The notes under the pieces: generated by a model
Seen by the model: the letters and a program-made list of their open reading frames with translations, nothing else
The model's database searches: none
Told to the model about the DNA's origin: nothing
In this document: in pieces, positions 1 through 36,599 of the stretch
How positions within the stretch are numbered: the first letter of the stretch is position 1
Layout: each line of letters starts with the position of its first letter
NCBI GenBank assembly: GCA_903822375.1
Contig: CAIJOU010000590.1
Location: 1 to 36,599 of the forward strand
Direction: 5' to 3'
Length of the DNA stretch: 36,599 nucleotides
Origin: Candidatus Hydrogenedentota bacterium
GTDB taxonomy: Bacteria > Hydrogenedentota > Hydrogenedentia > Hydrogenedentales > CAITNO01
Program-made: the position numbers and the translations under genes

Positions 1-1054
1 CGTCACCGTTGGCATCTGCCTGCGTGAAAGTATCTGCCAAGAGTTGCTGCACTGTGGCGGCATCAACTGTCGGCCCGCCTTCGCCCTCCACCGGTGGCTC
101 ACCGTCACCCGTCACCTGCGGCTCACCTTCAATCGGCGACTCGCCTTCCACCGGTCCTTCGCCTTCAACCGACGACTCTCCCTCGCCTTCCACCACCGTC
201 ACCTCGCCAGCAGGACGGATTGCCATACTGCAGGCACCCACGACGTTGTCGCCGTTGGAATAGGAGACACTGCGTGAGGTGGTGTCGTCTGTTGGTGTCA
301 TTACGTCCATGCGCACGGAGATGGAGTAGGCAAGTGTCGAACCCAACTGGCCCGTCTCGCCTGCAACGGGGAGCAGACCCGAAAGCGCGGGGGCGGGGAA
401 GGGAACCGGTCCGCCGGAATTTGCCCTGCACACGGCGCCGGTCACGAAGAAACAGCCCATGGGCAACTGCGCCGCAGTTTGCTCCAGACTGGCTGGGCTG
501 GCGGGCTGCGCCTCATTGGTAAAACTGGCGACGGGGGACTCCATGTCCACACCCGCCATTGCAAAATACGCCGCGGACCTATACCAGCTGTTGGGAATGG
601 GGTTACTGCCTGTGCCCTGTATGGTAAACATGGCTCCCGCCTGGGTTCCGTCAATGACGCCCGGAGTCGGGTTCTCGAGATACCAGATGGAAACCATCTC
701 GTTGCCGCTTTTGCGCGGAATGGTCTGTACCCGTGTGAGGTCTTGGGCGGCGGCGAAACTGCCGGCCCTGTAGGAAAAAACGGCGGTGGCGTTGGCTGCG
801 CCCGAACTTGCAGCGACCACGACGAGCAGTTTGGTCCCCACCGGCACGCCGGGGCCTGACATGGCACCGGTGTTGCCCTCGTCCGGCATATGCCAGCAAC
901 CCAGGGGGGTGGTGTCTTGAAGAGCGTTTCCTCTTGTGCTGCTGCCCTTTGCGAGTATTGAAATGGCGGCGCCTGCCGTTTCCGCAACCGTCAGCATTCC
1001 AAACAATGACGCGAGCAGCAACACCGTGAAAATGTGCGTCTTCATGATTCTCAT
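1..1054 (-). CDS. Secreted surface protein with EGEGE-type acidic linker and start of an EF-hand/dockerin-like (DANGD) segment; truncated by the window edge
   Basis: Open minus frame absent from the ORF track because its stop lies off-window. ATG at 1054/1045 gives (MRI)MKTHIFTVLLLASLFGMLTVAETAGA (signal peptide) ... VVEGEGESSVEGEGPVEGESPIEGEPQVTGDGEPPVEGEGGPTVDAATVQQLLADTFTQADANGD at the edge. Confidence 0.85.
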   Translation of the reverse strand, partial: MRIMKTHIFTVLLLASLFGMLTVAETAGAAISILAKGSSTRGNALQDTTPLGCWHMPDEGNTGAMSGPGVPVGTKLLVVVAASSGAANATAVFSYRAGSFAAAQDLTRVQTIPRKSGNEMVSIWYLENPTPGVIDGTQAGAMFTIQGTGSNPIPNSWYRSAAYFAMAGVDMESPVASFTNEAQPASPASLEQTAAQLPMGCFFVTGAVCRANSGGPVPFPAPALSGLLPVAGETGQLGSTLAYSISVRMDVMTPTDDTTSRSVSYSNGDNVVGACSMAIRPAGEVTVVEGEGESSVEGEGPVEGESPIEGEPQVTGDGEPPVEGEGGPTVDAATVQQLLADTFTQADANGD

Positions 1055-1188
1055 GACTTTCCAGCTCCGGGCACCCAAACCATCCCATGCGCGGTTCCGA
1101 ACCGTTGTCGCCGGTCCGACGATTGCGTTATCAATTGCCCGGCAGCCAACGCGCGCATTGCAGCGCCGCCCAATGCGGGTTTGGCAAA

Positions 1189-1217
1189 AAGCTAGCACGG
1201 CGGACGGCCTTTGTCAA
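1189..1217 (-). promoter_or_regulatory. Sigma70-type promoter for the EGEGE protein gene
   Basis: On the minus strand TTGACA (1217-1212), 17-nt spacer, TGC-TAGCTT extended -10 (1194-1189), about 130 nt upstream of the start codon. Confidence 0.5.
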
Positions 1218-1263
1218 GCGCAGTGCGTGGGGCTTCCACAGACCGGGTCGGATGTCCCGCAGG

Positions 1264-2493
1264 TCACAACGAAGGTGGCATTGTCTTCTGCGGGTTTGCA
1301 GTTGTCTGATAGGGGCCGCTATCCCCTATCGGCGCCGCCTTCGCTCCCTTGGGCCGGTACATCGTCCCCAGCCATGCCAGTGTCCCATAGAATGCGCACA
1401 GGCCCCACAGCGTGAACCACTCATGCCGCACTTCGTAGAGGGTCGCGCCCATCTGGTTGATGCGGACAAAGCCCAGCGCGCCGGCCGTGCAGGGGATGAG
1501 CCGGGACAGCGCCTGCAGCACGCCGGGGATGGCCTCGTGCGGCCAGGAATAGCCCATGAGGAAGATAGCGGGGATCGAGGTGAACAGGATCACCGGGATG
1601 GAGGTTTCACGGGCGCGGAACAGCATGTTCAGCGCAAGGCCGAGCAGCGTCACGGCGAGTATGAAGGGGGCGAGAAAGACCGGAATGGTCACCAGGCCCT
1701 GCTGGTAGGGCAGGCTGTAGGTGCGGAAGATGACCGCCAGATAGAACAATGGGAAAAGCATGTAGATTGAGAAATAGGCCAGCGTCCGGCCCAGTAGCAC
1801 CGCCAGTGCGCTGTCCCTTTCTCCGGGCGGCGGCGGCGGGGCTTTGGTGAATTCCTCGTTGCGGGTCCCGCCAAGCGTTCCAATGCCGATCAGCAGCGTC
1901 TGCTGCATGATGAGCACGAGCACGGCCGGGGTGACGTAGGTGGCGTAGCCGCCTCCCGGATTGAACAGCGCCCGGGTCACAATGGGCAGGGGGTCCCGCG
2001 CCTGCCGGGCATGCTGTTCGCCCATTCCCGCCGCAGTGAACCGTTTTATTTCGATGCCCGCCGACAGCGTCGCAGTGGCCTTGTACAGCCCCGACACGAT
2101 TTGCCGGAAGATCATGAAGTAACTGCCGTCGGCATAGACCGAAACCGTGGCCTGTTCGCCGCGCAGCACCTTGCGCTCAAACCCCTCGGGGATCAGGAAA
2201 ATGCCGCGGGCCCTGCCATTCATAACCTCCTGCCGGGCCTCCTGCATGTCCGCCGCCTCTTCGGCGAGCGTCACCTCTTCCGTCGCGTCGGCCCAGCGCA
2301 TCAGCTTCTGGCTGAGCATGGTGCGGTCCTGGTCGACCGGCACGACCGGCACATTGCGGAGCACTTCGGCGGAATAGGGATAGGGGTACATCATCGAATA
2401 GAGCAGCAGCCCCGCCAGAAACACCATCAACACCGCCGCGTCACTTACTATCGCTTTGTATTCAATGCATGTCACGCGCAGGATGTATCTCAT
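1264..2493 (-). CDS. ABC-2 type transporter permease
   Basis: MRYILRVTCIEYKAIVSDAAVLMVFLAGLLLYSMMYPYPYSAEVLRNVPVVPVDQD..., multiple TM segments, YbhR/YhhJ-like. The ORF-track start (2976) runs through the upstream gene; ATG at 2493 overlaps the upstream stop (ATGA). Confidence 0.88.
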   Translation of the reverse strand: MRYILRVTCIEYKAIVSDAAVLMVFLAGLLLYSMMYPYPYSAEVLRNVPVVPVDQDRTMLSQKLMRWADATEEVTLAEEAADMQEARQEVMNGRARGIFLIPEGFERKVLRGEQATVSVYADGSYFMIFRQIVSGLYKATATLSAGIEIKRFTAAGMGEQHARQARDPLPIVTRALFNPGGGYATYVTPAVLVLIMQQTLLIGIGTLGGTRNEEFTKAPPPPPGERDSALAVLLGRTLAYFSIYMLFPLFYLAVIFRTYSLPYQQGLVTIPVFLAPFILAVTLLGLALNMLFRARETSIPVILFTSIPAIFLMGYSWPHEAIPGVLQALSRLIPCTAGALGFVRINQMGATLYEVRHEWFTLWGLCAFYGTLAWLGTMYRPKGAKAAPIGDSGPYQTTANPQKTMPPSL

Positions 2494-3695
2494 AGCCGCC
2501 CCCAGGTGGACGCGTCGCGCATGAACCGCCCCATTCGCGGGATGAATATCAGCGGCGGAACAAAGGCGAACGCCATAAGCGCGAACAGCGGCGGGCCGGA
2601 AGCTTGGGGCGGCGCGCCCTGCATTGCCTGCTGCATGAGGATGAGCACGAAATGCTTGAGCGGAAGCAGGTTGCTCCAGACCTGCGCGGGTATCGGGAGC
2701 GCAATTACCGGAAAGGTGATGCCGGCAAACGCGAATGCCGGGCCGCAGTAGAATCCCGCGGCGGTGTTGGCAAAGCGCAGATTGGCGCCCAGTGCCACAA
2801 GCAGGCAGCCCATCGACTGGTAGGCCAGAATGAATGCGGCGGTGCCCGCGAGCAGCACGGGCAGGCTTCCATGCAGCGGCACATTGCAGAAGCGGATCAG
2901 CAGCGACCACATAAATATGCCCAGCACGAAGAAAGCGACTGTGTACGGAAGTGCCTTGCCCAGAATCGCCAGCCACGGCCGCCCGCCCGCCGCCGCCAGC
3001 CAGCCGCCTGCCGTGCCGTAGCGGAATTCACCGCCCGTCGCCCGCACCATGACCAGCACGACAAAGATCTGAAACAGCACGGGAAGAAGTGCGGGAAGAA
3101 GAAAATAGCGGTAGTTCATGTTCGGATTGAACAGCAGATGCTGGTCCATCCTGATCGGCTCATAATGTTCCAGCGCCTGGGCGGGGCTTTCCCCCCTGGC
3201 CATGCGCATGCGCACATCCGCTCCGGCCGAGGCGTACCCAATGACGTCGCGCACCGCGCGGTTGATCACGCCGCTGGTAAGCAGCCACTGGTTGTTGAAA
3301 TACACCGTAACCGCCGGTGCCTCGCCCCGCAGCGCGTCATGCTCCAGTCCGGCGGGCAGGTGGATAATCGCGTAGGCCCTGCCCTGCCGTATCAGCGACG
3401 CACCCTCCTCCACATCCTGCACGCGGCTGGTCACCGCAAGCGCGGGCGAAGCGTCCATGAACCGCGCCAGGCGGCGGGACAGGGCGCTGTTGTCGCGGTC
3501 GCACACGGCCACCGGCAGATCGCGCGGGATTTCCTGCCAAAAAATCGCCGTGAGAAGGGCAAACATGCACAGGGGAAGGATGAACACAAACAGCATCATG
3601 AAGGGGCTGTGGGCGATCATCCCCAATTCCCGGACGATCACAGTCCACAGGCCGCCGTGCGGTGCGGATGCGGCGTTTGGAGCCGGCGCGGTCAT
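2490..3695 (-). CDS. ABC-2 type transporter permease
   Basis: 401 aa, N-terminal TM, extracytoplasmic domain (LPVAVCDRDNSALSRRLARFMDASP), C-terminal TM cluster; YhhJ/YbhS-like. Confidence 0.88.
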   Translation of the reverse strand: MTAPAPNAASAPHGGLWTVIVRELGMIAHSPFMMLFVFILPLCMFALLTAIFWQEIPRDLPVAVCDRDNSALSRRLARFMDASPALAVTSRVQDVEEGASLIRQGRAYAIIHLPAGLEHDALRGEAPAVTVYFNNQWLLTSGVINRAVRDVIGYASAGADVRMRMARGESPAQALEHYEPIRMDQHLLFNPNMNYRYFLLPALLPVLFQIFVVLVMVRATGGEFRYGTAGGWLAAAGGRPWLAILGKALPYTVAFFVLGIFMWSLLIRFCNVPLHGSLPVLLAGTAAFILAYQSMGCLLVALGANLRFANTAAGFYCGPAFAFAGITFPVIALPIPAQVWSNLLPLKHFVLILMQQAMQGAPPQASGPPLFALMAFAFVPPLIFIPRMGRFMRDASTWGRL

Positions 3696-3698
3696 GGT

Positions 3699-4733
3699 TC
3701 AGTTCCGCGCTACGAGGTCCCGGACCCACTTCAGCGGGTCGGGGTGCGGTTCCTTGTCCCATGGAACGATGACGCTCATCCCCGGCCGCAGCCCGTCCAC
3801 CGGCTTGGTTGGTTTGCCGCGCACTTCAAAGGTTTTCAGGTCAAACCCGCCCGCGATGCTCGTGGCGCGCCACGTGGCGAAATCGCCCAACGGCGCGATG
3901 TAGGTGATTTCCAAATCCACCGCCTGCTGGTTCAGCGCGGGGATGGTGCCCTGGAGATGGTCGCCCATCTTCATGCTGGCAAGATGGTCCTCGCGCAGAT
4001 TGAACGTCACCCAGACGTCGTTTAGGTCCACCATCGTCACGATGGGCATGCCCGCCGACGCCAGTTCACCCAGGTTGACGACATGTTCCACAATTTCACC
4101 ATTGATAGGCACGTGGACCTTTGCCTCATCGATCAGCGAATCCACCTCCGACACGGCTCCTGCCGCCTGGTCCACCAGCGCCTGCGCTGCGGCCTTGTCC
4201 TCAACCCGCGCGCCGTTCATGGCCATGTCATACTGGGCCTTTGCGGCGGCCTGCAGTTTGAGCGCCATGTCCCGCTGCGCCTGCACCTCGTCGCGGCGCT
4301 GCGCCGGCAGCACCCCGTCCTCAAAGAGCCGTTGCACGCGCTTGAAACTCTTTTCCGCCAGTTCGGCGCCCGCCGACGCCTGCAGCCACTGGTTCTGCGC
4401 CATGCGGATCTGCTCTTCCCGCGCGCCGTTTTCCGCCTTGTCCCGCTGCGCGCTGGCCGCATTCTCCGCCGACTGCGCCTGCGTGCGCTTGGCCTGGAGC
4501 TGCGGGCTGTCCAGCACCGCGATTACATCGCCCTGCTTTACGGACTGTCCCTCTTCCGCCAGGAACTGCTCCACGCGCCCGGGAATCTTGGCGGAGACGT
4601 TCACCTTGCGCGACTCGACTTCGCCCTGGATGAACTTTGGCTGTGGTTGAATCATCATCCAGCCTGCCGCCGACACGGCGGCCAGCACGACCAGGATGAT
4701 GAAGAAGGCTATCAGGCGTGGATGGCGGATCAT
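3699..4733 (-). CDS. HlyD/EmrA-family periplasmic adaptor (membrane fusion) protein
   Basis: MIRHPRLIAFFIILVVLAAVSAAGW...VNVSAKIPGRVEQFLAEEGQSVKQGDVIAVLDSPQLQAKRTQAQ..., lipoyl-type hairpin domain; start overlaps the tolC stop (ATGA). Confidence 0.93.
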   Translation of the reverse strand: MIRHPRLIAFFIILVVLAAVSAAGWMMIQPQPKFIQGEVESRKVNVSAKIPGRVEQFLAEEGQSVKQGDVIAVLDSPQLQAKRTQAQSAENAASAQRDKAENGAREEQIRMAQNQWLQASAGAELAEKSFKRVQRLFEDGVLPAQRRDEVQAQRDMALKLQAAAKAQYDMAMNGARVEDKAAAQALVDQAAGAVSEVDSLIDEAKVHVPINGEIVEHVVNLGELASAGMPIVTMVDLNDVWVTFNLREDHLASMKMGDHLQGTIPALNQQAVDLEITYIAPLGDFATWRATSIAGGFDLKTFEVRGKPTKPVDGLRPGMSVIVPWDKEPHPDPLKWVRDLVARN

Positions 4734-6226
4734 TTTGATTTGGGCTCCGCGGGTTTCTTTTCCAGGGGTTCAATAAGGGAAGGATCGGTCAGGCCGGGAA
4801 ATGAATCGTTTTCAGGCACCGGTATCGCCCGTGCCAGGTACTCCTGGCACCGTCCGGTTTGGCCGCTCGATTCGAGCAGTTGGAAGAAGGCGGTGTCGAA
4901 ATCATAGGCGGCTTTCAGCCGTCCAAGCTGCGCACGCGCATGGGTAAGCGTCGCGTCCACCACCTCCAGCGACGTTGCCACACCCTCCTCGAAGGCCCGT
5001 GTGCGCACGCGCAGATTTTCCGCCGTCAGCGCCAGCGTCGTGTCCAGCGTGTCATACTGCTCCCGTGCCTTTTCCATTTCCTCGTACCGCTTGACGGTGA
5101 GGCTGCGCAGGTCGCGCTGGTATTTTTGCCGCAGATGCGCCACGCGTTCTTCCTGCGCCTTGGCCGCGGACACCTTGTTGCGGACCTGATCCCCGTCAAA
5201 CAGGGTGTACTGGCCGCCAAAACCGAAGGCCCACTTGGGGTCCACGACGCTGCACCCTTCGGGCAGGAGTTCGTACATGCCGAACACGTACGCCGTGGGC
5301 AGGCCCGCACCCTGCTCGGCCCGGACACCCTGGTGCGCCTGTTCGTGCTTGGCGCCCAGCATCGCCAGCACCGGATGCTTGTCGTCCACCGAATCCTGGA
5401 AATACTCCTTTGCCTCCAGGCCCCGCAGGAGAAACAGCGCCGTGGCGGGTTCCACGGGATCGTTCCAGGCCATCGTGTTGGCCAGCCCTTCCGAGGCAAT
5501 CGTCACATCGCGCTCCGCCGCCTCAAGTTCCGCCTTCGCGTTGGCCAGCGCCACTTCCGCATTCAGCGTTTCCGCTTTCGAAATGATACCCTCGTCCATC
5601 AATCGGTGCGCGCGGTGCGCCTGCTGCTCCATCGTGGTTACCTTCAGCGCGGTCACCTCGCGTGCGCGGCGGGCCAGGCACACGCCAAAGTAACGCTGCG
5701 CCAGCTCGGTGACCAACTGGTCCCCCGTGAAACGCAGTTGCGCCTCGGCCTCGTTCTGTTTGGCCGTGGCGGCGCGGTTGGCCGCGTTGATGCGGCCGCC
5801 CGTGTAGACGGGCCAGGTGACCGAAAACTCGGCCTTGGTGAAGTTCTTGTTTTGCATTTTGTAGGCGATTGGAAGCGGGTCAAAAGGGGTGGTGACATCG
5901 GCGTCCAGAAAAGTTGTCCGCAAGTCCAACTCGGCTTTCGGTACTTTGAGCCCCGACACGGCCGCCTTTTCCGCCTCGCGCTGGCGCAGCTCATCGTGGC
6001 CCGCCATGAGGGCCTCATTGCGCTGCTGCACCCGCTGCAGGGCGTCCCCAAAACTCAGGCGCTCCTGCGCCGGGGCTGGGAGGCACAGGAGTGACAGCGC
6101 CACCAACAATCCCATAAGCGCGGCCTTTGCGGCACATGTCCGCCGCGTCCTTGGTTTCATTTCATGCATGATGGTCCGTTTCGAATCTGTCTGCCACACG
6201 AGTTCACCCTGCTTTGCGGGGCTCAA
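4730..6226 (-). CDS. TolC-family outer membrane efflux protein
   Basis: Two OEP-type repeats (ALQRVQQRNEALMAGHDELRQREAEKAAVSGLKVPKAELDLRTTF... and SAAKAQEERVAHLRQKYQRDLRSLTVKRYEEMEKAREQYDTLDTTLALTAENLRVRTRAFEEGVATSLEVVDATL). Alternative start ATG at 6169 (MHEMKPRTRR) precedes the signal peptide. Confidence 0.92.
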   Translation of the reverse strand: MSPAKQGELVWQTDSKRTIMHEMKPRTRRTCAAKAALMGLLVALSLLCLPAPAQERLSFGDALQRVQQRNEALMAGHDELRQREAEKAAVSGLKVPKAELDLRTTFLDADVTTPFDPLPIAYKMQNKNFTKAEFSVTWPVYTGGRINAANRAATAKQNEAEAQLRFTGDQLVTELAQRYFGVCLARRAREVTALKVTTMEQQAHRAHRLMDEGIISKAETLNAEVALANAKAELEAAERDVTIASEGLANTMAWNDPVEPATALFLLRGLEAKEYFQDSVDDKHPVLAMLGAKHEQAHQGVRAEQGAGLPTAYVFGMYELLPEGCSVVDPKWAFGFGGQYTLFDGDQVRNKVSAAKAQEERVAHLRQKYQRDLRSLTVKRYEEMEKAREQYDTLDTTLALTAENLRVRTRAFEEGVATSLEVVDATLTHARAQLGRLKAAYDFDTAFFQLLESSGQTGRCQEYLARAIPVPENDSFPGLTDPSLIEPLEKKPAEPKSK

Positions 6227-6852
6227 GCCTCTGAACCCTGATAAGGACCCGACAAGCGCAGACGGGTCAAGGTTTCAATCACACTGTCTGCTGTTGCAAT
6301 GCCAGGATTGCGCGTCCACCAGTCCAATACCTGCAGCAGCATTCCCACAACACCGTGCGCCGCCACCACGGGATCAATACCGGGAACGATGATGCCGTCG
6401 GCGATTCCCTCGCGCACCCGCAATTCCAGCATGGCGGCCAGGTGTTCCGTGATTTCTGTGCTGACGTTCTTGCGGACCGATTCGGGGTCAAAGAGAATCC
6501 GGCAGAGTCCGGTGTGCGACTCTGCAAAACGCACCAGCACCTCCGTGTGCGCCCGTACGGCTGCCGCCGGGTCCGGTGCGGGGGAGAGCGCCATACGTTG
6601 CAGCGCGCCCATGAGTTCTTCAACGCCCTCGCGCATGATGGCGCGCAGCAGCCCCTGCTTGTCCTTGAAATGAAGATAGAGAGTGCCCACGGCGACCCCG
6701 GCCGCCGTGGCAACATCGGAAGCGCGCGTGTCCGCGACCCCCTGCCTGGCAAAAAGCTCCAGACCCGTCTCCAGCAGGCGCCGCCGGGTTTCAATCCGGC
6801 TACGGTCGCGGGCATTTAGGGCCAGCGCAGCATTTGGATGAATTGAGTTCAC
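6223..6852 (-). CDS. TetR/AcrR-family transcriptional repressor
   Basis: RIETRRRLLETGLELFARQGVADTRASDVATAAGVAVGTLYLHFKDKQGLLRAIM is a canonical TetR_N HTH; GTG start. Confidence 0.95.
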   Translation of the reverse strand: MNSIHPNAALALNARDRSRIETRRRLLETGLELFARQGVADTRASDVATAAGVAVGTLYLHFKDKQGLLRAIMREGVEELMGALQRMALSPAPDPAAAVRAHTEVLVRFAESHTGLCRILFDPESVRKNVSTEITEHLAAMLELRVREGIADGIIVPGIDPVVAAHGVVGMLLQVLDWWTRNPGIATADSVIETLTRLRLSGPYQGSEA

Positions 6853-6887
6853 TGAATAATTATATATTCAGTGGCGCCGGATTGCAA
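6850..6887 (-). promoter_or_regulatory. tetR promoter plus perfect palindromic operator overlapping a leaderless GTG start
   Basis: Perfect IR CACTGAATA-attata-TATTCAGTG (6850-6873). Minus strand: TTGCAA (6887-6882), 17 nt, TATAAT (6864-6859), 6 nt, GTG start (6852). Confidence 0.75.
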
Positions 6888-6962
6888 ATGCGTTTTGTGA
6901 AGTGGATTGGGGGCATGAACGCCCGGCCGGGTGTCAACCTGCTCATTCCGAGGTTCAGGAAC

Positions 6963-6987
6963 TCGCGAAACCACGGCCGTTTCGCGA
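6963..6987. repeat. Perfect inverted repeat TCGCGAAAC-cacggcc-GTTTCGCGA
   Basis: 9-bp arms, 7-nt loop, directly adjacent to the first heptamer array. Confidence 0.6.
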
Positions 6988-6998
6988 AGTGTGAAGTG

Positions 6999-7053
6999 CT
7001 TTGCCAAAGCTTTACCAAGCCATTGCCGGAACTTCGTATGCGATTGGCACAAT
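6999..7053 (+). promoter_or_regulatory. Heptamer-array promoter module 1 (toward the 63-aa/sigma-like/STAS genes)
   Basis: CTTTGCC(6999) N4 CTTTACC(7010) N4 CATTGCC(7021) N4 CTTCGTA(7032), 9 nt, CACAAT(7048-7053); exact 11-bp period. Confidence 0.6.
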
Positions 7054-7134
7054 GAGGCTCACGAACTGGCCGGCGTTGACCATGACGTTTGCGGCTAACT
7101 TCCCGGGACAGTATCCAGAAAGGACTTCTTTTCC

Positions 7135-7326
7135 ATGAGTACGGTCATCGAATCTTACCCAGGCACGATAAACGCCTGCAGCACCGTGACGGAGGGTGAT
7201 GAACTGGCCCGGAAGTTGGAGAAGGTATTCCAGATATTCCGCCGCGCACAGGAAGACTGGGCCATGAAACACGACCCGGGACAGTCAGCCGGAGGCATGG
7301 AGAAGGATTCCGGCTGTTCTGCCTGA
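7135..7326 (+). CDS. Small hypothetical protein (63 aa)
   Basis: ATG preceded by AAAGGA; MSTVIESYPGTINACSTVTEGDELARKLEKVFQIFRRAQEDWAMKHDPGQSAGGMEKDSGCSA; lies downstream of array module 1. Confidence 0.55.
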   Translation: MSTVIESYPGTINACSTVTEGDELARKLEKVFQIFRRAQEDWAMKHDPGQSAGGMEKDSGCSA

Positions 7327-7422
7327 ATTGACCGGGGAGCGGAGGACTGCGACCAACTTGGGCCGCTTATGGAACCCGGCAGTCAACCACCGCTGCCAAA
7401 CAGCGGGAGCGAGGTGACGAAC

Positions 7423-7713
7423 ATGAACCACGCGATGATGACCAGGGACCATGATTCTGAACAACTGCTTCTGTCGCATCTTGAACTGTGCTATTCGGTG
7501 GCGCTTGCGCTGACCCGCAATGTAAATCTGGCGCTTGCGCTGACGAAAGACACGCTGCTGTGGGCCTGGCAGCGCAACGACGGCTCGTGGGATGAGGATA
7601 TCATGAAAAAATCGCTCTTGCGCGAGTTGCGCGACAGGTATTTGCGCGACTACCAGCTTGCGGGCGGCCGGGGCGCAGCCGGTGAACAACGTCTTCCGAA
7701 AGTGGAAGAGTGA
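7423..7713 (+). CDS. Truncated sigma70 region-2-like protein
   Basis: Start MNHAMMTRDHDSEQLLL with RBS GAGGTG. SEQLLLSHLELCYSVALALTRNVNLALALTKDTLLWAWQ matches the ECF region 2.1-2.2 pattern (LL..Y..LYR.AL.LTGN...A.DL.QET.L.AW). No region 4. Confidence 0.6.
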   Translation: MNHAMMTRDHDSEQLLLSHLELCYSVALALTRNVNLALALTKDTLLWAWQRNDGSWDEDIMKKSLLRELRDRYLRDYQLAGGRGAAGEQRLPKVEE

Positions 7714-8018
7714 AGGACTACGCGGAAGGTCCCGTCGGCGGCAGGCTCGGCGTGCGCATTGGACCCGAATGGACAGAGGTGCGTATTCCACGCGCAGAGA
7801 CGGAAGAGCAGCATTCTTCCCTGGAAGAGGAACTCCTGTCATACCTTGACCGCCATTCCGCAACCACGTGGGCCATAGACCTGTCCGAACATGTGGGCGG
7901 CGTGACTCTCGCACTTGCCGGAATGCTTGCCCGCTTCCGGGAAGAGGCGCGGCGACGGGGTTGCGAGGTGAGGTACTCGGGGCTGAGGCAGGACTGCGTA
8001 TCCTGCCTGGCCGAATAG
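7710..8018 (+). CDS. STAS-domain-like protein (anti-anti-sigma fold)
   Basis: GTG start overlapping the preceding stop (GTGA). TTWAIDLSEHVGGVTLALAGMLARFREEARRRGCEVRYSGLR has the beta-alpha-beta pattern of STAS proteins. Confidence 0.55.
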   Translation: MKDYAEGPVGGRLGVRIGPEWTEVRIPRAETEEQHSSLEEELLSYLDRHSATTWAIDLSEHVGGVTLALAGMLARFREEARRRGCEVRYSGLRQDCVSCLAE

Positions 8019-8169
8019 GAGGGGGAACAGCACGGCATCTTTCGCCTGAACGGCAGCGCCTTGGGGGGCTGCATCGGCAGTGCTGGCGGATTGGCCTTGA
8101 TTTTGCATGCGCGAATCTTCAGGTTGCCGCGGCTTCACGGTTCTGAAATGCGAAAATCACCCCATTCTC

Positions 8170-10029
8170 TCACCGCGCAACGCCGCATCCACCCACGATG
8201 GTGATTGACGAATAGAATTCACTGCGCATTATAAAGTTGTAGTACAGGGGGCCGAGGTTCCGGCCAAAAACAATCAGGGGGAGATTGCCCAGCTTCAGGG
8301 CAATCGTATCCTCGACGTCGCCAAAGGGGCATGCGCCCGTGTCGGCCACAAAATCGGAAAGGCGCCCCCTTACAGGCGTGACGCTGAACGACGAGGTCCC
8401 AAAAACGCTGACAAAAGCCTTCCCGGGTATAAAGGACTGGGGGGCGATCCTCTGCGCATTGGGCGATATCCCCGGGAGCAGGAAGAGGTCTTCAAGAGCC
8501 TCGTAGCTGTACAACCAGCCGGTTGCATAGGCCATGTAATAATGCGTTGTCTTGTCGTTCAGGGAGTGGTCGACCGCCGTCAGTTTCCAGCATTGGCACC
8601 CGTTGATTATGAACTCCTCCGAAACCTCCGCGCTGATCCCATCGTTTCCATGGGTTCCCGGCGTCACCCATCTATTGCCGACCGCAAGCGGGTAATAGTC
8701 ACAGATTGAGATGCTCCTCGTGGAGAGCACCAGATTCACCGGAGTGCCCGGAGGCACCAGCGTTCCTTTTGCCGGATCCTGGCCTGTCACGCTGCCTTCT
8801 GGAACGGTGTCACTGTACTGCTCTGTTATCGTGCCCACAGTCAGGCCCGCGCTGGTTACGGTTGCCTGTGCATCCGTCTGGGTTCTTCCTGCCGCATTGG
8901 GCACGGCCACCGGTTGCGGACCCTGTGAAAAAACAAGACTGACCGCAGTACCCGGAATCATGATTATGCCGGCGGCCGGGTCCTGGCCAATCACGCGGCC
9001 TGCAGGCACGGTCACGCTCCACACCTGGTTCACACTGCCCAAGGAAAAACCCGCACCCGTAACCGTCGCCTCCGCATCGGACCGGGTTTTCCCGGCGACA
9101 TCCGGGACGGCCACCGACTGCGGTCCCTGGGAAACAGCCAGGTCAACTGCCGTACCCGGAACTGTCATCGCGTCGGCGGCAGGATTCTGACTTATTACGC
9201 AGCCCGCCGGCACTGTTGCACTGGACCCCGGCACCACACTGCCAATGGTGAAACCCGCGGACACCATTGCGGTTTCGGCATCTGCCTCAGTCCTGCCCAC
9301 CACGTTGGGCACAGCCACCGGTTGCGGCCCCTGCGATACGGTCAGACTAACCGTCGCACCGGGCAACGTGAGCGTTGCCGCTGCCGGATCCTGGCTGATA
9401 ACGTTACCCGCCGCAGTCAACGGGTTGTGGAGTTGTGTCACGGTGCCCACGGTCAGGCCCGCTTCCGTGATAACGGTTTGCGCCTCGGCCCGCACCCGGC
9501 CCACCACGTCGGGCACGACTGCCGGCTGCGGCCCGAGGGAACACAACAGGTCCACACCCGCGCCGGAGGACACGCCCGTCCCCGCTGCCGGGTCTTGGCT
9601 AATCAGGTTGCCCGCGGGAACCGTTGCGCTGTATGCCCACCGGATATTCCCCGGCTTGAGCCCTTCCGGGAGCAGAGTCGCCTGCGCTTGGGACAGCGTG
9701 ATGCCCGTGACGTCGGGAACCGTCATGGAACCCGTCTTGGTGCATCCGCCAACCGTACCGGAAGCAAATGCGTTCAGCAAAGACAAGAACCGTATCACAG
9801 GATTCTGGCTGGTCACGTTGCCGGCGCTTGCCGTCGCCCTGTCCGGCCACCGGATACTTCCCGGCATCAGCCCCTCCAGGAGCAGGGGCATTCCCCCCTG
9901 TGTCTGCGTGATGTTCGTGGGAACGGGAACGAGCATGAAGGCCGGCTGGGAGCATCCTCCAACCACAAAGTATGCAGCCAGTACCATCAGCACCAAGCCC
10001 AAATACCGACACCTGACGAGAATGCACAT
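8170..10029 (-). CDS. Lipoprotein with tandem PASTA domains
   Basis: ATG 10029 with RBS TGAGGAGA; lipobox FVVGGC; about 7 repeats of the type VAVPNVVGRTEADAETAMVSAGFTIGSV...VPAGxVISQNPAAxxxxxPGTxVxLxVSQGPQ. The ORF track starts further upstream. Confidence 0.88.
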   Translation of the reverse strand: MCILVRCRYLGLVLMVLAAYFVVGGCSQPAFMLVPVPTNITQTQGGMPLLLEGLMPGSIRWPDRATASAGNVTSQNPVIRFLSLLNAFASGTVGGCTKTGSMTVPDVTGITLSQAQATLLPEGLKPGNIRWAYSATVPAGNLISQDPAAGTGVSSGAGVDLLCSLGPQPAVVPDVVGRVRAEAQTVITEAGLTVGTVTQLHNPLTAAGNVISQDPAAATLTLPGATVSLTVSQGPQPVAVPNVVGRTEADAETAMVSAGFTIGSVVPGSSATVPAGCVISQNPAADAMTVPGTAVDLAVSQGPQSVAVPDVAGKTRSDAEATVTGAGFSLGSVNQVWSVTVPAGRVIGQDPAAGIIMIPGTAVSLVFSQGPQPVAVPNAAGRTQTDAQATVTSAGLTVGTITEQYSDTVPEGSVTGQDPAKGTLVPPGTPVNLVLSTRSISICDYYPLAVGNRWVTPGTHGNDGISAEVSEEFIINGCQCWKLTAVDHSLNDKTTHYYMAYATGWLYSYEALEDLFLLPGISPNAQRIAPQSFIPGKAFVSVFGTSSFSVTPVRGRLSDFVADTGACPFGDVEDTIALKLGNLPLIVFGRNLGPLYYNFIMRSEFYSSITIVGGCGVAR

Positions 10030-10190
10030 GCCGTTCTCCTCAGAAAAGCTGTCCCGGCACCTCCACCACAGACACCTTGTTAAGCATGAACGTTCCTTTC
10101 TCGAAGCCTTGGGGCTCACAGTTTAACCTTGGATCCGTGAAGGCTGTCGTAATGACCGCGGCAGCCGCCTGCGGCCGTTTCGCCAGCTTT

Positions 10191-10245
10191 ATTGTGGCAA
10201 AGGCAGGTAAAATTCATGCAAAGGTTTGGCAAATTTTAGGTAAAG
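10191..10245 (-). promoter_or_regulatory. Heptamer-array promoter module 2 (toward the PASTA lipoprotein)
   Basis: Minus strand: CTTTACC(10245-10239) N4 ATTTGCC(10234-10228) N4 CTTTGCA(10223-10217) N4 TTTTACC(10212-10206), 9 nt, CACAAT(10196-10191). Confidence 0.6.
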
Positions 10246-10300
10246 AAATCCCCTTTCGCAATCAGACGGGCACGGATTGTCGGCCTGAGCGAAGTCCCGC

Positions 10301-10489
10301 TTACTGTCTCAGCCTTTGCACAAACTCGTTGAGAAGTTCCTCGTGCGCCTGATGACCCTTCACACAGCCATAGCGGTCTTGGAGCTTGTCGACAACACTG
10401 CGATGCTTGAAGTAAATGGTCGCCGCGGCGGCAACACAAAGTCGTCCCACGTTCTCCCTGAACTTTCCTAAGGGCTGTTCCCTGTTCAT
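10301..10489 (-). CDS. Small hypothetical protein (62 aa)
   Basis: RBS GGAGACAAACC-ATG; MNREQPLGKFRENVGRLCVAAAATIYFKHRSVVDKLQDRYGCVKGHQAHEELLNEFVQRLRQ; lies downstream of array module 3. Confidence 0.6.
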   Translation of the reverse strand: MNREQPLGKFRENVGRLCVAAAATIYFKHRSVVDKLQDRYGCVKGHQAHEELLNEFVQRLRQ

Positions 10490-10584
10490 GGTTTGTCTCC
10501 TATAAGACTGAACTTCATCTATCCACGCCCGTAAAGGCTGGTACCGTGACTGCCACGGTCACCCGGGGGCATTTCTTCAACCTC

Positions 10585-10639
10585 ATTGTGCCAAACGCAG
10601 GTAAAGTCCCGGCAAAGGTGCGGCAACGATTGGGCAAAG
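10585..10639 (-). promoter_or_regulatory. Heptamer-array promoter module 3 (toward the 62-aa protein)
   Basis: Minus strand: CTTTGCC(10639-10633) N4 CGTTGCC(10628-10622) N4 CTTTGCC(10617-10611) N4 CTTTACC(10606-10600), 9 nt, CACAAT(10590-10585). Confidence 0.6.
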
Positions 10640-10665
10640 AATTCCGCTTTGCGAAGGGTGTGATT

Positions 10666-10720
10666 CTTTGCCAAAGCTTTACGCGCATTTTGCCCACGCT
10701 TCATGTCCCCCTGCTAACCT
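10666..10720 (+). promoter_or_regulatory. Heptamer-array promoter module 4 (toward the BON protein)
   Basis: CTTTGCC(10666) N4 CTTTACG(10677) N4 TTTTGCC(10688) N4 CTTCATG(10699), 9 nt, TAACCT(10715-10720); divergent from module 3. Confidence 0.58.
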
Positions 10721-10830
10721 CCATGCGTGGCCGGCTTGTCGCCGACGCATGGATGTTGGCGCGCCCGCCCGGACGCGCCACTGGAACCGGGGCAATTCCC
10801 CACAAACCAAGAATGAATCGAGGAAACACA

Positions 10831-11610
10831 ATGACACTGAAAGCAATGTATCCCCTGGCGTTTGCGGCGGCTGTGGCCGCACTGTTCGTGGTCTGCATGC
10901 CCGCGCGCGCGTCGGGTGCCGATGACGGGATCAAGTCGTCGTTCACGCAGAGCTACGTCTATAAGACCTATCTCAAGGACGACGCGGTCAAGATCGAGGC
11001 CAAAGACGGCGTCGTCACGCTGACCGGAACGGTGGCCGAGGAATCCCACAAGAACCTGGCGCAGGAGACCGCCGCGAACCTGGCCGGGGTCAGCCGCGTG
11101 GACAATCAACTCACGACCAAAACCCCGGTCTCCGCCGAACTCTCGGATGCCTGGGTCACGGGAAAAGTGAAACTCGCGCTGCTGTTCCATCGCAGTGTCA
11201 ACGTCGTCAAGACCAACGTCGACGTGAAAGACAGAATCGTGACGCTGAAAGGCGAAGCGTCAAGCGTCGCCCAGAAGGAACTGACCACGGAATATGTGAA
11301 GGATGTCGCAGGCGTGAAAGGGGTGAAGAACGAAATGACGGTGGCGGCGACTCCGGAACCGCAGACGAGAACCGCAGGCGAGAAAATCGATGACGCTTCC
11401 ATCAGCGCACAGGTCAAGTTGGCACTGCTGACCCATCAATCGACCAGTGCCGCCAAGACCAAGGTTCAGACACGGGACGGCGTGGTCACGTTGACGGGCA
11501 TTGCAAAGAATGCGGCCGAGAAGACCCTTGTCACCAAGCTGGTCGAAGACATTCAGGGGGTGACCAGCGTGAAGAACGAAATGACCGTCGAAGAAGTCAA
11601 AACCAAGTAG
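10831..11610 (+). CDS. Exported triple-BON-domain protein (OsmY-like)
   Basis: ATG 10831 with RBS CGAGGAAA; signal peptide MTLKAMYPLAFAAAVAALFVVCMPARASG; three BON repeats (VKIEAKDGVVTLTGTVAEESHKNLAQETAANLAGVSRVDNQL, VDVKDRIVTLKGEASSVAQKEL..., VQTRDGVVTLTGIAKNAAEKTL...). The track start at 10546 is too early. Confidence 0.9.
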   Translation: MTLKAMYPLAFAAAVAALFVVCMPARASGADDGIKSSFTQSYVYKTYLKDDAVKIEAKDGVVTLTGTVAEESHKNLAQETAANLAGVSRVDNQLTTKTPVSAELSDAWVTGKVKLALLFHRSVNVVKTNVDVKDRIVTLKGEASSVAQKELTTEYVKDVAGVKGVKNEMTVAATPEPQTRTAGEKIDDASISAQVKLALLTHQSTSAAKTKVQTRDGVVTLTGIAKNAAEKTLVTKLVEDIQGVTSVKNEMTVEEVKTK

Positions 11611-11621
11611 ACTGACCAATA

Positions 11622-11655
11622 GCCTCCGGCTGGCACGAGGGTGCCAGCCGGAGGC
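11622..11655. terminator. Strong perfect hairpin between convergent BON and ADH genes
   Basis: GCCTCCGGCTGGCAC-gagg-GTGCCAGCCGGAGGC, 15-bp perfect stem just after the BON stop; no strong U-tract. Confidence 0.65.
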
Positions 11656-11815
11656 AAAGGATACCTGTCCGAAACATGGGTCGGACAGGGGTTTGGCAAA
11701 GGCGCTGTCGTCTGGAGAACCCAAGGCCCGTGTCCATTGCGCCGCTGCCACCGGGGCATGTTCGCGCACATACTGCGGGCGGCCGCCGATGTTTCTGGCA
11801 GGGTGTGGTTCCCCT

Positions 11816-12865
11816 CTATTCAGCCTTCAGAGAAGCCATGTCGATGGAGAAGCGGTATTTCACGTCCGACTTGAGCAGCCGCTCGTAGGCTTCATTGGCC
11901 TTCTGGATGGGGATGACTTCGACATCGGCGGTGATGTTGTGCGTGCCGCAAAAGTCGAGCATCTCCTGGGTTTCGGCGATGCCGCCTATGGGTGAGCCGG
12001 AAAGGCTGCGACGGCCGAGAATGAGGCTGAAGGCGGAGACGGCGAGAGGTTTCTCCGGTGCGCCGACGAGGGTGATGTTGCCGTCGCGGCGCAGCAGGCT
12101 GATATAGGCGCTGATGTCGTGATCGGCGGCGACGGTGTCGAGGATGAAGTCGAAACTGCCGGCGTGTCCGGCCATCTCGTCGGTATTTCGGGAGATGACG
12201 ACTTCATCGGCGCCGAGGCGGTGCGCGTCATCCTTCTTGCCCGGAGAGGTGGTGAAGACGACGACATGGGCACCGAAAGCATGGGCAAATTTAACACCCA
12301 TGTGGCCCAACCCGCCGAGACCGACCACGCCGACTTTCTTGCCCTCGGTGACATCCCAGTGGCGCATGGGCGAGTAGGTTGTGATCCCGGCGCAGAGCAG
12401 CGGCGCGGCTCCGGCGAGATCGAGGTTGGGAGGGAGGCGCAGGACAAAGCTTTCATCGACGACGATGCTGTCGGAATAGCCCCCGTAGGTCATGCCGCCG
12501 AGTTGCTTATCCGGAGAGTTGAAGGTGAGCGTCATGTTCGGGCAGAACTGTTCAAGACCGGCTTTGCACTCGGGGCAGGTGTGGTCGGAGTCCACCATGC
12601 AGCCGACCGCGGCGAGATCGCCGACCTTGTACTTGGTGACCGCCGCGCCGACTTTGGTTACACGGCCGACGATCTCGTGGCCGGGCACAATTGGGTAGAC
12701 AGTACCGCCCCATTCGTTGCGCACCATGTGCAGGTCGGAGTGGCAGATGCCGCAATACAGGATTTCGATCTGAACGTCGTGTTCATTCGTGTCACGGCGC
12801 GCGATGGTGCTGGAGGCCAGCGGCGATGTCGCACTGCCAGCGGAGTAGGCTTTGGTATTGTACAT
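11816..12865 (-). CDS. Zinc-dependent alcohol dehydrogenase, NAD(P)-dependent (YahK/CAD-like)
   Basis: EILYCGICHSDLHMVRNEWGGTVYPIVPGHEIVGRV, CPECKAGLEQFC structural zinc motif, VGVVGLGGLGHMGVKFAHAFG Rossmann motif. Confidence 0.95.
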   Translation of the reverse strand: MYNTKAYSAGSATSPLASSTIARRDTNEHDVQIEILYCGICHSDLHMVRNEWGGTVYPIVPGHEIVGRVTKVGAAVTKYKVGDLAAVGCMVDSDHTCPECKAGLEQFCPNMTLTFNSPDKQLGGMTYGGYSDSIVVDESFVLRLPPNLDLAGAAPLLCAGITTYSPMRHWDVTEGKKVGVVGLGGLGHMGVKFAHAFGAHVVVFTTSPGKKDDAHRLGADEVVISRNTDEMAGHAGSFDFILDTVAADHDISAYISLLRRDGNITLVGAPEKPLAVSAFSLILGRRSLSGSPIGGIAETQEMLDFCGTHNITADVEVIPIQKANEAYERLLKSDVKYRFSIDMASLKAE

Positions 12866-12945
12866 GATATTTATCCTCTTGTTGGATTAGTTGTTGGTTG
12901 AATCGCCATGAATCTCGCGAACGCTCCTGTTCGGCGACCGATTCA

Positions 12946-13710
12946 TCACTGCTGTTCTTCTTCGGGAATTATCTCATTCAAGCAAGCAATCGCGTTCAAT
13001 GTTCTCGGATAGCCGATATATGGTAACAGTTGCGTAACAACGTTCAGTAGTGTCTGCTTGTCGTTTCCGACATTGATGTTGCCCTGAATATGGCCCTTCA
13101 GCTGCGTGTCACACCCGCCGAGCGACAAGAGCATCGAGAATGTCAGAAGTTCTCTTGCTCCAATGTCAAGCCCTGTTCTGGTGTAGTAGTCGCCAAAGCA
13201 GTTCGCCGACAGATACTTTTGAATATGGATTTGATTCTCCGGAGACCGTTCATACATATTGTCAATCATATCGCCAAAAACCGACTTTGACAACGCCAGT
13301 CCCCTTTCGAATCGTGTTTCAGGAGTGGTTGTGGATTGACCTTCAATCGGTAGTGTCACGCCTCGGCTATCCAGAATTTCGTTTGTGGCGTGAATGAAGT
13401 CAAAAGCCTTTGCAATGCCCACATACGGTACAGACTGATAAACAATCTCTTTTACTTCGATTGGTGTAACACCGACGTTCAGCGCACCATTGAGCATGAA
13501 CTTGTACTCACTCAATGCCTGCTGAGCAATGAGTGAAGCCAGAATGACCATAAGCCTCGTTCTGGCATCAAGGTTCCCGTACGAGATCACTTCGTCGAAG
13601 GCAAAATTGTCGAACACTTCGATGAATTCGGGATCGGTGACCTTGAGCGTTGATTTGTGATTCGGGAAAAGTTCGTCATGATTTCTCTGTGCTGTTTCGC
13701 TGATAGCCAT
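12946..13710 (-). CDS. Carboxymuconolactone decarboxylase (CMD)-family protein
   Basis: LDARTRLMVILASLIAQQALSEYKFMLNGALNVGVTPIEVKEIVYQSVPYVGIAKAFDFIHATNEIL; two CMD halves. Confidence 0.9.
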   Translation of the reverse strand: MAISETAQRNHDELFPNHKSTLKVTDPEFIEVFDNFAFDEVISYGNLDARTRLMVILASLIAQQALSEYKFMLNGALNVGVTPIEVKEIVYQSVPYVGIAKAFDFIHATNEILDSRGVTLPIEGQSTTTPETRFERGLALSKSVFGDMIDNMYERSPENQIHIQKYLSANCFGDYYTRTGLDIGARELLTFSMLLSLGGCDTQLKGHIQGNINVGNDKQTLLNVVTQLLPYIGYPRTLNAIACLNEIIPEEEQQ

Positions 13711-13722
13711 TGCAACGCCTCC

Positions 13723-14133
13723 TTACTTTAACGGGTTGTAAGCTTCGTCTGATACCGGCTCCAGCCATGTGGCCGGACCTTTTTCCGAGTTGACCTCAAT
13801 GGCAAGGTGGACGAACCAGCTGTCCTTTGCGGCGCCGTGCCAGTGCTTGACATCGGCAGGAATATTGACAACGTCTCCGGCGTGAAGTTCGCGTGCAGGC
13901 TTGCCCCATTCCTGATAGTAGCCTCTGCCGCCCGTCACAAGGAGAATCTGCCCGCCCGCATGTTTGTGCCAATTGTTTCGGCATCCCGGCTCAAAGGTCA
14001 CGTTTCCGATGGGACAGGCCGTGCCGAAAGGCGTCAGCATATTGAGCCAAACCGTTCCGTTGAAATTGTCGCTCTTAAATCTGTCTCCGAGGGGAGAGAT
14101 CACGCTGTTGCTAAGATCATTCGAACTCATCAT
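13723..14133 (-). CDS. Cupin-domain protein
   Basis: GNVTFEPGCRNNWHKHAGGQILLVTGGRGYYQEWGKPARELHAGDVVNIPADVKHWHGAAKDSWFVHLAIE. Confidence 0.93.
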   Translation of the reverse strand: MMSSNDLSNSVISPLGDRFKSDNFNGTVWLNMLTPFGTACPIGNVTFEPGCRNNWHKHAGGQILLVTGGRGYYQEWGKPARELHAGDVVNIPADVKHWHGAAKDSWFVHLAIEVNSEKGPATWLEPVSDEAYNPLK

Positions 14134-14147
14134 TTACTCCCTTATTT

Positions 14148-14990
14148 CTACTCGCCGGGTGGGAAGTCGGTTGAGGCAGCAAGTTCCGTTTGTGCTTCGA
14201 AGTCGGCAATGCGTTTGCGCAGCACTCCCAGGGTGCTGGCCAGTGCGGCTGAGCCGAGCGCCATGCGCAGGGGTGCCGGTTCGATGTCAACGCTTTCGAT
14301 TATGCGGGCGGCCATCCGGGCAGGGTCACCGGGGGCGAGACCGTTGGCCGGGTCCAACATTTTAAGAAAGGCATGTGCCGGGTTGTTGTCATAAGCGGGC
14401 AGCAGGTCGGCGACTTGGGCCGAGCCGTACCGAAATTCGGTGCGCGCACCACCCGGTTCCACAATCGTCATCCCGATCCCGAAGGGGGCGACTTCCTGCG
14501 CAACCGATTCCACAAAACCCTCAATACCCCACTTTGTGGCGTGATACATTGAGTTGCCGGGGAACGCGACCTGCCCACCGTAAGTGGATATCTGGATGAT
14601 GCGGCCGTGCCCGGCGGCACGCATATGAGGCAGCACCGCACGGATAAGCTGAATCGAACCGGTTAGGTTCGTGGCAATCATCGCATCAACCTGCGCGTCG
14701 CTCAGTTCCTCCGAGGCGCCGAACAGGCCATAACCGGCGTTACTGACCACGACATCGATCCGACCGAGTTCAGTTGCCGCGCGGTTCACGACCTCGCGCA
14801 TTCTTTCTGTGTCGCGAACATCCAGCAACTCCATGCGGAACCTTACAGGGTATTGTTCGACAAGGTCTGCAACCGCTTCCGGTTTGCGCACCGTGCCCAC
14901 CACCTGATCGCCGCGCTGCAGTAGCAGCTCGGTGATGTTCCGGCCAAAACCGCTGCTCACTCCCGTGACCAACCATATGCGTTCAGACAT
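14148..14990 (-). CDS. Short-chain dehydrogenase/reductase (SDR)
   Basis: WLVTGVSSGFGRNITELLLQRG, NAGYG, ISTYGGQVAFPGNSMYHATKWGIEG (S...YxxxK). Confidence 0.95.
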   Translation of the reverse strand: MSERIWLVTGVSSGFGRNITELLLQRGDQVVGTVRKPEAVADLVEQYPVRFRMELLDVRDTERMREVVNRAATELGRIDVVVSNAGYGLFGASEELSDAQVDAMIATNLTGSIQLIRAVLPHMRAAGHGRIIQISTYGGQVAFPGNSMYHATKWGIEGFVESVAQEVAPFGIGMTIVEPGGARTEFRYGSAQVADLLPAYDNNPAHAFLKMLDPANGLAPGDPARMAARIIESVDIEPAPLRMALGSAALASTLGVLRKRIADFEAQTELAASTDFPPGE

Positions 14991-15028
14991 GACGTTTCTC
15001 CTCCTTGATTGTTCCGGTAGCTTTGTTT

Positions 15029-16030
<1,002 letters not shown>

Positions 16031-16166
16031 TTAATCTCCTGTCTATGGGTTAATCGGCGCCACTCCCGCGGGGGACGCCCGTAATGCACCATACTTTGCC
16101 GGGGGTTACCCGGCTCCTTATGAAGAAATTGTACCCATGCCCATGGAAAAAGCAATAGACCAATTC

Positions 16167-16225
16167 TGCCTGATTCTTGCCTGATTGTCCGAGATTTTGG
16201 ACGAATGTGTCGGGCAACATTCGTC
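16167..16225. promoter_or_regulatory. Candidate operator region between divergent aldo/keto reductase and AraC genes
   Basis: Tandem near-direct repeat TGCCTGATTCT-TGCCTGATTGT (16167-16188) and perfect IR GACGAATGT-gtcgggca-ACATTCGTC (16200-16225). Confidence 0.5.
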
Positions 16226-16265
16226 TCATGGTAAGATAAACAAAGTTAAGAACGGGAGAATTGCA

Positions 16266-17210
16266 ATGCATAAAAACAAGGCCGATTTTGCGCAGAAAGC
16301 CGCCGCCCTGGAACTTGGGCGCGCGGCGCTGGTGGAAAGAATTGCCCGATGGACCGGGAAGGCGGACAAGCCGGACACTGCGATCCCGGCCCTGTCGCTT
16401 CGCCGGTATGAGGCACCCACAGCGCCGACGAACTACATGCACGAACCGAGCATTTGCCTGTCCGTCCAGGGGGCCAAGCGCGTGCTGCTCGGAGAGGAAG
16501 TGTATGTGTATGACGCGCACCACTTCCTGATCACGTCCGTGGACCTGCCCGTTGTGGCGCAGGTCCTTGAGGCGAGCAATGAAAAACCCTACCTGGGACT
16601 GATGCTGAAGCTTGACCCTCGCTCGATTGCGCAACTGATGGTGGACAGTAACCTTCCGCTACCCCCGGCACGGCAGGCAAGCCGGGGAATGGCCGTCAGC
16701 GAGGTTTCGTTGACTTTGCTCAATGCTTTCCAGAGGCTGATTGATTTGCTTGATTCGCCCGGGGACATCCCGGTCCTTGCGCCGCTTATCCAGCGGGAAA
16801 TCCTTTATCGACTGCTTATGGGCGAACAGGGTCCGCGTCTGCGGCAAATCGGGGCGGCGGGAAGCCAGAGCCATCAGATCGCGCGGGCGATCGACTGGCT
16901 GAAGGGAAACTTTACCCGGCCGCTCCGTGTCGACGACCTGGCGGCCCACGCCCGGATGAGCACCTCAACCTTCCATCATCACTTCCGTGCATTGACGGCC
17001 ATGAGCCCGCTCCAGTTCCAGAAGTGGCTGCGGTTGCATGAAGCGAGACGGCTGATGCTTATTGAGCACCAGGATGCGGCCACCGCGGCATTCCAGGTCG
17101 GCTACGAGAGTCCATCCCAATTCAGCCGGGAGTATGGCCGCCTTTTCGGGGCGCCGCCGCTGCGCGACATCACGAACTTGCGCCAAATTGCCTCCGGTGA
17201 CCGGGCCTAG
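16266..17210 (+). CDS. AraC-family transcriptional regulator (AraC_N + HTH), YqhC-like context
   Basis: APTAPTNYMHEPSICLSVQGAKRVLLGEEVYVYDAHHFLITSVDLPVVAQVLEAS (AraC_N) and IDWLKGNFTRPLRVDDLAAHARMSTSTFHHHFRALTAMSPLQFQKWLRLHEARRLM...VGYESPSQFSREYGRLFG (HTH). Confidence 0.94.
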   Translation: MHKNKADFAQKAAALELGRAALVERIARWTGKADKPDTAIPALSLRRYEAPTAPTNYMHEPSICLSVQGAKRVLLGEEVYVYDAHHFLITSVDLPVVAQVLEASNEKPYLGLMLKLDPRSIAQLMVDSNLPLPPARQASRGMAVSEVSLTLLNAFQRLIDLLDSPGDIPVLAPLIQREILYRLLMGEQGPRLRQIGAAGSQSHQIARAIDWLKGNFTRPLRVDDLAAHARMSTSTFHHHFRALTAMSPLQFQKWLRLHEARRLMLIEHQDAATAAFQVGYESPSQFSREYGRLFGAPPLRDITNLRQIASGDRA

Positions 17211-17531
17211 CGTCCAGCATATTCATGTGAGGGATACTGCGAAGTTTTCAACCGGTGGCAACCGCGACTTGAGCGCTCCGTTGCGAAGAGACCGGGCATC
17301 AGCGAGAGGTCAACGAACTTCTCGATGGCAGGGCGTGCACATTTGGCTTGACAGGCGATAACGCCATATAGAGCAAGGCGACGCGTGTGGTGAAAAGAGT
17401 AGGGGCGATAGACGGGATATGGACCGGGGCGGCATCCCAAAGTCCGTTGACCTAACGGTGCCCCAACGAAAGTCGTTGTACAGCATGGAAACAGTGGTGG
17501 GCGGGGATAATCTTTTGTCGCGCTTGCGCCG

Positions 17532-19514
17532 CTACTTCAGCTTTTCCTGCAACTGCCGCGCCTCCGCGTCGTCCGGGTGCAGGTTGATATACCGTTCAAG
17601 CGCCGGTCGGGCTTCATCCACCCGGCCCAAGTCAGCCAGCACTTTGGCTTCTCCCCACCAGGCGGCGGCGAGTTTCGGGTCCTTCTCGCGGGCACCCTTG
17701 AAATCAGCCAGCGCGGGCTCGGCCCGGCCCATGGTCTGCTGCAAGGTGCCCCGCCGCAGGAGGAAGCGTTCCGGTTCCTGTTTGGCGCATTCCACGGCGT
17801 GGTTCATCGAATCCAGGGCGTCATCCATACGGTTGGCCTTGGCGAGCGCGTCCGCCTGGGCGGCCCAGCAGTCGTCAAACTTGGGTTTTTGAACCAGCGC
17901 CTTGGCGTATTGGGCCAGCGCCCGCTCTGTGTCGCCCACGCCCAGGTAGATGTTTCCAAGGTTGTACGCGATTTCCGGATTGTCCGGGTGAAGTTCCTCG
18001 GCGAACAGCAGGTCGCTGATGGCCTCCTGCGGTTTTCCCGTCTTTTCCAGCACCTTGGCCTTGCGGATGTACAGCTCATAGTCGGCGGGGTCCAGGTCGA
18101 GCGCTTTCCCGTAATCGTCCAGCGCCGCATCCCATTGCTGCATTTCGGCGTTCACAATGCCCCGCCATTTCAGCAGCCGCAGGGACGTTTCGTTAATGGC
18201 CAGGCCCTTGTCAAAATAGGATTTGGCGGTTTCGTAGCGGTCCTGGTAGCCGTAGACCATTCCCAAACCGTAATAGGCCTGGACGCAGTTGGGGTCGGTC
18301 CCCAGGGCCTGCAGAAAGTCTTCCTTTGCCTTGGTGAGGTCTTTCTTCTCGTCCTTGAGCCATGCCATGCCGCGGCTCGACAGCGCGAGCGAAAAGCCGG
18401 GATCGCATTGCAGCGCCTCGGTGTAGTACTCGCGGGCTTTGGCGAAGTTCCTGCGGTGCTCCGCCTCCAGAATGCCCTTCCAGAGAAGGATCATCTTGTC
18501 CAGATGCGCCGTCGCTTCGGCGCTGTCCGAACCTATGAATGGCAGTGTGACCAGCGAGGTCCACGACGTGACATGCGAACTCGAGCGCGACTTGGGCTTG
18601 CGGCTCAGATCCAGTGCTGCGTCCAGTTCCTTTTCCGCCTCCGCCAGCAGTGCGGCATGGTCAAGCAGTTTCTTGGGGTCGTTCGTGACCTTTTCCATAA
18701 GCAGCGCAGCATGGCGCCACCGCACCAGCGGATTGTCCGTGGCAAGCGACAACGCCTTCTTAATCTCGCTTTCGGCCGCATCGAACTTCTTCAAAGCTGT
18801 GTAGATTTGCGAGGAAAGAATGTGCGACTCGGGATTCTTGGGGCGCAGCCGCTGAAGCATGTGCGCCTGGGCCAATGCCCCGTGCGCGCGGTCGAGTTCC
18901 TCCCGGTTGATTGGCCGGTCGAGGTTGAGAAGGTCGCGAACCGTGGCCATGCCGCCGATGAAGGCCCGCTGAAACCGTATCTCCGAATCGTTGCCGTTCA
19001 GTTCCACCGCCTTGTCCAGCAGTTCCAGCGCGACGGTGGCGTTTTCCTCCTCCTCATACACCTGCACGGCGGTGTCGCAGTAGGTTTGCGCCATGCGCAC
19101 GATTTCAACTCGATCAATGTACCAGCCCATGAAACTCCAGAAAGCGGAGATGCCCATCACCACCGCCACCACGCGTACAGTCAGTTGTACCAGCCACAGC
19201 CGCCATCCCGCCTCCCGGTCCATTACGAACCGCGTCAGCCAGGTGGTCCAGGCCTCCCGGCTTTCCTCCTGCTTTTCCTGGGTCTGTTCGATTTGCTCTT
19301 CGATGCGCTCAAGCGATTCGCTTTGCTCCGTTTCCCGGTGCACAAGGCTGTTGAGCGCTTCGACCAATTTGGAAAGCATCTCGTTGGAGATTTGGCTCTG
19401 GCCGGACTGGTTCCCCGATGCGGCCGTCGGACCGCTTTCCGGTGCTGCGGGCGTGTTCTGTTCGTTTTCAGGCACGGTGTTGGTTTCCTTGAGGATTAAG
19501 AAACTGTCGGGCAA
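17532..19514 (-). CDS. TPR-repeat protein with one transmembrane segment
   Basis: WLVQLTVRVVAVVMGISAFWSFMGWY TM segment followed by many TPRs (e.g. AYYGLGMVYGYQDRYETAKSYFDKGLAI, PEIAYNLGNIYLGVGDTERALAQYAKALVQKP). Start codon uncertain. Confidence 0.88.
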   Translation of the reverse strand: MPDSFLILKETNTVPENEQNTPAAPESGPTAASGNQSGQSQISNEMLSKLVEALNSLVHRETEQSESLERIEEQIEQTQEKQEESREAWTTWLTRFVMDREAGWRLWLVQLTVRVVAVVMGISAFWSFMGWYIDRVEIVRMAQTYCDTAVQVYEEEENATVALELLDKAVELNGNDSEIRFQRAFIGGMATVRDLLNLDRPINREELDRAHGALAQAHMLQRLRPKNPESHILSSQIYTALKKFDAAESEIKKALSLATDNPLVRWRHAALLMEKVTNDPKKLLDHAALLAEAEKELDAALDLSRKPKSRSSSHVTSWTSLVTLPFIGSDSAEATAHLDKMILLWKGILEAEHRRNFAKAREYYTEALQCDPGFSLALSSRGMAWLKDEKKDLTKAKEDFLQALGTDPNCVQAYYGLGMVYGYQDRYETAKSYFDKGLAINETSLRLLKWRGIVNAEMQQWDAALDDYGKALDLDPADYELYIRKAKVLEKTGKPQEAISDLLFAEELHPDNPEIAYNLGNIYLGVGDTERALAQYAKALVQKPKFDDCWAAQADALAKANRMDDALDSMNHAVECAKQEPERFLLRRGTLQQTMGRAEPALADFKGAREKDPKLAAAWWGEAKVLADLGRVDEARPALERYINLHPDDAEARQLQEKLK

Positions 19515-19542
19515 GTTGGCGTGGGCTGCCTGGTTCCTCTTT

Positions 19543-19681
19543 CCTGCTCTCGCTCCTGCTCTTGCTCTTAATCTCGTTTGAAATCAAGAGGAATTAGCGA
19601 AAGTCACGCGCGTTTCTTTCAAGAGGCCGTCGCTTATTATTTCCATAGTTTGCGAACTGGAGCAAGAGCAAGATCAAGAGG
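19543..19681. repeat. Low-complexity GAGCAAGAGCAAGATCAAGAG-type repeats in inverted orientation
   Basis: cctgctctcgctcctgctcttgctcttaatctcg (19543-19576) versus ggagcaagagcaagatcaagagg (19659-19681). Confidence 0.5.
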
Positions 19682-19682
19682 C

Positions 19683-20594
19683 TTAAGGAAGTCTAGAAAG
19701 CGCGTCGGCAAAGCGGCCGACCCGGTCCGGAACCGGCGCGGGAATGGGATACTGGGCCTGCTGAATTTTTCCGGCATAAATCTGGGCGCGCTGTTCGGGA
19801 TAGCCGGCCCCGCCGTAGTTGCCCTTGTAGGCGCGGAAGCGTTCGAGCACGCCCAGCAGTGCGGACGGGTCATAGCCCAGCTTTGCGCAAATCTCTGCAG
19901 ACCGCGCGTCGGCCTCCGCCTCAAGGTCGCTGCTGTACCCGTTTGCCACGGACTTGTAGACTTCATCCGACAGGGGCCCGAGCACCTGGCCGAGGTCCTT
20001 GCCCACCGAGGTGTCCGAGGCCAGGTCCTGCAGGAGACCGCCCACCGCCTTGTTCTGGGCGCCTTCCTGAATGGCGCGCATGCCGTGGTGCAGTTCCACA
20101 TGCCCCACTTCGTGGCCCAGAATGGCCGCAAGCTCGTCTTCATTCCGGAGGAACTTGATCATGCCCGTCGTGACAAAGACGAATCCGCCGGGCGTGGCGA
20201 AGGCGTTTACGGTCGGGTTGTCCAGCACCACGAAATAGAATCCGCGGTACGGATAGGGGAGACCCGAACCAAGCGCGACAGTCTGCCCGACCTGGTCCAC
20301 GTACTTGGCCACCGGGCTGTCCACCGGCAGCGTCTTGCCGTTGCCCAGAAGACGTGCCGCCACACGGTAGCCGACCAGGTACTCATAGCGCGGCCCGGCC
20401 TGGGAGACACTGCTTGCCTCGCCGAGTTTCTGCGCCGCGCCTGTGGTTTGGTTGAAGATCTGGCCGCCCCTTCCCCCGATGGCATTGCCAATTGCGGAAA
20501 GGGGATTCTGCGCCGATGCGTCCTGCGCGAGGGCCAGTGCAGCCGCCGCGAACAGTGCCGCGGCAATCAGGCAATGAAGGCTTGGCTTGCTCAT
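19683..20594 (-). CDS. M48-family (LoiP/BepA-like) periplasmic metallopeptidase
   Basis: Signal peptide; NAFATPGGFVFVTTGMIKFLRNEDELAAILGHEVGHVELHHG (HExxH). Confidence 0.92.
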   Translation of the reverse strand: MSKPSLHCLIAAALFAAAALALAQDASAQNPLSAIGNAIGGRGGQIFNQTTGAAQKLGEASSVSQAGPRYEYLVGYRVAARLLGNGKTLPVDSPVAKYVDQVGQTVALGSGLPYPYRGFYFVVLDNPTVNAFATPGGFVFVTTGMIKFLRNEDELAAILGHEVGHVELHHGMRAIQEGAQNKAVGGLLQDLASDTSVGKDLGQVLGPLSDEVYKSVANGYSSDLEAEADARSAEICAKLGYDPSALLGVLERFRAYKGNYGGAGYPEQRAQIYAGKIQQAQYPIPAPVPDRVGRFADALSRLP

Positions 20595-21208
20595 TGGTGT
20601 GGTGCCTCCGCCTGTTTGTACTCCCCGAGTTTGCCGGTCTGCCGGAAATCACGGTGCTTGGCCTGTTCATCCTCCAGCGGTTTCGCGGCGATGATCTTGT
20701 CCAATGCGGGGTAGTTGGCCGCGCCGGCCTCGGCGCTGCCGCCGGCCCCCTTCACCGCGGCAAGGTCGGGATCTTCGCTTTCGCTGAACCCCTTGCCTGC
20801 TGCCTGGGTGTCGCCGATTTGCGGCGCCCCTGACGCCTGCTTGTTAAACTGGGCCTCCGTAACAGTTGCCCCCTCGGGCACGTAACCTTGTCCGCCGCCC
20901 GCCGCTGTCACACGCAACCATTGCGGGGTGTGCACCGACGGGGCCGCTTTGGCCTTGCCGGATTTCGCGCCCTTGCCGCCCGTGTTTTGCACCGGCGCCG
21001 AGGAATCGGCAAGCACCGCGCCGATCACCGTCACCGGGTCTCCGTACTTGAGCATGGTTACCGTGGTGGACAGGCCGTCCGGCGCGCCCTTCAAGGGCAG
21101 ATTCACCACGGAAATGCGCCTGAGTTCGCCTTTGGGTTCACCCCACGCCGTGACACACAGTCCTGCCAGCATCAGCAGGACGCACATAAAGCAAATCCTG
21201 GTATGCAC
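20591..21208 (-). CDS. Exported SH3-like domain protein, hypothetical
   Basis: GTG start at 21208 with perfect RBS AGGAGGttttccaGTG; signal peptide ICFMCVLLMLAGLCVTAWG; KYGDPVTVIGAV...PQWLRVTAAGGGQGYVPEGATV; stop overlaps the M48 start (ATGA). Confidence 0.7.
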   Translation of the reverse strand: MHTRICFMCVLLMLAGLCVTAWGEPKGELRRISVVNLPLKGAPDGLSTTVTMLKYGDPVTVIGAVLADSSAPVQNTGGKGAKSGKAKAAPSVHTPQWLRVTAAGGGQGYVPEGATVTEAQFNKQASGAPQIGDTQAAGKGFSESEDPDLAAVKGAGGSAEAGAANYPALDKIIAAKPLEDEQAKHRDFRQTGKLGEYKQAEAPHQ

Positions 21209-21300
21209 TGGAAAACCTCCTGGCCGGTCGGCCAAGACCGCCGCCCTTGTTTGTCCGTGTGGTCCGAGTCCGTCAGAGTGCTTCCAACGGGCACAGTTTA

Positions 21301-23130
21301 TTACTTCTTGCTGAGCACGTACAACGCCTCGTCAGCGCGCAGATTCGGCAGGAAATACACGGTTCCGTCGCCGCTCAGCGGAATCTCCCGGTCAATCCGG
21401 ATGCCAAGCTGATTACAGAACGCTCGGAAGTCCCAGATGGTTACCACGTGCCGGTTGGGCGTGTCGTACCATTTATAGGGCAGATGCTTCGTGACCGGCG
21501 TCTTGCCGGTGAAGAAGGTGAAGAAACGGGGCCGCCAGTGGCCGAAGTTGGGAAAGCTCACAATGCACTTCCGGCCAACGCGCAGCATTTCCTGAAGGGC
21601 AAGGTCCGTCTTGTGCAGGACCTGCAGCGTCATGCTCAAGAGCACGTAATCAAACGACTGGTCCGGGAGCGCGGGAAGCCCCTTTTCAATGTCGGCGTGG
21701 ATTACGGAAATGCCGCTTTCCACGCAGCGAACCACGGCGTTCTCGTCCACCTCCATGCCAACGGCGCGGACATTTCTTTTCTGCATCAACTGGCAGAGCA
21801 ATTCACCCCGTCCGCAGCCGATGTCGAGCACCCTGCTGCCTTCATCCACAAGGTCGACTATCATCTCGTAGTCCACGCGCCGCTGGGCGTGGAAGATGCT
21901 GCTGACAGCGGTCGGAGACGGCGCGTCCGGGGTGTCGGCGCAGGGGGAATTGCAGGTGCAGCAGCACCGTCCGGGGGTGGTGGCGGCGGCAAGCGCCCCC
22001 GACACCATTCGCGAAAGGGTTTCCACCTCCAAAAGAAACGCGTCATGGCCGTAGTCGCTGTGCACGTTGCAGAAGGACACGTCGCGGCCCGCGCGCGCCA
22101 GCGCGTACACGATCTTCTCGGACTCGTACGGCGGGAAGAGCCAGTCGGAGGTGAACGACACCACCAGCGCCCGCCCTGTCATGCGTCCAAGGGACGCATC
22201 CATCGAGGGCGTTCCCGCACTGATGTCGAAGTAGTCCATCGCCTTGGTCACATAGAGGTAACTGTTGGCGTCGAAGCGCTCGACAAACTGCTCGCCCTGG
22301 TAGTCAAGATAGGTTTCGACGTTGAACTCGCTGTCAAAACTGAATCCGAGATGGTCCGTGTTGCGCAGCGTGCGCCCGAATTTCCGGCTCATGGAAACGT
22401 CCGACAGGTACGTGATGTGGGCCATCATGCGCGCGATCGCGAGCCCCTTGCGCGGCCCGCCGGTCGGCCCATACTCTCCTTCAAGAAAGTCGGGGTCGGC
22501 CTGAATCGCGCTGCGGCCCACGGCGTCGAAGGCGATCTGCTGCGCGCCCGTGACCGGACTGGTCGCGATGAATATCGCGCTCGCGACCTCGTCGGGATAG
22601 CGCACCGCCCAGTCCAGCGCCTGCATGCCTCCCAGAGAACCGCCCAGGACACACAGCAGCCGGTTGATGCCCAGGTGCCGTATCAGCGCATGCTGTACCC
22701 GGACCATGTCGCCGACCGTGATGATGGGGAAATCGAGGCCGTACGGTTTGCCCGTCGCCGGGTTGACCGAACTGGGTCCCGTGGTTCCCTTGCAGCCGCC
22801 CAGAAAATTGGAGCAGATCACAAAATGCTTGTCGGTGTCTATGCCCTTGCCGGGACCGATCATCACGTCCCACCAGCCCGGTTTAGCGTCGTTGGGGGAA
22901 TACTTTCCCGCGGCGTGCGCGTCCCCGGAAAGGGCATGGCACACCAGCACCGCATTGGACCGATCGGCGTTCAGCGTGCCGTAGGTCTCATAGGCAACGG
23001 TGATTGGTCCCAGCCGTTCGCCGCTGTCCAGTTCCAGCATGTGCGGAGGCTCGGCAAAGGTGAAGTATTGGGTCTCGACGATGCCCACGGAACGGGAATC
23101 GCCGCTCTTGTTGCTGTTCTTTTCCATCAA
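21301..23130 (-). CDS. metXW: Fused homoserine O-acetyltransferase (MetX) - MetW methyltransferase-like protein
   Basis: N-term: VAYETYGTLNADRSNAVLVCHALSGDAHAAG...GGSLGGMQALDWAVRYP (MetX). C-term: RRVDYEMIVDLVDEGSRVLDIGCGRGELLCQLMQKRNVRAVGMEVDENAVVRCVESGISVIHADIEKGLPALPDQSFDYVLLSMTLQ (MetW). Confidence 0.94.
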   Translation of the reverse strand: MMEKNSNKSGDSRSVGIVETQYFTFAEPPHMLELDSGERLGPITVAYETYGTLNADRSNAVLVCHALSGDAHAAGKYSPNDAKPGWWDVMIGPGKGIDTDKHFVICSNFLGGCKGTTGPSSVNPATGKPYGLDFPIITVGDMVRVQHALIRHLGINRLLCVLGGSLGGMQALDWAVRYPDEVASAIFIATSPVTGAQQIAFDAVGRSAIQADPDFLEGEYGPTGGPRKGLAIARMMAHITYLSDVSMSRKFGRTLRNTDHLGFSFDSEFNVETYLDYQGEQFVERFDANSYLYVTKAMDYFDISAGTPSMDASLGRMTGRALVVSFTSDWLFPPYESEKIVYALARAGRDVSFCNVHSDYGHDAFLLEVETLSRMVSGALAAATTPGRCCCTCNSPCADTPDAPSPTAVSSIFHAQRRVDYEMIVDLVDEGSRVLDIGCGRGELLCQLMQKRNVRAVGMEVDENAVVRCVESGISVIHADIEKGLPALPDQSFDYVLLSMTLQVLHKTDLALQEMLRVGRKCIVSFPNFGHWRPRFFTFFTGKTPVTKHLPYKWYDTPNRHVVTIWDFRAFCNQLGIRIDREIPLSGDGTVYFLPNLRADEALYVLSKK

Positions 23131-23149
23131 TTACCGCAGTCAGTTGGGA

Positions 23150-23197
23150 AGCCCAAAAAAGCAGAAGCGCACGTTGCCAACCATCGACAACGTGCGC
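23150..23197 (-). terminator. Hairpin with T-rich tail between metY and metXW
   Basis: Minus strand GCGCACGTTG-tcgatggttgg-CAACGTGCGC-TTCTGCTTTTTTGGG; perfect 10-bp stem (23197-23167). Confidence 0.6.
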
Positions 23198-23211
23198 CCT
23201 TTATCATAGCA

Positions 23212-24531
<1,320 letters not shown>

Positions 24532-24662
24532 TTATGCTTCTACCCGGCAAGTTTGTCTGCTCTTATGGATTCTCGGGCCAAACAGGAGACCCCAGGGCAC
24601 AGTGCCCGTCTTTCTCCTCCTGGCTCCCGACTTCTTGGGTCGCGGACAAGCCGCAACCGGCG

Positions 24663-25589
24663 TCAGCTTTGGAAAAGCGGGGTCGACAGGTAGCGCTCGC
24701 CGGAATCCGGCAGCACCACCACGATTGTCTTGCCCGCATATTCGTCCAGGTGCGCAAGGCGTACCGCAACCGCGGCCGCCGCGCCGCAGCTGATGCCGCT
24801 GATGATGCCTTCTTCCTTGGCCAGCCGCCGCGCCGTATCAAAAGCCTCGTCGTCGGTCGCGGTTTCTATGCGGTCCACCACGCTCAGGTCGAGAATGTCG
24901 GGTTTGAAGCCCGCGCCGATGCCCTGAATCTTGTGCTTGCCCGGCGCTCCGCCGCTCAGCACCGGCGACGCCGCCGGTTCCACGGCCACGCTCGTGATCG
25001 CGCGGCCTTTTGATTTCAGGTAGCGCGAAACGCCCGTGATGGTCCCGCCTGTGCCCACGCCGGCCACAAACACGTCCACCTGGCCGTCCGTGTCATCCCA
25101 GATCTCGGGGCCGGTTGTCTTAAGATGTATTTCCGGATTGGCCGGGTTTTTGAACTGCTGCGGCAGGAAGTAATCCGGATTCTCCGCGGCAATCTTTTCC
25201 GCTTCAGCTATGGCACCCGGCATGCCCAATGCCCCCGGCGTGAGCACCAGATCCGCGCCGAATGCCTTAAGCATCTGGCGGCGTTCCAGACTCATTGTCT
25301 CGGGCATGGTCAGCACCAGTTTGTAGCCCCGGGCGGCGGACACAAAGGCCAGCGCGATGCCCGTGTTGCCCGAGGTGGGTTCCACGATCGTTCCGCCCGG
25401 TTTCAGCACGCCCCGCTTTTCCGCGTCCCAGATCATGTTCGCGCCGATGCGGCATTTCACTGAATACGCCGGATTGCGCCCCTCCACCTTCGCCAGCACC
25501 CGTGCCGCCCTGATGCCCTGCGTCAGCTTGGTCAACTGAACCAGCGGCGTGCGGCCTATCGAGAAACTGTTGTCTGCGTACACGCTCAT
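24663..25589 (-). CDS. cysK: Cysteine synthase A (O-acetylserine sulfhydrylase)
   Basis: [44 protein letters not shown]...[38 protein letters not shown] 25589 with AGG RBS; the track start is upstream. Confidence 0.95.
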
Positions 25590-25756
25590 CTTAAGAACCT
25601 CCCTGGGTTGGGGAGCCATGCTCCCATCGACGCGTCCTGTGTTCCATACCCGGCGGATACCATCCGTGCTAAACACGAACTGCCTTGGGAATCATCCCGG
25701 TCGCGTCCGCCGCTGTTGGTGAAACATTCACACTCATGCGCATATTCCAGCAACAT
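25586..25756 (-). CDS. Putative cysK leader uORF (56 aa) containing Cys codons
   Basis: [56 protein letters not shown], stop overlapping the cysK ATG (ATGA); the ATG coincides with the predicted transcription start. Confidence 0.4.
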
Positions 25757-25763
25757 GATAACA

Positions 25764-25793
25764 ATTGTAATGTATGAAGCCCGGTCGTGTCAA
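25764..25793 (-). promoter_or_regulatory. Sigma70 promoter of cysK(-metY-metXW)
   Basis: TTGACA (25793-25788), 18-nt spacer, TACAAT (25769-25764). Confidence 0.7.
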
Positions 25794-25847
25794 GTATGCT
25801 GTGCGCTGGGAGACCTGGTGGCGCTGGAACCCATCCGGCAGGGATTC

Positions 25848-25853
25848 TATAAT
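25848..25853 (+). promoter_or_regulatory. -10 box (TATAAT) of the TlpA-fusion gene, divergent from the cysK promoter
   Basis: TATAAT with weak TGGAAC -35 (25825-25830), 17-nt spacer. Confidence 0.45.
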
Positions 25854-25939
25854 CTATATCGTTGGGCAAATTACTTCTGCGAATGAAGGCGCCAAACACA
25901 ATGCACTGGCGAAAAGGAATAGTATGGAGTGGGGAAGGC

Positions 25940-28819
25940 ATGAAACGCGCGCATACTGTATTCCTTTTGGCGGTCCTAATCCTGGTGTCCAGCGCCGCGC
26001 TGCTTTCACCTCCCATGATCGCCCCGGCGCATGCCGGGATCATGGATTACATGTTCAACGCTTTCAGGGACCTCACCACCCCCGTCGAAACGGTGACGCC
26101 GTCTGAGGAGACCGTAACGCCCATACCCCATCCCGACCCGCAAGTATCCGCGTCGGCGCCCGCGCCCGCCCGCACCTTCGTATTCGACGTGCGCGATGCG
26201 CAGACGGGGACGGTCATATCCGGAGCGACGTGTTCGTACTATCGGTACGGTGAAGAAGGTGTCGCAGAAAGGGGCAGTGTTACGCTCAAGGACCCACCTG
26301 AATTTGTGGTGCCGGCCGGGACCGGCGGCATAAGGGTATGGATATGGGCTTCGGGATATGCATCTATTTCTCCCGACATACCGTTCAAACCCGACTCGGA
26401 AAGGATAGACGTTCCCGTTCGTCTCGAAAAGGGCACGACGGCTGACGGGTCCGTGGTGAACGAGGAAGGGCAGCCGATTGAAGGTGCCCATGTAGACCTG
26501 AGTGCGGTAATGCCACCCCGGGGTGGCATGTTCTTGGGTGAACTCGTCACCGATGCGCAGGGGCGGTGGGCTGTGCAAAACGTCCCGGCGGAATCGGAAA
26601 ACCTGATGCTGCGTGTTGCCCATCCGGCGTATGTTCCCTCCTGCAAAGTAGACTCGAGAGCGGGCATGCTCACGGTGCCCACGAACCGGCATGCGGAAGT
26701 CAAACTCATCCGCGGCGTACTCGTGTCGGGCCGCGTGGTTGATGAGCAGGGTAATCCCGTGTCGGGCGCCTGTTTGTTTCTGGATTACCACCATGACAAT
26801 CCCCCCTACGCCGTTCGCGCCGAAGGCGACATGGACGGGCGCTTTCGCTTGGAACACTGCCCGCTCCGGCAGGCCGCAGTGGTGGCGTTGGCCCCCGGAT
26901 TCGCGCCTAATGCGGTGTCGCTAAATATTGTACAGGACACGCCCGAAGTGGTGGTTGTGCTGCCGCCGGCGCGTCCTGTGGTCTTCCAGATCGTCGATCC
27001 ACAGGGGGTGCCTTTGGCCAACGCCCGTATGCAGGTTAGCGCCTCGCGTGAAAACCAAGAACTTTATTGGGGGGCAAAGAACCTCAAAACGGATGCCCAG
27101 GGGATGCTCACATTGGCGGATGCACCCCGTGGTGCGGACTATTTCTTGGATGTTATCGATTGGGGGAGCATCGATCACGTTGCGGTTGGGACGTCGGACA
27201 AACCGGTCAAGGTCGAGGTGCCCGCCAGGGGATGCATTGTTTTGCGGGCCGCAGACGTCTCCACGGGGAAGCCGATTCAGGACTTTCAAGTGTCGAGTAA
27301 TCCATTTGGCGCCGGTGTTCCGCAATCGTGGGCAGTTTCCGGAAAATCGGAAGATGGAGAATACAAGAAGGAGTTCTATGGACCCAGCGGCAAGGTGCGT
27401 TACCGCATTGAGGCTTCGGGATACCGACAGGGAATCACTCGATGGATAGAGACGGACGAGGGCAGGGTCCAGATAAAACTGTCGCTTCGGTCGGCACCCA
27501 TGCGGGAAGGGCACGTTTTCGACGACAGCGGCCATCCCGCGCCGATGCCGGTGGTGCAATGGATCGAGGGACCCTATTTCCACCTCGGCGACAACACGCC
27601 GTTGGAAGGACCTTCGCCCATCAAGGGAGACCAACGGGGAATCTTTTCCATTACCTCGCGGGATTGGGAAAAGGGGCTGCTGCTGGTCACGACGGATACG
27701 GACGCCGCCCTGATCAGCGGCATCGACTTCGAGGCCGTATCCAGGGTTCACTTGAAGCCGTGGGGCCGCGTTGTTTGTGAAATGCCTTCCACTCCCAATG
27801 CTGAGGTAAGTATATCCGGGGTCGTCACAGAGCGGTTGAAGCTTCAGTTGTTCTACAGATGTACACTCGACGGGGAGGGTCATGGCGTTATCGGCAAGGT
27901 TCTGCCGGGCGCGTATTCCATTTCCCGAAGCGACGCCTCGACAACCTTGTCGTACAGACGCCTACCGGCGGGGAATGTCACCGTGGCTGCGGGACAAACG
28001 GCACAAATATCGGTGGCCCCCGGAAGAAAAGTGGTTCTGCAGGTGGCGGTTCCCGAAGAGGCGCAACCCTGGTTGGCCGGGCCGCAACCCTCCAGCCTTT
28101 CCTTTCGGCTTCAGGATTCAGCAAATACCTGGCGTAATGAAAGCGCTTCCACGTGGCTAAATGCCGACAGTTCCGGCCGCGCGGAAATGAGTGAGCTTGC
28201 ACCGGGCGCCTACGTGCTGGAGGCGGAACCCTTCTATGACCGCGAACGGTACAAGGGCGGCCCCATCAAGCGCTTCTTCACCACTGACAAGGTTCCATTT
28301 GTGGTGCAACCCTCCAAACCGGGCGATGATTCTCCGCTGGACTTGGGTACGCTCCAGATGCATGCCGAAGGAGAGGATGCCCCGCCCGAGGCGAAAGCGC
28401 CGCCGCCGGGCTTCATCATCGACAGACTGGAGGGTGGCACGTTGTCGCTGCAGGAATTGCGCGGCCGCTATGTGCTGATTGACTTCTGGGCGGTCTGGTG
28501 CAAACCCTGTGAGGCGCAGTTACCCCATTTGAACCAGGTGTGGCAGGAATTTGGCCAGCGCAACGACTTTGTCCTGCTGGGATTGTGCTTGGGGGAGGAT
28601 TTGGAAATCATTCGCAAGTTTGTTGCCGAACACGGGTCCTCATGGCCGCAAGGGGTTTTGCCAGAAGGATTTGGCGACCCGGTCGCCAAGCAATATGGTG
28701 TCACTTCGCTTCCCCATATTCTGCTAATTGGTCCGGATGGCAAGGTTGTGGCGGACAACCTGCTGGACGATGGGATTGAATCCGCGGTGCGCACGGCGCT
28801 GGGTGCCGCGCATTCATAG
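25940..28819 (+). CDS. Exported carboxypeptidase-regulatory-like/Cna-type repeat protein with C-terminal TlpA-like thioredoxin domain
   Basis: Signal peptide MKRAHTVFLLAVLILVSSAALL; repeats such as TADGSVVNEEGQPIEGAHVDLS and VLVSGRVVDEQGNPVSGACLFL; C-term LQELRGRYVLIDFWAVWCKPCEAQLPHLNQVWQEF. Confidence 0.9.
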   Translation: MKRAHTVFLLAVLILVSSAALLSPPMIAPAHAGIMDYMFNAFRDLTTPVETVTPSEETVTPIPHPDPQVSASAPAPARTFVFDVRDAQTGTVISGATCSYYRYGEEGVAERGSVTLKDPPEFVVPAGTGGIRVWIWASGYASISPDIPFKPDSERIDVPVRLEKGTTADGSVVNEEGQPIEGAHVDLSAVMPPRGGMFLGELVTDAQGRWAVQNVPAESENLMLRVAHPAYVPSCKVDSRAGMLTVPTNRHAEVKLIRGVLVSGRVVDEQGNPVSGACLFLDYHHDNPPYAVRAEGDMDGRFRLEHCPLRQAAVVALAPGFAPNAVSLNIVQDTPEVVVVLPPARPVVFQIVDPQGVPLANARMQVSASRENQELYWGAKNLKTDAQGMLTLADAPRGADYFLDVIDWGSIDHVAVGTSDKPVKVEVPARGCIVLRAADVSTGKPIQDFQVSSNPFGAGVPQSWAVSGKSEDGEYKKEFYGPSGKVRYRIEASGYRQGITRWIETDEGRVQIKLSLRSAPMREGHVFDDSGHPAPMPVVQWIEGPYFHLGDNTPLEGPSPIKGDQRGIFSITSRDWEKGLLLVTTDTDAALISGIDFEAVSRVHLKPWGRVVCEMPSTPNAEVSISGVVTERLKLQLFYRCTLDGEGHGVIGKVLPGAYSISRSDASTTLSYRRLPAGNVTVAAGQTAQISVAPGRKVVLQVAVPEEAQPWLAGPQPSSLSFRLQDSANTWRNESASTWLNADSSGRAEMSELAPGAYVLEAEPFYDRERYKGGPIKRFFTTDKVPFVVQPSKPGDDSPLDLGTLQMHAEGEDAPPEAKAPPPGFIIDRLEGGTLSLQELRGRYVLIDFWAVWCKPCEAQLPHLNQVWQEFGQRNDFVLLGLCLGEDLEIIRKFVAEHGSSWPQGVLPEGFGDPVAKQYGVTSLPHILLIGPDGKVVADNLLDDGIESAVRTALGAAHS

Positions 28820-28921
28820 GAATGTGGTCATGCACGGGCCCGGCGGGCTGTGCTAGACTCCCCGGGCTTTCACACCGGAACCGGGCGCCGCTGGTGGCGC
28901 AGTCTTGAGGTCAGAGTGGAC

Positions 28922-29509
28922 ATGACACGCAATATCGTGCACCGCGCAATTCGGCCCTGCGGCCCCGCACTGCTTGTGCTGCTGGCCGTGCTGGCCGGCT
29001 GTGCCCCCAGTCCCCATGACCTGGTTGCCCGCGGCAAGAACGACGAACTGCGCCGCGCACTGGAGAAGGACGCCGCCAGGACGGTCTCCGCCCGTGACCG
29101 AAAAGAAAAGACGCCGTTGCACGCCGCCGTGAGTTGTGAAAACAGCGCCGCCATGGACCTGTTGGCGGCGCACGGCGCCGACCTCAACGCAGTGGATATC
29201 ACCGGCATGACCCCCCTTCACGTGGCGGCCATGCTCGGGCGTGCCACGGAGGCGGAATGGCTGCTGGACCACGGGGCGCGCATGGATGCGCGCGACACTT
29301 TCGGGGACACACCGGTGCATACCGCGGCCGTGTTTGGCCAGGGCGGCGTTCTGCAGATACTGGCCCAGCGCGGTGCCGCGCTGGAAACGCCCAACAACGC
29401 CGGCAAGACCCCCGTCATGCTCGCCCGGGACAACCGGCAGCCGCGCGTGGTGTCTCTCATCGAAAGCCTGCTGGCCGACCGGGCGTCAGCCCCCGCGGGA
29501 GGCAGCTGA
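28922..29509 (+). CDS. Ankyrin-repeat lipoprotein
   Basis: Lipobox [85 protein letters not shown]. Confidence 0.9.
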
Positions 29510-29510
29510 C

Positions 29511-30029
29511 ATGCCTGCCAAGCCTGTGCCGCAGGAAACGGCGGTGGTCATATACACCGATGGCGGTTGCGAGCCCAATCCCGGCGTCGGTGGCTGGGGA
29601 GCCGTGCTGCTCTACGGGGGGCACGTCAAGGAGATGTCCGGCGGCGCGCCCGACACCACCAACAACCGCATGGAACTGACCGCCGCCATTGAGGCGCTGT
29701 CTGCCCTGAAGCGGCCCTGCCGGATTCAGCTGTACACCGACTCGGAGTATGTCAAAAGGGGTATCACCGAGTGGATAACGGCCTGGAAGAAGAAGAAATG
29801 GATTCGCCGCGAGGGTCCCGTCAAGAATGTTGATTTGTGGCAGCGTCTGGACGCCCTGGTCGAAAAACATGACGTCGAATGGCGATGGGTGAGGGGCCAC
29901 ACCGGAAACACGTATAATGAACGCTGTGATGAACTTGCCGCCGCAGCCATACAGGTCGTGCGGCGCGAGGGTGCGGCTCCCGTTCCGGGAAACCGCGCCG
30001 GGACCCGCCAGGGTGTGGAGAAGACCTGA
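29511..30029 (+). CDS. rnhA: Ribonuclease HI
   Basis: [26 protein letters not shown]...[13 protein letters not shown]...[16 protein letters not shown]...[17 protein letters not shown]; the track start (29241) is in the preceding gene. Confidence 0.97.
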
Positions 30030-30035
30030 TTCAGG

Positions 30036-32810
30036 ATGAAAGCGCATCATGCCAGCCTGACGAGCGCGCGCCGCGCCGACATGCAGCGGCGGCTGACTCT
30101 TTTTGTCATTCCCGTGCTGATCGGGTTTGGCGGAGTGGTGTTTTCACAGCAGTTTGAGAACCCGCTGTGGCGCTGGCTGACGGTTGCCGTTTCCATGGCG
30201 CTGCCCGTTTATGCCGGCGGCAACCTGCTGGCCCGGTTTCACACCAGCCGCCTCGAGCGTCTGGCCATGCTCTCCGGCGTTCTCCTGCTCATCCTCGGCG
30301 CGATCTTCAGCGTTTCCGGTCTGGCCGGCGCGGTGTTCGGCGATTTCATGGCATTTGAGCGCGTGGCCGGCGCGTCCCGCGGCATCGGCCTGGGCAGCCT
30401 GTTTCTCGGGCTTTTCGTCGTGCTCTTCAGCGTTGCGCGCACCGGCGAGGACACCGCGGAGCTTGCCGAGCGGTTTCGCCTGCTTGCCGAGCAGATATCC
30501 GAGGGATTCATCCTGAGCACCCCCGACGGCACGGTGTGCCTGGTCAACCAGCGCTTTCTGGACATGTTCGGCATCACCCGCGACGAGGTTATCGGACGCA
30601 ACGCGCGGGAGCTTGCCGACCAGCGCAACATGATGCCCATCCAGGAGCAGCTCAAAAACCGCGCACTCGGCGTCGCCTCGGAATACGAGTTGCACATCCA
30701 GGTCGACGGGCGCGAAAAGGTGCTCATGTTCAACGGCGCCCCGGTGTTTAACCGCCAGGGGGGGCATACCGCCACCATCGCCACCGTCCGCGACATGACC
30801 GAACTGGTCATGCTGACCCGCCGCGTGGAGCAGTATGCCAAGGGGCTCCAGCAGCTTGTGGAGGAGCAGACCCGCAGGCTTCAGGCCTCTGAAGAGCGGT
30901 TCCGCGGCCTGCTGCTGACGATGAACGAGGGCTTCCTCACGGTCGACGCCAACTGCCGCATACGTTTCGTCAACCCGCGCATGGTCGACCTGCTGCAGTT
31001 GGCCGAAACCGACATGACCGGGCGGGAAATATTCACCTTTGTCGAGGACTCGAGCCGGTCCCGGCTGCTCGCCCTGCTCGCGCGCGCCTCGGAACAGGGC
31101 GAAAAGGCGCTGCGGCAGGAAATCGAGTTCATTGACGCCGGGGGACGGCTGGTGCCGACGGTCGTGGCCGCGGCGGCCCTGCCCGACGGCGGCGAGGAGG
31201 AAAGCGGGCATTCGCTTGTGGTGACCGGCATCGCCGACATCAAGCGCATGCAGCAGAAGCTTGCCCTCCGCGCCCGCGAACTTGAACGGGCCAACGAAGA
31301 ACTGCGCATGCACGACCGCGCCAAGGACGGCTTCCTGTCCAATGTCAGCCACGAACTGCGCACTCCTCTCAGCACCATTCAGGGTTACGTCGAGATGTTC
31401 GCCGCCGGTTCGCTCGGCCCCCTTGAGGAGGCGCAGGTGGGCGCCATCAAGGTGGTGGACCGCAATGTCGACCGGCTGCTCGGCCTGATCAACGAGATGA
31501 TCGAGTTCAGCCGCATGCAGATTCGCGGCATTCAAATCGTGCAGAACCTTTGGCGGCCCGACGCCGTTGCAAACGAGGCGGCGGCCGCCATCCACCCCGA
31601 CACGCTCGAAAAGCAGCTTGACGTGTCCGTTGACTGCGCCGGCGCTCCCGCGTTTGTTTGGGCCGACCGCGACAAGATCGTGCAGGTGTTCGGCATTCTG
31701 CTGAACAATGCCGTCAAGTTCACCCCCCGCGGCGGGCGCATTCGCGTGTGCGTGGAGCAGGCCGGTGAGCGGGACCTTGTCATTTCCGTTTCCGACTCCG
31801 GCATCGGCATCGATCCCGCCTTTCATCAGCGCATCTTCGACCGCTTCTTCCAGGTGGACAGTTCAAAGACGCGCCAGTACGAGGGAACCGGTATCGGCCT
31901 GTCCATCGCCAAGAATATTGTCGAGGCCCACGGCGGCTCCATTTCGGTCGCCAGCACCCACGGCGAGGGAAGCTGCTTTACGGTGTGCCTGCCCGGCGCC
32001 GTGGCCCGCCCGCTGGGCGGTGACGACCCGATGAAGGGTATTGAACATTTGCGCGTGCTGGCCGCCTCCGAAAACGAGGAGTTTGCGGAGGCGTTGCGCG
32101 TGCTTATCGGACGCGGCGTGGCCGAGATTGACTGGGTGCCCAGCGGTTACCAGTGCGTGCGAAGAGCCGCGGACGGGACCACCGACATGATTCTGCTCAA
32201 CGAAGCGCCATCCGACGTGCTCGGCAAAACCACCATGCGCCTTCTCCGTCAGAACCCCCTGACCCAGCACATCCCCACGCTGGTGCTCACCACGGAATCG
32301 GAGTCGGATATTGGAGAGGTCCGCGGACAGTGGCTCGCCACGGATTTCGTGGTCAAGCCCATAGCCGCCGACGCGCTTGTCGGGGCCATGCGCCGGCTGA
32401 TGGACGCCGCGGAGACGGGGGAAACGCCCGGATTGGGCGATGCCCATCCCGCGCACCCGTTGAAACGCTGTGTGCTGGTGGTCGATTCAGACCCGGGGCT
32501 GCTTGAATGGATGGCCACCGCCCTGAAGTACCGCGATATAGGCTGTTTCTGCACCACCACGCCGCACGCCGCCGCCGATATGGCGGAAACCCTCCGGCCC
32601 GATGCCATCCTGTTGGACGGCGACGTGCCCCGGGCACGCGTGAACGATGCGATTAAGGTCTTCCGCGACTGTCCGGCCACCCATGTCACCCCGGTCTACA
32701 TGATGACCGGCGTGAGCAAGTCCGAGTTCGAGCGGCTTGACGTGGCCGGCGTGCTCCATAAACCATTTAGTATCAATGAAATCACGGATGTTATCGGCGT
32801 CGTCCGCTGA
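30036..32810 (+). CDS. Membrane hybrid histidine kinase: TM region, two PAS domains, HisKA-HATPase, two receiver-like domains
   Basis: FLSNVSHELRTPLSTIQGYVEMF (H box), NNAVKFTPRGGRIRV (N box), DSGIGIDPAFHQRIFDRFFQVD, GTGIGLSIAKNIVEAHGGSI; receivers at C-term (ILLN... and VVDSD...ILLDGD...MMTG...HKPF). Confidence 0.95.
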   Translation: MKAHHASLTSARRADMQRRLTLFVIPVLIGFGGVVFSQQFENPLWRWLTVAVSMALPVYAGGNLLARFHTSRLERLAMLSGVLLLILGAIFSVSGLAGAVFGDFMAFERVAGASRGIGLGSLFLGLFVVLFSVARTGEDTAELAERFRLLAEQISEGFILSTPDGTVCLVNQRFLDMFGITRDEVIGRNARELADQRNMMPIQEQLKNRALGVASEYELHIQVDGREKVLMFNGAPVFNRQGGHTATIATVRDMTELVMLTRRVEQYAKGLQQLVEEQTRRLQASEERFRGLLLTMNEGFLTVDANCRIRFVNPRMVDLLQLAETDMTGREIFTFVEDSSRSRLLALLARASEQGEKALRQEIEFIDAGGRLVPTVVAAAALPDGGEEESGHSLVVTGIADIKRMQQKLALRARELERANEELRMHDRAKDGFLSNVSHELRTPLSTIQGYVEMFAAGSLGPLEEAQVGAIKVVDRNVDRLLGLINEMIEFSRMQIRGIQIVQNLWRPDAVANEAAAAIHPDTLEKQLDVSVDCAGAPAFVWADRDKIVQVFGILLNNAVKFTPRGGRIRVCVEQAGERDLVISVSDSGIGIDPAFHQRIFDRFFQVDSSKTRQYEGTGIGLSIAKNIVEAHGGSISVASTHGEGSCFTVCLPGAVARPLGGDDPMKGIEHLRVLAASENEEFAEALRVLIGRGVAEIDWVPSGYQCVRRAADGTTDMILLNEAPSDVLGKTTMRLLRQNPLTQHIPTLVLTTESESDIGEVRGQWLATDFVVKPIAADALVGAMRRLMDAAETGETPGLGDAHPAHPLKRCVLVVDSDPGLLEWMATALKYRDIGCFCTTTPHAAADMAETLRPDAILLDGDVPRARVNDAIKVFRDCPATHVTPVYMMTGVSKSEFERLDVAGVLHKPFSINEITDVIGVVR

Positions 32811-32843
32811 ACGGCACGCTGATGTTCGGGAAGGTGTCGAATT

Positions 32844-34109
32844 ATGACATTGTTTGTAGTACTGAACGCGCTCATGTATTCGCTTGCGGCGGCTCCCGCC
32901 GCGCACGGCCATGCGGCCCACGCTCCTCACGGCGCCCATGCTGCCCCCGCCGCTCCCGCCGCTCCGGCGCCCTCCGCCTCTCCGGTTGTCCCGTCCGCGC
33001 CCGCGGCGCCTGCGGCACCCACTGCCGCAGCAGGAACCGCGGACTATTTCGCCGCACTGCCCGAGAGTTATTTCTGCATTGAGGCCAGCAGCGGCGCCGT
33101 GCTGGACGAGAGCAACCCGGACATTCAGCGTCCGCCCGCCAGCATGATCAAGATGATGCTCATGCTGATGGTGGACGAGGGGGCGCAGGCCGGTCGCTGG
33201 AATTACGACACGGTGATAACGGTCTCAAAGAACGCCGAGGGCATGGGCGGCACGCAGGTATACGTTAAGACGGGCGAAACTTACCCGCTGAGCAAGCTCA
33301 TGCCCGCCGTGGCGGTCGCCTCCGCCAATGACGCCGCCATGGCCGTGGCGGAGGGGCTCTGGGGTTCCAAGGACGCCTATATCGAGGCGATGAACAAGCG
33401 CGCCCAGGAATTGGGCATGAAGCAGTCCAAGTTTAACAGTGTTCATGGGCTGCCCCCCGGGAAGGGCCAGGAATTTGACCTGACCACCGCCAGGGACATG
33501 GCCCGGCTGGGCCAGGAATGCGTCAAACATCCCCAGATTCTGGAATGGACCTCGCAGAAGGAACTTACCTTCCGCGAGAGTGACGGAACCAAGCAAAGCA
33601 CCAACAAACTGCTCGGGGTCGTTGCCGGTGTGGACGGTCTCAAGACCGGGTACATACGCGCCGCCGGGTTCTGCATCACGGTGACCGCCCAGCGCGAGGG
33701 CATCCGGCTGATCGTCGTGGTCATGGGTGACTCCAAGCACGAGCGTTCCGAGCGCGCGCAGGAAGTGCTCGAAGCCTCGTTCAAGAAGATGAAACGGGTC
33801 CGGCCCGTGGTGGCGGGCGCGTCCATCGGAAAGCCCATTCCGGTGACGAACGGGGTTGCCCCCAGCGTCGGCCTGGTGTCCAAAGGGTTTCTTGAGGCCG
33901 TGGTCCGCAATGATGACGTGAAAGACCTGAAGGTCGAGGTGTCCGTGCCGACCGAAATCAAAGCGCCCGTGCCGGCCGGGGCGACTGTTGGGAAAGTGAG
34001 CCTCAAACTGGGCGACACCCTTTTCGGCGAGACCGAACTGGTCACGGCCTCCGCCGTGGAGGCCAAGGGGCTTTGGCGCCGCATGGGTGAATGGACCGGA
34101 CTCAAGTGA
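32844..34109 (+). CDS. D-alanyl-D-alanine carboxypeptidase (S11, PBP5/6-like)
   Basis: RPPASMIKMMLMLMVDEG (SxxK), AVASANDAAMAVAE (SxN), GLKTGYIRAAGFC (KTG); Ala/Pro/His-rich N-terminal linker. Confidence 0.94.
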   Translation: MTLFVVLNALMYSLAAAPAAHGHAAHAPHGAHAAPAAPAAPAPSASPVVPSAPAAPAAPTAAAGTADYFAALPESYFCIEASSGAVLDESNPDIQRPPASMIKMMLMLMVDEGAQAGRWNYDTVITVSKNAEGMGGTQVYVKTGETYPLSKLMPAVAVASANDAAMAVAEGLWGSKDAYIEAMNKRAQELGMKQSKFNSVHGLPPGKGQEFDLTTARDMARLGQECVKHPQILEWTSQKELTFRESDGTKQSTNKLLGVVAGVDGLKTGYIRAAGFCITVTAQREGIRLIVVVMGDSKHERSERAQEVLEASFKKMKRVRPVVAGASIGKPIPVTNGVAPSVGLVSKGFLEAVVRNDDVKDLKVEVSVPTEIKAPVPAGATVGKVSLKLGDTLFGETELVTASAVEAKGLWRRMGEWTGLK

Positions 34110-35323
34110 AGCGGCGCAGTACGGCGCTCATTATTGCCGCATTCGCGGCGTTCACCCTTGCCGGATGCGCAAGTGCCGGCAAGCGGCCGGCCTTCAACTA
34201 TTGCGTCGGCACCCAGACCTTCTCGCCCAAGTATCACCTCACCGACAAGACCCGGCTTGTGGAGACGGCGCAGGCTATGGCGGGCATGGGCTCGAACGTC
34301 ATCAAGTTCGAGGCCGGACCCGGTGCCATGGCGTCCTACCATCTTCCGGCCAATCCCGACATAAAGACCATGAAGGATCTCTTCACGCTTGAGCCGTCCT
34401 ACCAGGCCGTGCTGGGCATGCCCTTTGACTATTACCTGATTTGGGCCTATCCCCTGGGCACCGCAAAGTCCTGCCGAGAACCCTGGACCGAGGAGGACCG
34501 GCAGCGGGAATACCGGGAGATGTACGACCTCACCCGGTACCTGCTCGAGAAGTTCAGCGGAACGGACAAGACCTTCCTGCTGGGTCATTGGGAAGGGGAC
34601 TGGGTGCTTCTCGGCGGATATGACATCAACGCCGAACCCAAGCCCGAATCCGTGGCGGGCATGATCGAATGGCTTAACCTGCGGCAGAAGGCCGTGGATG
34701 ACGCGCGCCGCGACACGCCCCATCAGGGCGTGCACGTGTTTCACTACACCGAGGTGAACCTGGTGCACAAGGCCATTGCCGGCCGGACCACGGTTTGCAA
34801 CAGCGTGCTGCCCCACACCAATCTGGACATGGTCTCCTATTCGAGCTATGACTCACTCGACTTCACCAAGGGCTTTCCCGAGATGCGGAACCGCCTGAAG
34901 ACTGCGCTGAATTACATCGCGGCGAAGCTGCCCCCCAAGGAACTGGACTGGGATGCCCCCCGTGTATTCGTCGGCGAATACGGTTTTCCTCTCCGCCAGG
35001 TGTTCTCGCCCAAAACGCAGGAGGTGGCCTCCCGCGAGGTGATACGTGCCGGGCTGGAATGGGGTTGTCCGTTTCTCCTTTACTGGGAGATCTACGACAA
35101 CGAGATGGAGGAGGGAAGCGAGAAGACCAGCGGCTTCTGGATGATTGACAACCATGGCGTCATCCAGCCCGTCTACCGCATGCACCGGCAATGCATCGCC
35201 CGGGGCCGAGAATGGTGCGAACGGTTCCAGCGCGCCCATTCCCGGCCGCCGACCCATGTCGAATACTGTCAGGCCGCGCTTGGGTGGCTCGATGAGGCCG
35301 GCAAGGCCGCATACAAGGAGTAA
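34091..35323 (+). CDS. Lipoprotein of unknown function, TIM-barrel/glycosidase-like
   Basis: Lipobox TLAGCASAG; FVGEYGFPLRQVFSPKTQEVASREVIRAGLEWGCPFLLYWEIYDNE; overlaps the end of the carboxypeptidase gene by 19 nt. Confidence 0.7.
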   Translation: MDRTQVKRRSTALIIAAFAAFTLAGCASAGKRPAFNYCVGTQTFSPKYHLTDKTRLVETAQAMAGMGSNVIKFEAGPGAMASYHLPANPDIKTMKDLFTLEPSYQAVLGMPFDYYLIWAYPLGTAKSCREPWTEEDRQREYREMYDLTRYLLEKFSGTDKTFLLGHWEGDWVLLGGYDINAEPKPESVAGMIEWLNLRQKAVDDARRDTPHQGVHVFHYTEVNLVHKAIAGRTTVCNSVLPHTNLDMVSYSSYDSLDFTKGFPEMRNRLKTALNYIAAKLPPKELDWDAPRVFVGEYGFPLRQVFSPKTQEVASREVIRAGLEWGCPFLLYWEIYDNEMEEGSEKTSGFWMIDNHGVIQPVYRMHRQCIARGREWCERFQRAHSRPPTHVEYCQAALGWLDEAGKAAYKE

Positions 35324-35331
35324 CTCTGCCC

Positions 35332-36411
35332 ATGTTTGCCTGCACCGCCCTGTGCATGATCTCCGCCTTGAGTGCGCCGGACGCAACCGTGCCCCCCAAG
35401 AAGGACATTCTTGTCGGCATCAACTACTTTGCCGGATGGTGGGAAGCGCCGCCCAACAAATGGCACGGCGCCGACGGCGCGGACTGGCGGCCCAAGTACC
35501 CGCAACGGGTGCCGCTGCTTGGCGAATTCAACAACCAGGCCACCATGGACCGCGAGATCAAGGCCGCCGCCGATTACGGCGTCGATTTCTTCGCCATCCT
35601 CTGGTACTACAACGGGAAGACGGGGGAGAGGGAACCCAACGCGCGCAATCTGGAACGGGGCGTCCTCGATTTCATGCATTCGAGCGAGAGCGGGCGCATG
35701 AAGTTCTACGTCGAGTTCTGCAATCATCCGCCCTATGATGTCGCCACCGACGAGGACTGGCAGGACTGCATTCAGTTCTGGCTCACCTGTTTCCGCCACC
35801 CCAGTTATCTGCGCGTCGACGGGAAACTGGTGTTCAAGGTGCACGGCGGCCACTACTTTGTCATGCAGAACGGCAAGGACCTCGCCAAGTGCAAGGCAAA
35901 GCTCGACCAACTGCGCACCGCCGTGCGCAATGCGGGGCTGGGGGAAATGCTCATCGGCTGCGGTGTGGGCGGTCCGGAACCCATCCCCGCCGAACACTGG
36001 GCGGCCAAGCTCTTCGACTTTACCGCAACCTACATGGACCTTCCGCAGCAGGAGCAGAGACCGGAGGACTACCCCTTCTCCGATTTGGAGAAGTTCACCG
36101 AAGAGGGACGCGCCAAACATTTCAACGACGCCGTGCCCTATCTGCCCTACGCGGCCGCCGGATGGAACCCGCGCCCCTGGCCGGACAAGCGGGCATGCTA
36201 CGCCTTCCCCAATAAGGATGAATGGACGGCCGCCTTGGAAAGCGTCAAGAAAGACCTGCTGGCCCAGTCTCAGTTGGGCCTGCCCGGCGGCGCCAAAGCC
36301 TTCACGATCTACGCTTGGAACGAGTTCGGCGAGGGTGGCATCGTCGCCCCCACCCAGGGCGACCAGTGCATGAAACTGGACGGGATTGAGAAAGTCTTTG
36401 GAGGGATGTAG
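35332..36411 (+). CDS. GH99-like / WbsX-type glycoside hydrolase-like protein
   Basis: DILVGINYFAGWW...PLLGEFNNQATMDREIKAAADYGVDFFAILWYYNG...FTIYAWNEFGEGGIVAPT. Confidence 0.8.
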   Translation: MFACTALCMISALSAPDATVPPKKDILVGINYFAGWWEAPPNKWHGADGADWRPKYPQRVPLLGEFNNQATMDREIKAAADYGVDFFAILWYYNGKTGEREPNARNLERGVLDFMHSSESGRMKFYVEFCNHPPYDVATDEDWQDCIQFWLTCFRHPSYLRVDGKLVFKVHGGHYFVMQNGKDLAKCKAKLDQLRTAVRNAGLGEMLIGCGVGGPEPIPAEHWAAKLFDFTATYMDLPQQEQRPEDYPFSDLEKFTEEGRAKHFNDAVPYLPYAAAGWNPRPWPDKRACYAFPNKDEWTAALESVKKDLLAQSQLGLPGGAKAFTIYAWNEFGEGGIVAPTQGDQCMKLDGIEKVFGGM

Positions 36412-36431
36412 GACAGGCGCCCTCGCCTGTC
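36412..36431. terminator. Hairpin directly after the GH99-like stop codon
   Basis: GACAGGCG-ccct-CGCCTGTC perfect stem, no U-tract. Confidence 0.45.
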
Positions 36432-36434
36432 GAC

Positions 36435-36599
36435 TTATATCGGATGCACAAGGGACGACAGCCGGGTGCGGGCCTTGGCGCTGCGAAGAAGGCTCTTAAC
36501 CTTGGCCCACATCAGTTCTAGGGGTTGAAGTCGGGACTGTAGGGCGGCAGGTACCACAGGTCCATACCCGCGTTGCGCAACAACCGGGCTATGGCGGCA
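36435..36599 (-). pseudogene. C-terminal remnant of an IS630-family DDE transposase, frameshifted, truncated by the window edge
   Basis: Minus strand: LLRNAGMDLWYLPPYSPDFNP* then, in the -1 frame, (P)LELMWAKVKSLLRSAKARTRLSSLVHPI*; LPPYSPDFNPxE is the IS630 third-catalytic-residue motif. Confidence 0.75.

Follow-up and report, generated by a model that had tools for sequence, protein, structure and literature searches.

The Pho-box motif differs between species, as in the forms CTGTCAT and GTTCACC (PMC4415409, PMC1906773). In cyanobacteria, the SphR box has the consensus CTTAACCT, three or more copies following one another in tandem; CTTTACC and CTTTACT are found as natural variants (PMC1906773). 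The OmpR-type factor RpaB, also from cyanobacteria, binds HLR1, a direct repeat of (G/T)TTACA(T/A)(T/A) (PMC9241938). PhoP of Mycobacterium tuberculosis recognises 7-bp motifs repeated directly with 4 bp in between (PMC4832192). The SARP operators of Streptomyces consist of two or three heptameric direct repeats, classically in 11-bp units, and overlap the -35 region (PMC10972967). As regards stress responses, the general stress response of an alphaproteobacterium acts directly on csbD and ecnAB (PMC7083833).

We analysed a stretch of 36,599 nucleotides (contig C590) from a Candidatus Hydrogenedentota bacterium, referred to below as the window. It contains four arrays of degenerate CTTTRCC heptamers with starts 11 bp apart. 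In each array the last heptamer is followed, after 9 nt, by a hexamer, CACAAT in three cases and TAACCT in one, itself preceded by TGG or TGC. All this had been described in an earlier sequence-only reading and is confirmed by direct inspection of the DNA (Table 1). Arrays A3 and A4 form a divergent pair with 26 bp between their first heptamers. In A1 and A4 the third and fourth heptamers show clear degeneracy (for example CTTCGTA in A1 and CTTCATG in A4).

Table 1. Candidate regulatory arrays and downstream genes in the window (positions of the 36,599-nt stretch; scores of arrays from the own-genome covariance model)
Feature	Position	Strand	Heptamer starts	Sequence or annotation	Score
Array A1	6999..7053	+	6999/7010/7021/7032	CTTTGCC aaag CTTTACC aagc CATTGCC ggaa CTTCGTA tgcgattgg CACAAT	52.8 bits
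63-aa ORF	7135..7326	+		first gene after A1; no Pfam family	
114-aa ORF	7369..7713	+		A1 gene set; no Pfam family (96-aa form scanned)	
102-aa STAS-like protein	7710..8018	+		A1 gene set; PF13466, under the 29.2-bit cut-off	25.3 bits
PASTA-repeat lipoprotein	8170..10029	-		putative target of A2; PF03793, five stretches	E 2.9e-70
Array A2	10191..10245	-	10245/10234/10223/10212	CTTTACC taaa ATTTGCC aaac CTTTGCA tgaa TTTTACC tgcctttgc CACAAT	52.1 bits
62-aa ORF	10301..10489	-		first gene after A3; no Pfam family	
Array A3	10585..10639	-	10639/10628/10617/10606	CTTTGCC caat CGTTGCC gcac CTTTGCC ggga CTTTACC tgcgtttgg CACAAT	58.4 bits
Array A4	10666..10720	+	10666/10677/10688/10699	CTTTGCC aaag CTTTACG cgca TTTTGCC cacg CTTCATG tccccctgc TAACCT	39.1 bits
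259-aa triple-BON protein	10831..11610	+		putative target of A4; PF04972, three stretches	E 3.4e-43

Against the pattern of four CTTTRCC units the arrays score, from best to worst, 27, 25, 24 and 23 of 28. The best score in 30 second-order Markov shuffles of the window was 20/28, and period 11 alone stands out, all other periods from 8 to 22 giving at most 21/28. The shuffles and the period scan rule out chance repeats as the source of the arrays. A TT(T/C)GCGAAG-like stretch, outside the 11-bp register, is common to the window arrays just upstream of the first heptamer (6981-6998, 10246-10263, 10640-10660). A candidate TetR-type regulator, recognised by reading, is encoded upstream of A1 and divergently from it (6223-6852, minus strand).

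Alignment of 48 sites produced the approximate consensus [CG]TTTACC-nAAn-CTTTACC-n4-[CG]TTTGCC-n4-[CG]TTTAC[CG]-9 nt-TAnAAT. The last T of the -10 box is invariant in this alignment and the G of the extended -10 box is present in 92% of the sites, some of which had been chosen by a model already containing the -10 box. At ten independent loci picked by their heptamers, the -10-like bases peak at one offset (34/40 key bases vs. 21/40 at the second-best one); the final T is present in 10/10 and the extended -10 G in 9/10; the register of one five-unit locus in this set was fixed with the -10 box in view. There is no -35 hexamer, as its expected position is occupied by heptamer 3 and the adjacent linker. 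The sequence-only reading had likened the arrays to class II promoters of the OmpR/PhoB type, with repeats in place of the -35 box. This likeness holds: the heptamers stand head-to-tail with a period of 11 bp, and 9-10 bp separate the end of the operator from a fixed extended -10 box. A sigma-54 promoter, with TGGCAC read as the -24 element, was set aside, the consensus being TGn-TAnAAT at a fixed offset.

The arrays are oriented toward genes, and twelve divergent pairs were found, of which A3/A4 is the tightest. The earlier reading had proposed to scan the genome and its relatives for intragenic hits and for conservation of the 11-bp phase. The sites avoid long reading frames, the stop-free stretches in which they lie having a median length of 142 codons as compared with 352 for random positions (p = 9e-21). 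In genome G002, the ortholog of the PASTA gene (62% identity) is preceded by an array in the correct phase despite diverged heptamers. One possibility is that the arrays are a dispersed family of short repeats that happen to lie between genes, as there are many copies per genome and some loci have five or six units. However, the fixed 9-nt gap to a conserved extended -10 box, the orientation toward genes and the low identity outside the heptamers make this explanation very improbable.

The arrays are not confined to the window. In the whole 6.25-Mb genome, whose assembly is 83% complete, the exact pair CTTTRCC-N4-CTTTRCC has 13 matches vs. one for the reversed control. A sequence-only covariance model trained on 16 sites from this genome finds 21 sites scoring at least 25 bits, the next best candidate having 11.8 bits. 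With a second covariance model, built from 46 sites and applied at E <= 1e-3 to 68 genomes of the order (the class-level set consists of the same 68 genomes), arrays were found in 18 genomes, and 50 had no match. The numbers of sites are 21 in the genome of origin, 19 in G047, 14 in G051, 10 in G001 and 9 in G059; G013 has a single weak match. In total, the four-repeat arrays mark roughly a hundred promoters over this bacterium and many relatives, the majority belonging to stress or envelope genes. Of the earlier description as a local regulon of four CTTTRCC units, the arrays themselves stand, but both the own-genome count and the spread over 18/68 genomes rule out a purely local regulon, and the number of units is not always four, there being five at contig C832 of the same genome and six in G001. 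A literature search, largely of open-access papers, found no published account of the motif or of a matching regulon.

In some genomes the arrays are clustered in gene islands. About a dozen occur within 36 kb of contig C130 of G051 (L290-L291, C130:1-40000), with an RR832 gene (see below) on the same contig, and eight on contig C518 of G047 (L292). A metagenome-assembled genome labelled Candidatus Omnitrophota (G068) has 8 array matches at E <= 0.01. Its locus L163 combines the kinase, RR832, a receiver and arrays; either the whole system has spread between phyla or the genome is mislabelled.

The genes following the arrays were taken from mechanical ORF calls, and some assignments are therefore uncertain. 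Outside the window, candidate targets encode DnaK (HSP70), CsbD, DUF3309, YflT, PRC-barrel, dodecin, KaiC, WXXGXW-repeat and ice-binding-like proteins, as well as glycine-zipper and entericidin-like lipoproteins and DnaJ (the entericidin-like proteins and DnaJ were assigned by eye). The commonest gene after an array encodes a small CheY/Rcp1-like single-domain receiver without an output domain: among 97 downstream ORFs scanned, 17 belong to the receiver family and 6 to CsbD. Such receiver genes are present as several paralogs per genome and have no DNA-binding domain (L013, L014, L015, L100, L103, L104, L105, L109, L113, L116, L117, L290, L292, L298, L300, L302, L350). A search that started from the CsbD family rather than from the motif identified, in array-bearing genomes, six CsbD genes with a same-strand array starting at most 500 bp upstream; in several other array-bearing genomes this search found CsbD with no array upstream.

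The sequence-only reading had suggested a shared regulon and proposed to look for stress and envelope genes among the hits; CsbD and other stress genes indeed recur downstream of arrays. The typical general-stress genes, that is, CsbD, YflT, chaperones, DUF3309 and BON, are all represented, and by its gene content the array-controlled set looks like a general or envelope stress regulon. Two labels in the window fared less well: the 114-aa ORF, called sigma-like, has no Pfam match, and the STAS match of the 102-aa protein is present but below the family cut-off. Another STAS-like gene lies downstream of an array in G061.

Domain search of the genome of origin identified seven Trans_reg_C domains, and none of the OmpR type on the window's contig. 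The earlier statement that the regulator is not encoded next to the arrays is thus correct for the window, but not elsewhere. The gene of a hitherto unassigned OmpR/PhoB-type response regulator, here named RR832 (C832:2707-3429), is located approximately 100 bp upstream of a five-unit array, which in turn precedes an Rcp1-like receiver gene. Including this one, ten array-flanked regulators were found (C832, G001, G030, G035, G038, G041, G047, G051, G064 and L163), the adjacency being loose (1-5 kb) in G030, G041, G051 and G064. The protein search for RR832 orthologs in G001, G030, G035 and G038 led to contigs on which the motif search had independently found arrays. At L163, four arrays surround the pair of kinase and regulator genes within 7 kb. 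A profile scan of named genomes returned, among the matches listed, mostly generic OmpR proteins; L163 was used as a relative and the rest as controls. No array above 12 bits was observed in 644 kb of DNA flanking 79 other OmpR-family loci.

Several observations make the RR832 two-component system the most likely controller of the arrays, as judged by comparison of genomes and proteins. Firstly, the ten array-flanked regulators fall into one clade (98/95 support), which also contains five regulators with no adjacent array seen. Secondly, they have in common the recognition helix PKxxDVHIxHxR, which differs in the array-free paralogs from the same genomes. Finally, regulators of the RR832 class and arrays co-occur: of the 68 genomes, 12 have both, five only the regulator (G043, G044, G045, G058 and G060), six only arrays and 45 neither, so that arrays are present in 12/17 genomes with the regulator vs. 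6/51 without it (p = 9e-6; since the genomes are related, neither this nor the other tests are independent). A gene for a PAS-HisKA-HATPase kinase was found by domain search directly upstream of the regulator gene in G001 and L163, and a similar kinase-like ORF in G021 and G030. There is a second RR832 copy in the genome of origin (G000, C863:145-537, L130) with most of the receiver domain missing and the DNA-binding domain intact (85% identity); it may be constitutively active or act as a competitor, or else result from misassembly.

The arrays could instead be bound by another regulator, of the SARP type or with another OmpR fold, RR832 being merely a neighbour or a target. SARP operators, too, have heptamers repeated directly every 11 bp and overlap the -35 region (PMC10972967), and five genomes with good arrays (G002, G005, G010, G059 and G065) have no detectable RR832-class regulator in their fragmented assemblies, a low-threshold search yielding generic regulators only. 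These five genomes are the most serious difficulty for control by RR832, and the five genomes with a regulator of this class but no array match also speak against it. On the other hand, none of the seven Trans_reg_C domains in the 83% complete assembly reads as a SARP, and the recognition helix is conserved in the array-linked regulators but differs in array-free paralogs. We therefore consider another regulator unlikely, and retain RR832 as the candidate.

The next question is whether the arrays are true Pho boxes of a divergent phosphate-starvation regulon under PhoB or SphR. The 7+4 unit and the distance of about 10 bp to the -10 box are shared (PMC4415409, PMC1906773), and a single base separates the array motif from the SphR consensus, of which CTTTACC variants exist (PMC1906773). 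The earlier remark that the arrays differ from the Pho box in motif and in having four units rather than two is correct with respect to the E. coli box only; it fails for the SphR box with its three or more copies (PMC1906773). However, the 180 bits that RR832 scores with the PhoB equivalog TIGR02154 fall short of the cut-off of 296, and RpaB and MtrA are at least as near to RR832 as PhoB is. The nearest NCBIfam model is that of RpaB (186 bits, cut-off 330), the score is also under the MtrA cut-off, and RR832 misses all the NCBIfam equivalog cut-offs listed by a wide margin, the models of RpaB, MtrA and PhoB being the nearest; its best sequence match with a solved structure is MtrA (2gwr). A more PhoB-like protein of the same genome, encoded on C456, scores 237 bits with the PhoB equivalog. 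Besides, inspection of downstream genes, including the best 25 families of the tally, revealed none recognisable as encoding Pst, PhoU or a phosphatase. The low scores of RR832 and the better candidate on C456 are the reason why we do not assign the module to the Pho regulon, an assignment we regard as unlikely.

The promoter architecture, its recurrence in the genome and across genomes, its linkage to RR832, the joint occurrence of the two and the stress-type gene content are all seen at the level of sequence. On this basis, the arrays are probably operators through which a PAS histidine kinase and RR832 control a genome-wide general or envelope stress regulon. The kinase would phosphorylate RR832, whose dimers would bind the four CTTTRCC-N4 units head-to-tail, one subunit per 11-bp helical turn, the four bound units making two tandem Pho-box-like sites. 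The promoter-proximal units would replace the -35 box and recruit sigma-70 RNA polymerase to the extended -10 box (TGn-TAnAAT) 9 nt downstream, switching on the stress genes together with a set of single-domain receivers. Since the layout and spacing match those of Pho boxes (PhoB, SphR) and SARP sites, the module is predicted to work like a PhoB class II promoter. We infer the binding of RR832, the use of sigma-70 and the signal; it is the promoter layout that suggests activation rather than repression.

Alternative sigma factors such as sigma-S, sigma-B and EcfG are usually held responsible for general stress responses. In the present case, a comparable set of stress genes is apparently run by a two-component DNA-binding regulator via a stereotyped four-unit operator. 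With somewhat less confidence, we lean toward seeing in it an undescribed general stress response of an uncultured order, in which a subclade of OmpR-family regulators devoted to it and a fixed operator of four units take the place of an alternative sigma factor, covering at least 20 promoters per genome, and feeding forward onto many Rcp1-like receivers. Such a system would be portable, as it is also present in the Omnitrophota-labelled genome. With the motif, stress genes, including many whose function is unknown, can be traced genome-wide in lineages seemingly known mainly from metagenomes. The regulator, kinase and operator named here can be studied in vitro without culturing the host.

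Among known systems, the arrays resemble the sites of PhoB from E. coli and SphR in having head-to-tail 11-bp units (7 conserved and 4 variable positions) that replace the -35 box and leave about 10 bp to a sigma-70 -10 box downstream (PMC4415409, PMC1906773). They differ in the CTTTRCC core, in four units as a rule, in stress rather than recognised phosphate targets, and in a regulator below the PhoB cut-offs. HLR1 has two units with a 2-nt gap (10-bp period) and another core, and RR832 is far under the 330-bit cut-off of RpaB. PhoP and MtrA of Mycobacterium are likewise OmpR-family regulators, but with other motifs and regulons. SARPs, unlike the array regulon, activate antibiotic clusters, and no SARP candidate was seen in the genome of origin. 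The alphaproteobacterial PhyR-NepR-EcfG system likewise has a two-component input, and its targets, among them csbD and ecnAB, overlap in kind with those of the arrays (PMC7083833). However, in that system an ECF sigma factor reads GGAAC-N16-CGTT, whereas for the arrays we propose that four units next to an extended -10 box are recognised by a DNA-binding response regulator.
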